Positions 1-64,000 of a DNA stretch of 64,000 bases are shown here, piece after piece. Location of the stretch: assembly GCF_024320785.1 (NCBI RefSeq), contig NZ_JANDBC010000001.1, positions 1,618,001-1,682,000 of the forward strand, given 5' to 3'. This DNA is from Gracilimonas sediminicola (GTDB lineage Bacteria > Bacteroidota > Rhodothermia > Balneolales > Balneolaceae). A program made the translations under genes and the position numbers. Below the pieces are notes generated by a model. The model did no database searches. It was given only the letters and a program-made list of their open reading frames with translations, and was not told where the DNA came from. The number at the start of each line of letters is the position of its first letter. The first letter of the stretch is position 1.

Positions 1-117
1 ACACGGTATATTCAAAATCAGGAATTGCATCACCGAAAGAGAGATTTTAAGAAAGAGTATCTAACATTGTTGAAGAGGTATAATGTTGATTATGATGAGC
101 AGTATTTATGGGGTTAA
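1..117 (+). CDS. C-terminal end of an IS200-like / REP-associated tyrosine transposase (partial, 5' end outside window)
   Basis: Frame 1 is open from the first base to a TAA at 115-117 and encodes 38 residues. They include YIQNQELHHRK and end in YDEQYLWG. This IQNQE-HH-K...YDE-YLW ending is typical of the C terminus of Y1-type (TnpA_REP / IS200-like) transposases of Bacteroidota, which cut single-stranded DNA at hairpins. The catalytic HUH and Tyr motifs would lie upstream, outside the window, so I cannot say whether the gene is intact. A GC hairpin with a T-run and a perfect 8-bp hairpin follow directly and may be element-end structures. Identification rests on a short tail and is inferred from family memory. 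Confidence 0.6.
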   Translation, partial: TRYIQNQELHHRKRDFKKEYLTLLKRYNVDYDEQYLWG

Positions 118-124
118 AGACAGC

Positions 125-144
125 GCCCCCTTGGGGCTTTTCAG
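125..144 (+). terminator. Rho-independent terminator after the transposase
   Basis: Stem GCCCC (125-129) / GGGGC (133-137), loop CTT, followed by TTTT (138-141). It starts 8 nt after the transposase stop. It could also be an end hairpin of the element. Confidence 0.6.
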
Positions 145-160
145 GTTCTTTTTTGAGACT

Positions 161-181
161 ACATAGTGCATGCCACTATGT
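161..181. repeat. Perfect 8-bp inverted repeat behind the transposase
   Basis: ACATAGTG (161-168) and CACTATGT (174-181) flank the 5-nt loop CATGC. A short perfect hairpin 44 nt beyond an IS200-like transposase stop is what a TnpA recognition hairpin at the right end would look like. This is inference. The remaining sequence to 386 shows nothing else I can name. Confidence 0.45.
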
Positions 182-386
182 TCATGCCTAAACCCTTCCA
201 GAGTTTTTAATTGGCAGGTTTTTTATTTTCGTCCGAAGCAGCTCTGTGTGCAGAACTCTTTCAGCTTTTCATTTAGATGAGGGGCTCAAAAAGCCTTATC
301 TTTATATTTATCAGTATAAAATTTTAAAGCTGCAACACATTCACAGCAAATTATAAATCTGTGAAATCCTAAAATCAAAACAATCT

Positions 387-2567
387 GTGATCAAAGAAGC
401 AAAAGCTACCCTAAAGGAAACATTTGGCTACGACACCTTCCGCCCGCTACAGGAAGACATTATCGACCAGGCCCTCAAGAGAAAAGACGCACTTGTAATA
501 ATGCCCACCGGTGGCGGTAAATCACTATGCTACCAAATTCCGGCGCTGTTGTTTGATGGATTGACCGTGGTTGTGTCTCCTCTTATTTCACTAATGAAAG
601 ACCAGGTAGAGCAGCTCCGTGAATATGATATTAATGCGGTGCATTTGAACAGCTCGCTATCACCGGAAGCTTATGGATACAACCGCCGGCAGGTGCTGCA
701 GGGAAAAGCCAAGCTGCTGTACATCGCTCCGGAAACGCTGCTGATGGATAAGACCAAAGACCTGCTAAAGGATATCAAGGTAGAATTGTTCGCAGTAGAT
801 GAAGCTCACTGTATTTCAGAGTGGGGGCATGATTTTCGGCCGGATTACCGTCAGTTGGCAGAGGTTCGAAAGGAATTATTCCCTGATGCTACCTGCATGG
901 CATTAACCGCCACAGCTACTCCGCGTGTACGAAAAGATATTATGCGAACGCTGGAGTTTGGCGAGTCTGAAGAATTTATAGCCAGTTTTGACCGCCCCAA
1001 CCTGTTCCTGAAAATTGCCGATAAAGACGATCCAACGAACCAGGTTTTAGACTTCCTTTATACACGAAAAAATCAGTCCGGCATTATATACTGTACTTCC
1101 CGCCGGCAGGTAGATGAACTTTATCAAGAGCTTGATGATGAAGGTTATTCGGTGAAACCCTACCATGCGGGCTTATCTGATCGCGACCGCGCCATCAACC
1201 AGCGTAAGTTTATCCGTGATGATATACAGATTATTGTGGCAACCATCGCCTTTGGGATGGGGATTAACAAGCCGAATGTCCGGTTTGTGATGCATTACGA
1301 TATGCCGCAGAACATCGAGCAGTATTACCAGCAAATTGGCCGGGCAGGACGAGACGGCCTCCGCTCCGATTGTGTGATGCTATTCAGCTATGCCGACACA
1401 CAGAAGATTAAATACTTCATCAACAAGAAAGAAGGGCAGGAAAAAGAAATTGCAGAAAAGCACCTTGATGACCTGCTCAAATTTATCGAGTCTAAAAAGT
1501 GTCGCCGTGTGCCGCTGATGAAATATTTCGGGGAAGAATATCCGAAGGATGAATGTGGCATGTGTGATAACTGCCTGTCTAAAGATGAAGATGTGGAAGA
1601 CTTCACCCTGCAGGCTAAGAAGCTGCTTACCTGTGTGAAAGAGCTGGAAGAAGGCTACGGAAAAACACAGGTAATTAATGTGCTGAGGGGCTCTAAAGCT
1701 AAAAAAGTGCTTGAGCTGGAGCATGATAAACTGGATTCCTACGGCTCCGGAAAGGAGTGGTCGAAAGATCAATGGGAGCAACTCTCCAGAATGCTGGTGC
1801 GTCAGGACTATCTATCCAAAGGAGAATACGCGGTTCTTCAGCTGGAGGATAAAGCCGATGCCGTTCTGAAAGGTGATGAGAATGTGTACGGAACCTTAGA
1901 CCGAACCAGCACCATGCTCAGTGATGAGGAAGCATCGCGGGTGGCTACGGAAGTGGAAGCCTCCTACGACGAAAACCTGTTCGAGATCCTTCGCAAAGAG
2001 CGGAAGAAAATGGCTGATGAGAAAGGAATCCCTCCCTATACTATCTTTCCGGATACCACACTTATGGAAATGGCTTATTACTTCCCGAAAGATAAAGAGC
2101 ACCTGTTGCCTCTCTACGGTGTGGGTGATGTAAAGCTCAAAAAATACGGCTCGGCTTTTATCGGGATTATCAAGAAGTACACCTCTGAACACGGTATTGA
2201 AGCCAAAGAAGAAACGCTGCAAGAGAAAGCCGAAGAGCTGGAAAATGTGGAGCTGCACCAGAAAATCGGAAAGGCTTTCAACGATGGGCAACGAATTGAG
2301 CACCTGGCTGAAGAGCATGGCGTGAAGGAAGTCACCATCCTCAACCATCTGAAGGATTATCTGAATGAAGGCAACGATCTTCGGCTCGATGGAATCACGG
2401 AAGCCACATCACTTTCACTTCGGCAGCAGGATGAAATCATTAAAATCTTTGACGAAAAAGGATCTCATATGCTGAAGGTGGTTTACGACCGGATGAACAA
2501 AAAAATCGGCTACGACCAAATTCGCATTATGCAGCTGTATTACATGGCCAACGAAAAGAATGGATAA
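387..2567 (+). CDS. recQ: ATP-dependent DNA helicase RecQ
   Basis: A 726-residue superfamily 2 3'-5' helicase acting in recombination and replication-fork repair. Walker A is MPTGGGKS (about 39-46), the Walker B box is DEAH (138-141), and the helicase motif GRAGRDG lies near 330. The RQC zinc site has one Cys followed by CGMCDNC (about 375-400). An HRDC domain (DENLFEILRKER...) spans about 510-580, and a helix-turn-helix tail about 630-680. It is somewhat longer than E. coli RecQ because of this C-terminal HTH extension. The start is GTG at 387 with no strong Shine-Dalgarno sequence. It converges on the next gene with no spacer (stop codons at 2567 and 2568). Confidence 0.95.
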   Translation: MIKEAKATLKETFGYDTFRPLQEDIIDQALKRKDALVIMPTGGGKSLCYQIPALLFDGLTVVVSPLISLMKDQVEQLREYDINAVHLNSSLSPEAYGYNRRQVLQGKAKLLYIAPETLLMDKTKDLLKDIKVELFAVDEAHCISEWGHDFRPDYRQLAEVRKELFPDATCMALTATATPRVRKDIMRTLEFGESEEFIASFDRPNLFLKIADKDDPTNQVLDFLYTRKNQSGIIYCTSRRQVDELYQELDDEGYSVKPYHAGLSDRDRAINQRKFIRDDIQIIVATIAFGMGINKPNVRFVMHYDMPQNIEQYYQQIGRAGRDGLRSDCVMLFSYADTQKIKYFINKKEGQEKEIAEKHLDDLLKFIESKKCRRVPLMKYFGEEYPKDECGMCDNCLSKDEDVEDFTLQAKKLLTCVKELEEGYGKTQVINVLRGSKAKKVLELEHDKLDSYGSGKEWSKDQWEQLSRMLVRQDYLSKGEYAVLQLEDKADAVLKGDENVYGTLDRTSTMLSDEEASRVATEVEASYDENLFEILRKERKKMADEKGIPPYTIFPDTTLMEMAYYFPKDKEHLLPLYGVGDVKLKKYGSAFIGIIKKYTSEHGIEAKEETLQEKAEELENVELHQKIGKAFNDGQRIEHLAEEHGVKEVTILNHLKDYLNEGNDLRLDGITEATSLSLRQQDEIIKIFDEKGSHMLKVVYDRMNKKIGYDQIRIMQLYYMANEKNG

Positions 2568-4001
2568 CTAACAGTCGTCTTTAACAGGAAGCGTGATTCT
2601 GAATCTGGCTCCGCCCTCATCAAGGTTTTCAGCTTCAATGTTACCGCCCGAGCGTTTTATGATTTCGTTAGAGATAGGTAAGCCGAGGCCCAGGCCAAAC
2701 TTGGCGCCCTGGTTTTTAGTGGTGAAGTTGGCTTCAAAAATACGATGAATAATATCCTCGGGGATGCCGGGGCCGTTATCTGTAATTTCTACCACAATTT
2801 TGCCAGCCACATGTTTGGTGGAAAAGGTGATTTCACCGGAGTCGTTGAGGGCATCGCAGGCGTTTACCAGAATATTAGTCCAAACCTGATTTAAGTCGCC
2901 CACCTGAATACAGGTTTTGGGAATGTCGTTCAGATCGAGGTTCAGGTTTATATATTTGAGCCGATTACTTAGTACCAAAACCGTATCCTTTATACCCTCT
3001 CTGATATCGGTAAACTCTTCTTTGTTGCGATCCTGGCGGCTATAGCTTTTCAGGCTTTTCACCAGGTTGGCAATCCGGTTACTGGCAATACGGATGTTGT
3101 GGATCATGCGGCCGGCTTCAAAGTGATTGATCAGGTTCTCGATATCCTGTTTCTTCCGCTGTTCTTTAATGATTTGAAGGGCATTGCCGGGCATTTGGGC
3201 CAGTTTACGTACCGAAGCCCGGTCATGAACCCAGGGAAACTGTTTCTCGATATGAAGCATTTGCTTACGCAGTTCAGCACTGTCCAGCGGTTCGCTTTGC
3301 AATCCCAGTTTGAAAAGTTGATAGGTTGCATCTGATTCCTCGAAGGTGGAATAAATTTCGATCAGGTTTTCTGCCGACCGCATCAGCGCCGAGGCCGGGT
3401 TGTTTACTTCATGGGCAAAACCCGCCACCAACTCACCAAGCGTAGCCATTTTTTCCTGATGAATCAGCTGTTGATGGGTTTCTTCCAGACGCTTGTAGGC
3501 GTTTTTCAGGTCATCCCGTTCTTTTCCAAGTTCTTTGTTTAAAAGGTGCGTTCGGGTGTGAAGCCGAATGTTACTTTTATATCGCTGAATCATGTTGTTC
3601 AGCATCAGCTGCTGGAGCGGATGCTTTAACCGGGGGTGGTCGCTGAGATACTGCTCAAACTGCTGGGGTTTCATCTTAAGGGCCATCCCTTTTTGTATGA
3701 TTTTAGCCGTCGTAAGCGTAGGTTCACCGGTTGTGAATGCAATCAACCCCACAAAACTTCCGGGATTCAGCGTGGTTAATGTGATGTCACTGTCATCAGC
3801 CTGCGTTCGGGTCAGCTTAACCTGCCCTTCAAGCAACAGATAGACGTCTTCGAGGGGATCTCCCTGGCTGAAAAGAACCTCTCCCTCTTCCAATACCAAA
3901 AGATGTTCTTTCAATTCATCCAGCTCATGAACAAGCCGCTGTATGAACCGGAGAATAGTCTCGGTATCATTAAGCCACGATATGCCCTGTTGAAATTCCA
4001 T
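2568..4001 (-). CDS. Cytoplasmic sensor histidine kinase with N-terminal cyclic-nucleotide-binding-like domain
   Basis: A 477-residue soluble kinase with no membrane segments. Residues about 35-130 form a CAP_ED/cNMP-like beta barrel (LEEGEVLFSQGDPLEDVYLLLEGQVKL). Residues about 150-185 are a coiled coil. The dimerisation/phosphoacceptor helix has HEVNNP with His at about 197. The HATPase_c domain follows (DNGPGIP, GLGLGLPI). It lies 6 nt behind a stand-alone receiver protein and third in an operon with a DASS transporter. This suggests a system that couples carboxylate uptake to an intracellular signal. Which nucleotide or ligand the barrel binds, if any, cannot be read from the sequence. 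Confidence 0.85.
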   Translation of the reverse strand: MEFQQGISWLNDTETILRFIQRLVHELDELKEHLLVLEEGEVLFSQGDPLEDVYLLLEGQVKLTRTQADDSDITLTTLNPGSFVGLIAFTTGEPTLTTAKIIQKGMALKMKPQQFEQYLSDHPRLKHPLQQLMLNNMIQRYKSNIRLHTRTHLLNKELGKERDDLKNAYKRLEETHQQLIHQEKMATLGELVAGFAHEVNNPASALMRSAENLIEIYSTFEESDATYQLFKLGLQSEPLDSAELRKQMLHIEKQFPWVHDRASVRKLAQMPGNALQIIKEQRKKQDIENLINHFEAGRMIHNIRIASNRIANLVKSLKSYSRQDRNKEEFTDIREGIKDTVLVLSNRLKYINLNLDLNDIPKTCIQVGDLNQVWTNILVNACDALNDSGEITFSTKHVAGKIVVEITDNGPGIPEDIIHRIFEANFTTKNQGAKFGLGLGLPISNEIIKRSGGNIEAENLDEGGARFRITLPVKDDC

Positions 4002-4007
4002 ATACGG

Positions 4008-4505
4008 TTAGTGGTCGGTCATTTGGTTATTACGCATGGCTGCTGAAAGTTTTTCGGCATCCAGAATCTGCATGAATGGAAGAAGGTTCTTTTTGTTGGC
4101 AATTACGTAGTCCGTTAGTTCGGCTAAAACTACTTCTTCCAGCTGCTCTTTCGTCCATGGTTTTGCTATATAATGGTCAAGGTCAGCTTTGTTGATGGCA
4201 AGTATGGTATCCTCATGTCCGGCCTGACCGGTAACCAATACCTTGCGGCTTTTGGCGGCTTCCGGCAGTTGCTGAAGTTCAATCAACAAATCCACTCCAT
4301 TTTGTCCGGGTAATACATGGTCACATAAAATCAACCCGACTTTATGGCCATGATCCAGAATGTAGTCTATGACGTCCCGGGCTTCGTCAGCGTTGTTGGC
4401 TGCTTCAACGGGAAAGAATTCCTCGAACTTCTCAAGGTCTTTAATGAGGGCGTCCATCACTTCAAGCTCATCTTCAACAATCAATATGTAAATTTTTTCA
4501 TCCAT
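4008..4505 (-). CDS. Single-domain response regulator (REC only)
   Basis: 165 residues. A CheY-like receiver covers about 5-125: acidic pocket VEDE near the N terminus, phospho-Asp in CDHVLPG (about 62), Thr in VTGQAG (about 92), and Lys in AKPW (about 114). The remaining 40 residues carry no recognisable DNA-binding or enzymatic domain, so output is probably by protein contact. It sits between the DASS transporter (13-nt gap) and the cNMP-type kinase (6-nt gap), its likely partner. Confidence 0.85.
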   Translation of the reverse strand: MDEKIYILIVEDELEVMDALIKDLEKFEEFFPVEAANNADEARDVIDYILDHGHKVGLILCDHVLPGQNGVDLLIELQQLPEAAKSRKVLVTGQAGHEDTILAINKADLDHYIAKPWTKEQLEEVVLAELTDYVIANKKNLLPFMQILDAEKLSAAMRNNQMTDH

Positions 4506-4518
4506 TGCAGAGTCCTCA

Positions 4519-5931
4519 TCAATTTAAGATTAATGGCCAATAAAACAGGGCATAAAGCGTCACCATCATCAGCCCGAAAATTCCAATGGCGAAACCGGCT
4601 TTGGTCATTTGGTTTGTTTTTATAGTTCCGGTACTCATAGCAATAGCATTTGGCGGGGTTGATATAGGCAGCATCATCGCGAGGCTGGCACTCACCCCAA
4701 TCACCAAGCTGATCAGCACCAGGCTAAATCCTTCACCGGCCGCCCCGGAAGTGGCAAGGCTCACGGCTAACGGGATCAGTAATGTGGCTGAAACGGTGTT
4801 GGATAAAAAGTTAGACATGACAATAGCCACCAGGCTGAATGCGATAATCAGGAAAATGGAAGTAAACATATTCCAGCTTATACTGGTAATAATCCATTCG
4901 GCCAGCCCGGTGCTTTCCATGGAAATCCCCAATGAAATGCCGCCGGCAACCAGCCATAAAACCTCCCATGGAAGCTTGCGAATGCGCTCCTGATCCAGAA
5001 TGCCCGTTAAAGAAAGAGCCGCTACCGGAAGAAGGGCTACGATGCTGCTGCCAACTCCGTGCAGCGACTCTGTTATCCAAAGCACAACGGTAATTCCGAA
5101 AATGAGATATACAAAAATTGCTTCCTTATTTTTCTGGAATGAGCCGCTCATGTCGAGCTCAATTATTTTGGATGCCGGTTTGTACATCCAAAGTATAATA
5201 ACCCAGCTGGCCATTAAAACAACGATGACAAGAGGAGCAGCGAGCAGCATCCATTCAGTAAAAGCAATATGAATGCCCTGTGTTGTAAGAGCACCAATTA
5301 CAACGGCATTGGGCGGGGTTCCGATGGGTGTTGCAATCCCCCCGATGTTAGCTGCAAAAGGGATGCTCAAAGCGAGCCCAATTCGAAGCGGGTCGCCGGG
5401 CTTGGTTCGGGCTATAATGGGCAGAATGACGGTCATCATCATGGCGGTGGTAGCGGTGTTACTCATAAATGCTGAAAGCAGAGCAGTAACCACCATCAAC
5501 CCAAGAATGATGAACTTTGGGTTGGCTCCAAAAGGTTTTAGCAAAACCCGGGTAAGGTTTTTATCCAGATCGAATTTTACGGCGGCATCAGCCAGTACAA
5601 ATCCCCCCAAAAATAAAATGATAATAGGGTTTGCCAAGGTGCCTATAAATTCAGTGTACGAGTTGGGAGTGTATTCGGCCGAGACTTCCGGAAAAAGAAC
5701 CCCTTGCTTGCTGAGGAAAAATACCTGAAGTAGAATCACCAGCATGGAAGTAGCGTAGATGGGAACAGGTTCCAGCATCCAGAAGATGGCGGCAATACAA
5801 AAAATGCTCAGGGCCACATGTCCGGCTTCCGAAAGTCCGGGGATCTCAATGAAGAACGGAATCAAGAAACCGACAAGGCCAATAATTATCGAAGTGAGTT
5901 GTTTATAGGTAGCATTCATGAAAGAAAGCAT
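4519..5931 (-). CDS. DASS/SLC13-family sodium:anion (dicarboxylate) symporter
   Basis: 470 residues, strongly hydrophobic, with about 11-12 membrane spans. It carries the two family motifs: SNTATTAMM in the first half and SNFLSNT...SATLLIPLA in the second. GTPPNA and STPPNA, which line the Na+/substrate sites, are also present (GIATPIGTPPNA, LPISTPPNAIA). The family moves C4-dicarboxylates, citrate or sulfate with Na+; the substrate here is unknown. It is the first gene of a leftward operon with a receiver protein and a histidine kinase. An alternative ATG lies 4 codons in (5919). Confidence 0.88.
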   Translation of the reverse strand: MLSFMNATYKQLTSIIIGLVGFLIPFFIEIPGLSEAGHVALSIFCIAAIFWMLEPVPIYATSMLVILLQVFFLSKQGVLFPEVSAEYTPNSYTEFIGTLANPIIILFLGGFVLADAAVKFDLDKNLTRVLLKPFGANPKFIILGLMVVTALLSAFMSNTATTAMMMTVILPIIARTKPGDPLRIGLALSIPFAANIGGIATPIGTPPNAVVIGALTTQGIHIAFTEWMLLAAPLVIVVLMASWVIILWMYKPASKIIELDMSGSFQKNKEAIFVYLIFGITVVLWITESLHGVGSSIVALLPVAALSLTGILDQERIRKLPWEVLWLVAGGISLGISMESTGLAEWIITSISWNMFTSIFLIIAFSLVAIVMSNFLSNTVSATLLIPLAVSLATSGAAGEGFSLVLISLVIGVSASLAMMLPISTPPNAIAMSTGTIKTNQMTKAGFAIGIFGLMMVTLYALFYWPLILN

Positions 5932-6045
5932 GTAGTGAGTGAGTGCCGGTATGTTACCGGTTCTATGCGAAGTAATTGTGAAGAAATCAGCTCAGAAGTA
6001 AAGAATCCGCCTTTCAAAAAAAGATTATTAATAGTACAATAAATC

Positions 6046-6966
6046 ATGATTTTAGAACCGAGCATACTGTCGAAATTATCCTCGCTTGAACTGCGGGCAA
6101 AGAAGATTGTAGAGGGATTTATTTCCGGGCTGCATAAAAGTCCGTTTCATGGGTTCAGTGTGGAATTTGCGGAACACCGGCCGTACAATCCCGGCGATGA
6201 CTTCAAGCATATCGACTGGAAAGTATATGCCAAGAAAGAGCGGTTTTATGTGAAGCAGTATGAGGAGGAGACAAACCTGCGCTCTTATGTGATGCTGGAT
6301 ACAAGCTCGTCCATGCTGTTTAAGCATTTTGGGGAATGGACAAAGCTCAGGTATGGAATTCATTACGCCGCCTCGCTGATGTATATGATGCACCGCCAGC
6401 GCGATGCCTGTGGGCTCATCCCCTTTAATTCAAAGATCGATGCTTTCATCCCCGCCAAATCAACCTATGCCCATCTTCGCCAGATTTATACTGAGCTGGA
6501 GCGGGAACTGATCCGTGAGGAAAAGAACGACCCTGAAAAGCGTAAGACAGCTTCAGCCCAGGCTATTCACGAAGTGGCCGAACGGTTAAACCACCGAAGC
6601 CTGGTGGTCATCATCACCGACCTTTTTGAAAATATCGATGAGCATGAAGAGATTATTTCTGCCCTGAAACACCTTCGCCACCGAAAGCATGAAGTGCTGT
6701 TATTCAACGTGCTGGAAAAGAAAAGTGAACGCGACCTGGATTTCCCCGACCGGCGCTTTGTTTTTGAAGACATGGAGGTTGATGAGGAAGTGGAAGTGCT
6801 GCCGGCTCAGGTTCGGGAAGATTACCGGAAGAAAGTGGAAGAATACACAAAGAAATTCCGCATGGCCTGCAGTGAGTTTGAAATCGACTTTGCCGAAATG
6901 GATACGCAGGGGCAATTTGATCAATCCTTGCTGGCTTACCTTATAAAACGGAAGCGGTTAGGGTGA
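6046..6966 (+). CDS. DUF58 domain protein (VWA-like)
   Basis: 306 residues. The DUF58 signature G.....YxPGDDxKxIDWK is present (RPYNPGDDFKHIDWKVYAK, about 45-63), followed by a VWA-like metal-site motif DTSSSM (about 86-91). DUF58 proteins usually sit beside a MoxR AAA+ ATPase and VWA/BatA-type membrane genes. None of these is nearby, so this copy looks solitary. It is divergent from the DASS operon with a 114-bp spacer and is followed by an 8-bp inverted repeat. Function is inferred only at family level (scaffold or chaperone-assisted assembly). Confidence 0.85.
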   Translation: MILEPSILSKLSSLELRAKKIVEGFISGLHKSPFHGFSVEFAEHRPYNPGDDFKHIDWKVYAKKERFYVKQYEEETNLRSYVMLDTSSSMLFKHFGEWTKLRYGIHYAASLMYMMHRQRDACGLIPFNSKIDAFIPAKSTYAHLRQIYTELERELIREEKNDPEKRKTASAQAIHEVAERLNHRSLVVIITDLFENIDEHEEIISALKHLRHRKHEVLLFNVLEKKSERDLDFPDRRFVFEDMEVDEEVEVLPAQVREDYRKKVEEYTKKFRMACSEFEIDFAEMDTQGQFDQSLLAYLIKRKRLG

Positions 6967-6968
6967 GT

Positions 6969-7006
6969 TCGTTAATCGTTATTCGTGAATCGATTATTAT
7001 TAACGA
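6969..7006. repeat. Intergenic inverted repeat TCGTTAAT/ATTAACGA
   Basis: 8-bp arms at 6969-6976 and 6999-7006, with a nested AATCG/CGATT pair, between convergent genes. It may act as a weak bidirectional terminator. It belongs with the other GTTATTCGTT-like intergenic repeats of this window. Confidence 0.4.
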
Positions 7007-7034
7007 GTCCATATAAACTTCTTTTTTAGTGCCT

Positions 7035-7805
7035 TTACTGGTAACGATTTAAAATATTTTCGATCACCAACCTTGGTTCTTCGGAGGATGAAGTTTTACT
7101 TATTGACTTTTTGGAGTGTCCACGTGTTCTCACATAAGAACCTGAGATAAGTAAAAATCTTCCCTTAAGACCTCCATCTAAATTATAATAATTTTTCTCG
7201 TTAGGCAGGGGGCCTTTAATTGCTGTAATATTTACTTTTATAGATCCATACAGGCTCTGAAAGAAGTCCTTATTGAACATTATTGAGTTTGTATTAACTA
7301 CTACTGTATCCCATACAATAGAGTTATAATATGTAGACTCAATATCGATACTGTAGTAGTCGGCCCCACTAATTTCATTCCAAGAAAGTTCAATTTCGTT
7401 ACTAGTGGTGTCTTGATCATCAAGCAAAATTTTGTCATAACTAAGTTCAGGCATAATGTGGTCAGAAAAGGTGGTCTTTCTTCCATTGTATTCAACTTCC
7501 AGCTCTAATAAAATTCCTTCATCTACAGTAAAGGTTTCTATAGTGTATGCGAACTCTATATCTTGCCTGAAATATCCAAGATCTTTTTCATTAATACTTG
7601 AGCGTATGAGGTCAGGGTTTTTAAAGTTATAGGCCTCAATTCTTGATTGAATGGTTGCATATCCGGTCACATCGTGTAAGTCAAAAGTTCCGGCATACCC
7701 AATTATAAACTCATTTCTTTCTGCTTCATTTTTACATGAAAGCAAGAAGATTGATAAGAAAATAAGGGTTAATGAAAGTAGTGACTCACGACTGATAGTA
7801 TGCAT
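7035..7805 (-). CDS. Hypothetical lipoprotein with Fn3-like segment
   Basis: 256 residues. The N terminus is a lipoprotein signal with lipobox LLSC (Cys24), so it is probably membrane-anchored at the cell surface or periplasm. Residues about 130-175 read like a fibronectin-III strand pair (ELSWNEISGADYYSIDIES). I do not recognise the family. It lies 9 nt downstream of another lipoprotein gene, and the two form a unit. Both genes are visibly richer in A+T than their neighbours, which suggests recent acquisition or fast evolution. Confidence 0.7.
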   Translation of the reverse strand: MHTISRESLLSLTLIFLSIFLLSCKNEAERNEFIIGYAGTFDLHDVTGYATIQSRIEAYNFKNPDLIRSSINEKDLGYFRQDIEFAYTIETFTVDEGILLELEVEYNGRKTTFSDHIMPELSYDKILLDDQDTTSNEIELSWNEISGADYYSIDIESTYYNSIVWDTVVVNTNSIMFNKDFFQSLYGSIKVNITAIKGPLPNEKNYYNLDGGLKGRFLLISGSYVRTRGHSKKSISKTSSSEEPRLVIENILNRYQ

Positions 7806-7814
7806 ATACAGAAA

Positions 7815-8513
7815 TTATATCTGGGTAAATAGATTTGAACACCTTCGAAAATTAACAGGGAGTGGGTCGTCTTTACTGTATCCCTGGTGAGTCGGTTCTG
7901 GCCCCCAACAGGACCATAGGTAAAGCTCTAATGAAGCGTTTGGGTTGAAGTCAGCAGGTATCGATACAAACGTTTCAGAGGTTACAAATTGTTTGTGGTA
8001 GAAAATGTACTCACGATTATCTCTGTCATATTCGCGATAGCCTAAAATAACAATATTAAAGTCTGGGCTATTATTATTGAGCCAAGGAAGTTTAAAATCT
8101 GTATGAGGTTCTCTGTAAATTCTACCTTCTATTACTGAGTCTGCAGCACTGGTGTCTAATTGAGAAATAGAAATTCGGTCCAGATCAAAAGTAAAATTTT
8201 GGGTTACACCCTGATACTGAAGCTCAATAGAATTATTATCGGTGAATAATTGATCATCAGGATTAAACCGGCCCCAAATTATTTTGTTTCGTCCCCAAAA
8301 ACGAGAAGATAATAATGAATCATTTACAGCAAGTTCAATGTCAGAGATATTAATGTTTCCGACCGACGATAGCTCAATAACCACTTCATTATGTCCAACT
8401 TCTACAGATAGATTTATCTCATATTCAGGCAGGGATGTGCTAATACTATCTTTGCAGGAGTAACAGAAGACGATGCAAAGTACAAACAGGAAGTAATTAA
8501 TTTGAAGTGCCAT
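7815..8513 (-). CDS. Hypothetical lipoprotein
   Basis: 232 residues with a lipoprotein signal peptide (hydrophobic residues 6-16, lipobox CYSC with Cys20). The rest is beta-rich, with strand-like alternation and no motif I recognise. It is followed after 9 nt by the second lipoprotein gene, so the two are probably co-transcribed. The start lies 22 bp from the SDR gene stop, on the same strand. Composition is AT-rich compared with flanking genes. Confidence 0.7.
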   Translation of the reverse strand: MALQINYFLFVLCIVFCYSCKDSISTSLPEYEINLSVEVGHNEVVIELSSVGNINISDIELAVNDSLLSSRFWGRNKIIWGRFNPDDQLFTDNNSIELQYQGVTQNFTFDLDRISISQLDTSAADSVIEGRIYREPHTDFKLPWLNNNSPDFNIVILGYREYDRDNREYIFYHKQFVTSETFVSIPADFNPNASLELYLWSCWGPEPTHQGYSKDDPLPVNFRRCSNLFTQI

Positions 8514-8535
8514 AGACGCAAAATTGACTCCGAAA

Positions 8536-9333
8536 CTACGTAACTTTCTGGTTTTTCAAAATCTTGTTTAATAACGTTGGGGAGAACCGCTGCACCCAAA
8601 GGGCCAATTTTTCTTTAAAGCCCGTTACATAGATTTCCTCTTTTTGAGCCTTTATTTTAGGCATCACCTTAGCCACCATTTCATCGGCCGTCATGGCATT
8701 GGAGTGGGCGTCTCCCATCTTGTCGAATTTGGAACCGTCTCCGGTTAAGGCATTTTTGGAGATGTCGGTTTTGATGAATCCCGGGCAAAGTAAGGTCACG
8801 GCTACGTTATGCTCATACATTTCCTGTCGAAGTGAATTGAAAAATCCCTGAACCGCATGTTTACTGCCGGCATAACCTGACCGAAATTTAGTGCCAATTT
8901 TACCCGCCACGCTGCTGGTTACGATGATATGCCCCGATTTCCGATCCACCATATGTGGGAGTACTTCTTTAGTCAACCCAACAGCCCCAAAATAATTGAT
9001 CTCCATCAGTCGCCGGAATGTGCTCATTTCAGATTCCATCACGGTTGACCGCTGACTCACCCCTCCGTTATTAATCAGAACGTCAATCTGACCAAAGGCA
9101 GCCAGCGCTTCCTTGGTTTTTTCGGGAAAAGAGTCCCCGTCCATCAAATCGAGAGCGATAATCTTCACATTGGAAGTGTCTTCTCCCAAACTATTCCTTA
9201 CTTCTTCCAAAACCTCTTGTCTGCGCGAAGATAGAATCAGGTTGGCCCCTTCTTTGTAGAATGCCCTGGTGAAGGCCTCTCCGATTCCTGATGATGCCCC
9301 GGTAATCCAGATGGTTTTTCCTTGGTAATTCAT
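8536..9333 (-). CDS. Short-chain dehydrogenase/reductase (SDR)
   Basis: 265 residues, the normal length for a classical SDR with a Rossmann fold. The NAD(P)-binding motif is TGASSGIGE (about 11-19). The structural motif reads NNGG rather than the usual NNAG (about 87-90). The catalytic Ser lies in VTSSVAGK (about 141) and the catalytic Tyr/Lys in YAGSK (about 155-159). The substrate is unknown. It resembles the DltE/YqjQ-type SDRs that carry a C-terminal extension. It is transcribed away from the OmpR/kinase pair, and the shared 127-bp spacer holds a long hairpin. Confidence 0.88.
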   Translation of the reverse strand: MNYQGKTIWITGASSGIGEAFTRAFYKEGANLILSSRRQEVLEEVRNSLGEDTSNVKIIALDLMDGDSFPEKTKEALAAFGQIDVLINNGGVSQRSTVMESEMSTFRRLMEINYFGAVGLTKEVLPHMVDRKSGHIIVTSSVAGKIGTKFRSGYAGSKHAVQGFFNSLRQEMYEHNVAVTLLCPGFIKTDISKNALTGDGSKFDKMGDAHSNAMTADEMVAKVMPKIKAQKEEIYVTGFKEKLALWVQRFSPTLLNKILKNQKVT

Positions 9334-9376
9334 TCGTAAATTCTGATTTTTTGCAGTAATAAGCGTTACAGTATGA

Positions 9377-9431
9377 AAGTGTTGGGGTGTTAAAGTAATG
9401 CTAAAAAACGTACTTTAACACCCGAACACTT
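9377..9431. repeat. 21-bp intergenic inverted repeat (hairpin)
   Basis: Arm 1 at 9377-9397 (AAGTGTTGGGGTGTTAAAGTA) pairs with arm 2 at 9411-9431 with a single mismatch (9384/9424). The loop is 13 nt. It sits between divergent genes, 30 nt before the response-regulator start. It could be a dispersed repeat, an operator or a cruciform. Confidence 0.8.
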
Positions 9432-9460
9432 AAACACGTTTATACATAAAAAGTGAATAA

Positions 9461-10162
9461 ATGAGCAACAAACATACAATCCTGTTGGTGGAAGACGAGG
9501 AAGAATCCGGCGAGATGCTGGCAAACTTTCTGGAACTTAATGACTATGATGTCCTGTGGGCAAAAGACGGCAAAAAAGCCATTGAACTAATTGATGATAA
9601 CGCCAATGATCTACACCTGGCTATTCTTGATATCATGGTTCCCCATTACGATGGGAAAGAAATATGCAGACACATTCGCAAACATCCGGTGGTGTACGAA
9701 ATCCCGGTTCTTTTTCTGACAGCACGGGATGAAGAGAAAGATGAAATCGAGGGGCTTGAGCTCGGGGCGGATGATTACATCAAAAAGCCAGCCAGCTTGA
9801 ACCTTGTGAAAGCACATGTTGAAACACAACTGCGCCGTCGTTCGCCAGATAAAAGTAACTGGATTCAGTACGGGCATGTGTATTTAGACCTGGACTCTAA
9901 GGAGCTCTACATCAACGAAGAACTTATTGACCTGACGCACACCGAGTACACCATAGCGGAAATGATTTTGCAGAACCCTAAACTGGTATACAGCCGGCAG
10001 CAGATTCTGGAAAAGATCTCCGATGAGGAAAAGTATGTATTTGACAGGACCGTTGATGTACATGTCAAAAATCTGCGCTTAAAAATGGGTGATGAAGGCA
10101 AGCTCATAAAAACATACCGCGGTGTTGGCTATGGGTTCAATAAAGAGTTTCTACACAGATGA
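9461..10162 (+). CDS. OmpR/PhoB-family response regulator
   Basis: 233 residues. The receiver domain has the acidic pair EDEEE (about 11), the phospho-Asp in ILDIMVP (about 55), Thr in FLTARDE (about 83) and KKPA (about 106). A winged-helix Trans_reg_C domain covers about 135-230 (LTHTEYTIAEMIL, RTVDVHVKNLRLKMGD, IKTYRGVGYGF). It overlaps the kinase gene by 4 nt (ATGA at 10159-10162), so the two form a standard two-component operon. The signal is unknown. Confidence 0.93.
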   Translation: MSNKHTILLVEDEEESGEMLANFLELNDYDVLWAKDGKKAIELIDDNANDLHLAILDIMVPHYDGKEICRHIRKHPVVYEIPVLFLTARDEEKDEIEGLELGADDYIKKPASLNLVKAHVETQLRRRSPDKSNWIQYGHVYLDLDSKELYINEELIDLTHTEYTIAEMILQNPKLVYSRQQILEKISDEEKYVFDRTVDVHVKNLRLKMGDEGKLIKTYRGVGYGFNKEFLHR

Positions 10163-11565
10163 AAATAAGATCCAAACTGGCGTGGACCTATATCATCCTG
10201 CTTATCATCGGGATCATCACCATTAGTGCCTATTCCATACTAACTATCCGCAGCTTTTTGTTGGATGAAGGCGTGGAACAGTTTGAGAGGGATGCTCTTT
10301 CCCTGGCTCTTGCGGCTGGTAGTTTTAAAGATAATGCTCTGTTTGATGATAAAATTCAGCGGCAAGCCCGACTTTCTAAATACGAAATGGCGGTTTATGA
10401 CAGAGGCGGGGTTCGCTTTTTAACCTTTCCTGATTCTGCTTTTGAGGATGTAGAACCGTATTTGAACGAAGATTTACTGACCGAGCTGGAGCGTGAAGAT
10501 GGCGACCCTATCGTCCGGTCTGACGAGAACCCGGAGAAGCTTATCGCTTATGTAGATCTGGGTCAGTCGGATAACGCCGCTCAGTACCTGAGAATAAGTC
10601 AGGACAAAAGGCAGTATTACGCAGCTGTAGCCAGCATTCGTCATATTATTTATGCGGGGATGTTCTTCTCTATAGCAGCGGTGATTGTGGTTAGTATCTT
10701 ATTTGCGCGGTACATGGCGGCACCCATTCAGCGGTTGAATGAGGCAGCACTTGATATCGCAAAAGGAAATCTGGACCGAAAAATTGATCTGAACAGAAAT
10801 GATGAGTTCGGCACGTTAGCTGATTCTCTAAATCATATGGCTCGCACCCTTCGGGCAGATAATGAGAAGCTGAAAATGCTCAACGAAAAGCAGAGCCAGT
10901 TTTTCGCGGATATAACTCACGAAGTCAGAAATCCCCTGCACACCATTTCCGGAGCCCTGGAAATGTTAGAGCTGAAAAACCTTCAGCCCGAAAAGAAAAA
11001 GCAGTATATGTTGACCGCTCAGAAACAGATCAAGCGAGTAGCCCGGCTATTTGAAGACATCAAAACATTGCAACGCTATGACTTTGACGAAAACTTTATC
11101 AATCGGGAGGTTTTTGACTTAAAGGAAATTATTGACGAAGCGTTGATGATGTATGAGCCGATTGCACAGGAAAAAGGACTTCAGCTTAAAGCAGCTAACC
11201 TTAAGTCATTTATGGTAAATGCCGATCCAAATAAAATGGAGCAGGTGGTAGATAACCTGATTTCGAATGCCATTAAATACACGCAGGAAGGTGAGGTGGA
11301 AGTTGGGCTGAAGCAAATGGATGAGCGGGTAGAAGTGTACGTAAAAGATACAGGACCCGGAATTGGCGAGGAACATCTGGATCGTTTGTTCGATCGCTTT
11401 TATCGTACTGATAAGGCACGATCAAGAGACAAGGGCGGAACAGGTTTGGGCTTATCGGTTGTTAAGGGAATCCTCAATGCACATCAAAGTGATATCAAGG
11501 TAGAGAGTGAAGAAGGAGTTGGAAGCCGGTTCTATTTCAGAATTCCAATCTATGAAAATAGCTGA
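10159..11565 (+). CDS. Membrane sensor histidine kinase (HAMP)
   Basis: 468 residues. TM1 spans about 9-31, followed by a periplasmic sensor loop of roughly 130 residues. TM2 spans about 165-188 and leads into a HAMP domain (APIQRLNEAALDIAKGNLDRKI). The HisKA box is ADITHEVRNPLHT (His at about 255). HATPase_c has N, G1 and G2 boxes (NLISNAIKY, DTGPGIG, GGTGLGLSVVKG). It is partner to the OmpR-type regulator directly upstream. Its last 29 bases overlap the end of the convergent MIP-channel gene. Confidence 0.92.
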   Translation: MKIRSKLAWTYIILLIIGIITISAYSILTIRSFLLDEGVEQFERDALSLALAAGSFKDNALFDDKIQRQARLSKYEMAVYDRGGVRFLTFPDSAFEDVEPYLNEDLLTELEREDGDPIVRSDENPEKLIAYVDLGQSDNAAQYLRISQDKRQYYAAVASIRHIIYAGMFFSIAAVIVVSILFARYMAAPIQRLNEAALDIAKGNLDRKIDLNRNDEFGTLADSLNHMARTLRADNEKLKMLNEKQSQFFADITHEVRNPLHTISGALEMLELKNLQPEKKKQYMLTAQKQIKRVARLFEDIKTLQRYDFDENFINREVFDLKEIIDEALMMYEPIAQEKGLQLKAANLKSFMVNADPNKMEQVVDNLISNAIKYTQEGEVEVGLKQMDERVEVYVKDTGPGIGEEHLDRLFDRFYRTDKARSRDKGGTGLGLSVVKGILNAHQSDIKVESEEGVGSRFYFRIPIYENS

Positions 11566-12178
11566 ACGCAAAAGCAGCTAATGCCCCACCCGTTAAGGGA
11601 GCCAGTGTATAAAGCAGAGAGTGAATAATAGAATTTCCTCCGTTGATAAGATCGAAGCTGGCTGTGCCGATGGAGGTTGCCGGGTTTAAAATACCACCTG
11701 AAACGGGGGTAGCCACCATAAGCATCCCGCCAAAAGCGAGACCAACAGCCAAACCGGAGAGAGAACTTTTACGAAAGCTTTTAGTGAGGGCCAGAGTCAG
11801 CATCACTAACACAAAAATGAAGGTGAATACCACCTCGGCAAATACCTGCTGATATAAATTGGTGGTAGCCGGCGGTTCAATGTAAAAAACGGAAGTGGAG
11901 AGAAAGAAAATTGCTGCTGCTGCCAGAAATGCTCCGAAAAGCTGTGCGATCAGGTAGCCTGCAAATTCAGCTCCGGAAAGCCTTCTTTTTAAAAAAAATG
12001 CGAGGGAAACGGCAGGGTTATAGTGAGCTCCCGAAATGCGGGAACCAATATAAACCAAAGCCATTAAGGTTAAGCCGATGGCGAGCGGATCTCCTGTAAA
12101 GCCAAAAACCAATACAAGAAAAAAGGCACCAATCGCCTCCATTACATATGAATGCATACCCTGATTGTTAGTCTTCAA
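11537..12178 (-). CDS. MIP-family channel (aquaporin-like)
   Basis: 213 residues with six hydrophobic spans. It has both NPA half-helix boxes: HYNPAVS after TM2 (about 52-58) and LNPATS after TM5 (about 166-171). MIP proteins conduct water or small uncharged solutes such as glycerol. The selectivity-filter residues cannot be assigned with confidence by eye. The 3' end overlaps the convergent kinase gene by 29 bp. Confidence 0.85.
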   Translation of the reverse strand: MKTNNQGMHSYVMEAIGAFFLVLVFGFTGDPLAIGLTLMALVYIGSRISGAHYNPAVSLAFFLKRRLSGAEFAGYLIAQLFGAFLAAAAIFFLSTSVFYIEPPATTNLYQQVFAEVVFTFIFVLVMLTLALTKSFRKSSLSGLAVGLAFGGMLMVATPVSGGILNPATSIGTASFDLINGGNSIIHSLLYTLAPLTGGALAAFAFSYFHRLEF

Positions 12179-12322
12179 ATAAACTCCGAATGTCCTTCCT
12201 TTCAGCTGAAACTACCTGCCGGAAGAAGGAATTGCAAGAAAGCACAGTAGTATTTTTGTAAAAATTTCCTACAAATAAATCTAACTATTTAACTTCATAT
12301 AGGTTTAGAAAAAGGATATTTT

Positions 12323-12658
12323 TTGACAAATAAAACTTTTGTGATGAAAATACTTCAACAATTAAAATCCCGGTGGGGAATAACCAGCAACTGGCAGGTG
12401 CTGGTGATACTCATCGTCTTTGCTTGCACCGGCTTTACGGCACTTTACGCCAGACGTTTCGTTTTTAATCTGATAGGGATTATCGACACGGATCCGTTCT
12501 GGCTTAAGGCGGTTGTTTGGCTGGTAACTATCCTTCCGCTGTATAATATTTTTCTGCTGATCTACGGGGCCTTGTTTGGTCAATTTGAATTTTTCTGGGC
12601 TTTCTTTAAAAAGATGATGAGCCGCATGGTACCAGGTAAATCGGGCTCAGGGGGATAG
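12323..12658 (+). CDS. Small inner-membrane protein (DUF6787-like)
   Basis: 111 residues from a TTG at 12323, or 104 from the ATG at 12344. AAAGGA at 12311-12316 lies 6 nt before the TTG and favours that start; family length favours the ATG. Two hydrophobic helices surround an aromatic linker, and the LPLYNIFLLIYGALFGQFEFFW block resembles the DUF6787 membrane family of Bacteroidota. Function is unknown. It stands alone on the plus strand, converging with the MmcQ/YjbR-like gene 3 nt away. Confidence 0.7.
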   Translation: MTNKTFVMKILQQLKSRWGITSNWQVLVILIVFACTGFTALYARRFVFNLIGIIDTDPFWLKAVVWLVTILPLYNIFLLIYGALFGQFEFFWAFFKKMMSRMVPGKSGSGG

Positions 12659-12661
12659 TGC

Positions 12662-12997
12662 TTAACGATCTTTTCGGGGAAGCTTGGCGACTACTAAGTC
12701 ATAAGAATGTTTAATCAGCTCAAAGAGTAGCTCATCTCCCAAAGCACCGGTAGTGCTCACCGTGTTCCAGTGCTTTTTGTTCATATGATAGCCGGGCTTA
12801 ACTTCCTCATAAGATGCGCGAAGTTCGAGCGCTCTCACCGGCTCACACTTAAGGTTGATGCTTTCAAAAACCTCAATGTCGGTAAGGGCAAACATCTTGC
12901 CCATTACTTTAAAAACCAGCGTTTGTTCTCCAAATGGGAAGTCTTCGGAAACCCCGGGCAGTGACAGGCAATAATCGTAGAAAGCCTCAATATGCAT
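12662..12997 (-). CDS. MmcQ/YjbR-family protein
   Basis: 111 residues matching the MmcQ/YjbR fold in length and pattern: PGVSEDFPFGE near the N terminus, VMGKMFAL, INLKC, and a conserved MNKKHWNTV motif. Members have a CyaY-like fold with proposed DNA binding, but biological roles are poorly known. It overlaps the upstream DUF423 gene by 11 nt, so the two are probably translated together. Confidence 0.85.
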   Translation of the reverse strand: MHIEAFYDYCLSLPGVSEDFPFGEQTLVFKVMGKMFALTDIEVFESINLKCEPVRALELRASYEEVKPGYHMNKKHWNTVSTTGALGDELLFELIKHSYDLVVAKLPRKDR

Positions 12998-13364
12998 TTC
13001 TCAAAACCTGCACTCCAAGCAGTACCCATCCGGTAATAAAAGCGACACCACCAATGGGGGTTATAGCTCCGAGCCAGCTTGCTCCGGACAGGCACAGTAT
13101 ATACAGGCTGCCGGAGAAAATAAGGATTCCTGACAGAATCAGTGAAGCCGGCCAGGTTACAACCATCTGAAACTGAGCTCCGATTAGGGCAATCAGCATC
13201 AAACCCAGAGCATGCCATGCATGATATTGAACGGCCGTTTGCCAGGTTTCGAGTCGCTCTGCACTCAGAGTATTTTTTAAAGCATGGGCGCCGAAAGCAC
13301 CGGCTGCTACAGCAATGGTGAGCAAGAAAGCCGCAACAGCAAGTATGATTTTAGGATTGGACAT
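12987..13364 (-). CDS. DUF423 family membrane protein (YgdD-like)
   Basis: 125 residues with four hydrophobic helices. It carries the DUF423 signature GAFGAHALK and the following TWQTAVQYHAWHALGL (about 23-55). The family is widespread in inner membranes; no biochemical role is established. It is upstream partner of the MmcQ/YjbR-like gene with an 11-nt overlap. Confidence 0.9.
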   Translation of the reverse strand: MSNPKIILAVAAFLLTIAVAAGAFGAHALKNTLSAERLETWQTAVQYHAWHALGLMLIALIGAQFQMVVTWPASLILSGILIFSGSLYILCLSGASWLGAITPIGGVAFITGWVLLGVQVLRNAY

Positions 13365-13374
13365 CTTGATAACT

Positions 13375-13435
13375 GTTATTCGTTATTTTGAGAATGGATG
13401 AATATCCTTGATAAGTTAATAATTACACGAATAAC
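13375..13435. repeat. Intergenic inverted repeat GTTATTCGT / ACGAATAAC
   Basis: Perfect 9-bp arms at 13375-13383 and 13427-13435 in the spacer between the DUF423 start and the CDGSH-gene stop. The same GAATAAC-type sequence recurs at other gene borders in the window (6969-7006, about 26690-26705, about 27838-27848). Confidence 0.45.
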
Positions 13436-13437
13436 CT

Positions 13438-14097
13438 TTAATCAGAGACAAAACCGACTTTCTTGTGAGTGCCATCGCAAAAGGGTTTGGTATGGGATCC
13501 CCCACAGCGACAAAAACTCATTTTCTTGCTGCATGTTTCCCTTCCGGTTTCTTCACCTACCAGGTCGTAATTACCCTGTACCAGAAAGGGCGCGTTATCA
13601 AACAGTTTGATGGAAAGCTCCCCACCCTTTCCGTTTACCGGTTCGGTGCGCAGGCGTTCCGGGTTGTAGGAGGTATCGGCTTTGAACTCGGCCTCAATAT
13701 GTGAGTTATCGCAAAGAGGTTTATTCTTGGATTTACCACAGCGGCACATGGCTACGCGTGTATCTTTGAGCACGACGTTTTCATCCATATCACGAATCAC
13801 CACTTCGCCGTGAATATAAATGGGCCCGTCTTTCTCTATGGTGATTACATTCTGTTCCGGCGCCTCTTCCTTTTCAGTGGTTTTCTTTAATTCATAATGT
13901 AAGGCTCCGGTAGGGCATCGCTCAATCACTTCCGCCAGATCCCCGGCTTCGGCTTGCTCAGGTTGTATCCAGGGCTTTTGGTTGGGGTCGAATACATCGG
14001 GTAGCCCGTGCACACACTCTTCAGCATGGATACATCGCTTCAGGTCCCAGGTGACTTTGATGTCTTCGTTTTCGTAGGATAATATTTTCTCTTTCAT
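13438..14097 (-). CDS. Ferredoxin-like plus double CDGSH iron-sulfur protein
   Basis: 219 residues. Residues about 1-70 form a Fer4_19/divergent ferredoxin domain (DLKRCIHAEEC, RCPTGAL). Two CDGSH zinc-finger-like 2Fe-2S sites follow: CRCGKSKNKPLCDNSH (about 122-137) and CRCGGSHTKPFCDGTH (about 196-211). CDGSH clusters use three Cys and one His; both sets are complete here. The role is presumably electron transfer or redox/iron sensing. A 16-bp palindrome lies 20 nt before the start codon and is a plausible operator. Confidence 0.9.
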   Translation of the reverse strand: MKEKILSYENEDIKVTWDLKRCIHAEECVHGLPDVFDPNQKPWIQPEQAEAGDLAEVIERCPTGALHYELKKTTEKEEAPEQNVITIEKDGPIYIHGEVVIRDMDENVVLKDTRVAMCRCGKSKNKPLCDNSHIEAEFKADTSYNPERLRTEPVNGKGGELSIKLFDNAPFLVQGNYDLVGEETGRETCSKKMSFCRCGGSHTKPFCDGTHKKVGFVSD

Positions 14098-14117
14098 GAT
14101 GAATGTCCGGGTTTAAG

Positions 14118-14133
14118 ATTATCAGATGATAAT
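14118..14133. promoter_or_regulatory. 16-bp palindrome, possible operator of the CDGSH gene
   Basis: ATTATCA-GA-TGATAAT, perfect 7-bp arms, 20 nt upstream of the CDGSH start. The GATAAT half-sites recall Fur-type boxes, though in the opposite arrangement. Regulation is inferred. Confidence 0.35.
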
Positions 14134-14159
14134 GAAGCAGCTTCACCAAACCAAGTTTG

Positions 14160-15002
14160 TTAAACGGTACACACTTCCTCTGCTTCCTTTATAATTTTTG
14201 ATCTTTTACTATGGCTGAACCGCAGTTGATTCAAGACCTCTTGCTGATCCAGCAGCTGCTTGCAATGAACGATATCCTCATTTAATAATGACTGTTTCTC
14301 TTTCCTGGTTAAGCTTAGTAAAGCTGTAATCGGGTGGATTTGTGTCTCTTCAATCAAGCTGCGCAATCCCTGTCCTTTTGGGTAATTCCAGCTCAGTAAT
14401 TTCATTCCGGAGCATGCAGCGTAATCAATAGCATCCTGAGTAAACCGGGTGTTGGTTGCTATAAAACCACAGGATTTTTTGTTTTTTAGATTTGAGTCAG
14501 TCTTCCAGGTTTCTGAAACATCCAAAAAACGGGACTGCACATACAAAGGTATAGTGACATTACAATGATGATCTTTCCGGTTATGGAACTTGCATTCAAT
14601 CATGAAAATCTCCTGTTCATCTTGTGCAATTACGTCTATTTCATGAGAAACACACTTACCCTGAACGGTTTCCCCAACCTCAGTTTTGTACCCTAAGCTC
14701 CTGAATACTTCAGAAATCAAAACTTCAAAAGGATATCCTGATGGGCCAAGTTCGAGCAACGATTCTTTCAGTTTATATCTGCGTGCCACTCGCTTCGAGT
14801 TCTTTTTGAGAAGACGGTAAGCCTCGCGGTAAATTTCTTTTGTAGTGATATCATCCCGAAAGTAACCGGTTTCTTCTAAATGATTCACTACAGCCTTAAT
14901 AACCGGCGGCTGAGCACCGGCGTTACCCAACGACTGCTTTAACTTGGACAACTTAAATTTTTCTCGCTCCCCGGTCGACTTTATAACATCAAATGATTTC
15001 AT
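14160..15002 (-). CDS. ATP-cone domain fused to an Mrr-like PD-(D/E)XK nuclease
   Basis: 280 residues. The N terminus (about 1-85) reads as an ATP-cone: VIKSTGEREKFKLSKLKQSL, later RVARRYKLKESLLEL. ATP-cones are the nucleotide-sensing modules of ribonucleotide reductases and NrdR. Residues about 90-190 form a restriction-endonuclease-like fold: PFEVLISEVFRSLGY, then EIDVIAQ with Asp123, and IECK with Glu136 and Lys138. The tail may be a helical DNA-binding region. No methyltransferase or other restriction gene is adjacent. Nuclease activity gated by a nucleotide is inference; the substrate is unknown. Confidence 0.75.
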   Translation of the reverse strand: MKSFDVIKSTGEREKFKLSKLKQSLGNAGAQPPVIKAVVNHLEETGYFRDDITTKEIYREAYRLLKKNSKRVARRYKLKESLLELGPSGYPFEVLISEVFRSLGYKTEVGETVQGKCVSHEIDVIAQDEQEIFMIECKFHNRKDHHCNVTIPLYVQSRFLDVSETWKTDSNLKNKKSCGFIATNTRFTQDAIDYAACSGMKLLSWNYPKGQGLRSLIEETQIHPITALLSLTRKEKQSLLNEDIVHCKQLLDQQEVLNQLRFSHSKRSKIIKEAEEVCTV

Positions 15003-15119
15003 AGAAACAATTACTTAAGGTTTCTCTTTATTGTACCTAAAAAAAGCATCAATATTTGATACTTATCAGAGGTGGAATATATTAATGGAGACGGCTTAAA
15101 TGCCCTCAACCACAATTGA

Positions 15120-15488
15120 ATGAATCAAGATGATATGAGCAAACACGAGAAAATAGATTATGTAGAATTCCCATCAGCGGATCTTGAAGCTACTAAAACC
15201 TTTTTCAGGAATGCCTTTGGCTGGGAGTTCACGGATTATGGACCGGAGTACTGTGATTTTTCGAACGAGGGGATTAACGGAGGGTTTTATAAGTCAGAAA
15301 TGAAATCAACAACCGAAACCGGCGCTGCCCTGGTTATTTTTTTCAGTGAGGATTTGGAAGCCACGTTGGAAAAAGTCAAAAATGCAGGAGCAGAAATTGT
15401 AAAAGACACCTTTTCCTTTCCCGGTGGCCGGCGCTTTCATTTCACCGAACCCAGTGGGAACGAATTTGCGGTGTGGTCAGATAAATAG
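15120..15488 (+). CDS. VOC-family (glyoxalase/bleomycin-resistance fold) protein
   Basis: 122 residues, the length of a single VOC protein with two beta-alpha-beta-beta-beta modules. Features are KIDYVEFPSADLEATKTFFRNAFGW at the start and GRRFHFTEPSGNEFAVW at the end. The FTEPSGNEFA ending is typical of the VOC/glyoxalase-like group near YP_ and PhnB-type proteins. The substrate is unknown. An alternative ATG five codons in (15135) is equally plausible. Confidence 0.85.
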   Translation: MNQDDMSKHEKIDYVEFPSADLEATKTFFRNAFGWEFTDYGPEYCDFSNEGINGGFYKSEMKSTTETGAALVIFFSEDLEATLEKVKNAGAEIVKDTFSFPGGRRFHFTEPSGNEFAVWSDK

Positions 15489-15501
15489 GAATAATGACCT
15501 C

Positions 15502-15547
15502 GCACCAAATCTCAATGACCAATATCCTTGAGCTTGGAATTTGGTGC
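15502..15547. repeat. Intergenic inverted repeat GCACCAAAT/ATTTGGTGC
   Basis: Perfect 9-bp arms at 15502-15510 and 15539-15547, embedded in CTTGAG/CTTGG-rich sequence between the VOC gene and the AraC gene. It looks like a dispersed intergenic repeat or a terminator-like hairpin. Confidence 0.45.
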
Positions 15548-15581
15548 TTGGTACTTGAGGTTTTAAATTTACCTTGACGCT

Positions 15582-16154
15582 ATGGAAAAAATGACGCTGC
15601 ATATAAAAAACATGGTTTGCGACCGCTGCGAGATGGTCATAGAAACCGCGCTTACGGCGCTGGGGCTTAAAGTAGATCATGTTCAGCTTGGAAAGGCTGA
15701 AGTAACCCGCCAGGGGGATCATCCCACCCTTAAAGAGATTGAAAAAGAAATGGAGCGCTTCAACTTTGGGCTGATTAAGGATGAAGATTCTATTTTAGTG
15801 GAAAAGGTGAAAACAACACTGATTCAATGGGTAGATTCGGGAGAGCTGGAAACCGATGACACTTCCTTATCGGATTACCTGGCTAAGAAGCTTGCCAAAA
15901 GTTATGCTACGATATCCCGCATTTTTTCCCGGAAAGAAGAAATTACGATTGAAAAATATTTTATTCGTCTGAAGATTGAAAAGGCCAAAGAACGGGTGGA
16001 GTATGAGAATCTCAGCTTCAGCGAAATTGCGTATCAGTTAGGATATAAGAACCTTCAACACTTATCGCGACAGTTTAAAGAAATAACCGGGATGAGCATG
16101 AGTGAATACCAAAAGCTGCAAAACCCTGAGCGCAAATCGCTTGATAAAATTTAG
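15582..16154 (+). CDS. AraC-family regulator with N-terminal HMA-like metal-binding head (copy 1)
   Basis: 190 residues. The first about 70 residues look like a heavy-metal-associated domain, with MVCDRC supplying Cys13 and Cys16. The C-terminal half is an AraC/XylS double helix-turn-helix: SRIFSRKEE, then SFSEIAYQLGYKNLQHLSRQFKE and the closing TGMSMSEYQKLQ. A metal-sensing activator is inferred. A paralogue with the same CxxC positions lies at 18794-19360, and the two bracket a P1B metal ATPase. The next gene begins 7 nt downstream, so co-transcription is likely. Confidence 0.85.
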   Translation: MEKMTLHIKNMVCDRCEMVIETALTALGLKVDHVQLGKAEVTRQGDHPTLKEIEKEMERFNFGLIKDEDSILVEKVKTTLIQWVDSGELETDDTSLSDYLAKKLAKSYATISRIFSRKEEITIEKYFIRLKIEKAKERVEYENLSFSEIAYQLGYKNLQHLSRQFKEITGMSMSEYQKLQNPERKSLDKI

Positions 16155-16161
16155 AAGTACC

Positions 16162-16623
16162 ATGAATGGATTGAAACTGAAAATTCCCCCGGCTCTTCTG
16201 TTCCTGCTGTGTGTGGTACTCATGTGGCTGACAGATCGTTGGCTTACTCTTGAGCCATTAGTTCTAAAAACGCCGGAATGGGTGTATGGCTTGCTCATTT
16301 CGACAGGTGGTTTGGTAGTTCTTTTGGGGGTGATTGAGTTTAGTAAAAAATCAACCACCGTAAACCCGCATAAACCACAGGATACTTCTGCATTTGTGAA
16401 GTCAGGGATCTATCGTCTTACAAGAAATCCCATGTATTTGGGGATGGTTCTTATTCTTTGTGCGGCTGTGTTTAAATTAGGGAATTTACTTACCGTGCTG
16501 TTCATTCCATGCTTCACCTGGTATATGAACGAGTTTCAGATAAAGCCTGAAGAAGAGGTAATGAAGCAAAAGTTTGGGGATGAGTTTCTGGATTACAAGA
16601 AGAAAGTTCGGCGCTGGGTGTGA
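16162..16623 (+). CDS. Isoprenylcysteine carboxyl methyltransferase/PEMT-like integral membrane methyltransferase
   Basis: 153 residues from the ATG at 16162, 7 nt after the AraC stop; an in-frame ATG at 16102 lies inside the AraC gene and is less likely. Hydrophobic helices are followed by SGIYRLTRNPMYLGMVLILC, the SAM-binding RNPMY motif of the ICMT/PEMT family, and by EEVMKQKFGDEFLDYKKKVRRW. Bacterial members often accompany metal-resistance genes. The methyl acceptor is unknown. Its placement next to the HMA-AraC gene suggests a metal-response role. Confidence 0.85.
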   Translation: MNGLKLKIPPALLFLLCVVLMWLTDRWLTLEPLVLKTPEWVYGLLISTGGLVVLLGVIEFSKKSTTVNPHKPQDTSAFVKSGIYRLTRNPMYLGMVLILCAAVFKLGNLLTVLFIPCFTWYMNEFQIKPEEEVMKQKFGDEFLDYKKKVRRWV

Positions 16624-16659
16624 TGAAATCTGAAATTGTGCAAGCTTCATAAAATAGTG

Positions 16660-16731
16660 CAAGCGTCCGCTTGAACGATGTATGATTTTAAAGATGAGGT
16701 GTGGTTTCATTCTGGTCCAAGCGGACGCTTG
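16660..16731. repeat. REP-like pair of inverted palindromes (BIME-like)
   Basis: CAAGCGTCCGCTTG (16660-16673) and CAAGCGGACGCTTG (16718-16731) are exact reverse complements 44 nt apart. Each is itself palindromic except for the two central bases. The second is extended by CTGGT/ACCAG outside a one-base mismatch. They fill the gap between two convergent stops (16623 and 16760). The form is that of REP units moved by RAYT transposases; a RAYT-like tail lies at 1-117. They may also terminate both transcripts. Confidence 0.65.
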
Positions 16732-16759
16732 AACCAGGCATGGTCGTTATAACCTGATT

Positions 16760-18709
16760 TTAGCAGGCATCACAACAGGAAGCTGCAGCCATCTTCGGCT
16801 TCGACACCTCATCGCTTTTCCGGAATAAATCTAAAATGGAACCTCCTTCAGAAAAAGTGTTTTGAACACGAATGGCATTTGCGATGGCAATAAGGGCCAC
16901 ACCCACATCAGCAAAAATGGCTTCCCACATAGAGGCCAGGCCAATGGCGGCAAGTCCCATCACCAGCACTTTAATGCCCAGCGCAAACCCGATGTTTTGC
17001 CACACCACCTTATGGGTGAACCGGGAGATGTCGATAGCTTTGGCAACTTTGGAAGGCTGATCGGTTTGAATAACGACATCGGCAGTGTCAACGGTTGCGT
17101 CTGATCCGATGCCTCCCATGGCAATACCTACATCAGCCAGGGTAATTACCGGCGCATCATTCACCCCGTCACCTATAAAGCCGACGGTATTCCCTTTGCC
17201 CAAAGCCTGCTCAACGAGGCTGTATTTTTCATCAGGAAGTAAGCCGCCGTGAGCCTCATCAAGCCCCAGCTCGTTAGCAACAAACGAAACAACATCGGGG
17301 TTATCACCGGATAGCATTATCATTCGCTGAATTCCCCTTTCCCTGAGCTCCTGAATAGTCTGTTTACTGTCCTCCTTAATTTTATCGGAAATACGGATGG
17401 TTCCCGCATGTTCTCCGTCCACCGCTACATGGACAAAGGTATAAGGCTCAGAAAGGTTGTCTTGAGTTACCTTTACTCCACGTTCTTTTAGCAATTCTGC
17501 ATTTCCAACTAAAACTTCTTTGTGTTTAATAAATCCTTTAAGTCCCTTTCCGGAAACCTCTTGTTGCTGCTCAACTTCAAACAGTTCCTGCCCGTTTTTA
17601 AATGAGAGAATGGCCTTGCCAATCGGGTGTGTGGAATGTTGTTCAAGCGAGGCGGCGTAGGCAATGACCTCTGCTTCACTTAATCCGTTATGGGTGGTCA
17701 CCGTTTGCACTTCAAAAGTTCCTTCAGTAAGTGTTCCGGTTTTATCCATAAACAGGATATTCATTTTTCGAAGTTGGTCCAGATAATCCGAGCCTTTCAG
17801 CAAAATACCGTTTCTGGAGGCGGCCCCGATTCCCCCGAAATAACCGAGCGGTATAGAGATTACGAGTCCACAAGGGCAAGAAACCACAAGAAAAACGAGG
17901 GCTTTATAGAACCACTCCTGAAATACATACTGCTCTACAAATAAATAGGGGACAAACGTAACGGCGACTGCCAGCCATACAACGATAGGGGTGTACACTT
18001 TAGCGAATTTTGTCATAAAGCGCTGAGTGGGGGCTTTTCGCTGGGCGGCCTCTTGTACCATTTCAAGAATATGGGAAAGCTTGGTGTCCTCAAATACACT
18101 GTTTACCCGGATGCGAACAAGCCTGTCCTGATTAATGGAGCCGGCCCAGACTTCTTCGCCGGAAGTTCGGTTTACAGGTTTGGATTCTCCGGTAAGGGCC
18201 GCGGTATTAAAGGATGCTTTCTCGGTGAGCAATTCACCATCCAGCGGTACTTTTTCTCCGGGCCGCACCTGAATGATATCCCCAACTTCAACCTGGCCGG
18301 GATGCACCATGATGGTTGCTCCATTCCGCTCTACCGTTGCAATATCAGGCTGCTGCTCAATCAGCTTTTGGATAGAGTGGCGGGCCTTGGTAACCGCTCC
18401 GTGTTGTGCATATTCTCCAATCATGTAAAAGAGCATGACCGCCACGCCTTCTGCGTATTCACCCAAAGCAAAAGCTCCAATGGTGGCAATACCCATCAGG
18501 AAAAACTCACTGAACAGGGTTCCTTTTTTTATGGACCGATAAGCTTTCATCCACACGGGCCCGCCTACAAACAGGTATGAAATGACAAAGAGGGAAATGA
18601 ACACATATTCCTGTCCGGTAAAAGTAAAAGCGTGCCGGGCAATCAGTGCGGCAATAAGGAAAACGGAGGCAATAGCAACCTCCCGGTATTTTTTCAGGAA
18701 CGAGATCAT
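16760..18709 (-). CDS. P1B-type heavy-metal-translocating ATPase (Zn/Cd/Pb-type likely)
   Basis: 649 residues. Actuator motif TGES (173-176), membrane metal site SCPCGL (CPC 278-280), phosphorylation motif DKTGTLTEG (Asp322), HP motif THPIGKA, and hinge GDGVNDAP are all present. It exports soft-metal ions across the inner membrane using ATP. It has no N-terminal HMA domain, but the C terminus ends in CCDAC, a likely accessory metal site. The CPC followed by G and a Zn/Cd-type layout suggests ZntA/CadA-like specificity; copper cannot be excluded. It lies 84 bp downstream of the HMA-AraC copy 2 on the same strand. Confidence 0.92.
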   Translation of the reverse strand: MISFLKKYREVAIASVFLIAALIARHAFTFTGQEYVFISLFVISYLFVGGPVWMKAYRSIKKGTLFSEFFLMGIATIGAFALGEYAEGVAVMLFYMIGEYAQHGAVTKARHSIQKLIEQQPDIATVERNGATIMVHPGQVEVGDIIQVRPGEKVPLDGELLTEKASFNTAALTGESKPVNRTSGEEVWAGSINQDRLVRIRVNSVFEDTKLSHILEMVQEAAQRKAPTQRFMTKFAKVYTPIVVWLAVAVTFVPYLFVEQYVFQEWFYKALVFLVVSCPCGLVISIPLGYFGGIGAASRNGILLKGSDYLDQLRKMNILFMDKTGTLTEGTFEVQTVTTHNGLSEAEVIAYAASLEQHSTHPIGKAILSFKNGQELFEVEQQQEVSGKGLKGFIKHKEVLVGNAELLKERGVKVTQDNLSEPYTFVHVAVDGEHAGTIRISDKIKEDSKQTIQELRERGIQRMIMLSGDNPDVVSFVANELGLDEAHGGLLPDEKYSLVEQALGKGNTVGFIGDGVNDAPVITLADVGIAMGGIGSDATVDTADVVIQTDQPSKVAKAIDISRFTHKVVWQNIGFALGIKVLVMGLAAIGLASMWEAIFADVGVALIAIANAIRVQNTFSEGGSILDLFRKSDEVSKPKMAAASCCDAC

Positions 18710-18733
18710 AGCATATCTGTTAATTTGATCTCA

Positions 18734-18783
18734 AGATAGCGGTATCTGCACCGGGTGGATTGCAGTATTGTGTAATTCTTGTG
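18734..18783 (-). promoter_or_regulatory. Candidate regulator-binding region upstream of the P1B ATPase
   Basis: In the 84-bp spacer are a TTGTG direct repeat spaced 11 bp, one helical turn (18768-18772 and 18779-18783), an AGATA/TATCT hairpin (18734-18747) and a CTGCA/TGCAG pair (18746-18765). AraC proteins bind direct repeats at such spacing. The link is inference. Confidence 0.3.
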
Positions 18784-18793
18784 CAGGATTTTG

Positions 18794-19360
18794 TCAGAGC
18801 TTGTCGATGGAGATGCGCTTGTTCTCCTTCACGTCCTTAAAGTGAGAGGGTGACAGCCCGGTTTCTTTCTTAAACTGTCGGGAGAAATGCTGCTGACTGC
18901 TATATCCAAGCTCATAGGCGATTTCCGTGAGGCTTTGTTCGCCATAAACAATAAGCTCTTTGGCCCGCTCAATTTTCTGCAGGATGTAATACCGCTCAAT
19001 GGATTTCCCCTCCACATTGGAAAACAACCGACTGAGCTGCTGATAATCTTTATTAATTTTTTTGGAAAGATAGGCAGACAGGTTGCCCTCCAGCTCCTTG
19101 TCGGTGCGGATCAACTGAATGATAAGCTGTTTAATCTGCTCTACAATCCGGCTGCCTTTATCGTTAATCAATTCAAACCCATTGTTGCGCACAACTTGAA
19201 TCAGGCGTTCGTATTCATCTGCGGTAACCGGATTTGATAAGGTCAGCTGTCCGAGTTCGATTTTCTGAATCTCAAAATCGGCAGCCAGCAGCTTTTCTTC
19301 CAGAACTTCCGCGCAGTGACTGCACACCATGTTTTTTATGTGAAAGTGTTTTTCATCCAT
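18794..19360 (-). CDS. AraC-family regulator with N-terminal HMA-like metal-binding head (copy 2)
   Basis: 188 residues from the ATG at 19360; an upstream in-frame ATG at 19396 would add 12 residues. It has the same layout as the gene at 15582: MVCSHC (Cys13, Cys16) in an HMA-like head, a linker, then an AraC HTH with LTEIAYELGYSSQQHFSRQFKKETGLSPSHF. From the start chosen here the two copies share the register of the CxxC. It is directly upstream of the P1B ATPase on the same strand and is its most likely local regulator. It probably senses the metal that the pump exports. Confidence 0.86.
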   Translation of the reverse strand: MDEKHFHIKNMVCSHCAEVLEEKLLAADFEIQKIELGQLTLSNPVTADEYERLIQVVRNNGFELINDKGSRIVEQIKQLIIQLIRTDKELEGNLSAYLSKKINKDYQQLSRLFSNVEGKSIERYYILQKIERAKELIVYGEQSLTEIAYELGYSSQQHFSRQFKKETGLSPSHFKDVKENKRISIDKL

Positions 19361-19432
19361 ATGCCCTAAAATTAGTAAAGCCGTAAGATCGTTCAAAGGA
19401 AGAGAAAAGATTAAAATAGAAACTTATGGGAA

Positions 19433-21640
19433 TCAATTAAGGTCCTGCTCAAAAAGCTTAAGGTTGTTTAAGCTTTGAATAGTGTGAGGATGTGATTCCC
19501 CCAACACCTCTTTTCGGATGGTATAGGCCTCTTGTAGAAGTTGCTCGGCTCTGCTTCTATTATTACGGGCTCGCTCTATCAATCCAAGATTATTGATGCT
19601 CCAGGCTGTTTCGAAGTGATTTCGACCCAATACCTCATCCCGAATTTCTATTGCTCGTTGGGTAAAATCAGCTGCCTCATCGAGATTGCCCTGCACAAAA
19701 GTTGCCCAGCCCAGGCTATGAAGCGTTTGGGCGATAGCTTTCCTTGTAGCATTTGGGGCATCCTGGTTGTAAAGTTGTTCTCGCAGATCCAGGGTGACTC
19801 TAAAAAGGCTGTCAGCTGTATGGCGGCTTCCTTGTGAAAAATATATCCAAGACAGGTTTTGAAGTATATTTGAGTAGAGCATGGTTTCGTTCATTTCAGC
19901 CGCCTCATAACCCGATTTGGCACTTAGTATAATGGAATCTGCTTTGGTGGTCTTTCCTTGTATAAACCAAATCCACCCTAAGCCCTCCATTGTATTTCCA
20001 AGAGAAGCTATTTCCGTGTCAGGATTGTTTTGTTTTTCTTCTAATGCCTGAATGTAATAGTACTCCGATTTGGAGTAGTCTCCTTTGTCCCGGTAAAAGT
20101 CACCCAGATTGTGATAACAGGAAGCCAATAGGTATTTATCCGGATGATCGGAGGGAAGAGACTCTCTGATATCCTTCACTTCTAAATACAACTCTTCGGC
20201 CTTATCCAGATTCCCGAGGTTTTGATGGACTCGGGCTACGGTTTCGAGCAGCTGTGCCTGTACATCAGGATAATGTCCCAAGTCCCGGTGAATGTATTCA
20301 ACTCCGTCATCAAGAAATTGGTTAGATGTAATGGCCGATTCATCATCCCGGGTGTAGTCCGCATTCTCAAATACGCCCGACATAAAGGCACTCGTAATCC
20401 GGGCTTTTTCAGCTTCTTCAAGGGCCTTGTCCCGTTCATGCGAAACGGTTTGAATATGATAGAATAACAGTGTGGAAAGCGATAGAACAAAAACCACGGC
20501 TGCAACTACGAATTTTAGATTTCGGGTTACAAATCTGCGGGTTTTGTATCTGTAATTCCCGGGGACAGCTTTTACAGGCCTCTTTTGCTGAAAGTCTTCC
20601 AGATCCTGGTGGAATTCAAGCGCCGATGAATACCGGTCTTCAGGCTTTTTTTGAATAGCTTTCTGAAGTATAGCCTGCAGATCAGATGGGATGGTTTGTG
20701 AAAGTGTATTCGGAGGTTTATTCAGGATGATCTCCTCTGCTTCATTCCTGCTTATTCCCGAAAAATTAAGAGGCTTTTCGTTACAAATCAGCTCCCAACC
20801 CAGGAGTCCCAAGTTATAAATATCTGAGGCAGTCGTAATTTTCTTATTCTGAATTTGCTCCGGGGAAGCGTATTGCAGGCTCAACACCCGATGGGCGTTT
20901 TCTTCATATATATTCTCTTTCAAAAGCCGGGCAATCCCAAAGTCCAGAACTTTTAGTTCCCCCATCTCATTAACCAGAATATTGGAGGGCTTCAGGTCGC
21001 GGTGCACAATCAGGTTTTGATGAGCGTAATGAACGGTAAGGCAGAGTTTCTTCAGGAGCTCAATTCGCTCTGAGAGTGGCAAATGATGTTCAACCGAATA
21101 CTCTGTGATTGAGGTGCCCTCTATTAATTCCATAATCAGATATGGACGCCCGTCTTCAAGGACTCCGCCATCGAAAAGAACGGCAATATTGGGGTGATTT
21201 AACCGGGCGAGAATTTGGCGTTCTCTTCGGAATCTCTCCATAGTGGAATCCGAAAGAAAGAACTCATTCACAACTTTAATGGCTGCAATCCGCTCAAACT
21301 CGCCATCAATTCTCCGGGCTTTGTACACCGTACCCATGCCGCCGCGGCCTATCAGCTCTGTGGCCTCATACTTGCCGATTTTGAAAGGGAGAAGCGTTTC
21401 GGACAGCTCTTTGTTAAGCACATTTTGGGAATAATCACGAAGCAGGGTTTCGCTGAGCTTCTTCTCGGCTTCCCAAAAAACATCGCTTTCAGGCAGTTCG
21501 CTTAACAGGGAAAGAATTTGGTCGGCAAGGTTGGTGTCTGTGCCACACGTTTCCCGCACATACTCATTACGTGTTTTTTCCTGAAGACCCAGAGCGGTGT
21601 CCAGTATTTGATTAATCGTATGCCAGCGTTGTTCATCCAT
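19433..21640 (-). CDS. Transmembrane Ser/Thr protein kinase with TPR region
   Basis: 735 residues. After about 85 leading residues comes a Hanks-type kinase domain: glycine loop GRGGMGTVYKA (about 98-108), VAIK-like Lys in IAAIKVV, catalytic HRDLKPSN, and DFGIAR. A single transmembrane helix follows (LKFVVAAVVFVLSLSTLLFY, about 375-395). The C-terminal 330 residues carry TPR units of the TPR_10/TPR_12 type (DEVLGRNHFETAWSINNLG, KEVLGESHPHTIQSLNNL). The TPRs would be extracytoplasmic. It lies 33 nt downstream of an ECF sigma factor gene, a common pairing in this group of bacteria. Confidence 0.92.
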   Translation of the reverse strand: MDEQRWHTINQILDTALGLQEKTRNEYVRETCGTDTNLADQILSLLSELPESDVFWEAEKKLSETLLRDYSQNVLNKELSETLLPFKIGKYEATELIGRGGMGTVYKARRIDGEFERIAAIKVVNEFFLSDSTMERFRRERQILARLNHPNIAVLFDGGVLEDGRPYLIMELIEGTSITEYSVEHHLPLSERIELLKKLCLTVHYAHQNLIVHRDLKPSNILVNEMGELKVLDFGIARLLKENIYEENAHRVLSLQYASPEQIQNKKITTASDIYNLGLLGWELICNEKPLNFSGISRNEAEEIILNKPPNTLSQTIPSDLQAILQKAIQKKPEDRYSSALEFHQDLEDFQQKRPVKAVPGNYRYKTRRFVTRNLKFVVAAVVFVLSLSTLLFYHIQTVSHERDKALEEAEKARITSAFMSGVFENADYTRDDESAITSNQFLDDGVEYIHRDLGHYPDVQAQLLETVARVHQNLGNLDKAEELYLEVKDIRESLPSDHPDKYLLASCYHNLGDFYRDKGDYSKSEYYYIQALEEKQNNPDTEIASLGNTMEGLGWIWFIQGKTTKADSIILSAKSGYEAAEMNETMLYSNILQNLSWIYFSQGSRHTADSLFRVTLDLREQLYNQDAPNATRKAIAQTLHSLGWATFVQGNLDEAADFTQRAIEIRDEVLGRNHFETAWSINNLGLIERARNNRSRAEQLLQEAYTIRKEVLGESHPHTIQSLNNLKLFEQDLN

Positions 21641-21673
21641 TGTAAAGGTATGCGTATAAAAAGCGCGAACACC

Positions 21674-22237
21674 TCATTCTTTTTGTTCAGATATAAATTG
21701 ATAAAGCCAAAGTTTGGCTTTTTTCCATTCCCGGTCGATGGTACTGGTGGAAACTCCGAGAACATCAGCAGTTTCGGGAATACTCAAGCCGCCAAAAAAG
21801 TGAAGTTCAGTAACTTTTGACATCCGCTCGTCCAGCCCGGCTAATTTATCCAAAGCCTCATCGATGCGAATAATATCAGTAGGCGAAGCGGATTCGCCGG
21901 CCAGGTTTTCATCCAGTGTAACGGCTTTTTGCCCCGACCCTCTTTTTTTGCTGTTCTTTTTGCGGGCATAATCCACCAAAATTTGCCTCATACAGCGGGA
22001 AGCAATACTGTAGAAATGATTTCGGTCAGAGGCTTCGATCCGGGTTTGATCTATCATTTTCAGAAAAACTTCATGCACTAAATCCGTTTTTTGAAAAGTC
22101 AGGTCGTTGCGTTCACGGATAATGTGGGCATGGGCAATCTCCTTCAGCCGGGCATATACCAACGGGAAAATAGCTTCGGAAGCCTTTTGGTCGCCGGCTT
22201 TCCAGTCTAAGAGCAATTCTGTTACCTCTCCCTTCAC
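21674..22237 (-). CDS. ECF-type RNA polymerase sigma factor (TIGR02999-like)
   Basis: About 188 residues from the GTG at 22237; a second GTG at 22297 would add 20 residues unlike the family. It resembles the sigma-70_X6/TIGR02999 group, which begins VTELLLDWKAGDQ as seen here. Region 2 has LVHEVFLKM and DRNHFYSIASRCMRQILVDYAR. Region 4 is ITELH-like (TELHFFGGLSIPETADVLGVSTSTIDREWKKAKLWL). No anti-sigma gene is adjacent. The kinase gene follows on the same strand, so phosphorylation-linked control is plausible. Confidence 0.9.
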   Translation of the reverse strand: MKGEVTELLLDWKAGDQKASEAIFPLVYARLKEIAHAHIIRERNDLTFQKTDLVHEVFLKMIDQTRIEASDRNHFYSIASRCMRQILVDYARKKNSKKRGSGQKAVTLDENLAGESASPTDIIRIDEALDKLAGLDERMSKVTELHFFGGLSIPETADVLGVSTSTIDREWKKAKLWLYQFISEQKE

Positions 22238-22342
22238 ACCTGAAAAATTAAGTTGATGTGGCCGGCTTTTTTTTACGCAAACCACAGTAAGACACACCCA
22301 ATAAGTAATCTAAAACAGGAATATCAATCAAGGGGAATTATT

Positions 22343-25300
22343 ATGAGTAAAGGAATTGGATTTATTCTATTTATGGCACTTTTGCTGCCTTCGGAAGTTT
22401 TTGCTCAATTTGCAGGCGGTTCGGGAACCCCGGGCGATCCTTATCAGGTAGCCACGGCGGCTCAACTAAATGAAGTTCGCAATCACCTTAGCTCTCATTT
22501 TATACAAACCGCAGATATTGATCTTGGCGGGGATGATCCGGCCGGAGACTTTTATTACTCGGGATTGGGGTGGGTTCCCATCGGACAGTTTAACAGCGAG
22601 TTTGAGGGCAGCTACAACGGTGACGGATACAAGATTACTGGACTTTATATGCAACGGGTAGCAGCCGGGGTGCGGGCAGGTTTATTCGGATATATAGATA
22701 CCGATGCTTCCCTGGTTAATGTGCACCTGGAGGATGTGGATGTAACCGGAAACAGCCCGGTTGGAGGGCTTCTCGGGGAAAACTCAAATGGGTCGGTGAG
22801 CAACTGCTCAGTAACAGGAACCGTGGCCGGTGTTTCGAATGTAGGAGGTTTGGTGGGTTTGAATGGATCAGGGGATGGGTCGGTAAGCCTAAGCTATGCA
22901 AATGTTGCAGTGTCGGGAACCAACTCCGGGGTGTTGGTCGGGAATAACTCATCGGGAAATGTAAATTCAAGCTTTACCGAAGGCTCGTCTCCCAACGCGA
23001 GTGGTGGACTAGTGGGCCGGAATAGTTTTGGGGTGGTCATCAATAGCTACAGTACGGTTGATGGGGCAAATGGAGGAGTTGTTGGTTATAACACAGGCAC
23101 CATTTCAACAACGTATGCAGCTGGTACGTCAGATACAGGTGGATTATTGGCAGAAGACGGCGGGGGCTCTGAAGTCGCCAACTATTGGAATACCGCCAGC
23201 GGAAGTCCGGACAATGGGTTTGGGACCGGGCTTACGGAGGCAGAAATGAAGCAGCAGGCAAGTTTCAGTACCTGGAATTTTTCCACCATATGGGCAATCG
23301 ATGAGGGGAATTCTTATCCCTACCTGAAAAATAATCCGCCCGTAATTCCTTTATCAGCTCCGGTTTTGGTTTCTCCGGCGGATGAAACTGCAGGAGTTGA
23401 AGATGCTGTGACGCTGGTTTGGAACACCGTTCAGAATGCAGACAGTTACACACTTGAAAAAGCAGCATCGGATGAGTTCATTGATTCAGGTGAGCCGTAT
23501 GCTCTTGAAGAAGGCATAACAGATACCACATTTTTTATTTCGGATTTACCTCCTAACCAGACGCTGTACTGGAGGGTTAAAGCAGTGAATGGGGATCAGG
23601 AAAGTGAGTGGAGTCCAGCATTCAGCTTTACTTCTTCAGAAACAAGTTCAATGCCTGGGCCGATTACACTCAATTCTCCCTTTGATGGGGCCACAGGGGT
23701 ATTAGCTAATGTTACCTTATCCTGGCAATCCGATGAATACGCAGATGAATATCAAATTCAACTCGATACGCTGGAAGGGTTTGTCTCGCCGATAAGTGAT
23801 ATGACCAAAGCCGGCACAAATACTACTACAGGTGTGCTTGATGACGGCACCAAATACTATTGGAGGGTTCGTGGTGTAAATGAGTATGGTGAGGGGAGCT
23901 GGTCGGATGTTTTCAGCTTCACCACAGAAGAAGCTCAGCCATCTGCACCCGAACTGCTGTTTCCGGTGAATAGCGCAACCGGTTTGGAAGATACCGTAAC
24001 GGCGGTTTGGAGTTCTGTAGAAAATGCCGATAGCTATATCTTTGAAGGATCAGAGACTTCTGATTTCAGCGACCCGAATAACTTCTATATGGAAGGCATA
24101 ACGGATACCACACTGTTTATCCCGGAGCTGCCACCGGACAGAGAACTTTTCTGGAGAGTAAAAACGCTATCCGGGGAACAGGAAAGTGAATGGAGTGAGG
24201 TATTTAGCTTCTTTACCACGGAAAACAGCCTGATGCCCGACCCCATTACCTTAATTTTTCCGCTTGATATGTCGCCGGATCAGCCCCTCGAAATGACTTT
24301 TGTGTGGCGCTCCGATGTATTTGCCGATGAATATCAAATCCAGATTGATGAGTCGGATGCTTTTACATCACCGGTTGCGGATAACACCGTGCAGGATACC
24401 CTCTTTGCTTCGGGTACATTAGAAGAATCCACCACCTATTTTTGGAGGGTGAGGGGAATTAACGAGTACGGAGCGGCTTCGTGGTCTCAAGTATTCAGCT
24501 TCACAACGCTGCAAACACTTCCTGATGCACCTCAATTACTCAGCCCGGCAAAAGGCACTACAGGAGTTGAAGATACTCTCACAATAAAATGGAGGTCGGT
24601 AGAAGGTGCCGACAGCTATACCCTTGAAGTTTCCGGTGTGGATGATTTCAACTCCGAAGACAATTTTTTGGCAGAGGGGATTGAGGACACTACTTATTTT
24701 GGGGATGGGTTACCTCCTTCAGTTACATTTTATTGGCGGGTAAAAACTGTTGTGGGCGAAGACGAAAGCGAGTGGAGTGAAGTGTTTAACTTCACCACCA
24801 CAGAAAACAGCGCTAAACCCAAAAGTATTGCACTAATAGCACCTGCAGATGAGGTGCAGGACTTGCCCCTTGAAATATCCTTCCTCTGGCACTCTGATTC
24901 CTATGCAGAAGAATATCAGATCAAAGTGGCGGAGGATGCAGCTTTTTCTTCCATCATTTTCAATAACTCTGACGTTGATACCTCGATTACAATTACTGAA
25001 GGCTTAGCTGAGGGTAGCACCTATTACTGGCGGGTTCGGGGTACAAACGTTTATCATGAAGGCGATTGGTCAGATACCTATAGCTTTACCACAGCTGCAG
25101 AGCCGCTTGATCCCCCCGGACTGCTTTATCCGGCAGACGGGTCAACTGGACTCAAAGATACCGTTACGGCTGTCTGGAGTGCTGTAGAAAATGCTGTCAG
25201 TTACAATTTTGAAGGATCGGAAGTTGAGAACTTTGATAACGCCGACAACTATTTTATAGAGGGCATTACAGACACAACGCTTTTCATTCCTGAACTTCCG

Positions 25301-26584
25301 CCTGCGCGTCAGCTCTACTGGAGAGTAAAAGCTGTAGCTGAAGACATGGAAAGTGAGTGGAGTGAGGTGTTCAGCTTTGCAACTTCACCGCTGAGTTCAT
25401 TTCCGGACAGCATCAAGCTCATTTCACCGGTTCATATGGCTGAAAATCAACCGACCGAACTCACGTTTACATGGCATTCCGATGTTCATGCTGATGAATA
25501 TCAGTTTCAGCTGGATGACGAAGAGTCCTTCAATTCTCCGGCCATCGACAGTGTTAGTGCTGATACCGCGTTAACCTCCAAGCCTCTGGCAAAGGGAACG
25601 TCTTGGTTCTGGAGGGTGCGTGGACTCAACGAATACGGAGAAGCTGCCTGGTCAAAGGTGTATTCTTTTTCTGTGGAAGACGAGCAACCCTCTCCGGTTC
25701 CGGCTTTACTTTTACCTGCCAATGAAGCCACAGGCCTGGAAGACTCGGTCATATTTGTGTGGAAACCTCTTCCAGAAGCTCTCAATTACGAATTCCAGGG
25801 CTCTTACGTAGCTGATTTTTCAGAAGGAATTTTCTGGGCAGATACGATAGTAGACACCACATTGACCGTCCACATTTTTCCTCCGAGCACGGTCTTTTAC
25901 TGGAGGGTAAGAGGGATATTTGAGGAAGGTCTGGGTGAATGGAGTAGCACCTGGTCATTCACAACCGGACCCACAAGTTCATTCCCCAAAATACCGATTT
26001 TACATCTTCCGGGAAACGAAGCGATGGATACAGATCTGATCCTGAACCTGAAATGGTTTCCTGATGATCAACAGAAAAAATATGGCCTGGCAGTAAACTA
26101 CGATGTTGAAGTCTCCACCGATGCCGGCTTTGCGGAACTGCATACTCATTTTGAAGAAGTTGAGGATACAACCGTCACTATTCAGGATCTCGCTGAAAAT
26201 ACGCAGTACTATTGGCGGGTTCGGGGTAATAATGAATACGGAACGGGAGAATGGAGCGAGAGTTGGTCGTTTACCACCAAGCTGCTTACTTCTTCCGAAG
26301 TCGAAAGCGGAATTCCTGACGAGTTCGCACTTCGACAAAACTATCCCAACCCGTTTAACCCATCCACCATTATCAGGTATGATTTGCCAAAATCGGTCAG
26401 CATAGATTTACGGGTTTTCGATATGCTGGGTCGGGAAGTGGCCACTCTTGTTGATGAAAATAATAAGCCGGCGGGTAGTTACTCCGTGAACTTTAATGCA
26501 GCCAACCTATCATCAGGAATGTATATTTACCGATTGAAGGCGGGTTCAATAGTTCTGACCAAAAAACTGACACTGATTAAATAA
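22343..26584 (+). CDS. Large secreted surface protein: GLUG repeats, ten Fn3-like modules, T9SS-type C-terminal sorting domain
   Basis: 1413 residues from the ATG at 22343, preceded by AAGGGGA at 22330-22336 (good spacing); the open frame extends further upstream but without support. A signal peptide ends about VFAQ (residue 21). Residues about 100-300 hold GLUG-like motifs (VGGLVGLNGSG, SGVLVGNNSSG, GLVGRN). Ten Fn3-like modules follow that alternate between two types, A and B, five times (super-repeat about 585 bp; A modules near 23350, 23940, 24525, 25110, 25690). The end has NYPNPFNPST, GREVATLVDE and a Lys-rich terminus, the Por-type sorting signal. Probably an adhesin or cell-surface scaffold. 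Confidence 0.88.
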   Translation: MSKGIGFILFMALLLPSEVFAQFAGGSGTPGDPYQVATAAQLNEVRNHLSSHFIQTADIDLGGDDPAGDFYYSGLGWVPIGQFNSEFEGSYNGDGYKITGLYMQRVAAGVRAGLFGYIDTDASLVNVHLEDVDVTGNSPVGGLLGENSNGSVSNCSVTGTVAGVSNVGGLVGLNGSGDGSVSLSYANVAVSGTNSGVLVGNNSSGNVNSSFTEGSSPNASGGLVGRNSFGVVINSYSTVDGANGGVVGYNTGTISTTYAAGTSDTGGLLAEDGGGSEVANYWNTASGSPDNGFGTGLTEAEMKQQASFSTWNFSTIWAIDEGNSYPYLKNNPPVIPLSAPVLVSPADETAGVEDAVTLVWNTVQNADSYTLEKAASDEFIDSGEPYALEEGITDTTFFISDLPPNQTLYWRVKAVNGDQESEWSPAFSFTSSETSSMPGPITLNSPFDGATGVLANVTLSWQSDEYADEYQIQLDTLEGFVSPISDMTKAGTNTTTGVLDDGTKYYWRVRGVNEYGEGSWSDVFSFTTEEAQPSAPELLFPVNSATGLEDTVTAVWSSVENADSYIFEGSETSDFSDPNNFYMEGITDTTLFIPELPPDRELFWRVKTLSGEQESEWSEVFSFFTTENSLMPDPITLIFPLDMSPDQPLEMTFVWRSDVFADEYQIQIDESDAFTSPVADNTVQDTLFASGTLEESTTYFWRVRGINEYGAASWSQVFSFTTLQTLPDAPQLLSPAKGTTGVEDTLTIKWRSVEGADSYTLEVSGVDDFNSEDNFLAEGIEDTTYFGDGLPPSVTFYWRVKTVVGEDESEWSEVFNFTTTENSAKPKSIALIAPADEVQDLPLEISFLWHSDSYAEEYQIKVAEDAAFSSIIFNNSDVDTSITITEGLAEGSTYYWRVRGTNVYHEGDWSDTYSFTTAAEPLDPPGLLYPADGSTGLKDTVTAVWSAVENAVSYNFEGSEVENFDNADNYFIEGITDTTLFIPELPPARQLYWRVKAVAEDMESEWSEVFSFATSPLSSFPDSIKLISPVHMAENQPTELTFTWHSDVHADEYQFQLDDEESFNSPAIDSVSADTALTSKPLAKGTSWFWRVRGLNEYGEAAWSKVYSFSVEDEQPSPVPALLLPANEATGLEDSVIFVWKPLPEALNYEFQGSYVADFSEGIFWADTIVDTTLTVHIFPPSTVFYWRVRGIFEEGLGEWSSTWSFTTGPTSSFPKIPILHLPGNEAMDTDLILNLKWFPDDQQKKYGLAVNYDVEVSTDAGFAELHTHFEEVEDTTVTIQDLAENTQYYWRVRGNNEYGTGEWSESWSFTTKLLTSSEVESGIPDEFALRQNYPNPFNPSTIIRYDLPKSVSIDLRVFDMLGREVATLVDENNKPAGSYSVNFNAANLSSGMYIYRLKAGSIVLTKKLTLIK

Positions 26585-26603
26585 AGCGAATCAGCGAAAA
26601 GTG

Positions 26604-26632
26604 GTGGGTAGATTATTCTGCCCGCTGCTTCT
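26604..26632 (+). terminator. Probable terminator after the surface-protein gene
   Basis: 8-bp RNA stem with G-U pairs, GTGGGTAG (26604-26611) / CTGCCCGC (26618-26625), loop of 6 nt, then a T-rich stretch (TGCTTCTTTT). It starts 20 nt after the stop. Confidence 0.5.
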
Positions 26633-26710
26633 TTTCAGCTTTGGATATATTTTAGTTATTTGTAATGAGGTGTTACCAAACCAAATCAATGAATAACGAA
26701 AAACGAACCC

Positions 26711-27199
26711 ATGCTGATTGGAATCATATCTGACACGCACGATCACATCCCTAACCTGAAAAAAGCCATCAGGATCTTCAAAGATCGGAATGCAGAACTC
26801 ATATTGCATGCCGGAGACTATTGCAGTCCGTTTATGATTCCGCATTTTGAAGGTCTGAACCTGAAAGGGATTTTCGGCAATAACGATGGTGACAAATATC
26901 TTCTGATGTCGAAATTCAGGGAGATCGGAGCCGAGCTGGCCGGCGACTTTTTGAGAACGGAACAGGGAGGGTTAACCATTGCCGTATATCATGGCACCTA
27001 TGCTGAAATTACAGACGCTCTGATCGAATCAGGCAGATATGACGTTGTGATCACCGGACACACTCACGAAATGGTGTATAAAGAATCCGGAAAAACCATC
27101 GTTATAAATCCAGGCACGGCAAACGGCTTTGATGGAAAAGCATCCATCGCTTTTCTGGATACTGAGAGCAGAAATGTAGAATTCGTGGAGCTTGATTAA
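26711..27199 (+). CDS. YfcE/MJ0936-family metallophosphoesterase
   Basis: 162 residues. The calcineurin-like motifs are in order: SDTHDH (about 7-12), AGDYCS (about 36), GNNDGD (about 57), HG (YHGTYA) and GHTHEM (about 116-121), and NPGTAN. They coordinate two metal ions. Family members hydrolyse phosphodiesters such as cyclic nucleotides; the natural substrate here is unknown. It stands alone in a 700-bp rightward group with the following membrane-protein gene (81-nt gap). Confidence 0.9.
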   Translation: MLIGIISDTHDHIPNLKKAIRIFKDRNAELILHAGDYCSPFMIPHFEGLNLKGIFGNNDGDKYLLMSKFREIGAELAGDFLRTEQGGLTIAVYHGTYAEITDALIESGRYDVVITGHTHEMVYKESGKTIVINPGTANGFDGKASIAFLDTESRNVEFVELD

Positions 27200-27280
27200 T
27201 GAAATTTGCCAAGGCTTCAATGTTATTGCGGAATGGTTTCAGAACCCTCCGTGCAATTAAAGAAAATTTAATAGACAATT

Positions 27281-27766
27281 ATGTTTGAAAACTATCAGAA
27301 TCGCTTACAAAATAAATCGCGGCAACGACAGGTATTTAACGCGATGCTCACATTAGCTACGGGCGTTTTAACGCTTGTTTTCCCAAACTTTCTCTACCTG
27401 ATTGCCGGCGCCTATCTGCTTTCTCTGGGGCTGATGTTCCTGGCGTTCCGGTTGCCTTCCCCGATGATTGCACTTCCGATCGTTACCGGAGTCCTGATTT
27501 TTATCTTCCCCGAACTAATCCCAATTACCTTTGCTTCTTTTCTGGGGCTATTCGGCCTGCTGATGTTATTTGCTATGCAGCTCTCCATTCTTGGGGTGAT
27601 TACTATCATCACCGCGGTGCTGATTATTATGAACCCCGATTCGGTAGCATATCTGATCGCCTTTTTTATGCTGACCTACTCGGTTTCAAATCTGGTGAGC
27701 TTCTACAAAGCCTGGAAAAGCAGCAAAGACGATGGCTTTGATGATGACAGTGTAACCATCGAATAA
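27281..27766 (+). CDS. Small multi-span membrane protein (DUF308/HdeD-like)
   Basis: 161 residues with about five to six hydrophobic helices arranged as tandem hairpins. Recurrent FPxxLxxxxG-type turns (VFPNFLYLIAGAYLL, IFPELIPITFASFLGL, MNPDSVAYLIAFFML) recall the DUF308/HdeD family. The C terminus is acidic and cytoplasmic (DDGFDDDS). Function unknown. Assignment to DUF308 is by pattern, not alignment. Confidence 0.65.
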   Translation: MFENYQNRLQNKSRQRQVFNAMLTLATGVLTLVFPNFLYLIAGAYLLSLGLMFLAFRLPSPMIALPIVTGVLIFIFPELIPITFASFLGLFGLLMLFAMQLSILGVITIITAVLIIMNPDSVAYLIAFFMLTYSVSNLVSFYKAWKSSKDDGFDDDSVTIE

Positions 27767-27853
27767 AAGTGTTTTGATTTTCGATTAACCTAGTGACCGA
27801 AAGACCGATTTGCGAGTATTGATAACCATTCAACGAAGCAACGAATAATGAAA

Positions 27854-28669
27854 TCACGGAGCACTTACCAGTACGATATTTTCCGCTATCAACCCCTTAT
27901 CATTTTCAGTTACATCAAACTCGAAAATGAGTTCGCGGCTGGGGAGGTAATGCGTGTCAAAGTCCTCCTCGAACTGTGATACATGAGCGAAGACGGTTTT
28001 ATAGGGAGAGTTTTCATCGCGGGAATCTGTAATCCAGAGGCAATCATTTTTCCGGGTTAGGAAGCGGAGGAACCCATAGCCTTCATCTTGAGAAAAATCA
28101 TAGCAAACCCCGCGAACACGAGACCCATTTTTCCCCCACTCATACGGAGATTCGATAGGCAATAATCCGGGAATCAGGTAACCGGATACCGATGAGTCCA
28201 CGGCTCGTTTCAGGGATGAGGAAACATTGTCGAAACCGACCAACTCCACCCGGCAGCCTTTATTTTGAATGGCATTCACCACGCTTACATAACTCCCGCT
28301 GCTGCTGAGTAACACAATTTTATCGAGGTGATCGGCCTGAACCAACATATCCACGGCCATATCCATATCAATGGTGGATTTTGAGATCTTTTCGCCGGTC
28401 TCGTGATTGGTGTAGGTTTGAACCGGTTTTTCGGTCACTTTGTATTCGAAATCACGAAGGACCTCACAAAAGCGCTGGGTTTTCTGGCGATATTCATGGT
28501 CTTCTTTGAGGCGATCTGAATCATAACAAAGATACACATTCAGTCGTGAAGCAATTCCCCCGCCCCGGCAGGCAAACATTCGCAGGGTATCGTAGCGAAG
28601 CCCGTACCCTCCATTCATTGTTACGTTAACGGCATCTACATATATCCCGACTCGTTCTTTTGTATTCAT
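27854..28669 (-). CDS. NYN/LabA-like (PIN-fold) protein with C-terminal cold-shock-like domain and altered acidic site
   Basis: 271 residues. Residues 1-165 follow the NYN/DUF88 fold: YVDAVNV (Asp12), STIDMDMAVDML (Asp101, Asp103, Asp107). Residues about 185-268 look like a cold-shock/OB fold (RVRGVCYDFSQDEGYGFLRF, FAHVSQFEED, FEFDVTENDKGLIAENI). Active NYN proteins carry an SGDxDF-type motif after the fourth strand; here it reads SSSGSY (122-127), so both expected Asp are Ser. The protein may bind RNA without cutting it. It stands alone, ending 87 bp from the convergent membrane-protein gene. Confidence 0.82.
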   Translation of the reverse strand: MNTKERVGIYVDAVNVTMNGGYGLRYDTLRMFACRGGGIASRLNVYLCYDSDRLKEDHEYRQKTQRFCEVLRDFEYKVTEKPVQTYTNHETGEKISKSTIDMDMAVDMLVQADHLDKIVLLSSSGSYVSVVNAIQNKGCRVELVGFDNVSSSLKRAVDSSVSGYLIPGLLPIESPYEWGKNGSRVRGVCYDFSQDEGYGFLRFLTRKNDCLWITDSRDENSPYKTVFAHVSQFEEDFDTHYLPSRELIFEFDVTENDKGLIAENIVLVSAP

Positions 28670-28801
28670 AATAATATCCCGGTACGCTATCCAATTAATA
28701 ATATCTGAAGCGGGAGCCGGAAACCGTTTTTGGTTAACTTCAACTCCACCAAAGAATTAACTCATTTTTTTAGGATAGAATCAAATGGAAAATATGTAGA
28801 G

Positions 28802-30265
28802 CTATTCGTCCGAAAAAACAGCGGTGTAAGTGATAAACCCAATGCTTAGTAACCCGGCAAGAAGTAACAGAAAAGAAGCTACAAGTTCTGAAAGCCCGAT
28901 TGAAAGAATGCTTGGTTTCAGGTAAAGTAAGCCGACAGAGATGCCCATCACGGCAAAACCGCGCACCAATTTATAGGGCACTTCAAAGGCATTGGTTGAG
29001 TAGTAATAAATCAGCAACGCCATAACGGCATAGCTTGCAAGGGTAGCCAGGGCCGAGCCCATCATGCCGAAGAAGGGAATCATAATAAGATTGGCGATAA
29101 TGGTTATTCCGGCACCGATCAGGGTGATCTGTGGAAGGCGTTTGGTGGATTCACTAATAAAAATTCCCGCCGAAAAATTGATGTACCACCCCTGAAACCA
29201 GTAAGCCAAAAGCAGGATCGGGACAATGGTAAGCCCCTCCCAGAACTTCTGGTCCACCAGGTAAAAATCCAGAATGGGTACTTTAATGGATACAATCTGT
29301 TCAGCAAACAAGGCCACAATCAGGAAAACGGAAGCGGCTGCCGCATTAAATAAGGTGAAGGTTTGGGAGAAAGTATGAGGGGCAGACTCTTCTTCCGACT
29401 GCCGCATAAAAAACGGCTGCCAGGCCATCCTGAACATCTGTACAATCAAAAGCATGAAAACCGCCAGCTTGTAACAGGCACTGTAAATCCCCACAATATC
29501 ATCAGAGCTGTAATCGGCACCGTATAAAGCGTCTATGGTAGATTGGTCCATGGCTTTCAGGAAAAAACGGTCAACCAGTTCATTAATGGCATGCCCGAAA
29601 CCAGCCGGGATAAAAGGAAGCCCAAACAGCAAGGCTTTTTTAAGTAAAGCGGTATTCCAGCTTCCCATGAACATAGGAATGGTAAACACCCAAATTGCCA
29701 ATGCGGTTAGAAGCGAGGCCACTAGGTTACTGATAAATACAGCCTCGATGCCATAATCCAGTCCCAGGATGAGATAAAAGTTCAGCCCGAGGTTCACGAT
29801 TACATTACCTGTTTTTAGTGCAGCAAACAATACCGATCGGCGAACGAGCCGGAGTTCAGCAAAAGGGACGACAGCCAGGGTATCAAAAAAGAGAATGCCC
29901 AGCATAATCCAGAGAATAGGATCGCCGGGCTCCAGTCCTATGATTGGGGCCACAACGGGTTCGGCTCCCCAAATAATAAATGCTAAAACCCCGGAGGTTA
30001 CCAACAGGAAAAGCTGTACCGTTTTAAAAATATCCTTCGCTTTGTCGCGGTCTTTGGCGTATCGAATGTAGGCCGATTCCATCCCCATTGTAAAAACCAC
30101 ATTGAACAATGCAATGGCCGCAAAAATCAGGCTAATAATTCCGTACTGATCTTCACTGAATACACCTGTATGCAGTGGAACCAGCAGGTACCCGATAAAC
30201 CGGGCAACCACACTGCTTATCCCGTAAACCAGCGTGTCGGAAAAGAGTTCTTTAAGTTTTGTCAA
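28802..30265 (-). CDS. Polysaccharide/lipid flippase (MATE/MOP superfamily, Wzx-like)
   Basis: 487 residues, about 14 hydrophobic helices. The start SDTLVYGISSVVARFIGYLLVPLHTGVFS and the inner PFIPAGFGHAINELVDRFFL match the polysaccharide-biosynthesis flippase family that moves lipid-linked sugars across the inner membrane. The cargo is unknown and no glycosyltransferase genes are adjacent. The start is a TTG (30265). It is third in a leftward run after the HIT and aroQ genes (36-nt gap). Confidence 0.85.
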   Translation of the reverse strand: MTKLKELFSDTLVYGISSVVARFIGYLLVPLHTGVFSEDQYGIISLIFAAIALFNVVFTMGMESAYIRYAKDRDKAKDIFKTVQLFLLVTSGVLAFIIWGAEPVVAPIIGLEPGDPILWIMLGILFFDTLAVVPFAELRLVRRSVLFAALKTGNVIVNLGLNFYLILGLDYGIEAVFISNLVASLLTALAIWVFTIPMFMGSWNTALLKKALLFGLPFIPAGFGHAINELVDRFFLKAMDQSTIDALYGADYSSDDIVGIYSACYKLAVFMLLIVQMFRMAWQPFFMRQSEEESAPHTFSQTFTLFNAAAASVFLIVALFAEQIVSIKVPILDFYLVDQKFWEGLTIVPILLLAYWFQGWYINFSAGIFISESTKRLPQITLIGAGITIIANLIMIPFFGMMGSALATLASYAVMALLIYYYSTNAFEVPYKLVRGFAVMGISVGLLYLKPSILSIGLSELVASFLLLLAGLLSIGFITYTAVFSDE

Positions 30266-30301
30266 TGCGAACGGTTAAGTTGAAAGAAAGTAGCGATAGG
30301 C

Positions 30302-30730
30302 TCATTCAGTCATTTTCTCTAAAGCCTGAATGCCAAGCACGTAGCTGTACTTTCCAAATCCTGTGATAATGCCATCCATTACGCCCCCGGTTATAGACTT
30401 CTCCCGAAATTCTTCGCGGGCATGAATGTTGGATATATGAACTTCTACTTTGGGAATATCCAGCGGTTCCAGTGCATCACGCAGGGCAACGGAGGTGTGA
30501 GAATATCCACCGGGATTGATCACGATTCCATGCAGCTCGCTTTCCATAGCTTGCTGAACCTGATCAATCAGTTCTCCTTCAATATTACTCTGGAAAAAAT
30601 CCAGGTTGTGTTTTGGAAATTCATCAATCAGAAAGTATTCCAGGTCTTTCAAGCTTTTCGCTCCGTAGATACCGGGATTCCGCTTTCCGAGCAAGTTCAG
30701 GTTGGGGCCGTTTATAATCAGGATTTTCAT
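30302..30730 (-). CDS. aroQ: Type II 3-dehydroquinate dehydratase
   Basis: 142 residues, the normal size of the dodecameric type II enzyme. It converts 3-dehydroquinate to 3-dehydroshikimate, step three of the shikimate pathway. Signatures are INGPNLNLLGKRNPGIYG (catalytic Tyr at about 22 of the flexible lid), NPGGYSHTSVALRDAL and EVHISNIHAREEFREKS (catalytic His). It overlaps the HIT gene upstream by 4 nt. aroC of the same pathway is at 46577. Confidence 0.96.
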   Translation of the reverse strand: MKILIINGPNLNLLGKRNPGIYGAKSLKDLEYFLIDEFPKHNLDFFQSNIEGELIDQVQQAMESELHGIVINPGGYSHTSVALRDALEPLDIPKVEVHISNIHAREEFREKSITGGVMDGIITGFGKYSYVLGIQALEKMTE

Positions 30731-31125
30731 AATGTAATCTTTTTGCTGATGATTTTAGCAAGCTCCATCATTCGGTCCTGGCTTATCCCAACTTGCATGC
30801 CCAGGCTAAATCGCTGCGTTTCTTTATAAATGGGAATCAGGTGGATGTGAGCATGCGGCACCTCCATGCCTTCCACGATAATTCCAGTTCGGATGGGCTG
30901 GAGAGCCTCATCAATTCCCCTGGCTACTTTTTGGGCAAAGAGGTTCAATTCCGAGAGGTCCGAAGGTTCCAGATCAAAAATATAGTCCACTTCTTTTTTA
31001 GGAATACACAAAGTATGGCCTTCTGCAGAAGGATTGATGTCCAGAAAAGCATAATGCTTGTCATCCTCTGCTATTTTATAACTTGGAATGTCTCCTTCAA
31101 TAATTTTGGTGAAAATGCTTGGCAT
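30727..31125 (-). CDS. HIT-family (histidine triad) hydrolase
   Basis: 132 residues. The histidine triad HxHxHxx is seen as HAHIHLIP (about 107-114), the nucleotide-binding active site. The N terminus FTKIIEGDIPSYKIAEDD and LDINPSAEGHTLCIPKK are typical of HinT/HIT proteins that cleave nucleoside phosphoramidates or dinucleotides. First gene of a leftward operon with aroQ (ATGA overlap at 30727-30730). It is divergent from the thioredoxin-like gene. Confidence 0.92.
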   Translation of the reverse strand: MPSIFTKIIEGDIPSYKIAEDDKHYAFLDINPSAEGHTLCIPKKEVDYIFDLEPSDLSELNLFAQKVARGIDEALQPIRTGIIVEGMEVPHAHIHLIPIYKETQRFSLGMQVGISQDRMMELAKIISKKITL

Positions 31126-31184
31126 AATTGACTATGAAAGATGGTAATTTGACTGAAGATACTATCCAAAAAACAGAAATCCTT

Positions 31185-31688
31185 ATGAACTCTGCAAGGA
31201 GGTTTGTATTTGCTGTAATCCTTGGCTTCGGGTTGATGTGGCCCGCTGCCTCAAAAGCACAGCAGCAAGATTTAACAGGTCCGGTTACAAAAGAAGAAAT
31301 TCTGGCGAACGACCGAATCTATAAAATATATATCGACCGGTATGAACCGGACCGGGAGGCGGTTGAGTATCTTTCAGCTTACCGCGATTCGGTGCAATTG
31401 AGGGTATTTGTGGGGAGCTGGTGCCGTGAATCCAGGAAATACATCCCCGGACTTATGAAAACACTGGAAGTTGTGGGGAGTGATAACATCGATATTCAAT
31501 ACATTGCAGTGGACCATCAAAAAAAACTTCCCAAATCATTTTTAAATAAGTTTGATATCAAATATATTCCCAGCGTGTTGGTTTTAAAAGGCACTACGGA
31601 GGTAGGACGAATAGAAGAAAAACCACACCGACTGATCGAAACTGATTTGGTTCAGATTCTGGATGCAGGCAATGAAAAAAAGGAGTAG
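31185..31688 (+). CDS. Exported thioredoxin-like protein with a single active-site Cys
   Basis: 167 residues from the ATG at 31185, which begins a good signal peptide (RRFVFAVILGFGLMWPAASKAQ). The ATG at 31128 would place 19 polar residues in front. The domain carries FVGSWCRESRKYIP, where a CxxC would be expected; the second Cys is Ser. The cis-Pro region is KYIPSVLVLKG. It is thus a thioredoxin fold unlikely to work as a dithiol oxidoreductase by itself. Thiol isomerase, peroxidase-like or binding roles are possible. Confidence 0.75.
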   Translation: MNSARRFVFAVILGFGLMWPAASKAQQQDLTGPVTKEEILANDRIYKIYIDRYEPDREAVEYLSAYRDSVQLRVFVGSWCRESRKYIPGLMKTLEVVGSDNIDIQYIAVDHQKKLPKSFLNKFDIKYIPSVLVLKGTTEVGRIEEKPHRLIETDLVQILDAGNEKKE

Positions 31689-31704
31689 AAAATTCATTTT
31701 TTCC

Positions 31705-31736
31705 TTGTACTCTAATTGATAAATGCCTTATCTTTG
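31705..31736 (+). promoter_or_regulatory. Bacteroidota-type promoter of tRNA-Lys
   Basis: TTG (31705-31707), 21-nt spacer, TATCTTTG (31729-31736), matching the TTG-N19-21-TAnnTTTG consensus for the primary sigma factor of Bacteroidota. The tRNA starts 13 nt further on. The tRNA-Leu promoter is nearly the same. Confidence 0.75.
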
Positions 31737-31748
31737 GAATCTACTTGA

Positions 31749-31821
31749 GAATCGGTAGCTCAGTTGGTAGAGCAACGGCCTTTTAAGCCGTGGGTCGAGG
31801 GTTCGAGCCCCTCCCGATTCA
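31749..31821 (+). tRNA. tRNA-Lys (anticodon TTT)
   Basis: 73-nt cloverleaf. Acceptor GAATCGG pairs with CCGATTC; D-arm GCTC...GAGC; anticodon stem ACGGC/GCCGT with loop CTTTTAA (anticodon TTT); T-arm includes GGTTCGAGCCC. The discriminator base is A at 31821 and CCA is not encoded. Confidence 0.97.
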
Positions 31822-31863
31822 CACAATTTTATGGAATTTTTTTAATGACTCTCTCTTGACCAG

Positions 31864-31896
31864 CCCCATACGATTGATCTCGGATGGGGTTTTTTT
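31864..31896 (+). terminator. Terminator downstream of tRNA-Lys
   Basis: Stem CCCCAT (31864-31869) / ATGGGG (31884-31889), then seven T (31890-31896). It begins 43 nt behind the tRNA. Confidence 0.75.
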
Positions 31897-32030
31897 ATGG
31901 CTTTTCCTTTCTTGTTTGAGAACGATTACCAGCAGCAGTTTCAGACCGATTATTTAACTATTAGCACATCTTGTATTTAATCTCCAATATTTAGTTCTTA
32001 ACTGCATAATTGGATGAAATTCGTCCGGTT

Positions 32031-32240
32031 ATGCAGATGAAAACTAAAATGAGCAGCGGGAATACATATAAATATCTGAGTCGTTATTTAGATCGCCTTC
32101 GTGGTAAAGGACGATATACGTTCACTGGTGATGAAGTAATTTCAGAGTTTAATTTATCTGATGAGGCTTATCAGATAAAAAGTTTGAAGCTCTTTACTCC
32201 CGTTTTAAGTCAACTATTCCAGCGTAATAATAGGCCGTAG
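32031..32240 (+). pseudogene. Possible truncated AbiEi-like antitoxin (winged-helix head only)
   Basis: About 69 residues from ATG 32031. YKYLSRYLDRLRGKGRYTFTGDEVISEFNLSDEAYQIKSL resembles the N-terminal winged-helix of AbiEi-type antitoxins seen in Bacteroidota. After that point the expected RLxKKG wing and the rest of the protein are missing. The frame ends in an unrelated tail that overlaps the convergent PLD gene by 27 bp. It could also be a small real gene of unknown role. It lies 200 bp from tRNA-Lys, a position where mobile DNA often enters. Confidence 0.4.
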
Positions 32241-34139
32241 CTTCTGCAGTGTTTTGGGGCCGATGCCCCGAATGTTTGTAATCTCATCCACACTTTTAAA
32301 ACTTCCATTCTCCAACCGGTACTGAACGATGCGTTTTGAATAAGCCGGTCCGATGCCGGGCAGCAGCTGCAGGGTTGCTTCATCAGCTGTGTTAATATTG
32401 ATGGGATACATCACATTGGTCGGGCTTCCGGTATCAACTTCATCGGCTCGCAACGTTTTCGATCCTATTTTTTTAGGATGTTTCCAAAGGCCTTCATCTT
32501 TAGTCCGGGCTGATTCCTGGTAGCGTTTAAAAGCGGAAACAGAGTCTTCATTTTGGCGATAGTACACCGAGGTTGTTCCGAACCCTTTTTCCAGAAGCAT
32601 TTTATTCAAACTGACCGGCCCATCATCGTATTGCATTTCTACATAGGCCTGAAAAGCATTATATCTGGCTTCGGGTTTTCCTCCATCAAACCCTTTAAGC
32701 CGCACCTTCCGCCCTTCCAGCAGATTGTGCAGGTAATCGGCTGCTGCCCCGGAATAAAACTCTGCCGAATCCTGCCCTGCATAGATGGTTGGTACATCCA
32801 CACCAAGAAAGCGAACACCGTAACCAAAACCGGGAGCTATCTCAATTTCAAAACGACTGCCATCGGTAATGGAAAAGACTTCATACCAACGGTCGGTTTC
32901 CAGAGGAGGGGCCGGAGGGAAAGCCTCCTCTTTGGCTCGCTTCATCACGCCCATAAAATCCTGGTAAAACTGATTGGTGATTTTATCAGAAAAAATAATC
33001 ACGGTATTTTCATCATTATTCATTTCTGCATTCATGGAAAAATTGTAGGAGCCGGCAACAGTAACACCGACGTCGGCAGAATCGGGGTGTTCAGCATCGA
33101 TCAGAATGACTTTATGGTGAAGTTTTCGGAGCTCGTTGGCCGGTAAAATCATCCGGTTGTTCATGCGGGCGGAATCAATTCCCCATATCTCGCCGGCACT
33201 TTGATACCGGCTGTAAAAGCTGCGGTCTATGGCTCCGCGAAGCAGGACCTCTCCGGTGGATGACTGCTCCCACATTTGGCGGCTGATGGGAATGTCCGGG
33301 GTGATGGCGAAAGCCTGAAAGTTAATGTCGAGCTGGGCTTCATCCCGAATCAGGGAAACCAGACGTTCGCTTACACTGGGCTTAGAGCGATCCCGGTTCA
33401 CCGGAGCAAAATATACTTCAACCCGAGTTCCGCCTACATCAAAAACATTCTGACTTACATTTCTTTTGTCTTTATGAAATACGGCCCGGTTGGCCTCCGG
33501 GGTTTCATCGGAATCACCCCACATTTGTTCAAACTCTTCGGTGTAGGCTTTAGCCACCTCCGTATCTTTTATAATAAGGGTATGATTAGTGTTGTACGCC
33601 CCGGTGAAAGTCATGTTGGTTGAACCTGTCCATACGTAATCATCATCCGGGGAAGGACTCAGGTAATCAATAACGGCAAACTTATTATGCATGTCAGACC
33701 CGTCATTCACCAAGTCATTGTCGATAATGGTTCCGTTGGGGTTATAGATATCGCCGTCATCATCCATCGAAAGGATGCCGCCGGTAGCAAGAATGGTCCA
33801 GATTTCAAGGTCGTAATCACCGCCATCGGTTCGGTTGTGATCGTCGGTAACCACGCGGATGCGAACTCCGCGGTTTTTGGCTCGAACCAGGGCATGAGCA
33901 ATGCGCGGATGTTCAAAATCATAAATGCAGAAGTCGATGCTGGTTGAGGCTGAATCGATAAGTTGCTCAAGGGTTCCGATCAGGTCTTGGTTACTGTTGC
34001 TGAGGTTGTTGCCGGCAGCAACGGAGTGATCGGCGGGCATATTAAAGTACACCTGAATCCATTCCTCACTCTGGGCATAGGCCGAGAGGGTTGAAAACAT
34101 CAACGTAAAGGTTGCAATCAGAACGGGCAGTTTTTTCAT
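32214..34139 (-). CDS. Exported phospholipase-D-like protein fused to SNase-like and ComEA-type HhH domains
   Basis: 641 residues from the ATG at 34139 (the upstream TTG is less likely), with a signal peptide ending in SAYAQ. Two PLD halves follow, with HNKFAVID (about 150) and HHKVILID (about 335), each followed by a GSxN motif (GSTNMT, GSYNFS). Residues about 410-555 resemble staphylococcal nuclease, but the IDTPE-like motif reads VDVPT and the GR motif is replaced. The C-terminal 65 residues are a ComEA-like helix-hairpin-helix pair (NINTADEATLQLLPGIGP, IRGIGPKTL). This looks like a secreted nucleic-acid-processing enzyme with its own DNA-binding tail. Confidence 0.88.
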   Translation of the reverse strand: MKKLPVLIATFTLMFSTLSAYAQSEEWIQVYFNMPADHSVAAGNNLSNSNQDLIGTLEQLIDSASTSIDFCIYDFEHPRIAHALVRAKNRGVRIRVVTDDHNRTDGGDYDLEIWTILATGGILSMDDDGDIYNPNGTIIDNDLVNDGSDMHNKFAVIDYLSPSPDDDYVWTGSTNMTFTGAYNTNHTLIIKDTEVAKAYTEEFEQMWGDSDETPEANRAVFHKDKRNVSQNVFDVGGTRVEVYFAPVNRDRSKPSVSERLVSLIRDEAQLDINFQAFAITPDIPISRQMWEQSSTGEVLLRGAIDRSFYSRYQSAGEIWGIDSARMNNRMILPANELRKLHHKVILIDAEHPDSADVGVTVAGSYNFSMNAEMNNDENTVIIFSDKITNQFYQDFMGVMKRAKEEAFPPAPPLETDRWYEVFSITDGSRFEIEIAPGFGYGVRFLGVDVPTIYAGQDSAEFYSGAAADYLHNLLEGRKVRLKGFDGGKPEARYNAFQAYVEMQYDDGPVSLNKMLLEKGFGTTSVYYRQNEDSVSAFKRYQESARTKDEGLWKHPKKIGSKTLRADEVDTGSPTNVMYPININTADEATLQLLPGIGPAYSKRIVQYRLENGSFKSVDEITNIRGIGPKTLQKLRPIITLE

Positions 34140-34218
34140 AGAATACAAAACACTGGATTGTACTTAATAGCCAAATTAATGTATTTTGACATGCCAACGA
34201 AAATCTACAGGCTTATTT

Positions 34219-34524
34219 ATGAACCTACAATTTTTAAATCCATTACGCTGGAAAAAGTCCTTTCTCGCACTTTTGCTGACAGCGTTTGTAGTGGCTTGGT
34301 TTGCTTTTATTGATTCATACAGCCTGAAGACAAGGTGGGATTTATATACTGAAAAGCAAGAGCTAAAAGAACGAACGGCTGAACTGAACGAGCGATCTGA
34401 AGAGCTTAAAACCAAAATAGAAAATTTGGATAAAGATCCTGCCCTCCTCGAAAAAATTGCCCGGGAAGAATATGGGATGAGAAAGCCCGGAGAAACTGTC
34501 TATAAAGTGAAACGTGAGAAATAG
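34219..34524 (+). CDS. FtsB/DivIC-like septum formation initiator
   Basis: 101 residues from the ATG at 34219; earlier in-frame starts add 11 residues without support. Layout: short cytoplasmic lead, one transmembrane helix (FLALLLTAFVVAWFAFI), a coiled coil (EKQELKERTAELNERSEELKTKIENL), and the signature EKIAREEYGMRKPGE. FtsB-like proteins join FtsL and FtsQ in the divisome. It is followed by the ROK kinase gene (75-nt gap). Confidence 0.88.
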   Translation: MNLQFLNPLRWKKSFLALLLTAFVVAWFAFIDSYSLKTRWDLYTEKQELKERTAELNERSEELKTKIENLDKDPALLEKIAREEYGMRKPGETVYKVKREK

Positions 34525-34599
34525 TATCGTTTGGCTTAGGGAAGTCAGCCTATTATTTTCTCGAAAATACCAGAACCGTAAGATTCTAAACGTAATTGA

Positions 34600-35544
34600 A
34601 TGAAAGCCATTGGTGTTGATCTGGGTGGTACCAACATTAAAGCCGCCGTTGTTGATAATGAAAAAGGAATTGTAGAACAAGTAACAACCCCCACGCAGGC
34701 AAAACTCGGAAAAGATCATATCCTGAACCGTATTGCAGAAACCATTGGGGACCTGAAAAAAAAGTATGAGATTATCGGGATTGGAATGGGTTTGCCCGGA
34801 ATGGTTTCAAAAGATCAAACCACGGTTAAGTACCCACCGAATTTACCCGGATGGACAGTCGTAAATGCCGCTGAGGAAATCACACAGAGAACAGGCATTG
34901 TCTGCAGAATAGAGAACGATGCCAACATAGCTGCCATTGGTTCTTTACACTTTGGCGTTGGCAGAAACTTCGACAGCTTTATCATGATCACCCTCGGAAC
35001 GGGGGTAGGCGGTGGAATTATCATCGACCGGAATATTTATAAAGGCACGCAAGGAATGGCCGGAGAACTTGGCCATGTAATTATCGATTATCATGGTCCG
35101 CTTTCCAACAGCGTTACCCGTGGCACGGTTGAAGCCTATCTTGGTCAGCGGTTTTTAAGCCGGTTTGCAACCGATTTGATCACTCAGAATCCTTCTAATG
35201 AGCTGTATGAAAAATTCTCCAACGATTTTGAAAAACTGGAACCGATAGACCTGACTAATGCCGCAAAAGAAGGCAATAAATTGGCGATAGAGATATTAGC
35301 CAAAAGTGGTCAGCGGCTGGGGTATGCCATCATCAACTACGTACATATGATGGACATTCGCAAAATCGTGGTGAGTGGCGGCGTATCCAAAGCAGGTGAT
35401 TTTTTGTTTGAGCCTGCAAGAGACATTGTACGAAAACACATGATGGAGCCGTTCAAAGAAGGATTTGAGCTGGTTTATGAAGACCTTGGTAACGATAGTG
35501 CGTTACTTGGAGCTGCAGGGCTGGCTTTCGACTCTTTTTCCTAA
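34600..35544 (+). CDS. ROK-family sugar kinase (glucokinase-like) lacking the zinc-binding Cys motif
   Basis: 314 residues. ATP site DLGGTNIKAA (about 7-16), catalytic Asp in ENDAN (105-109), LGTGVGGG (132-139), and GELGH (155-159) are present. In canonical ROK glucokinases the next segment has CxCGxxGC binding zinc; here it reads GPLSNSVTRGTVEAY (166-180), so all three Cys are absent. It presumably phosphorylates glucose or a similar sugar with ATP, but substrate recognition may differ. 12 nt upstream of lptD. Confidence 0.87.
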   Translation: MKAIGVDLGGTNIKAAVVDNEKGIVEQVTTPTQAKLGKDHILNRIAETIGDLKKKYEIIGIGMGLPGMVSKDQTTVKYPPNLPGWTVVNAAEEITQRTGIVCRIENDANIAAIGSLHFGVGRNFDSFIMITLGTGVGGGIIIDRNIYKGTQGMAGELGHVIIDYHGPLSNSVTRGTVEAYLGQRFLSRFATDLITQNPSNELYEKFSNDFEKLEPIDLTNAAKEGNKLAIEILAKSGQRLGYAIINYVHMMDIRKIVVSGGVSKAGDFLFEPARDIVRKHMMEPFKEGFELVYEDLGNDSALLGAAGLAFDSFS

Positions 35545-35556
35545 TCAAAGAAACAC

Positions 35557-38229
35557 ATGCTTACCGTCATTAAGACACTTATGGGCAAATACGCAACGGG
35601 TATTTGCCTGTTTTTTTTGATGACAGCTCCTCTGCTTGCTCAGCAGACAGATACGACATCTAAGGCTACAGATACCTCGCAGGTACAGCCGGCTTCCACA
35701 GCTCCCGGGGGAAGTGGCCCCGTTCCTGATGATGCCGTGCAGTTTCAATCGTCCGATTCTCTCATCATCGATTTTTCTAAAGGCAAGAAAGCTTTTTTGT
35801 TCGGGTCAGCTAAAGTAAAGCATACATCCGGGGAGCTGAATGCCGGCGAGATTAATATGGATATCGAAAACTCTACCGTAGAGGCAACCACGGAAACTCC
35901 GGAAGATACGCTTTCCCGCCCGGTATTAATCCGCGACGAAGATGAAATCAAAAGCACGCGCATTCTTTTTAACTACAAAACCAAGAAAGGGAAATTTGAA
36001 GCGGCGCAGGTGCAGGTTTCAGAGGGGCACTTAATAGGCTCCAAAATAAAAAATGTAAGTGAGAGTGAGGTTTTTATAGAAGACGGGATATACTCAACCT
36101 GCCCGCCCGAATATCTCTACTACTACATCAAAGCCAAAAAGATGAAAGTGGTAGATCAGGATGAGCTGTTTTTTAGCAATGCCCGGCTGTATATACTGGA
36201 TATTCCCTATCCACTGATTTTTCCATTTGGCTACGTGCCTACAGATATTGAAAAGAAGCGGTCGGGATTGTTAACGCCAACCTATGCATTCCAGAATCAG
36301 AACAACCGCGGATTGGGACTTCAGAATGTGGGGTGGTTTCAGTATTTCAATGATTACCTGACCGGACAAGTGGATGGGGATATTTATACCTCAGGCACTT
36401 TTTATCTGAATGGGCGGATGCAGTACCGGAAAACCAACTGGTACAATGGCTCGTTAGATATCGGGTATTCAAAAGACCGGGGGCTGGAACCTACGGACCC
36501 TGATTTTGAACAACGGGTGCAAAAATCGATTGGCATTCAGCATAACCAAACAATTTCCCCGTATGCGTCGGTATCTGCAAACGTAAACCTTCGGACAGAA
36601 GACTATCTGAGAAGAAATTCTTATGACATTAATGACCGTGCCGAGACGAACTCCCGGTCCACAATGGCGTACAATTACAAGCATCCGGAGAACCTGTTTA
36701 CCTTCAGCACTAACGCTCAGCTGAACCAAAACTTTAGCAATTACTCAACACAGTTAAGCGGTCCATCTGCCAATTTCAGGTTTCAAACATTTTCTCCTTT
36801 TCAAAACAGTTCATCCGGCAGCGGTCAGCAGCGATGGTATGAAACCATAAACATAAATTACGACAACACACTCCGATCACGGTTCAATTATAATCCTATT
36901 GACGCCGATAGTGCCGATGTTACATTTTTTGAAGCGCTGACCGACCGGGACTTGTACGAAGAGGCAACCGGCAATCAAAATTATATTCAAGCAGGGTTCC
37001 AGCAGTCGGCAAGCATACAAATCGGGCAACTCGTGCCCAGCCAGTTTTTAAATATATCTGCCGGCATAAGCGGAAATGAATACTGGTACCCTTCTTCCAT
37101 CCGGAAATCATACAATGCTGATTCCAACCGGGTGGAAACGGATAAAATGTATGGTTTTGAAGCGGCCCGCGATTTCAGCACCAACCTGAATTTCAGCACT
37201 ACGGTATATGGAATTTCCAACATGCGGATCGGGAACCTGCAGGGATTCAGACATACCGCACGACCAAGGATTGGTTTTAGCTACCGGCCCGATTTTAGTG
37301 CGGAAAGATGGGGTTATTACCGAACAGTACAGACCGATAGCCTGGGGAATACACAAAAGTATTCCATTTTTGAAGATGAAATTTTTTCCGGACCGGGCAG
37401 AGGAGAGCAGCGATCCATTAACTTCTCGCTCGGAAATGTATTTGAAACGAAAATCGTAAAACGTGACAGCACCGGAGAGGTCACCGAGAAGAATCTGCGC
37501 TTTATTGATAACCTATCACTAAGCACTTCCTATAACTTTGCGGCCGACAGTTTGAACCTGAGTCCGCTCAGTACATCCATCAGCTCGAATGCTATTTCGG
37601 GACTGAACCTGAGCGCGAACGCCAGCTTTTCATTTTATCAGACAGATTCTTTGGGCCGCGAAATAGACCGGTACTACATTGAAGACGGTGACAAACTTGC
37701 TCAGCTTCAGTCGTTTTCACTGAGTGCGAGTACCTCTTTTCGGGGAGGGAACGGGGTTGAAGTTTACACTCCGGAATATCGCCGCCGCTATGATCCTTAT
37801 AACCAATCCATCTTCAACCCGGTCGATTCCCGGTTTGGGTTAGAGCCGGTTCCGGATTTCAGGTCGCCATGGAGTGTATCACTGAATTTCAGTTACAGCT
37901 GGAATTATCGTTTTAATCAAAGCCCCCGAAAAAGGGCAACCATACGTGCCAGCAGCATTTCGTTCAACTTAACGCCGAAATGGAAATTCAATACCAATGT
38001 GGGGTATGACTTTATAGCGAAGGAATTTACTCCGTCTCAGTTTTCTTTAACCCGAAACCTGGAGTGCTGGAACCTGTCCTTTCAGATCAATCCGTTTGGA
38101 GAATTTCAATACTACTTCTTCCGGTTGAGTGTAAACAGTTCGCAGATACAGAGCCTGTTCCAGAAGCTTCCGGTACTCAAGAATTTGGAAAGAAGTTCGA
38201 GCCCTACGGGCGCGGGATATGGACGTTAA
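35557..38229 (+). CDS. lptD: LPS-assembly protein LptD-like outer-membrane protein
   Basis: 890 residues. A signal peptide ends at about LLAQQ. A periplasmic OstA/LptA-like beta-jellyroll follows (DSLIIDFSKGKKAFLFGSAKVKH, MDIENSTVEA), then PYPLIFPFGYVPTDIEKKRSGLLTPTY, a conserved entry into the C-terminal beta-barrel. The barrel ends in a strand pattern. LptD inserts lipopolysaccharide into the outer leaflet. The conserved C-terminal Cys pair of E. coli LptD is not evident. The stop overlaps the ribE stop region by 4 bp (convergent). Confidence 0.88.
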   Translation: MLTVIKTLMGKYATGICLFFLMTAPLLAQQTDTTSKATDTSQVQPASTAPGGSGPVPDDAVQFQSSDSLIIDFSKGKKAFLFGSAKVKHTSGELNAGEINMDIENSTVEATTETPEDTLSRPVLIRDEDEIKSTRILFNYKTKKGKFEAAQVQVSEGHLIGSKIKNVSESEVFIEDGIYSTCPPEYLYYYIKAKKMKVVDQDELFFSNARLYILDIPYPLIFPFGYVPTDIEKKRSGLLTPTYAFQNQNNRGLGLQNVGWFQYFNDYLTGQVDGDIYTSGTFYLNGRMQYRKTNWYNGSLDIGYSKDRGLEPTDPDFEQRVQKSIGIQHNQTISPYASVSANVNLRTEDYLRRNSYDINDRAETNSRSTMAYNYKHPENLFTFSTNAQLNQNFSNYSTQLSGPSANFRFQTFSPFQNSSSGSGQQRWYETININYDNTLRSRFNYNPIDADSADVTFFEALTDRDLYEEATGNQNYIQAGFQQSASIQIGQLVPSQFLNISAGISGNEYWYPSSIRKSYNADSNRVETDKMYGFEAARDFSTNLNFSTTVYGISNMRIGNLQGFRHTARPRIGFSYRPDFSAERWGYYRTVQTDSLGNTQKYSIFEDEIFSGPGRGEQRSINFSLGNVFETKIVKRDSTGEVTEKNLRFIDNLSLSTSYNFAADSLNLSPLSTSISSNAISGLNLSANASFSFYQTDSLGREIDRYYIEDGDKLAQLQSFSLSASTSFRGGNGVEVYTPEYRRRYDPYNQSIFNPVDSRFGLEPVPDFRSPWSVSLNFSYSWNYRFNQSPRKRATIRASSISFNLTPKWKFNTNVGYDFIAKEFTPSQFSLTRNLECWNLSFQINPFGEFQYYFFRLSVNSSQIQSLFQKLPVLKNLERSSSPTGAGYGR

Positions 38230-38831
38230 AGAGAATCCCGGCCTATTTTAGCCAGGTATTTTACCACGTATTTCCCAATCACGTCAAACTCGAGGTTAAC
38301 AGAATCGCCTGCAGATTTTTCTTTAAGGTTGGTGTGTTCCCAGGTGTAAGGGATAATGGCAACGGTGAACTTGTTATCCGATTCACGGGCAACGGTGAGG
38401 CTGATGCCCTCCATGGTGATGCTGCCACGCCCCACAATCATGTCGGTGAACTCATCGGGGTATTCTACAGTAATCAGCCAGCCGGTTTCTTCTTTCTCGA
38501 TTTCGGTGATGGTGCCGGTGGTATCTACATGTCCCTGCACCAAATGCCCTTCGATGCCTTTTTGAAGTGTAAGTGATCGTTCCAAATTTACCGGGCTGCC
38601 TTTTCCCAGCTCACCGGTAGAAGTTTTTCGCAGGGTTTCTTCCACGGCCTGAACGGTGAAGGTATCCTCATCAAAAGCAGTGACCGTGAGGCAGACTCCA
38701 TTCACAGCGATACTTTCATCCTCATGGCAGCTGCCCGCAAAAGAGCATGCAATTTTCAATTCTCTGCCACCGCCGTTCAGGGATTTGACGGCAGCAACTT
38801 TTCCAACTTCTTGTACGATTCCGGTAAACAT
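38226..38831 (-). CDS. ribE: Riboflavin synthase, alpha chain
   Basis: 201 residues, two tandem lumazine-binding domains. The start MFTGIVQEVGKV is invariant in the family. The second half repeats the fold (EGHLVQGHVDTTGTI). It dismutates 6,7-dimethyl-8-ribityllumazine to riboflavin. It lies 4 nt behind ribD on the same strand, so they form a riboflavin operon. No FMN riboswitch is seen in front of ribD. Confidence 0.95.
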   Translation of the reverse strand: MFTGIVQEVGKVAAVKSLNGGGRELKIACSFAGSCHEDESIAVNGVCLTVTAFDEDTFTVQAVEETLRKTSTGELGKGSPVNLERSLTLQKGIEGHLVQGHVDTTGTITEIEKEETGWLITVEYPDEFTDMIVGRGSITMEGISLTVARESDNKFTVAIIPYTWEHTNLKEKSAGDSVNLEFDVIGKYVVKYLAKIGRDSL

Positions 38832-38835
38832 GACT

Positions 38836-39963
38836 TTAAAAATATCCGGTTAATAATATATCATCGCCGACCCGGGTCCAGCTGACCTCCTTAAGTTCGG
38901 CAATTTCTTTCATTTTGTTGATGCCAATGTTAATTAGCGATCGGGTTCCGGCTCCCAACAACTTCGGGGCTATAAATAGTTCAAGTTTATCCACAAGGCC
39001 CTGCCGGATTAAGGCGGAAGAGAGCTGTTGACCACCTTCTACTAAAATCGAAGAAATGCCCTTTTCTCCAAGCAGCTTAAACGACTGCCGCAAATCCACA
39101 TGTCCATCTACTTTGGAAACCTGCAGCACTTCTCCCCGAAAATAATTCTGCTGCATAACTTTCAGCATGGGGTCGGCATCGGTGGCAGAGGCTTCTTTAT
39201 TCCAGGTGATGATGGTGGTCTTTTCCTCAAACTTATCCGAAAAAAGATTCAGATCTTTGGGCAGTTCATAGGGGCCGTCAATCACGATACGCTTGGGCTG
39301 ACGACCGGAAACATGACGAACCGTTAGGCTTGGATTATCGACCATGGCTGTAGTTCTGCCAACCAAAACGGCATCATACTCGGAGCGCCACTTGTGAACC
39401 AACTTTCGGGATTGATCTCCGGTAATCCACTGCGATTCTCCATCGGCAGCGGCTATAAAACCATCGGCAGTCTGGGCTACTTTCAGCGTGATAAAAGGCC
39501 GGCCGAATGTTTGATGGTGGATAAAAAACTCATTCAGTTTTTCTGCCTCTTTTTTAAGCACACCGACCTCTACTTCAATTCCATTATTTCGAAGGTGCAA
39601 AATTCCTTTTCCGTCCACATCCGGATTCGGATCCTTCATGGCAATTACCACTTTTTTGATGGGAAGTTTAGCCAGCATTGGGGCGCAGGGAGGGGTTTTA
39701 CCCTGGTGCGAACATGGTTCCAGTGTTACATAAACCGTAGCGTCTTTAAGCTGTTTCTTATCCTTAACCGACTCTACCGCATTTACTTCCGAATGAGCTT
39801 CCCCAAATTTTTTGTGATAGCCCTGCCCAACGGGTTTCCCATCCGACGATACAATTACGCACCCCACCAGTGGATTTGGGGCAACGTGTCCTTTAGCCTG
39901 TTTGGCCAAATCCAGGGCTTGCTGCATCCAGTATTCATCGCTATGTGGAGCTTGTTCGGGCAT
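38836..39963 (-). CDS. ribD: Bifunctional diaminohydroxyphosphoribosylaminopyrimidine deaminase / 5-amino-6-(5-phosphoribosylamino)uracil reductase
   Basis: 375 residues from the ATG at 39963. An in-frame TTG at 40008 falls in the T-run of the upstream gene's terminator and is unlikely. The deaminase domain has PNPLVGCVIV, the zinc motif HSEVNA and EPCSHQGKTPPC. The reductase domain has KVAQTADGFIA and VEGGQQLSSALI. Steps two and three of riboflavin synthesis. It is followed by ribE. Confidence 0.95.
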   Translation of the reverse strand: MPEQAPHSDEYWMQQALDLAKQAKGHVAPNPLVGCVIVSSDGKPVGQGYHKKFGEAHSEVNAVESVKDKKQLKDATVYVTLEPCSHQGKTPPCAPMLAKLPIKKVVIAMKDPNPDVDGKGILHLRNNGIEVEVGVLKKEAEKLNEFFIHHQTFGRPFITLKVAQTADGFIAAADGESQWITGDQSRKLVHKWRSEYDAVLVGRTTAMVDNPSLTVRHVSGRQPKRIVIDGPYELPKDLNLFSDKFEEKTTIITWNKEASATDADPMLKVMQQNYFRGEVLQVSKVDGHVDLRQSFKLLGEKGISSILVEGGQQLSSALIRQGLVDKLELFIAPKLLGAGTRSLINIGINKMKEIAELKEVSWTRVGDDILLTGYF

Positions 39964-40006
39964 GTGGAAATGTAACAGATTTGTGTGAATCGAATATGGG
40001 CTAAAC

Positions 40007-40035
40007 AAAAAAGGGTGAGAAGAAACTTCTCACCC
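40007..40035 (-). terminator. Strong terminator between the PpiD-like gene and ribD
   Basis: 10-bp stem GGGTGAGAAG (40013-40022) / CTTCTCACCC (40026-40035), loop AAA, with A's at 40007-40012 that are a T-run on the minus strand. It isolates ribDE from the gene before it. Confidence 0.9.
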
Positions 40036-40059
40036 CAAAAAATAAAAATGTGTTTAAGA

Positions 40060-41835
40060 CTATTGCCGAAGCAGTCGGTCGCGGTTGTCCACGATGTTAG
40101 CGGCTTCACGAAGTTGCTCTAACCAAATAGAGGTGAACTCCTGAGTTTTTTGCTGCTCCAGACGCTGACGAATAGTTTGTCGCTGGTCGGGAGTTAAGTT
40201 GGCTAAATCAGCTTCCATTTTGCTGATCAACTCGACTACAAAAGCGGCGCTGTTTCCGGCAATAACTCCGGACGTTTCGCCTTCATCCAGGGCAAAAATG
40301 GCACCTACCACACGAGGCTCTCGTCCCGCTCCGGGAAGTACGGTTGCGCTGGCGCGAAGGTTGTCTTCATTGCGAATTTCTTTATCGGTGCTCTCAGCTA
40401 AAGCAGAAAGGGTTTGGTTCTGAGCTAAAAGATTTTCCACTTTCTCAACGGTCAATTCTTTGCGTCGCTCAACTTTTACCAGGGTTTCTACTTGTGACTT
40501 CACTTCCTCAAAAGGACGATAGCCTTCCGGGGTGATCTCTTCAACCCGAAGCACAACAAAATCGGAGCTTAGTTCCAATGTGTTGGAAATATCACCTTCA
40601 TCAGCTGTTTCCAGGAAATTCATAATTTGCTTACTGCTTCCAAGGCCGGAAATAAAATCATTCCCCTTGGTTGCAAACGCTTCTTTCACTTCAAGCCCGC
40701 GGGTTTCAGCTTCTTCGTCGAATGAGGATTCCTCTGAGGCAAAGAACTCAAAGTCGGCGGCAGCCTCGTTTGCTTCATCTATGGTAGATGGCAGCGCCTG
40801 AATGTTATAGCTCATGATTTGAAACTTAACTTCATTACCCTGCTCGGCTGTTTTCTTAAGAATAGCGGCCTGGTTAGAAGTCAGGATTACGTCAGAAACT
40901 TCTCCAACTTCAAGATCAAGAACGGGAGTGTATTCTTCCCGGATGTCATCTTCAGACACAAAAGCATTTTGATACTGATTAGAGGAGCCTTGACGAGCCA
41001 GGAACAAAGAGTCGCTTTCAGAATTCTCAAAAGGAGTTATCAGTTCACGAACATCTTCCACAATTTGAGCCGTATCGCTGGCGGTTGGAAGCTTGCTGAA
41101 TGTAACGTACTGAATACGATAGCTTTCGTCGCGGCTGTAGCGCTCTCTGTTTTTGTTGTAATATTCGCGAAGTTCTGCATCAGAAACTTCCAGCTGTTGC
41201 TCGGTTACTTCACTGTAAGGAAAGCGAATGTAATTTACGTTTGCCGTGCTGTTATTCTTCACAAACTCTCTTTCCACTTCTCCCTCAGTTACCTGAAGTC
41301 CGGCCGAAATATAGTTGTTCAGTTTTTGCTGACGGCGCTGCTCGCGGAGTTGCATTTCAAGGGCAACAGCTTGTTGAGAAAACTCACTGGAAGAAAGAAC
41401 TTGCTGTACGGCTGCGCGGTCAATAGTACCGTCTTCGCGGGTAAAGTTTTGACGAATTACAGGGGCAGGATTCTCTCCATATACCATGTCCAGCACTTCC
41501 TGGTCGGAAACGGTGATGCCTAAGTCGTCCATTTTTTGGCGGAGCAAGCGGGAGTTAACCAACTCATTCCAGGCCTGAGTTTCATAATATGCACGCATTT
41601 CCGGTGTCATTGAATTTCCGGTTTGCTGGCTGTATGCATTAGAATAATACTGGATACGGCTTTGATATTCTTCATTGGAGATCTTATCACCATTCACACT
41701 ACCTAATGAACTTGGTCCGGCCTGCATGGCTTCAAAAAAGTTTACATCAGACAAAACCCACAGAAGGCCAAAAGATCCAATCAGCACCCACAAGATGACA
41801 CCGGTACTGTTTCTCATTTTTTCCATTACACCCAT
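40060..41835 (-). CDS. PpiD/SurA-like periplasmic peptidyl-prolyl isomerase/chaperone, membrane-anchored
   Basis: 591 residues. One N-terminal transmembrane helix (TGVILWVLIGSFGLLWVL) is followed by the SurA_N-type segment SLGSVNGDKISNEEYQSRIQYYSNAYSQ. Long helical regions and PPIC-like parts follow (EEYTPVLDLEVGEVSDVI, GDISNTLELSSDFVVLRVEEI). PpiD helps outer-membrane proteins leaving the Sec translocon. RBS: AGAGG lies upstream of the ATG at 41835; ATG 41826 is another option. It is in a spacer of 136 bp from mlaD with a bulged hairpin at 41879-41910. Confidence 0.85.
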   Translation of the reverse strand: MGVMEKMRNSTGVILWVLIGSFGLLWVLSDVNFFEAMQAGPSSLGSVNGDKISNEEYQSRIQYYSNAYSQQTGNSMTPEMRAYYETQAWNELVNSRLLRQKMDDLGITVSDQEVLDMVYGENPAPVIRQNFTREDGTIDRAAVQQVLSSSEFSQQAVALEMQLREQRRQQKLNNYISAGLQVTEGEVEREFVKNNSTANVNYIRFPYSEVTEQQLEVSDAELREYYNKNRERYSRDESYRIQYVTFSKLPTASDTAQIVEDVRELITPFENSESDSLFLARQGSSNQYQNAFVSEDDIREEYTPVLDLEVGEVSDVILTSNQAAILKKTAEQGNEVKFQIMSYNIQALPSTIDEANEAAADFEFFASEESSFDEEAETRGLEVKEAFATKGNDFISGLGSSKQIMNFLETADEGDISNTLELSSDFVVLRVEEITPEGYRPFEEVKSQVETLVKVERRKELTVEKVENLLAQNQTLSALAESTDKEIRNEDNLRASATVLPGAGREPRVVGAIFALDEGETSGVIAGNSAAFVVELISKMEADLANLTPDQRQTIRQRLEQQKTQEFTSIWLEQLREAANIVDNRDRLLRQ

Positions 41836-41878
41836 AAAAGGTTACCTCTAAAAAACATTAATTAAATTGCGATTTGAA

Positions 41879-41910
41879 TACTGCAGGTGTCTTTTTAACC
41901 TCTGGCAGTA
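41879..41910. repeat. Bulged inverted repeat between mlaD and the PpiD-like gene
   Basis: TACTGC (41879-41884) / GCAGTA (41905-41910), extended inside by AGGT/ACCT around a 3-nt bulge. No T-run follows on the minus strand, so it is not a classical terminator; it may be regulatory or stabilising. Confidence 0.35.
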
Positions 41911-41971
41911 AGCTTGGAAATATAAGTGAATACCCAAGGAATTGAAAGCAAATTAAACAATAAGGTTGGGG

Positions 41972-42904
41972 TTAAAATACCTCAATGAGTCTCATATGCT
42001 TCAAATATTTTCCGGGCTCATCATTCATGTTTTTGATCAGCCGGTTTAAATTGAATGACAAGCTGTCCACATTATTGTATAGAGAAGGGTCGTTAACCAT
42101 TTTTCCAAGGGTTCCTTCTCCGTTGTTAATCTTGGTTAGCACCTCATTCAGGGTAAGATTGGTCTCATTTAGGCCGGAGCTCAGCGTTTCCAATTCAGCA
42201 CTGGTGGCTTCCAGGTTGGTGATGAGTGAGTTCAGCTTTTCTTTGTTTTCAGAGCTAAGATCGTCCATGTTTTGCATGGTTTGCTTTGCTGAAGTAATCA
42301 TAGCATCCAGATCTGATTGCTTACTCTGGATCAGCTGATTTAACGATCCGGTGCTGGATTGAAGGTTTCGGATGATCCCGGTAATATTCTCTTTGTTTTC
42401 GTCATCCAGCGTTTCGTTGAGGCTGGTTACCAGCTTTTCCACTCCACGGATGGAGGCAGATATATCGGTACTGAGTTTTTCCCCTTCTTCAGCAAAGGTA
42501 TCCATCATACCCTGTTCAAAAACGCCTTCTATGGATCCTTGATGCGGAACCATTTCAGTAGAGTCGGCTTTCTGAATTTCGATAAATTTCCCTCCGAGCA
42601 CACCGCTGGATTTTAACACCGCAATAGAACCTTTGGGTATTTGGTAGCCTTCTTCAATATTCATAGTTACCAGGGTAGAGTCTGAAACCAACAGCTCCAT
42701 TTGTTTCACACTTCCAATTTTGAAGCCTTTCACATTCACCACATTTCCGGGAATGAGCCCATATACCTGATCAAACTTCGTATAGATAGTGGTGGAAGTA
42801 CGAAACAGGGGGATGTCTTTCATTACCCGGTAGCCGATAAAGGCTACAATAATAGCCACTACTACCGTAATCCCTATTTTTAGTTCGTTGGACACTTTTG
42901 CCAA
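41972..42904 (-). CDS. mlaD: MlaD-like substrate-binding protein (MCE domain)
   Basis: 310 residues. One N-terminal transmembrane helix (IGITVVVAIIVAFIGY) is followed by an MCE domain (TIYTKFDQVYGLIPGNVVNVKGFKIGSVKQMEL, GVLGGKFIEIQ). The C-terminal half is long and helical (coiled coil), longer than E. coli MlaD. MCE rings carry phospholipids between membranes. It is third in mlaE-mlaF-mlaD, 11 nt behind mlaF. Confidence 0.88.
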   Translation of the reverse strand: MAKVSNELKIGITVVVAIIVAFIGYRVMKDIPLFRTSTTIYTKFDQVYGLIPGNVVNVKGFKIGSVKQMELLVSDSTLVTMNIEEGYQIPKGSIAVLKSSGVLGGKFIEIQKADSTEMVPHQGSIEGVFEQGMMDTFAEEGEKLSTDISASIRGVEKLVTSLNETLDDENKENITGIIRNLQSSTGSLNQLIQSKQSDLDAMITSAKQTMQNMDDLSSENKEKLNSLITNLEATSAELETLSSGLNETNLTLNEVLTKINNGEGTLGKMVNDPSLYNNVDSLSFNLNRLIKNMNDEPGKYLKHMRLIEVF

Positions 42905-42915
42905 AACAAGTTCTC

Positions 42916-43665
42916 CTATGCAGTTTTTTTAGTTATTTGATATTCACTTGCCGAAATGAAATCAATCAAATTTTTATTGTCGCTGTGTTTCATGTCTTCC
43001 GTTTTACCGAACCAGCTTAGTTTTTGTTCGTCCAGGAAAGCCACTTTTTCTGCCACTTCCAACACGCTGTGCATGTCGTGAGTGATAACAATGGAGGTGA
43101 TGTCCAGGTTGTCGGCCATGGTATTAATCAGCTCGTTAATTTCTTCTGAAGTGCGCGGGTCGAGGCCGGAGGTTGGCTCGTCATACAGCAAATAATCCGG
43201 TTTCAGGATAATAGCACGGGCCAGGCCCACTCGTTTTCTCATCCCTCCGGAAAGCTCTGAGGTCGATTTTTCCCCGGCATGTTCCAGGTTCACCATTCCG
43301 AGTGCTTCCATTACATTATGCTCAATCTCTTCATCGGTTTGTTCAGTAAAATACCGCAGAGGGAAAGCCACATTCTCATAGGTACTTATAGAGTCGAATA
43401 AAGCGCCTCCCTGAAACAGAATCCCAAAACGCTGGCGTACTTTTCGGAGTTGAGAATAACTCAGCTCAAAAACGCACTTTCCGTCGATTAAAACCTCTCC
43501 CTCATCCGGGTATAAAAGGGCGTTCAGGTGTTTCAGTAATACCGACTTTCCACAGCCCGATTTCCCGATCACAGCCGTAGTTTCTCCATCCTCGATTTTG
43601 AATGAAACATCACTCCAAACCAGGTTGTCTCCGAAACTTTTTGTAAGATTTTTAATCTCAATCAT
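42916..43665 (-). CDS. mlaF: MlaF-like ABC transporter ATP-binding protein
   Basis: 249 residues. Walker A is GKSGCGKS (about 34-41), Q-loop FQGG, ABC signature LSGGMRKRVGLARA, Walker B YLLYDEPTSGLD, and H-loop ITHDM. It powers lipid transport with the MlaE permease directly upstream (3-nt gap) and the MCE protein downstream. Role in outer-membrane lipid asymmetry is inferred from the operon. Confidence 0.93.
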   Translation of the reverse strand: MIEIKNLTKSFGDNLVWSDVSFKIEDGETTAVIGKSGCGKSVLLKHLNALLYPDEGEVLIDGKCVFELSYSQLRKVRQRFGILFQGGALFDSISTYENVAFPLRYFTEQTDEEIEHNVMEALGMVNLEHAGEKSTSELSGGMRKRVGLARAIILKPDYLLYDEPTSGLDPRTSEEINELINTMADNLDITSIVITHDMHSVLEVAEKVAFLDEQKLSWFGKTEDMKHSDNKNLIDFISASEYQITKKTA

Positions 43666-43668
43666 GAT

Positions 43669-44427
43669 CTACAATAATATTGCGGCCAGCGCAAAATCGG
43701 CCAGCAGTACAAAGATACAACTTAAAACCGTTGCTTGTGTAGTTGCGGTTCCCACCCCTTCGGCTCCGCCAAAAGCAAAATATCCTTTAAAACAGGAAAT
43801 GGATGTAATCACAAAGCCAAAAACAACCGACTTCAATAGCCCGAAAATAATATCCGATTCAAAAAAGAAAGCGCGGGCGCCTTCCATAAATTCAGCTGCG
43901 GGCAGAATGCCATCCAACGCTCCGGCTGTCACACCCCCGATAATTCCAAAAACGGCAGCGGTAACATAAAGCACGGGAAACATCAGCAGTCCGGCTAAAA
44001 TGCGCGGCACTACTAAAAAAGAGACGGAGTTAAAGCCCATCGATTCTAATGCATCTATCTGCTCGCTTACACGCATGGTTCCCAATTCCGTGGAAATTCG
44101 GGCGCCCACTTTTCCGGCCAAAACCAGCGCACTGATTACAGCCGCCAACTCAATAACAATAGACTGGGCCACAATAGAGCCAATGATGGAGCTGGGATAA
44201 ATGTCGGTATCCAGCTGGTAAGCCGTTTGAAGGGTAAGTACGGCACCTGTAAAAATACCCACCAAAAAGATGATGGGGATAGACTCATAGCCAACCTTCA
44301 CAAACTCCTGGAACAGGTTGTTGCGATAAGTACTAAACTCGGTGGATGAACGTAATGCCTGGTATAAAAGCTTGGCGTACTGGCCAAATTGTCTTAAACC
44401 GGCCGCGCCTGGGAAGTTGGAAATCAT
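43669..44427 (-). CDS. mlaE: MlaE-like ABC transporter permease
   Basis: 252 residues, about five to six transmembrane helices. It shows the MlaE/TtgB signature: IFLVGIFTGAVLTLQTAYQL, GKVGARISTELGTMRVSEQIDALESMGF and FGFVITSISCFKGYFAFGGAEGVG. First gene of the mla operon, 91 bp from the divergent porQ operon. Confidence 0.93.
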   Translation of the reverse strand: MISNFPGAAGLRQFGQYAKLLYQALRSSTEFSTYRNNLFQEFVKVGYESIPIIFLVGIFTGAVLTLQTAYQLDTDIYPSSIIGSIVAQSIVIELAAVISALVLAGKVGARISTELGTMRVSEQIDALESMGFNSVSFLVVPRILAGLLMFPVLYVTAAVFGIIGGVTAGALDGILPAAEFMEGARAFFFESDIIFGLLKSVVFGFVITSISCFKGYFAFGGAEGVGTATTQATVLSCIFVLLADFALAAILL

Positions 44428-44518
44428 TTCTTAATCAATAATCTTGACGTATTGCCGAAGCATTTGATTATATTACAAAAGATTTTTGCCAATTGTGATT
44501 TATAAATAGTTAAATAAC

Positions 44519-45496
44519 GTGCGATTCCTGTTAACCGTTTTGGTGTTTTTAGTTGGTGCCCAAGGTACGGTGGCACAGTCAAATACATCAAGTGTATTTC
44601 GTTTTTTGGATGTGCCTCCAACCGCCCGAACAGCCGCTCTTGGTGGAAATCATGCCGGATTATTCAACGCCGACTTCAGCCTGATCCACATAAATCCGGC
44701 GTACCTGAATAATGATGCATCCGGATCAATTTCAGCTTCCTATCTCAACTTCTTTTCGGATGCTAATATGGGCTTTACAAGTGGAGCTTACAAGTTTGAA
44801 AACATAGGGACTTTTGCGGCCGGAATTCGGTTTGTCGGTTACGGTGAATTTGACCGGCTGGATGAAGATGGTAATGACCTCGGTAATTTCAACGCGAACG
44901 ATATAGCCCTTACCGGAGCATACAGTATGCCGATTGCTAAGAACATCACCGCCGGAGCGGGTATAGATTTTATTCACTCTTCCTATGCTTCCTATAAATC
45001 AAGTGCGGTGGCTTTTTCCGGCGGGTTTTTCTACCAGGATACCGCCAGCCATTTCAGTGCCGGGATCTCGATTCGCAATTTAGGAGGGCAGCTAACCGCA
45101 TACGCAGATGATCGGGAGCCTTTACCGCTCGATGTGTCAGTGGGATTCACCAAAAAACCGGAAGCCTTCCCATTTCAGCTTAGCCTCACTTTTAAAAAAT
45201 TGAACGATTGGGACTTACGAGTGTTCGGGGAAACGGGGCAACCCTCTTTTGTTGATAATGTATTCCGCCACGTGATTTTTGGTGGTGAAACCTACTTTGG
45301 AGAAAACGTGACTGTCAGGCTGGGGTACGATCATTATTTACACGAGCAGACCCAGACCGGGCAGGATTTTGACCTCGCGGGAATCGCTTTTGGAGTGGGA
45401 ATCAATATTAAATCGATTGTAATTGACCTGAGCCGAAATTCCTATTCCCGGCTGGGCGGTGTAACAAGAATTAGTTTGAAGACCGACTTAGATTAG
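44519..45496 (+). CDS. porQ: Type IX secretion system protein PorQ
   Basis: 325 residues with a signal peptide ending at GTVAQ. The core resembles PorQ: FRFLDVPPTARTAALGGN, HINPAYLNNDASGSISASYLNFFSD, GTFAAGIRFVGYGEFDR and LTFKKLNDWDLRV, a small beta-barrel of the PorV/PorQ kind. PorQ works with PorZ/PorU-side parts of the T9SS attachment complex. The start is a GTG at 44519. Its expected substrates with sorting domains are at 22343-26584 and 55830-58016. First gene of a six-gene operon. Confidence 0.85.
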   Translation: MRFLLTVLVFLVGAQGTVAQSNTSSVFRFLDVPPTARTAALGGNHAGLFNADFSLIHINPAYLNNDASGSISASYLNFFSDANMGFTSGAYKFENIGTFAAGIRFVGYGEFDRLDEDGNDLGNFNANDIALTGAYSMPIAKNITAGAGIDFIHSSYASYKSSAVAFSGGFFYQDTASHFSAGISIRNLGGQLTAYADDREPLPLDVSVGFTKKPEAFPFQLSLTFKKLNDWDLRVFGETGQPSFVDNVFRHVIFGGETYFGENVTVRLGYDHYLHEQTQTGQDFDLAGIAFGVGINIKSIVIDLSRNSYSRLGGVTRISLKTDLD

Positions 45497-45503
45497 GCGA
45501 ATT

Positions 45504-46562
45504 ATGAAAGGCTTCTATTCATACAGTGTCGAAAATCCGGCTTTGTTTCGTATTGGTATCGCTTCGGTTATTATGATGATGATTTTTGTAATCGGTTCAA
45601 CAGGCTATCATTACCTGGAGCAAATGAGCTGGTTCGATGGGTTCTATATGACCTTCATTACTATTTCTACCATTGGCTTCACGGAAATAAAAAACTTATC
45701 GGTTGATGGAAGGATATTTACCGTTGTAATTTTTGTGATGGGCATAGGTGTTATTTCTTACATTGCATCGCAGACAACACAGCTACTGTTTGAAAGTGAA
45801 TTGTTCTTTGAGCGGGCAATGAAAAAACAATTACAGAAAATGGAGAATCATTACATCATTTGCGGATATGGAAGAATTGGCCATCGAATTGCCAAAGATT
45901 TAAGTGAAGCGGATTTACCGTTGGTAATTGTTGAAAACCGGAACTCCAGCATCGAAAAAATTAAAGAAGACCGGCTGACGTATGTAGAAGGTGATGCACA
46001 GGATGAGGAATCGTTGATAGAGGCAGGTATTATGAGAGCCAAAGGATTAATTTGCACACTTTCCAGCGACCAGGATAACGTATTTACTACTTTGCTGGCC
46101 CGGGAGCTGCGCCCTGATATTTTTATTTTGGTAAGAACCAATGAAAAGAAAAATCGCCGTAAAATTTTAAGAGCCGGTGCCGATAAAGTTATTTCCCCCT
46201 ATGATATCGGTGCCGACCGGATGGCAAATGTGATTCTGCGACCCAATGTAGATCAGTTCATCGACAAAATGACGAGGGGAGACTTGCAGGATCACACTTT
46301 TGAAGAAGTACTGATTAGTGAGGATTCTGAGTTAGCCGGAAAATCATTGGTTGAGGTCAACGTTCGAAACAAATACGCTGTTTTGATTGTGGCCATCCTG
46401 TCGGAGGACGGAAGTATAAATTTTAATCCCGGAAGTGATTCTGTCATTAATTCCGGCGATTCTATGATTATCTTAGGGGATCCAGGTAAAATTCAAAAAT
46501 TCAGAACGGAAGTATGTAAAGATAATCGCACGCTTTCGGAACGAGCAGAACAAATTCAATAG
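45504..46562 (+). CDS. Potassium channel with RCK (TrkA-N/TrkA-C) domains
   Basis: 352 residues. A two-TM channel unit comes first (TM1 about 15-35, pore, TM2 about 70-95). The filter position reads TIGFT (56-60), where TVGYG/TVGFG is usual. The RCK N-domain has IICGYGRIGHRIAKDL (about 118-133) with a GxGxxG dinucleotide site. A TrkA-C domain covers about 260-345 (LAGKSLVEVNVRNKYAVLIVAI). Such channels are gated by NAD(H), ATP or divalents. It is 7 nt after porQ. Confidence 0.88.
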   Translation: MKGFYSYSVENPALFRIGIASVIMMMIFVIGSTGYHYLEQMSWFDGFYMTFITISTIGFTEIKNLSVDGRIFTVVIFVMGIGVISYIASQTTQLLFESELFFERAMKKQLQKMENHYIICGYGRIGHRIAKDLSEADLPLVIVENRNSSIEKIKEDRLTYVEGDAQDEESLIEAGIMRAKGLICTLSSDQDNVFTTLLARELRPDIFILVRTNEKKNRRKILRAGADKVISPYDIGADRMANVILRPNVDQFIDKMTRGDLQDHTFEEVLISEDSELAGKSLVEVNVRNKYAVLIVAILSEDGSINFNPGSDSVINSGDSMIILGDPGKIQKFRTEVCKDNRTLSERAEQIQ

Positions 46563-46576
46563 GTTACATAAAACGA

Positions 46577-47761
46577 ATGATCAGATACATTACAGCCGGA
46601 GAATCACACGGGCCGTCACTAACGGGAATTGTAGAAGGGGTGCCGGCAGGATTGCCTCTCACCGAAGATGAAATTGCCACCCATCTGGTACGTCGTCAGC
46701 AGGGATACGGGCGCGGCGGACGAATGGCCTTTGAGAAAGATTTTGCCACGATCAGTTCAGGCCTCAGGTTCGGAAAAACCATGGGTGGCCCCATAGCTAT
46801 GAGCATGCCCAATCGCGCTTTTGAAAAAGATGATGCCGGCTGGCCAACCGTGATGAACAAGAAGGAAGAGGCAGAGGGAATTGAGAAAATAACGCTTCCC
46901 CGCCCCGGGCATGCCGATTTGGTGGGCGCTCAGAAGTACAAGTTTGACGACATCCGTCCGGTAATTGAACGATCAAGTGCGCGGGAAACAGCTATGCGTG
47001 TGGCCTGCTGTAGTATTGCACGTGAGTTTTTAAAACACTTCGGTATCGAGATTGGAGGCCATGTGTTACGGATTGGTTCTGTGGGTTTTGAAGGATGGGA
47101 TGAGGTTAGGTCTATAGCTGACCCACTGGCAGAACATGGAGCCGAGGCCATTTACAAAGCAGCCGATGAGTCGGATGTGCGCTGCCTCGATGAAGAGTTA
47201 TCTGAACAAATGAGGGAAGAAATTAAAGTTCGCCGAAAAGAAGGCTCATCCCTTGGCGGGATTTATGAAATTGTGATTACCGGCTTGCCCGTTGGCTTGG
47301 GCAGTTACGTCCACTGGGATCGTAAGCTGGATGGTCAGCTTGCCCAGGCTATTATGTCAACCCAGGCCATGAAGGGCGTTGAAATCGGGCTTGGGTTTGA
47401 AGCCGGACATCGCCCCGGTCATGAAGTTCATGATGAAATTACGTACGAAGAAAATGACTTTAAGCGCCGCTCCAACCGAATGGGCGGTATCGAGGGCGGC
47501 ATGAGTACCGGAATGCCGATTATTCTTCGTGGAGTGATGAAGCCCATTCCCACCATGCTGAACCCGTTGAGTACTGTGGACATGAAAACCAAAGAAGAAA
47601 CAGAGACGCGTTACGAGCGGTCGGATGTATGTGCGCTGCCCAGAGCGGTTGTAGTTGCAGAGAGCGTACTTGCTCCCGTGCTTGCCAATGCATTCCTGGA
47701 AAAGTTTGGCGGCGATTCAATTGAAGACATCGAAGCAAATGTAAAGGCTGCTACACAATGA
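46577..47761 (+). CDS. aroC: Chorismate synthase
   Basis: 394 residues, the family's usual size. Motifs: GESHGPSLTGIVEGVPAG at the N terminus, RQQGYGRGGRM, RPGHADLVG, RSSARETAMRVA, and GGIEGGMSTGMPI. It makes chorismate from EPSP using reduced FMN, the last common step for aromatic amino acids. It starts 14 nt after the channel gene and overlaps the TPR gene by 4 nt. Confidence 0.97.
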   Translation: MIRYITAGESHGPSLTGIVEGVPAGLPLTEDEIATHLVRRQQGYGRGGRMAFEKDFATISSGLRFGKTMGGPIAMSMPNRAFEKDDAGWPTVMNKKEEAEGIEKITLPRPGHADLVGAQKYKFDDIRPVIERSSARETAMRVACCSIAREFLKHFGIEIGGHVLRIGSVGFEGWDEVRSIADPLAEHGAEAIYKAADESDVRCLDEELSEQMREEIKVRRKEGSSLGGIYEIVITGLPVGLGSYVHWDRKLDGQLAQAIMSTQAMKGVEIGLGFEAGHRPGHEVHDEITYEENDFKRRSNRMGGIEGGMSTGMPIILRGVMKPIPTMLNPLSTVDMKTKEETETRYERSDVCALPRAVVVAESVLAPVLANAFLEKFGGDSIEDIEANVKAATQ

Positions 47762-48090
47762 GTTCACGAATTTCCACGTTGGCACAAAAAGTAAAAGATC
47801 ATCCGGATGACTCTTTCTACAAGTTTGCCCTGGCGCTGGAAATGCTGAAAATAGGAGAGACATCAAAAGCCAGAGTGTTGTTTGAGGCGATAAGAAACAG
47901 TGATCCAGACTATGTGGGTGTATATTACCATCTGGCAAAGTTGTACGAAGGATTGGATGAGAACAAAAAAGCGCTCGACACCTATAAAGAGGGTATAAAA
48001 GTAGCCGAGGCTCAAAATGACAATCACACAAAGTCTGAGCTGTCCGGGGCATTATTGAATCTTGAAATTGAAATGGACGAACAGTCATGA
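47758..48090 (+). CDS. Small TPR protein
   Basis: 110 residues with about two to three TPR units (FYKFALALEMLKIGETSKARVLFEAI, VGVYYHLAKLYEGLDENKKALDTYKEGIKVA). It shares an ATGA overlap with aroC before it and with the LysM gene after it, so it is probably translated in step with both. A protein-interaction role is inferred; partner unknown. Confidence 0.85.
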   Translation: MSSRISTLAQKVKDHPDDSFYKFALALEMLKIGETSKARVLFEAIRNSDPDYVGVYYHLAKLYEGLDENKKALDTYKEGIKVAEAQNDNHTKSELSGALLNLEIEMDEQS

Positions 48091-49082
48091 AGAATACACC
48101 TGGTTTTCTGAGAATACTATCTGCCCTTATTGTTTTTATGCTTTTTACCGGCGCGGGGCTGCTTGCCCAGGAAAGAGCAACCTACCAGGTTAAACAAGGA
48201 GATACTCTCTACGGAATTTCAAAGAAGCTGAATGTGACCATAGCTGAGCTAAAGCAGTGGAATGAGCTCACAGGAAATGAAATTGAACTTGGTCAGGAAT
48301 TGGTTTATTTCATTTTAGAAGAGGAAGAAAACCAACCCGAGCCTCCGGCTGAAGAAGAAAATTCTGATCCGCTGGTTAACCAGTCTTCCGATTCAAAGAA
48401 TGTTTTTTATATCGTGAAAAGCGGAGATACGCTGTATCAGATTGCCAGGGATCACAATATGACGGTTGCCCAACTCAGAGAGTTGAATAACATTTCCGGT
48501 TCAAACCTGAGTATTGGTCAGCGACTGGCGGTGAAAAAGAAAGTGAGCGCGGCTCCTTCGGTTTCTGAATTCTCCGAAGAGTCATCACCACAGGGCGTCT
48601 TTTCAATTTATGAAGTGCAGCAAGGCGAAGGTTTATCAGAGCTGCTTTCGAAATTCAAGATGACGGAACAGGAGTTTCAGTCCCTGAATCCCGAACTTCA
48701 ACCCAACTTATTGGCTGAAGGACAAGAAGTAACGGTGTTGCTCCCCCCATCCCGCAAGTATGAGAACCCCTACTTGCAGAAGGCAAACCTGCAGGACCTT
48801 GGCGAGGTGAATGTGATGAAATATGAGGAGTCTGAGATTGGGGAAACTACCACAAATGGAGAGCTCTATGATCCGGAAGCCTTAACAGCTGCACATTCTA
48901 ATATTGCATTGGGAAGCATTATTTTTGTGGAAAACACCCAAACGGGAAATGGATTGTATGTGCGCATTAACGATCGAATAACAGGGGCAGGACTGAAACT
49001 TTCCGGGAATGCATTTAGTACACTCAGGCTCGATGAATCCAGCCGGCCTGCTGTAACTATTTACACAGAAATAAATGACTAA
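48087..49082 (+). CDS. Exported LysM protein with C-terminal RlpA-like (DPBB) domain
   Basis: 331 residues. A signal peptide ends at about GLLAQE. Two clear LysM repeats follow (YQVKQGDTLYGISKKLNVTIAELKQWN, YIVKSGDTLYQIARDHNMTVAQLRELN) and a third weaker one (YEVQQGEGLSELLSKFKMTEQEFQSLN). The end resembles the double-psi beta barrel of RlpA (AAHSNIALGSIIFVENTQTGN, VRINDRITGAGLKLSGNAF). It probably binds or trims peptidoglycan. The catalytic Asp of lytic RlpA is in the expected area but cannot be proven. The last 8 nt overlap the CPBP gene. Confidence 0.88.
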   Translation: MKNTPGFLRILSALIVFMLFTGAGLLAQERATYQVKQGDTLYGISKKLNVTIAELKQWNELTGNEIELGQELVYFILEEEENQPEPPAEEENSDPLVNQSSDSKNVFYIVKSGDTLYQIARDHNMTVAQLRELNNISGSNLSIGQRLAVKKKVSAAPSVSEFSEESSPQGVFSIYEVQQGEGLSELLSKFKMTEQEFQSLNPELQPNLLAEGQEVTVLLPPSRKYENPYLQKANLQDLGEVNVMKYEESEIGETTTNGELYDPEALTAAHSNIALGSIIFVENTQTGNGLYVRINDRITGAGLKLSGNAFSTLRLDESSRPAVTIYTEIND

Positions 49083-49800
49083 TCCTGTTAAATCATATTT
49101 CGAGAACACCAATACCTTACTGTATAGCTTTCTTGTAAGCTTGCCGCTGTTTCTTCTCTATGAGCTGCTGATTGTAATTTCACAGCCGGTGGGTGATTCC
49201 ATAGTTCGTATAAGTGTGGATGTTTGGATTAAAAGCTTATTTACCTACCTCGGTGTAAATGCAGTCTCGTTTTCATTGTTGATTGTAGTTTTTATCGGGC
49301 TTTTTATCGTATATAAAGAGCGTGAACGTCTCAAAACCATTCGCTTTTCATACTTTCCGGTTTTGATTCTGGAATCGGCGGTTTATGCTATCGTTGTGGC
49401 ATTTATCAGCCAGTCGCTGGTTTCTCTTATGCTGAATATGGCTGCTTCCGATCCGATTAGCAGTTTGTCTATCACGCAGCAGTTAGCGCTCTCATTAGGG
49501 GCGGGTTTGTATGAGGAGCTGTTCTTCAGGGTGATTCTCGTTACGTTGTTTATACTCCTTTTTACAAAAATTTTAGGGAAAAAATGGGCAGGGGTAACCG
49601 CAGCAGTCGTTCTTTCGGCGCTGTTATTCTCTGCGGTACATTATGTTGGCTCAATGGGCGATGCCTTTACATTAGGTTCTTTTTTATATCGCTTTTTATT
49701 TGGTTTAATACTGAATGGAATTTATGTTTGGAGAGGATTTGGTGTGGCAGCCTGGACCCATGCTATTTATGACATCATGGTAATAGCATTTTTGTCGTAA
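49075..49800 (+). CDS. CPBP-family intramembrane metalloprotease
   Basis: 241 residues, about six to seven membrane spans. CPBP/Abi motifs: LYEELFFRVIL (EExxxR), LLFSAVHYVG (FxxxH) and AWTHAIYDIM (HxxxD/N). These form an intramembrane metal-dependent protease similar to Rce1. The substrate is not known; some relatives handle bacteriocin immunity or peptide maturation. Last gene of the porQ operon, overlapping the LysM gene by 8 nt. Confidence 0.88.
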   Translation: MTNPVKSYFENTNTLLYSFLVSLPLFLLYELLIVISQPVGDSIVRISVDVWIKSLFTYLGVNAVSFSLLIVVFIGLFIVYKERERLKTIRFSYFPVLILESAVYAIVVAFISQSLVSLMLNMAASDPISSLSITQQLALSLGAGLYEELFFRVILVTLFILLFTKILGKKWAGVTAAVVLSALLFSAVHYVGSMGDAFTLGSFLYRFLFGLILNGIYVWRGFGVAAWTHAIYDIMVIAFLS

Positions 49801-49947
49801 ATAAGTAAATGATTAATGGGGCTATCAATACAATCTATTTAACATTAAAACATTCTTTAGGTAGTATTGGCAATCCGATGAGGATGAAGAGGCGTAATAA
49901 TAATATTACAAGCGCTTATAGTTATTGAAATAATAAGGGATGGATGA

Positions 49948-50523
49948 ATGTCTCAGTTGACGAGAGATGAAAAGCAAAAGCAGAAGGATTTCGATGAAGA
50001 GATTATACCTCACATGGATGCGTTGTATAATTTTGCCCTTCGACTGACTACTGACCCCAACGATGCTGAAGATCTCGTTCAGGATACTATTGTCAAAGCC
50101 TATCGCTTTTTTAGTAGTTACGAGAAAGGGACCAACGCCAAAGCATGGATGTTCCGCATTCTCAAAAACTCCTTCATCAATAATTATCGGAAAACCTCTA
50201 AAAAGCCCTCACAAGTAGATTACGATGAGGTTTCTTCTTACTACGAGTCCATCAGGGCCGAGCGTACAGATACTTCGGACTTAGAAAGCCTGATGTTCCG
50301 GGAAATGATGGACGATGATTTGTCTAATGCATTGAAAAGGCTGCCGGAAGATTTCCGAACGGTCGTGCTGCTCTGTGATGTAGACGGATATACCTACGAA
50401 GAAATTGCCAATATGCTGGATGTACCGATCGGTACTATTCGTTCAAGGCTGCATCGTGGTCGTAATTTGTTGAAAACAGAGTTGCTGGAATATGCTAAAA
50501 CGCGCGGTTACACCGGCGACTGA
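49948..50523 (+). CDS. ECF-family RNA polymerase sigma factor (RpoE-like)
   Basis: 191 residues. Region 2 shows FALRLTTDPNDAEDLVQDTIVKAYRFFSSYEKGTNAKAWMFRIL. Region 4 shows LKRLPEDFRTVVLLCDVDGYTYEEIANMLDVPIGTIRSRLHRGRNLL. AAGGGA at 49935-49940 is a Shine-Dalgarno with a 7-nt spacer. There is no anti-sigma gene alongside; the convergent gene is a sensor kinase whose stop overlaps by 16 bp. The role is extracytoplasmic stress response in general; the signal is unknown. Confidence 0.93.
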   Translation: MSQLTRDEKQKQKDFDEEIIPHMDALYNFALRLTTDPNDAEDLVQDTIVKAYRFFSSYEKGTNAKAWMFRILKNSFINNYRKTSKKPSQVDYDEVSSYYESIRAERTDTSDLESLMFREMMDDDLSNALKRLPEDFRTVVLLCDVDGYTYEEIANMLDVPIGTIRSRLHRGRNLLKTELLEYAKTRGYTGD

Positions 50524-51845
50524 TCTAACAGCGGGTATACTTCTTCTTCACTTTTCTCGATATTCAATGTAACCCGCATGGTGGTTCCCTCATTAAGCTC
50601 TGAGCGTAGCACAAACACGCTTCCATTGTGATAATCTTCAATAATGCGCTTTGTGAGACTCAATCCTAATCCCCATCCTCTTTTCTTGGTGCTAAACCCG
50701 GGCTTGAAGATATTCTTCACATTCTGAATCTCGATACCGCTCCCTGAGTCTTCAATATCAATAATTACCTCTCCTTCCTGAACTTTGGAGGTAACGGATA
50801 TATAGGCCTCTTTTTCAATTCCTTTCAATGAATCCATGGCATTCTTAACTAGGTTCTCAATGGCCCATTGTAGCAGTTCCGGATTCGTTTTCACATTGGC
50901 GGTGGCATTCAGTTCTTTTTTCACCTCAATGGCTTTCCCTAAACGGGGAAGGCGGCGCTCCATATATACCATCACCTGCTCCAGTATGGGCTGAATATCC
51001 ATGGTTTTGAGCTCCGGCTCCGAGCCGATTTTTCCAAATCGTTCGGCTACACCCCGTAAACGCTGGATATCTTTTTCAATCTCGTTGGCGATATTAGTGG
51101 CTGTTTCTTCATAGCGGTATTCATCTTTCAGCAGTTGCAGCCAGCCATATAAACTGGATATGGGCGTTCCCAGCTGGTGAGCGGCTTCTTTAGCCATTCC
51201 CACCCATAAATTCGACTGCTCAGACCGGGTAATACTCCGGTAGGTTGTATAGCCGATTCCCAACAACAACCCAAGCAACAAAATCTGGATGTACGGGAAA
51301 TACCTCAGCATTTGTACCGTCGGGCTTTCTCCGTAATACACAAACTGGGTCATTTGCCGTTTTTCATCACCAATCACAAAGTCGATGGGGTTATTCAGAC
51401 TCTTGAACTCACGCACAAGCTCTTCCCGCTTTTGCTCGGAAGCCATGGTCAGGGAATCAATATTGCGCTGGTGAAGAATTACGTCCTGCGAATCGATTAC
51501 AATGGTGGGAATTTTAAACCGGTCTTCGAGAATAATTTCTTCTGTAACAAAATCAGAGGAGTTCCGGGTGGTTTCCGCATCTTCAATCAGGCTGATGACA
51601 CTGTCGGGAACCTCTTCAATGCCTTCCAGAATATTAATGGCTTTCAACAGCATGGTGCTTGCCTGTTCATCAACCGGCTGGCTGTTAAACTCAATAGCTC
51701 GCGTCCACAACTCCACACTGGCACGTTCCTGTTCCAGGATTTTGGTTACCAGGTATTGGTTATAAACCACAGATCCCACGCCCAGAAATATGAGCAGCAG
51801 CACAAGTATGAGCTTAATCCTGTTGGATGGAACAAAGAGTTTCAT
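50508..51845 (-). CDS. Membrane sensor histidine kinase
   Basis: 445 residues from the ATG at 51845 (LFVPSNRIKLILVLLLIFLGVGSVVY begins a natural TM1); the open frame extends upstream to 51893, across the clpX terminator. TM1 is about 9-28, a large periplasmic domain follows, and TM2 is about 193-212 (IQILLLGLLLGIGYTTY). The phosphoacceptor is KEAAHQLGTPISSLYG, and HATPase_c has NLVKNAMDSL, DSGSGIE and GWGLGLSLTKRI. No response regulator gene is adjacent. Confidence 0.88.
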   Translation of the reverse strand: MKLFVPSNRIKLILVLLLIFLGVGSVVYNQYLVTKILEQERASVELWTRAIEFNSQPVDEQASTMLLKAINILEGIEEVPDSVISLIEDAETTRNSSDFVTEEIILEDRFKIPTIVIDSQDVILHQRNIDSLTMASEQKREELVREFKSLNNPIDFVIGDEKRQMTQFVYYGESPTVQMLRYFPYIQILLLGLLLGIGYTTYRSITRSEQSNLWVGMAKEAAHQLGTPISSLYGWLQLLKDEYRYEETATNIANEIEKDIQRLRGVAERFGKIGSEPELKTMDIQPILEQVMVYMERRLPRLGKAIEVKKELNATANVKTNPELLQWAIENLVKNAMDSLKGIEKEAYISVTSKVQEGEVIIDIEDSGSGIEIQNVKNIFKPGFSTKKRGWGLGLSLTKRIIEDYHNGSVFVLRSELNEGTTMRVTLNIEKSEEEVYPLLDQSPV

Positions 51846-51890
51846 AGATGAAGAATAATTCTTTGGCTGAATATAGGAAAGGAGCCGAAA

Positions 51891-51918
51891 CAAAAAAGCC
51901 TCTCTGAAAAGAGAGGCT
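51891..51918 (-). terminator. Terminator of the tig-clpP-clpX operon
   Basis: 8-bp stem AGCCTCTC (51897-51904) / GAGAGGCT (51911-51918) with 6-nt loop; A's at 51892-51897 are the T-run on the minus strand. It lies 6 nt beyond the clpX stop. Confidence 0.92.
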
Positions 51919-51923
51919 GATGG

Positions 51924-53177
51924 TTAAGCGGAAGCTTTTTGTTTCTCGTAAACCGGAGGAGCCTGCTTTTCAATAGTCTCCTCTGTGATTACACACCGTG
52001 CTATATTCTTCATAGATGGAAGCGAAAACATGATATCCAGCATGGCTGCCTCCATGATAGAACGTAACCCACGGGCTCCTGTCTTGCGGGCTTTAGCCTT
52101 TTTGACGATAGCTTTGAGTGCTTCTTCTTCAATCTCCAGCTCAACGTCTTCCATGTTAAACAGTTTTTTATACTGCTTAACGAGCGCATTTTTTGGAGTT
52201 TGAAGGATGTCGAGCATGGCGTCATCAGAAAGTTCGTGCAATCCACAGATGACGGGCAATCGACCAATCAGCTCGGGAATGAGTCCAAAGTGCTGAAGGT
52301 CTTCCGGTTCAACATGCGTAAAAATCTCGGGATCTTCTTTGTTGAACTTAACCTGATCGGATGCATTAAAGCCCATCACGGTTGTAGAAAGGCGACGGGA
52401 GATGATTTCTTCCAGCCCTGAAAAAGCACCCCCGCAAATAAACAAAATATTAGCCGTATCCAGTTGAATAAAGCTTTGCTCAGGATGCTTTCTTCCACCT
52501 TTTGGTGGAATATTGGCGACTGTTCCTTCTAAAATCTTCAATAAAGCCTGCTGAACGCCCTCTCCGCTTACATCGCGGGTAATAGAGGGGTTATCACTCT
52601 TGCGGGCTACTTTGTCCACTTCATCGATATATACGATTCCACGCTTGGCGCGCTCTACGTCATAATCGGCGGCTTGTAGCAGGTTGCTTAAAATGCTTTC
52701 CACATCTTCGCCTACATAACCGGCTTCCGTTAATACGGTGGCATCGGCGATGGTGAAGGGAACATCGATAATGCGAGCCAGGGTGCGGGCCAAAAGAGTT
52801 TTACCGCTACCGGTAGGCCCAAGCAACATGATGTTAGACTTCTCAATCTGCGTATCATCAATTTCCGCTGTTTCAGCAGAAATACGCTTGTAGTGATTGT
52901 AAACCGCTACTGAAAGTGTCTTTTTGGCAAGCTCCTGACCGATTACGTAATCATCAAGTTTGTTCTTGATCTCGACCGGCTTAAGCATGGGCTTGTAGCT
53001 CTTTTCCCGTCGGCGGGCTAAAGAAGCCAAATCACTTTGGATGATGCTGGATGCATCTTCCACGCAACGGTCGCAAATATAAACGCCGGGACCGGCTACC
53101 ATACTGTTCACTTCCAGGCTCGAACGGCTGCAAAATGAGCAGTGTACTATATCACTATTTTTCTCTTTATCGCTCAT
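51924..53177 (-). CDS. clpX: ATP-dependent Clp protease ATP-binding subunit ClpX
   Basis: 417 residues. An N-terminal zinc-binding domain has CSFC...CDRC (about 14-40). The AAA+ module has Walker A GPTGSGKT, Walker [18 protein letters not shown] pore loop and arginine finger region. The IGF-type ClpP-docking loop is [11 protein letters not shown]. ClpX unfolds tagged proteins and feeds them to ClpP, encoded directly upstream (28-nt gap). It ends the tig-clpP-clpX operon. Confidence 0.97.
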
Positions 53178-53205
53178 AACAAGCTAAATTTAATGAAAAT
53201 GCCGC

Positions 53206-53859
53206 TTATTTGGAATCTTCAGACTTGGACAACACATTATCGACCAATCCGTAGTCTTTGGCTTCCTGAGCCGTCATCCACTTGTTACGGTCAGAATCTT
53301 CCATAACCTGCTCAACAGACTTTCCACTGTGGTCGGCAAGAATCTGGCTTAACTCCTTCTTAACACGGATAATTTCTTTGGCTTCAATCTCGATATCACT
53401 GGCCTGTCCGCGGGTTCCCCCTAAAGGCTGGTGAATCATAACTCGGGAATGAGGAAGGCAGCTTCTTTTTCCGCTGGTACCGGCAGTCAGCAATACGGCG
53501 CCCATACTTGCGGCCATTCCCATACAGGTAGTGGCAACATCACACTTGATGTGCTGAATGGTGTCGTAGATCGCCAATCCGGCAGAAACAACGCCACCCG
53601 GACTGTTGATATAAAAGTTGATGTCTTTTTCAGGATCTTCAGACTCAAGGAACAACAGCTGAGCCATGATTGAGCTGGCCACGGTGTCGTTAACCGGTGA
53701 ACCCAGAATCACAATCCGGTCTTTAAGCAGCCGTGAATAAATATCATAAGCGCGTTCGCCACGGCTGGTGGTTTCCACAACCATAGGTACAAGGTTGTTC
53801 TGTACAGGTTGTACGGAATCTAAATTCGGGTCTTCAAATAGCGGTTGATCAGATATCAT
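53206..53859 (-). CDS. clpP: ATP-dependent Clp protease proteolytic subunit ClpP
   Basis: 217 residues. Catalytic triad: Ser in [11 protein letters not shown], His in [11 protein letters not shown], Asp in [14 protein letters not shown]. It forms the two-ring serine protease chamber served by ClpX. Middle gene of tig-clpP-clpX, with 18 nt to the trigger-factor stop. Confidence 0.97.
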
Positions 53860-53877
53860 AATGTCCTGGATGATCGG

Positions 53878-55161
53878 TTATTTATTCTTCTTCTTGTCGT
53901 CTTTCTTTTCCTGCTGTTCGCGGTACTTCTCTTTGCTGATTTCTTTGGTTTTCACCTTGTCTTGCAAAATATCGAACACTTTTTCTTCGCGGATGCTGCT
54001 GCGAAGTTGCTCAAGCATCTGTGGTTGCTGTGCATAATACTGCTTCAGCTGATCTACAGGCATGCCGTACTGGGCTGCCTGACCTGCGAGATGCTCGTCG
54101 ATATCTTCGGGTTTTATTTCGATATCTTCAAATGTTTCTTGCAGTTTTTGGCTGATGAACGACCACTTGGCTTCACGCACGGCACGGTCTTTCATGCCGG
54201 CCTTATATTCTTCTGCATCAAAGTGATCCGGTAACTCTCCGCCTTGCTGCTGCTTCAGTTGATCCACATAGGACCCCTGAATTTGAGCTACGAATGTTTC
54301 CGGTACTTCAAAGTCATGTGCTTCAACAAGTGCATCGGCTACATCATTCTTGAAAAGGTCATCGGATGTTTGATCGTAATACTGCTGCATGCGGCTCTTG
54401 ATGTAACTCTTGAACTCATCCAGGTTTTCCGCCTCGCCGTTGCTTTGGTCTTTAATGATATCATCAGAAAGCTCAGCTTTGTGCATTTTCTGCACTTTCT
54501 TAAGGGTAATCTCAAGCTCATCTTCATGATCACCATGTGGGATAGTCATCTCAACAACATCACCGGCTTTTTTGCCTTTGAGCGCTTCAAGAAACTCGGA
54601 AGCATCATCTTTTCTGAGGTCGATGCGCTGATCTTTGTCTTCATCGCCGTGGGTTTTAGAAACAACATCTACCAACACCTGGGTTTCTTCCGAAGCGGCT
54701 TCATCCACTTCTTCCCAGTTTCCTTCCCGCTCCAGGGTTCTCTCAACTTCTTCCTCAACCTCTTCATCGGTTACATCGTGAACCATTTTGTTCACTTCAA
54801 TTTTGGAAAGATCAGCTACTTCAATTTCCGGTTTTGAACCGATTTTGAATTTCACTTCCAGCTCATCATTCTCCCAGGTAAAATCAACCATCTCCGTTTC
54901 GCCAACCGGCTCATACTCAGGTACTACTTCTTTCTCAAATACCTTTTGGATGATGTTACTGATTTCCTCTTGTTCAATCTCTTTGCCAAACCGCTTTTTA
55001 ACCAGTCCCATTGGCACTTTGCCCGGACGGAATCCCGGAAGCTGAATTTGGTCTTTATATTTTTTGTATGCTTTGTCGAAATCTTCCTGAAGGTCTTCTC
55101 TTTTTGCTTTCAGGGTGACTTCTTTATCTACAGATGTGAGCTCTTCTACAGAAATATCCAC
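53878..55161 (-). CDS. tig: Trigger factor
   Basis: 427 residues. The N-terminal ribosome-binding domain has FRPGKVPMGLVKKRFG, the trigger-factor signature that contacts L23. A FKBP-like PPIase domain follows (about 150-240), then a long helical chaperone arm and a Lys-rich tail (EKKDDKKKNK). The start is a GTG at 55161 with GGAG five nt upstream. First gene of the Clp proteostasis operon. Confidence 0.93.
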   Translation of the reverse strand: MDISVEELTSVDKEVTLKAKREDLQEDFDKAYKKYKDQIQLPGFRPGKVPMGLVKKRFGKEIEQEEISNIIQKVFEKEVVPEYEPVGETEMVDFTWENDELEVKFKIGSKPEIEVADLSKIEVNKMVHDVTDEEVEEEVERTLEREGNWEEVDEAASEETQVLVDVVSKTHGDEDKDQRIDLRKDDASEFLEALKGKKAGDVVEMTIPHGDHEDELEITLKKVQKMHKAELSDDIIKDQSNGEAENLDEFKSYIKSRMQQYYDQTSDDLFKNDVADALVEAHDFEVPETFVAQIQGSYVDQLKQQQGGELPDHFDAEEYKAGMKDRAVREAKWSFISQKLQETFEDIEIKPEDIDEHLAGQAAQYGMPVDQLKQYYAQQPQMLEQLRSSIREEKVFDILQDKVKTKEISKEKYREQQEKKDDKKKNK

Positions 55162-55228
55162 GTGTTCTCCGCTTTAATTACTTTTATTCAATAAATGAAC
55201 AGGATTACAATTATGATTAGGAAGGAAG

Positions 55229-55312
55229 TACGAGAGGGGGGACTCGAACCCCCACATCGGTTAAGATACTAGATCCTAAATCTAGCGCGTCTACCAATTC
55301 CGCCACTCTCGC
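55229..55312 (-). tRNA. tRNA-Leu (anticodon TAG)
   Basis: 84-nt class II tRNA with a long variable arm. Acceptor GCGAGAG pairs with CTCTCGT (one G-U); anticodon stem CTAGA/TCTAG with loop TTTAGGA, anticodon TAG, decoding CUA. T-arm GGTTCGAGTCC. No encoded CCA. Confidence 0.97.
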
Positions 55313-55327
55313 AAAATTCAGAGCTTG

Positions 55328-55358
55328 CAAAGATAAGGTTTTCAATTTCTGAATTCAA
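55328..55358 (-). promoter_or_regulatory. Bacteroidota-type promoter of tRNA-Leu
   Basis: On the minus strand TTG (55358-55356), 20-nt spacer, TATCTTTG (55335-55328). Same boxes as the tRNA-Lys promoter. The tRNA starts 15 nt downstream. Confidence 0.75.
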
Positions 55359-55466
55359 CTTTTTACCCATATAAAGTGGTCATCGAACATACTTCGTAAG
55401 CTTTTACATGTTTAGCGTAAAAAAGCATTGGATATTGGAATTTGAAATACTGAATTTTGAATCACT

Positions 55467-55808
55467 ATGTATAAAAACCTACGTCTCCTCTACATCACTA
55501 CTCCAAATAAAGAAGAAGCTCAGAAAATAGGCCGATCCCTGGTTGAAGAAAACCTCGCGGCCTGTGCCAATATTTTTGATGGCATGAATTCCATCTACAA
55601 ATGGAAGGGTAAAGTTCAGGAAGAAAATGAGTGTGTGCTGATTGTGAAAACGCATTATTCACGAGTTAAAAAAGTTACCCGCCGGGTGAAAGAAATGCAC
55701 AGCTACGAAGTGCCGGCTGTCGTTTCCTTGACCATTACCGAAGATGAAGGTAATCAGGAATATTTGGAGTGGCTGGAAGAATGCTCCAAACAGCCTTTTG
55801 AGCTTTAA
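55467..55808 (+). CDS. cutA: CutA1 divalent-ion tolerance protein
   Basis: 113 residues, the usual size of this trimeric ferredoxin-like-fold protein. Motifs: YITTPNKEEAQKIGRSLVEENLAACANIF, the central YKWKGKVQEENECVLIVKT, and HSYEVPAVVSLTI. CutA1 is linked to copper tolerance in E. coli, but its biochemical role is uncertain. Alone on the plus strand. Confidence 0.94.
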   Translation: MYKNLRLLYITTPNKEEAQKIGRSLVEENLAACANIFDGMNSIYKWKGKVQEENECVLIVKTHYSRVKKVTRRVKEMHSYEVPAVVSLTITEDEGNQEYLEWLEECSKQPFEL

Positions 55809-55829
55809 TAATTTTTCAAATCTATTCTA

Positions 55830-58016
55830 TTATTTAAGCAGCGTCATTTTTTTAACACGAACCTGCCCTCCCGCTTCCAGTCGATAAAAATAGATTCCGC
55901 TTGATAACTGACCGGCATCAAAGTCAATTTGATACGTTCCGGGAGATTGCTTTTTGTTAACCAGGGTCGAGATTTTTTGTCCCACCAGATTGTAAACGGT
56001 CAGGCGGACATCTTCCGCCTCGGGAATTGAATAACCGATAGTTGTAGTGGGGTTAAATGGGTTAGGGTAGGCATTCTTAAGTGTAAAAGAATACGGCAAA
56101 ACATCGTCTTCTGTGGAAACATCGGTATTCTGTTGTGGGCGTTCAACAATAGTGAAATCGCTGAAAGAGGTAATTCCTGAAGCACAAATCGATTCCTGAC
56201 TGTCCGTTAAAGAAGATGCTAATACACTCCACTCTGATTGATCAGATTCCCTTTTTGCGATAGATAATAGTGCCGTATCAAAGTTAGAGAGGTCTATTTG
56301 TTGCAGAGAAAAGCAGACCTCAGCATTAAACGCAGAGGTCGTTTCGGTATGGAAGTTCCACAGCTTATTTGAAACCAGAGAAAGCGTATCGGGGAGGTTA
56401 ATTTGCTCAGCCTCAGCACCAAGGTTCAGGGTAGAGTTGATGGTAAACGGCTGGTTCATTTCATTAAAGTTCACTGTTGCACCAAAGTTTGGAAATTCAG
56501 CCAGCCTCAAAGTGTCTTCAATTTGAACCTGTCGTTGAGGGATGCCGTTGGTCATCCAGATTTCTCTTCCCAAAGAGTCACCTTCTGCGGTGAAGTATAG
56601 CTTTCCATTCAGTACACGTAAGTCTTCCGGGTCAGAGCCATCGGGTTCGCCGCGATCAATGCCGGTACGCAGGTTGGCTACATACATAGTACCCTCTTGT
56701 GTGCCGTCGGTCATCCAGAGTTCACGACCGGCTACATGGGCCTGACCGTAACCGTCATCCGATGCAGCAAAGTAGATGCGCCCGTTATATACCGTTGCAA
56801 AATCTGTGTGGTGGTAATGAAACAGGTTGAAGATAGATTCTACCGCTTTTTCAGTTCCGGCTTTGGTGCCATCGGTTTTCCAAAGGGTATAAGTGCTGAA
56901 AAAGTAAAGCTGATTATTAAGCTTGAAAATTTTTGGGCTAAGATCAGAGCCGTCCTCAATTACATAATTATCAACGGCCATATCAATAACAGCGGATGTT
57001 CCCTCCGGGGTGCCGTCACTTTTCCAAAGCTTGGTGTCTGATATAAAGTACCAGTTCCCATTATACTCAACGGGATCTTCCGTGATGTACACTTCTTCAT
57101 CCAGGAATTTTTTGGTTCCTTCTTCCGTGCCATCCGTGGTGTATAAATAGTCTTTGTAGGAGGTGTCACTTTGAGCATTAAAAAGGACGGTTCCGTTTAT
57201 AGAAGTAAAATTAGTAGGCGAGCTGTCATTTTTGTTGTCGTCGGAATCTTCATACAACCCCGGGAAAATGTCTTTTACCATATAAGTGCCGTCGGCGGTT
57301 CCATCCGTAGCCCACAGTTCTTCACCGTATTCATGATGGCGGGCTGAAAAATACATGGTATCATTGTGTGCAAAAAAGTGATCGGGTCGAGAGCTGTAGT
57401 TGGTCTCTTCATTACTCCAGGAATACTGAAGGTATTGGCCGGGATCTAAATCTTTAAGCATATAGGTGCCGGACGAAGTACCGTCTGTGACCCAGAGCTC
57501 TTCGCCGTTGTCGGCATCCGGGTAGCGTCCGTCTTCAGCCGGGAAGTAGGCTTTGCCGTTCATCACTCCAAAATGCTCGGCATCCGAAGAGTAATCGCCC
57601 GGGTAAATGTCTTTGAGCAGGTAGGTTCCTGCAGATGTACCGTCCGAAACATACACTTCATCGGCATGTTCTTCAGTCACTGCTGTGAAAATAAGTTTAT
57701 TACCTAAGGGAGTGAGCTCTTCGATATCAGGATAATCATCGTCCGGAGCCAGGTCTGTAATTTTCTTGGTTCCTTCCGCCGTACCGTTTGTAATATACAG
57801 CTCGCCTTCATCTTCCTGATTGTCGGCCACAAAGTACATGGTGTCTCCGACCACAGTCATGTATTCAATATATCCATCACTGATGCCGGGGTTTATGTCT
57901 TTTAGCACGGTGGTTTGCGCAGATAGCTTTGCTGATGATAAAAACAGCAGGATGATGGCAGAATAAGCAGAAATTCTAAGGGCAGAACGATAAATGATTT
58001 TGGCGCTGGTACTCAT
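55830..58016 (-). CDS. Exported ELWxxDGT-repeat protein with T9SS-type C-terminal sorting domain
   Basis: 728 residues with a signal peptide ending at about KLSAQ. About eight to nine ELWxTDGTxxGT-type repeats, such as ELWVTDGTSSGT and ELWATDGTADGT, each followed by hydrophobic strands, form a probable beta-propeller. The C terminus has AYPNPFNPTTTIGYSIPE and GIYFYRLEAGG, then a Lys-rich end, the Por sorting signal. It is presumably exported by the T9SS and fixed to the surface or released. No catalytic motif is visible. Confidence 0.88.
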   Translation of the reverse strand: MSTSAKIIYRSALRISAYSAIILLFLSSAKLSAQTTVLKDINPGISDGYIEYMTVVGDTMYFVADNQEDEGELYITNGTAEGTKKITDLAPDDDYPDIEELTPLGNKLIFTAVTEEHADEVYVSDGTSAGTYLLKDIYPGDYSSDAEHFGVMNGKAYFPAEDGRYPDADNGEELWVTDGTSSGTYMLKDLDPGQYLQYSWSNEETNYSSRPDHFFAHNDTMYFSARHHEYGEELWATDGTADGTYMVKDIFPGLYEDSDDNKNDSSPTNFTSINGTVLFNAQSDTSYKDYLYTTDGTEEGTKKFLDEEVYITEDPVEYNGNWYFISDTKLWKSDGTPEGTSAVIDMAVDNYVIEDGSDLSPKIFKLNNQLYFFSTYTLWKTDGTKAGTEKAVESIFNLFHYHHTDFATVYNGRIYFAASDDGYGQAHVAGRELWMTDGTQEGTMYVANLRTGIDRGEPDGSDPEDLRVLNGKLYFTAEGDSLGREIWMTNGIPQRQVQIEDTLRLAEFPNFGATVNFNEMNQPFTINSTLNLGAEAEQINLPDTLSLVSNKLWNFHTETTSAFNAEVCFSLQQIDLSNFDTALLSIAKRESDQSEWSVLASSLTDSQESICASGITSFSDFTIVERPQQNTDVSTEDDVLPYSFTLKNAYPNPFNPTTTIGYSIPEAEDVRLTVYNLVGQKISTLVNKKQSPGTYQIDFDAGQLSSGIYFYRLEAGGQVRVKKMTLLK

Positions 58017-58096
58017 TTCGTATTAGGTTGGTACTTTTAAGAGTTGTGTGCCATTACCTACGAGAGCTGAATGAAAATGAGCTCAAATACCCGTAA

Positions 58097-58756
58097 CTAT
58101 AAATGCAGTCCGCATTCTGTTTTGCCGGACTCACCCCAGCGGCCATCACGGCCTTCCCCTTTTTTTGTGCAATGGATGCATCCGATAGAGTCAAAGCCAA
58201 AGCGCTCTAATGGATGGCGGGGAATGCCATAACTTTCAAAATAGTCATCCACCATATCCCGCGTCCAGTCGATAAGCGGATAGTAGCGGTGGAGGTCATC
58301 CCGTTTCTGAAGAATTTCCAGCCCGCTTCGATAGCTGTTCTGATATCCAATCAAGCCGGAAATCCAAACTTCATGCCCTTCTTTAACCTCGTCCAGTGGC
58401 TCCACCTTATTATAGTGGCAGCATAAATCCGGGTTCGATTCCCACATACTGCCTTTCTGGGTAATACGGTGCTTTCGCTCATTGGGAACATGATCGATCA
58501 CATTTACACCATATCGCTCAATAAGAGTATTCTTATATTCAATCGTTTCCGGGAATAAGTAGCCGGTATCTATAAAATGAATGGGGTGATTTGGCCGGAT
58601 ACGGCTTACCATATGAATGAGAAGTGCTGAGGTGGTTCCAAACGAAGTGGTTATAAGCACCTTCTCCCGGTACTTATTTAAAATATGGGCAATCCGCACA
58701 TCATTATGAGCAGACGAAAGGGTCTTGTTTATTTTCTTGGTTTGGATGGAACCCAT
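58097..58756 (-). CDS. cysH: Phosphoadenosine/adenosine phosphosulfate reductase (CysH family)
   Basis: 219 residues from the ATG at 58756; an in-frame TTG at 58792 would add 12. The PP-loop variant TTSFGTTSALLIH binds the nucleotide. The cluster-type Cys pairs DLCC and CIHC suggest a [4Fe-4S] site, as in APS reductases, and the C-terminal ECGLH supplies the redox Cys. It reduces APS or PAPS to sulfite in sulfate assimilation. No other cys genes are adjacent. Confidence 0.9.
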   Translation of the reverse strand: MGSIQTKKINKTLSSAHNDVRIAHILNKYREKVLITTSFGTTSALLIHMVSRIRPNHPIHFIDTGYLFPETIEYKNTLIERYGVNVIDHVPNERKHRITQKGSMWESNPDLCCHYNKVEPLDEVKEGHEVWISGLIGYQNSYRSGLEILQKRDDLHRYYPLIDWTRDMVDDYFESYGIPRHPLERFGFDSIGCIHCTKKGEGRDGRWGESGKTECGLHL

Positions 58757-58930
58757 GGCCCCAATTATCCTACATTTAAAAGGAATTTTCAATCAGTTAG
58801 CCGCAAAAAATGAGGATAAATAATCTGTAAGCGCTTTTCTGAAGAGTCTGATGCAGAAAGGAGTCAAACTTTTTTAAATCCTTCCCTTACTAAACGGCAA
58901 TAATTTCTATTTTGAAATAAAAATCAGGAT

Positions 58931-59692
58931 ATGAGCATTACCCAACAACGTATTTCTCCCCACATTTTATGGGCAACGATAAACCGCCCCGAAGCCAGAA
59001 ATGCCATCGACTTTGATGTGATGGATGAACTGGAGCAACTGGTTGAATCTCTTGAAAAGGACGATGAGGTCAGGGTTTTTATTTTAAGCGGAGCCGGAAA
59101 GCAGTCGTTTGTAGCGGGGGGTGATCTCAAAAAATTTCACACCATACAATCCAAAGAAAAGGCAGTGGAGATGTCGAAGCGAATGCATGATATCTTTAAC
59201 CGGATTGAACGGCTGCCCTGCTGGACGGTCGCCTGCATAAATGGAGATGCGTATGGAGGAGGCATTGAGCTGATGCTGGCTTTTGACTTTCGTGTGTCGA
59301 TGCCTGATGCCAAATTCGGCTTTACACAGGGCCGATTTTACCTGGTTCCCGGCTGGGGAGGTTTGACAAGGCTTGTCGAAAAAATAGGTAAGGCCAAAGC
59401 ATTGCAGTGGTGTGGAAAGGCCGAAGTGCTTTCTGCCAACAGCGTTTTGGCTCATGGTTTGATCGAACATATTTTAAAGGGGGAAGATTTAGAAAGTGAA
59501 GTACTTGATTGGATAGAAAAGCTCACCAAAAACGACCGGAAGTTTATACAAACGCTGAAAGGTGGGGCATCAAGATTTTCTCCCCAAAGAAAAGAATCGC
59601 TGGAAGCAGAAATAGAACCATTTGCAGAGCTTTGGATTGATGCTGAACATATACAACGTGTTGAAAAATTTATGAGTAGAAAGAAATCTTAA
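58931..59692 (+). CDS. Enoyl-CoA hydratase/isomerase family protein
   Basis: 253 residues, crotonase fold. RPEARNAIDFDVMDEL, FVAGGDLKKF (oxyanion hole, about 57-66), and GDAYGGGIELMLAFDFRV (second oxyanion-hole Gly and Glu, about 100-117) are seen, then FGFTQGRFYLVPGWGG. One of the two catalytic Glu is recognisable (IELM), the second is uncertain. Acts on a CoA thioester; substrate unknown. It is 16 nt before the DUF2784 gene. Confidence 0.88.
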   Translation: MSITQQRISPHILWATINRPEARNAIDFDVMDELEQLVESLEKDDEVRVFILSGAGKQSFVAGGDLKKFHTIQSKEKAVEMSKRMHDIFNRIERLPCWTVACINGDAYGGGIELMLAFDFRVSMPDAKFGFTQGRFYLVPGWGGLTRLVEKIGKAKALQWCGKAEVLSANSVLAHGLIEHILKGEDLESEVLDWIEKLTKNDRKFIQTLKGGASRFSPQRKESLEAEIEPFAELWIDAEHIQRVEKFMSRKKS

Positions 59693-59708
59693 TCGGGTTT
59701 TGGATGAT

Positions 59709-60074
59709 ATGTATCAATTCTTGGATGTGTTTTTTGTGGTTTTTCACTTTTCGTTGATTGCCTTTAATCTGACGGGGTGGATTTGGCGTAAAACCCGAAG
59801 GCTGCATTTGTATGTAATCTCAGCCACCATTTTTTCGTGGATCGGACTGGGCGCTGTTTACGGGTGGGGGTACTGCCCTTGTACCGACTGGCACTGGCAG
59901 GTAAAAAGAGCATTGGGTGAGGCCGACTTGCCGGCTTCTTACGTTAAATATTATCTTGATTCAATCTCCGGTTTCGCCTGGAGTGCTCCTCTTGTGGATT
60001 CAATAGTAGCAATATCCGGCGTTGGAGCACTGTTAATTTCAGGCTGGTTGAATTATAAGAACCGAGTAGAGTAA
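59709..60074 (+). CDS. DUF2784-family membrane protein
   Basis: 121 residues from the ATG at 59709; a TTG at 59700 would add three. Hydrophobic helices flank the conserved YGWGYCPCTDWHWQVKRALG (GYCPCTDWHW is the family signature). The C-terminal helix is followed by a short basic tail. Function unknown. It lies 16 nt after the hydratase gene and may be co-transcribed. Confidence 0.85.
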   Translation: MYQFLDVFFVVFHFSLIAFNLTGWIWRKTRRLHLYVISATIFSWIGLGAVYGWGYCPCTDWHWQVKRALGEADLPASYVKYYLDSISGFAWSAPLVDSIVAISGVGALLISGWLNYKNRVE

Positions 60075-60219
60075 TCATGAAATAATGCGCTTTATTTACA
60101 TTATTCGGTAAAGAATAATACGATCCGGACGATAATTATGGGGTATAATTGTAGAATTCAGGATCAGTAATTCTTCATTAATTTTTGCTTTAGGGAATAA
60201 GTTAGGGTATTGGTTTAAA

Positions 60220-61455
60220 ATGACAGTTACTAAGGAACAAAGAATTACCATAGAGTCGGTCAAGACAAAGTTAATTGACAGCTTTGTATTGTATGGGGCA
60301 ATTATCGCTTTTATTGCTTTTTTGATTCCCCAGATTCCATTTAACCCGGGAAATCTCAACTTATTCAATTATATCGACCTGACCGTAATCATTTCCGTTT
60401 TTATCCTTTACTATAACAGGGCGAAGGTGTCTCTTTTCTTTAAAGGAGGCTTTATTCTCGTAGCCGTGTATTTATTCTTTGTAGCCGACTTGTATCAGCA
60501 TGGCCTTAATTCTACGATAAGGACGGTATTTGTGCTTATTCCTTTTCTCGGGATATTGGTATTTGAAGTTCGGTGGGCTGCCTTATTCTTTTTCATATCT
60601 ATTCTCACTTATTTCATTATTGCTTATGGGTATTTGGCCGGTTATCTATCGCCGGGCTTGTTGGGACCTGAGTTAAACACTCCAACAAAATGGATTATTC
60701 ATGGGATCATACTTTCGCTGGTTAGTATGATCATCGCCATGTTTGTACACATCTTCAATAAGTCGTTAATCAAGATTATTAAACAACAGGACCAAAGTTA
60801 TAAGGTACTTGAACAGCAAGACCTTGAACTGAAGCAGAATATTGAAGAGAAAAATGTACTTCTGCAGGAAATACATCATCGGGTAAAGAATAATCTGGCG
60901 GTAGTTTCCGGTTTGCTGGACTTGCAATCCGGTTTGGCAACGGATGAGTTTTCAAGGTCTGCACTCAAGTTGAGCACCAATCGTATTCTGTCCATTTCCA
61001 AAGTGCATGAATTAATTTATCAATCAGAGGATGTAAGCCGAATTCATCTTAAAAAATATATCAAAGAATTAGCGGATATTATTATCGAGAGCTTCAATAA
61101 AGCCGGACGAGAGATAGATTTAAGGTTAGATATCAATATTCAGTATCTAAATGTAAATCATGGTGTACCGGTTGGCATTATTTTAAATGAATTGATTACA
61201 AACAGCCTGAAGCATGGTTTTAATGAAGCTCAGGAGAGCTGCCAAATTCAAATTTCTGCTTTTGAAGAAGATGAGCACTACAAATTATTTTATCAGGATA
61301 ACGGAAGTGGGTTTGTCGATCATAAACCAGAAAAATTAACCGGTTTGGGCATCACATTAGTAGATTCGCTGTTAACCCAAATTGAAGCAGAATCACAACT
61401 TAAAACAGACGGGCTGTATCAGCTTTCATTTCGTTTCCCAAAAGAATTATCCTGA
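60220..61455 (+). CDS. Membrane histidine kinase of the HisKA_2 type
   Basis: 411 residues. About six hydrophobic helices fill the first 185 residues. A short coiled coil leads to the HisKA_2 box LLQEIHHRVKNNLAVVSGLLDLQ (His at about 225) and a HATPase_c-like domain (ILNELITNSLKHGF, QDNGSGFVD, GLGITLVDSL). Such kinases occur in blue-light and general-stress (HWE-like) pathways. No receiver protein is adjacent. Confidence 0.88.
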   Translation: MTVTKEQRITIESVKTKLIDSFVLYGAIIAFIAFLIPQIPFNPGNLNLFNYIDLTVIISVFILYYNRAKVSLFFKGGFILVAVYLFFVADLYQHGLNSTIRTVFVLIPFLGILVFEVRWAALFFFISILTYFIIAYGYLAGYLSPGLLGPELNTPTKWIIHGIILSLVSMIIAMFVHIFNKSLIKIIKQQDQSYKVLEQQDLELKQNIEEKNVLLQEIHHRVKNNLAVVSGLLDLQSGLATDEFSRSALKLSTNRILSISKVHELIYQSEDVSRIHLKKYIKELADIIIESFNKAGREIDLRLDINIQYLNVNHGVPVGIILNELITNSLKHGFNEAQESCQIQISAFEEDEHYKLFYQDNGSGFVDHKPEKLTGLGITLVDSLLTQIEAESQLKTDGLYQLSFRFPKELS

Positions 61456-61490
61456 AAAATTTTAAATAACCGCCTTCTGTTTATTGAGAG

Positions 61491-61530
61491 AAAATAAAAA
61501 AGGGCGCACCGTTAAAGATGCGCCCTTCTT
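61491..61530 (-). terminator. Bidirectional terminator between the HisKA_2 kinase and DUF2911 genes
   Basis: 7-bp stem GGGCGCA (61502-61508) / TGCGCCC (61519-61525), 10-nt loop, A-rich at 61491-61501 (a T-run on the minus strand); T-rich on the plus side is weak (TTCTT). Confidence 0.85.
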
Positions 61531-61549
61531 AAAACAAGTATGCCTAAGC

Positions 61550-62686
61550 TTATTGAATCGTAAAGTCTGCTTTAAAAACGGTGTTACCCCAAGCCAGGTT
61601 CAACTCGCCGCCTTCTTCTGTTTCTTCAACCGAAATGGTGAATGCTTCAACGGTTTCTTCCGTGGTTGAAATCTCCATCGGTACGCGGCCTAAATCACGG
61701 CTTTCATCATAAGATCGTCCGTTCTGGCCGGTTTGCTTATTGATAATCAGCGTGCCGCCATCAGGCTGCGGGATTGTGAATAGCGTGTATTCTCCGGCAG
61801 GAACTTCAAGATCGCCGAACATCAAATCTTCAGAAGTATAGAAATGTGTGGCTCGGTTGGCTCCTGTTCTCCAGCGCTCACCCCAGGGGACGATATTTCC
61901 AAATAAGTCGCGCCCTCGTTTTTTGGGTGAACCGAAATCTACGCGGAAATTGGCGCCTTTAAATGAATACTCAGCACTTACAGCTCCGGAAAGCTCACCA
62001 ACGGGATCGTTCCCAAATCGATTGGCCAGTGCGTTCATATCCAGCTGTCCGGTTCGGTGTACTTTAAGTTTTCGGGTGGTAAGTCCGGCATCCAGGTGTT
62101 GTATGTCTCCATCCCTATTTACCCGAACTCCCATCACTCCGCGGAAAGGGTGGCGAACGGTCATGGAATCACCCTCAATTTCAGCAATGGTGAAATCCAT
62201 AATTCTGTTACCCGACAACAAAGGCTGAATGATCGTATCCTGATCTGCTTCAGCAGCTTTATTGAAGGCTAACTCATAAGGCCAGTGTACCATATCGATG
62301 AAAGGAAGCAGCCCTTCTTCAAAAGGTGCCCGATAGGTTATATAGTCTTCATCTCTTAATACGCGAACCGACAGGCTGTCTCCCACTTTCGTAATGTTGC
62401 GAACAGTGGCTCCATCTTCCTGGAAACCATTTACCGGAGAGTGATCGGTTTGTACCATACTTTCAATTCCGCCTAATTCGTCAAAATGCAGAATGTAGGT
62501 TGAGATTTGAACCTCAGGACTTCGAAGGATGACCTGAGCTGTAATGCTTGAATCGGTTTTAACAAACTGCTCTACGGCGAGGGTGTCATTCCCTAACAGG
62601 GTCACAAACGATCCTTCATTGGGGTCGTCCGTGCTGCACGACACAAACAAAGCAGCTGTTATAAATGTGATGAATAAATTTCTCAT
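61550..62686 (-). CDS. DUF2911-domain lipoprotein
   Basis: 378 residues with a lipoprotein signal (lipobox FVSC, Cys17). The C-terminal DUF2911 domain is visible: GSPKKRGRDLFGNIVPWGERWRTGANRATHFYTSEDL, then VPAGEYTLFTIPQPDG. The first 190 residues form an uncharacterised beta-rich part. DUF2911 proteins are common in Bacteroidota envelopes; function unknown. AAGGA lies 4 nt before the start. A promoter-like TTG-N20-TAGATTTTTG is further upstream. Confidence 0.87.
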   Translation of the reverse strand: MRNLFITFITAALFVSCSTDDPNEGSFVTLLGNDTLAVEQFVKTDSSITAQVILRSPEVQISTYILHFDELGGIESMVQTDHSPVNGFQEDGATVRNITKVGDSLSVRVLRDEDYITYRAPFEEGLLPFIDMVHWPYELAFNKAAEADQDTIIQPLLSGNRIMDFTIAEIEGDSMTVRHPFRGVMGVRVNRDGDIQHLDAGLTTRKLKVHRTGQLDMNALANRFGNDPVGELSGAVSAEYSFKGANFRVDFGSPKKRGRDLFGNIVPWGERWRTGANRATHFYTSEDLMFGDLEVPAGEYTLFTIPQPDGGTLIINKQTGQNGRSYDESRDLGRVPMEISTTEETVEAFTISVEETEEGGELNLAWGNTVFKADFTIQ

Positions 62687-62711
62687 AGGTCCTTAAATTT
62701 TTTAATGGGTG

Positions 62712-62744
62712 CAAAAATCTATTTCAAAAAAAGTGTTCTGGCAA
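62712..62744 (-). promoter_or_regulatory. Possible promoter of the DUF2911 gene
   Basis: Minus strand: TTG (62744-62742), 20-nt spacer, TAGATTTTTG (62721-62712), an imperfect TAnnTTTG. The start codon follows 25 nt further on. Lower confidence than the tRNA promoters. Confidence 0.45.
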
Positions 62745-62863
62745 CTGCGATAAATTAAACTTTGAAAAAGCTTACAAGTTTTATCGCACTCGCAAAGTCA
62801 ACAACATAAAGTGCGGTGTAATCATTTGGTAGAAAGGAGTTTATGAGTTGAGCGCTGATTTCG

Positions 62864-63502
62864 CTAACTGACTTTCTCTTCCGCAATTTTCTGGAGAGCC
62901 TCGGTGAAGACTTCTACAGGTTGAGCTCCGGAAAGCCCGTACTTTTCGTTGATGTAAAAGAAGGGAACGCCCTGAACGCCAAGCCGGTGAGCTTCCTCCA
63001 CGTCATTGACAACCTGGCTGGAGTACGTATTGTTCTGCAATACTTCTTTCGCCTCATTCTGGTCAAGCCCCACATTCGAAGCGATTTGAACCAGCGTTTC
63101 TGTGTCGCCCACATGCTTGCCTTCCACAAAGTAAGCAGACAATAGTGCTTCTTTCATCTCATCTTGTTTGCCGTGCTTACGAGCCAGGTGGATGAGCTGA
63201 TGAGCGTTGAAAGAATTGGTGGGTTTTACCTCATCCATGTTAAAGTCTAACCCGGCGGCGGAGGCCATTTGAACCATGTTGGCATTCATTTGTTTGGCCC
63301 AGGCTCTGTCGCGACCGTATTTTTTGGCGAGAGTGTCATAGATATCAAGATCGGAATCGACAGAGGCATTGGGGTCGAGCTCAAAGCTTTTCCAGACGAT
63401 ATCAACATCCAGGTCCGGGAGTTTATGGAGGGCTTCTTCGAGATGTCTTTTACCGATATAACAAAACGGACAGGCAACGTCCGACCAAATTTCAATCTTC
63501 AT
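62864..63502 (-). CDS. DsbA/FrnE-family oxidoreductase
   Basis: 212 residues without a signal peptide, so cytoplasmic. The thioredoxin-fold active site is ACPFCYIGKRHLEEAL (CPFC at 11-14). The cis-Pro loop is GVQGVPFFYINEKYGLSGAQPVEVF, the typical FrnE/HCCA-isomerase ending. Such proteins act as thiol-disulfide oxidoreductases or in polyketide and aromatic metabolism. No relevant gene is nearby. Confidence 0.93.
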   Translation of the reverse strand: MKIEIWSDVACPFCYIGKRHLEEALHKLPDLDVDIVWKSFELDPNASVDSDLDIYDTLAKKYGRDRAWAKQMNANMVQMASAAGLDFNMDEVKPTNSFNAHQLIHLARKHGKQDEMKEALLSAYFVEGKHVGDTETLVQIASNVGLDQNEAKEVLQNNTYSSQVVNDVEEAHRLGVQGVPFFYINEKYGLSGAQPVEVFTEALQKIAEEKVS

Positions 63503-63618
63503 GTGCAGGAATTAGTTAAGTGGTATTCTATTACTATTAACTTATCCTTTCAGAAGAAGGTTCACATCAACCCCAAAAACAAAACATCAGTACCGGAACC
63601 AAGAGTAAAAGGCTGGTT

Positions 63619-64000
63619 TCAGGCGAGAAGATCCTTAAGCGCTTCAACCTGAACCGGTTTTTGAATAAAGTCATCTACTTTTTGATCCCATTCCACACGG
63701 TATATTTCCTGATTTTTTTGGTCAATTCGGGAGCTGATTACGAAAATCTGAATCTCTTTATTCACCTTATCTCTTATTGACTGAAATTCATTCAGGAAGT
63801 CCCAGCCATTCATCTCCGGCATATCGATATCGAGCAGGATTAAGTCGGGCAGCTCATCATTGTTCTGCTCCATTTCTTTGATGGCAGACAGTGCCTTTTT
63901 CCCATTTTCGAATGACATGACGTCGTTTCCGGGAAGGTAGTTTTTTATGATTTTGGAAACCCCGTAAGTGTAAATTTTATCATCGTCAATAATGCAGATA
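63619..64000 (-). CDS. Response-regulator receiver domain (5' end beyond window edge)
   Basis: Reading continues to the right edge without a stop: ICIIDDDKIYTYGVSKIIKNYLPG is in frame before the internal Met at 63918. The acidic DDD pocket is therefore included, and the phospho-Asp is in LILLDIDMPEMNGWDF. Thr/Ser in VISSRID and Lys in IQKPVQ complete the site. The receiver ends here after about 127 residues with no output domain visible. Only a few N-terminal residues should be missing. Confidence 0.9.
   Translation of the reverse strand, partial: ICIIDDDKIYTYGVSKIIKNYLPGNDVMSFENGKKALSAIKEMEQNNDELPDLILLDIDMPEMNGWDFLNEFQSIRDKVNKEIQIFVISSRIDQKNQEIYRVEWDQKVDDFIQKPVQVEALKDLLA

Follow-up and report, generated by a model that had tools for sequence, protein, structure and literature searches.

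A putative metal-response locus of Gracilimonas sediminicola with two HMA-headed AraC-type regulators and a P1B-2-type pump

Metal-dependent control of an adjacent efflux pump is the task of regulators such as ZntR and CueR (MerR family), CsoR, ArsR/CadC and Fur/Zur, and it is the task that we propose for a regulator of another type at the locus described here. In neither of the two regulators of this locus did Pfam, or NCBIfam among the matches listed, reveal a MerR, CsoR, ArsR/CadC or Fur/Zur domain. They share the HTH_18 domain with members of the AraC/XylS family such as AraC and MarA/SoxS but, unlike these, they carry an HMA fold instead of the usual sensor domain and are short (188-190 aa). 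The fold of these heads and their MxCxxC motif are those of CopZ, Atx1, GolB and the N-terminal domains of P1B ATPases, whereas here the head is fused to a DNA-binding domain and has either an arginine or a histidine fixed before its second cysteine. The pump of the locus shares the CPC motif and the last-helix lysine and aspartate with the P1B-2 pumps ZntA and CadA (aligned to ZntA 4umv); however, it lacks their N-terminal HMA domain and has its cysteines at the C-terminus instead. Finally, the locus encodes an ICMT-like membrane methyltransferase, a type of protein that is presumably also represented in a metal-resistance setting by CzcN and NccN of Cupriavidus. The regulator and the pump of those systems are different ones, and the gene at our locus is identified by its Pfam PEMT/ICMT matches.

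Among the papers found, few concern the sensing of cytosolic copper or zinc in Bacteroidota, and no description of HMA-AraC regulators was found among those listed by searches of an open-access library. In a copper study of Bizionia argentinensis from 2024, the portions of the text available to us present two ArsR-family genes as cytoplasmic regulators, besides two MerR-type and three CopY-type proteins in which the known copper-binding site is missing, and the word AraC is absent from those portions (PMC11213822).

The window, by which we mean the whole 64-kb stretch of DNA that was analysed, contains the following features:

15582..16154, plus strand: AraC1, 190 aa, an HMA head (C13, C16, CDRC type) followed by an AraC DNA-binding domain
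16162..16623, plus strand: ICMT/PEMT-like membrane methyltransferase (PF04191 43.7 bits, PF04140 28.7 bits)
16760..18709, minus strand: P1B-2-type ATPase, 649 aa, no HMA domain (CPC 278-280, DKTGT 322-326, K580, D601)
16763..16780, minus strand: C-terminal SCCDAC of the pump, residues 644-649
18731..18738, minus strand: predicted -7 element of the pump promoter, TATCTTGA, with 4 of the 6 fixed letters of the Bacteroides consensus TAnnTTTG
18759..18785, minus strand: predicted AraC2 operator, TGCACAAGAATTACACAATACTGCAAT, half-sites spaced 21 bp
18794..19360, minus strand: AraC2, 188 aa, an HMA head (C13, H15, C16, CSHC type) followed by an AraC DNA-binding domain

The genes form two facing two-gene units, AraC1-ICMT on the plus strand (15582-16623) and AraC2-pump on the minus strand (19360-16760). 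The ICMT-like gene starts 7 bp past the end of AraC1, and the two genes probably share one transcript; AraC2 lies upstream of the pump gene, at a distance of 84 bp. Between the converging ICMT-like and pump genes, at 16660-16676 and 16718-16734, the palindrome CAAGCG(T/G)(C/A)CGCTTGAAC occurs twice. There are 11 copies of it in the genome (reversed control, 0), and the palindrome suggests a REP-like repeat or a shared terminator. Elsewhere in the window, the gene at 14160-15002 has an ATP-cone-like N-terminus (24.8 bits, just below the cut-off of 25.8) fused to an Mrr-type nuclease domain.

An earlier note on this DNA had read HMA-like heads with CxxC at residues 13 and 16 in both AraC proteins, and our analysis bears this out. 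PF12833 (HTH_18) matches the two regulators with 61.4 and 72.3 bits (cut-off 33.6), and the presence of HTH_18/HTH_AraC above the Pfam cut-off places both AraC1 and AraC2 in the AraC/XylS family; no MerR, ArsR or Fur DNA-binding domain exceeds the Pfam cut-off in either of them, only the AraC type doing so. In the case of the heads, both miss the curated cut-off of PF00403 (HMA), with 18.7 and 12.7 bits against 24.8. Structure prediction, which the earlier note had named as a check that could overturn its reading, modelled both heads as HMA folds: they follow the HMA order of strands and helices with a mean pLDDT of 90.4 in both, the last strand being missing from the listed elements of the AraC1 model. 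With Foldseek, the AraC1 head matched CopZ 2qif at E 0.0026, with a TM of 0.80 by target length and 2.1 A over 70 columns; the AraC2 head matched 2qif, Atx1 and GolB with TM 0.68 to 0.73 and E 0.03 to 0.08 (for CopZ 2qif, TM by target 0.68 and E 0.032). The PDB matches of both models to HMA chains have modest E-values (0.003 to 0.09) and rank below those to AraC domains; the matches also cover the DNA-binding domains of AraC, SoxS, GadX and YesN. At the sequence level, the HMA-AraC family profile matches CopA/CopZ HMA chains of the PDB. By modelling together with homology, the fold of both regulator heads is that of an HMA domain. AraC1 and AraC2 are 40% identical to each other, and the nearest named records to AraC1, among the matches listed, are from Gracilimonas amylolytica (89% identity) and a Balneola MAG (86%).

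A two-row profile at 1e-10 found a match in 47 of 58 Balneolaceae genomes, the best match spanning the AraC domain only in some of them. When one genome per species was scanned, at least 511 HMA-AraC relatives were obtained; the best 80 loci, which were kept, are mostly from Bacteroidota, with a few records from Balneolota, Ignavibacteriota, Chlorobiota, Acidobacteriota and Pseudomonadota. MxCxxC stands near the start of 119 of 122 full-length genes (loci L042-L161) and is absent from three. As L046/L082 and L047/L083 are duplicate fetches, the 122 include two genes counted double, and the 67 pump-adjacent genes discussed below include one. Position 15, immediately before the second cysteine, is R in 99 and H in 18 of the 117 distinct CxxC-bearing members and nothing else (R 81, H 14 in a 95-row alignment). 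At E 0.01, all 95 scanned members match PF12833 and just 13 match Pfam HMA; since this HMA model misses most of them, HMA-AraC proteins may pass as plain AraC proteins. The heads, together with the conserved site described below, point to a type of bacterial metal sensor that is common and seems not to have been described before. Two adjacent HMA-AraC genes of one locus (L081:5474-6139 and 6810-7370) are each short of one CxxC cysteine and, if functional, may be natural metal-blind variants.

In the tree, all CxHC rows, including AraC2, fall in one 19-row clade (support 100/100), and AraC1 belongs to a 14-row clade (support 100/98) together with the third HMA-AraC copy of its own genome and a CopA-linked copy. 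A recent duplication giving rise to AraC1 and AraC2 was considered and was dropped in view of these separate, well-supported clades. The description in the earlier note of two diverged copies around one pump likewise finds no support, given the separate clades and the fact that AraC1-ICMT and AraC2-pump modules occur apart elsewhere. The third of the three HMA-AraC genes in this genome (L065:13859-14467, CERC head) adjoins a gene for a 1253-aa RND-like protein and lies about 8 kb from a His-rich pump. Two closely similar copies of a His-rich P1B pump and its neighbours are found at the ends of contigs C3 and C4 (L063 and L064), which may reflect a duplication or an assembly split.

The two units adjoin each other in five genomes (G000, G046, G040, G022 and G003). 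Their juxtaposition is not required, because the modules are separate in G051, with AraC1 on one contig and AraC2-pump on another, in G032, which has the tailed type of pump found here and AraC1-ICMT, yet no AraC2 that we could find, and in G055, which has AraC1-ICMT and no pump match at 1e-150. An ICMT-like gene is located near AraC1 in L042-L047 and L050. The AraC2-pump pair, for its part, recurs across Balneolaceae, which argues that this pairing is more than chance.

Most AraC2-pump spacers share the sequence TGCAC(A/G)AGAATTACAnAAnnnTG(C/T)AA(T/G) despite differing flanks. Its half-sites are 21 bp apart, which is also the distance between the araI1-I2 half-sites of AraC, and the second half-site lies 26 bp before a Bacteroidota -7 box; in the window, the element at 18731..18738 begins 26 bp after the start of that half-site. 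With up to 3 mismatches allowed, TGCACRAGANNTACANNANNNTGCAAT has a single match in the 64 kb (18759-18785, minus strand; 0.01 expected) and a single match in the whole genome. The looser pattern TGCAYNANNNNNACANNANNNTGYAAK gave 25 sites in 19 of the 58 Balneolaceae genomes (reversed control, 1), counts that are not independent, since some of these loci had served to derive the pattern and the genomes come from related species. These 19 genomes are all among the 21 in which a CxHC AraC was found, the heads of hits below 240 bits having been read only in part for this count. All 25 sites are within 4.1 kb of a CxHC AraC gene, with two exceptions: in G049, AraC2 is on a different contig and the site lies 47 bp from the pump; on contig C4 of G052, the site is 103 bp from the pump and 7.7 kb from AraC2, which is itself 5.6 kb away from that pump. 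G024 and G035, in which AraC2 is present, have site variants outside the pattern; in G032, a site with one mismatch lies some 200 bp upstream of the pump; and a second site of G048 is located before a different gene. The first downstream gene of at least 80 aa encodes, for 23 distinct sites, a P-type pump in 16 cases, a protein of 114-124 aa in 5 and another protein in 2, a tally in which G200 lies outside the 58 genomes and the L222 pump starts 388 bp from its site. In the CEHC branch, the same site precedes a 114-122 aa gene that is itself located before an SPC-type pump. The 114-124 aa gene between operator and pump has a product starting with MIEV (or VLMIEV) in L058, L067-L069, L224, L228 and L229.

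A comparison of 21 distinct sites shows no variation at T, C and A in the first half-site, at the central ACA, or at T, A and A in the second half-site. Self-comparison of the first seven bases gives the highest value at 11 bp (0.667) and the next at 21 bp (0.599), and because the 11-bp match is the better one, the repeat may consist of three boxes about 10-11 bp apart instead of two. Counted from where the second half-site starts, a TAnnTTTG-like box at 26 bp has the top score in 18 of the 21 (12 alone, 6 tied); TAnnTTTG is the Bacteroides -7 consensus (PMC4747536). At this spacing the second half-site would therefore lie at about the position of the -33 element. In the AraC family, a half-site at that position is the arrangement of class II activators. 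AraC2 very probably binds this conserved DNA site before the pump.

Our preferred explanation, to which we assign a probability of roughly 0.7, is that AraC2 senses Zn, Cd or Pb and activates the P1B-2 pump, and that AraC1 is a separate, copper-associated sensor. AraC2 would be a cytosolic metal sensor in which an HMA head is joined to an AraC DNA-binding domain. When Zn(II), Cd(II) or Pb(II) is in excess, C13 and C16 of the head would bind it; H15, and possibly H5/H7, are candidates for additional ligands. The metal would make AraC2 bind the predicted site at 18759-18785, or would re-shape AraC2 on it; the second half-site would then substitute for a -33 element and the pump would be switched on, its C-terminal cysteines presumably handling the same metals as AraC2. 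AraC1 would be a second sensor, belonging to the copper-associated CxRC subfamily and forming its own unit with the ICMT-like gene, and the pump would merely be its neighbour. The alternative that survives best, which we nevertheless hold to be unlikely, is that AraC2 is a repressor whose apo-form sits over the -33 region until metal releases it. A repressor with its second half-site at the -33 position would look alike; however, AraC-family precedent and the near-constant spacing of 26 bp to the -7 box fit a class II activator that touches the polymerase.

The assignment of metals draws on the genes that accompany the regulators. Tabulating the neighbours of HMA-AraC genes, as the earlier note had advised, showed that a P1B pump lies within 4.5 kb in 67 of the 122 cases, pump type and HMA being read by motif. 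In 39 cases this is a copper-type pump with an N-terminal HMA-type CxxC. Another 14 are CSHC genes, each with a Zn-type pump without an HMA motif; these are all the CSHC genes with a P1B pump in that range, and a fifteenth, L056, lies 5.6 kb from its pump. Six are AraC1-type genes beside the same tailed pump (one of the six fetched twice), and the remaining eight comprise two copper-type pumps without a recognised motif, two of CPH type, two of SPC type beside CEHC genes, and two that are unclear or cut. P1B pumps near CxRC members are of the copper type in 41 of 51 cases, and the solved HMA chains best matched by the heads are mostly copper proteins, both of which would suit a scenario in which the two regulators sense copper and the P1B-2 pump is a passenger. 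This scenario is nonetheless quite improbable: CSHC genes stand beside Zn-type pumps, two CEHC genes adjoin an SPC-type pump and an RND-like gene (named by eye), and the operator-like site precedes those Zn-type and SPC-type pump units. In G007, AraC1, an ICMT-like gene, a gene for a CDF-like protein (CDF by resemblance to L047) and one for an HMA-bearing pump lie in this order on one strand; in G043, a CDF-like gene (by eye) comes after an AraC1-like gene, and an HMA-bearing pump comes next. Based on the neighbouring pumps, the clades and the gene orders in G007 and G043, the best reading is that AraC1 is linked to copper and AraC2 to divalent metals. The idea of two metals, put forward in the earlier note, has thus become plausible, since the heads fall in separate subfamilies (CxHC and CxRC) with different partners.

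As for the pump itself, the observations that it has no N-terminal HMA and that it ends in CCDAC are both correct: there is no Pfam HMA match, and the end reads SCCDAC. It matches TIGR01512 (cadmium family) with 500.3 bits (cut-off 313.5), and in the alignment with ZntA 4umv its CPC (278-280) falls on CPC, and K580 and D601 on the last-helix Lys and Asp, which we take to be Lys693 and Asp714 of ZntA. A reference cited in PMC6305203, a paper on Arabidopsis HMA4, ascribes to Lys693 and Asp714 of ZntA, in its title, a role in metal coupling. The CPC motif, the last-helix Lys/Asp and the cadmium-family profile make it a member of P1B-2 (Zn/Cd/Pb), but one without the N-terminal HMA by which bacterial P1B-2 pumps are classically defined. 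Its N-terminus contains no Cys and no His. Its nearest relatives (about 45-55% identical), from seven other Balneolaceae genomes and further Bacteroidota, end right after the last helix and have an N-terminal extension with Cys and/or His. At least two Cys are present in the last 15 residues of 23 of 24 AraC-clade pumps versus 0 of 24 others; the lone exception, L173, belongs to the tailed clade but has an internal stop and lacks the tail, and L238, outside the filter, is uncounted. L173 lies on contig C2 of G057, the internal stop is a TGA, and the other copy of that genome, L191, is open. A Fur-like gene is located upstream on the same strand of 14 of the 24 untailed relatives (158 to 2,531 upstream bases read), and PF01475 was confirmed on three of these genes; related pumps thus often have a Fur-family gene upstream, whereas the pump of the window has an HMA-AraC gene. 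Upstream of 6 of the 7 untailed Balneolaceae pumps there is a TTGCAA-n5-TTGCA palindrome.

These comparisons bear on the division of labour proposed in the earlier note, in which the metal-sensing module sits on the regulator and not on the pump. In its fuller form, the pump would have lost its HMA since the regulator captures the metal, the head perhaps even passing it on to the pump. The HMA is indeed on the regulator and not on the pump, and CxHC AraC and tailed pump co-occur tightly, all 21 genomes with the former having the latter. However, the 39 copper-type pumps beside HMA-AraC genes keep an HMA-type motif, and none of the 24 untailed relatives matches Pfam HMA at E up to 1, while the stretches read around these relatives contain no HMA-AraC. 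As regulator HMA and pump HMA coexist in copper systems, and in view of the relatives, the proposal is unsupported and we consider it highly improbable; most simply, the absence of HMA from the pump predates its link with HMA-AraC, because the untailed relatives lack both. Hardly credible, finally, is the view that the 27-bp stretch is an RNA element or a remnant of the AraC2 gene end: it begins 12-15 bp past the AraC2 coding match in 10 of the 25 cases, but it is kept before the pump where AraC2 is elsewhere (G049, G052), it precedes a 122-124 aa gene ahead of the pump in G025, G042 and G057, and its 21-bp half-site spacing and -7 box fit protein binding.

In the pump tree, a single branch unites L173 with all the tailed pumps (SH-aLRT 90, under the tool's 95 star). 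Because they share one branch, the swap of regulator and metal-binding end was probably one event, and counting therefore cannot test it. We give even odds to a wider reading, in which HMA-AraC proteins of the Bacteroidota and neighbouring phyla make up a large, so far undescribed class of metalloregulators whose heads follow a one-residue metal code and whose promoters have a common geometry, and in which the CxHC branch of Balneolaceae replaced a Fur-type regulator while the metal-binding residues of the pump moved from the N- to the C-terminus. If the code is true, CxRC would stand for Cu(I) and CxHC for divalent Zn/Cd/Pb/Co; if the geometry is true, the half-sites would lie 47 and 26 bp before the -7 box. 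The family offers a recognisable metal head, an operator predicted at base level and a natural pair of heads distinguished by a single fixed residue, so that sensor, site and metal choice are testable with few constructs, and the operator pattern can be used to find such regulons in other genomes.

A copper operator common to AraC1 and the copZ-copA promoter was also considered and was dropped, because the motif is unspecific genome-wide: with one mismatch, the copZ motif had 13 hits in the own genome versus 18 control hits. Seven of ten Gracilimonas loci had yielded copZ-copA promoters with TGTAA/TATAA/GATAA 47 bp and (A/G)GCATTT 26 bp before a TAnnTTTG-like box, which in L242, L243 and L244 merely ties for the best score. 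The seven recovered promoters, from the set L062 (contig C1 of the own genome) and L242-L251, share the geometry of the AraC2 site. There is no HMA-AraC next to copZ-copA of L062, and it is possible that these genes are controlled in trans by AraC1 or the third copy. Of 13 hand-picked AraC-copA spacers of Flavobacteriaceae, 12 have their best -7 box at the same position, and in a set of 15 spacers the box is the best alone in 11 and tied in 4. The first half-site of the Flavobacteriaceae overlaps codons of the conserved AraC end, and coding could therefore explain its conservation. In the case of AraC1, no operator was found at a promoter that is here unlike those of most other Gracilimonas. 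This promoter (window 15489-15581), which differs in this way in the own species and in G046, holds the inverted repeat CACCAAAT/ATTTGGTG, identified by eye.
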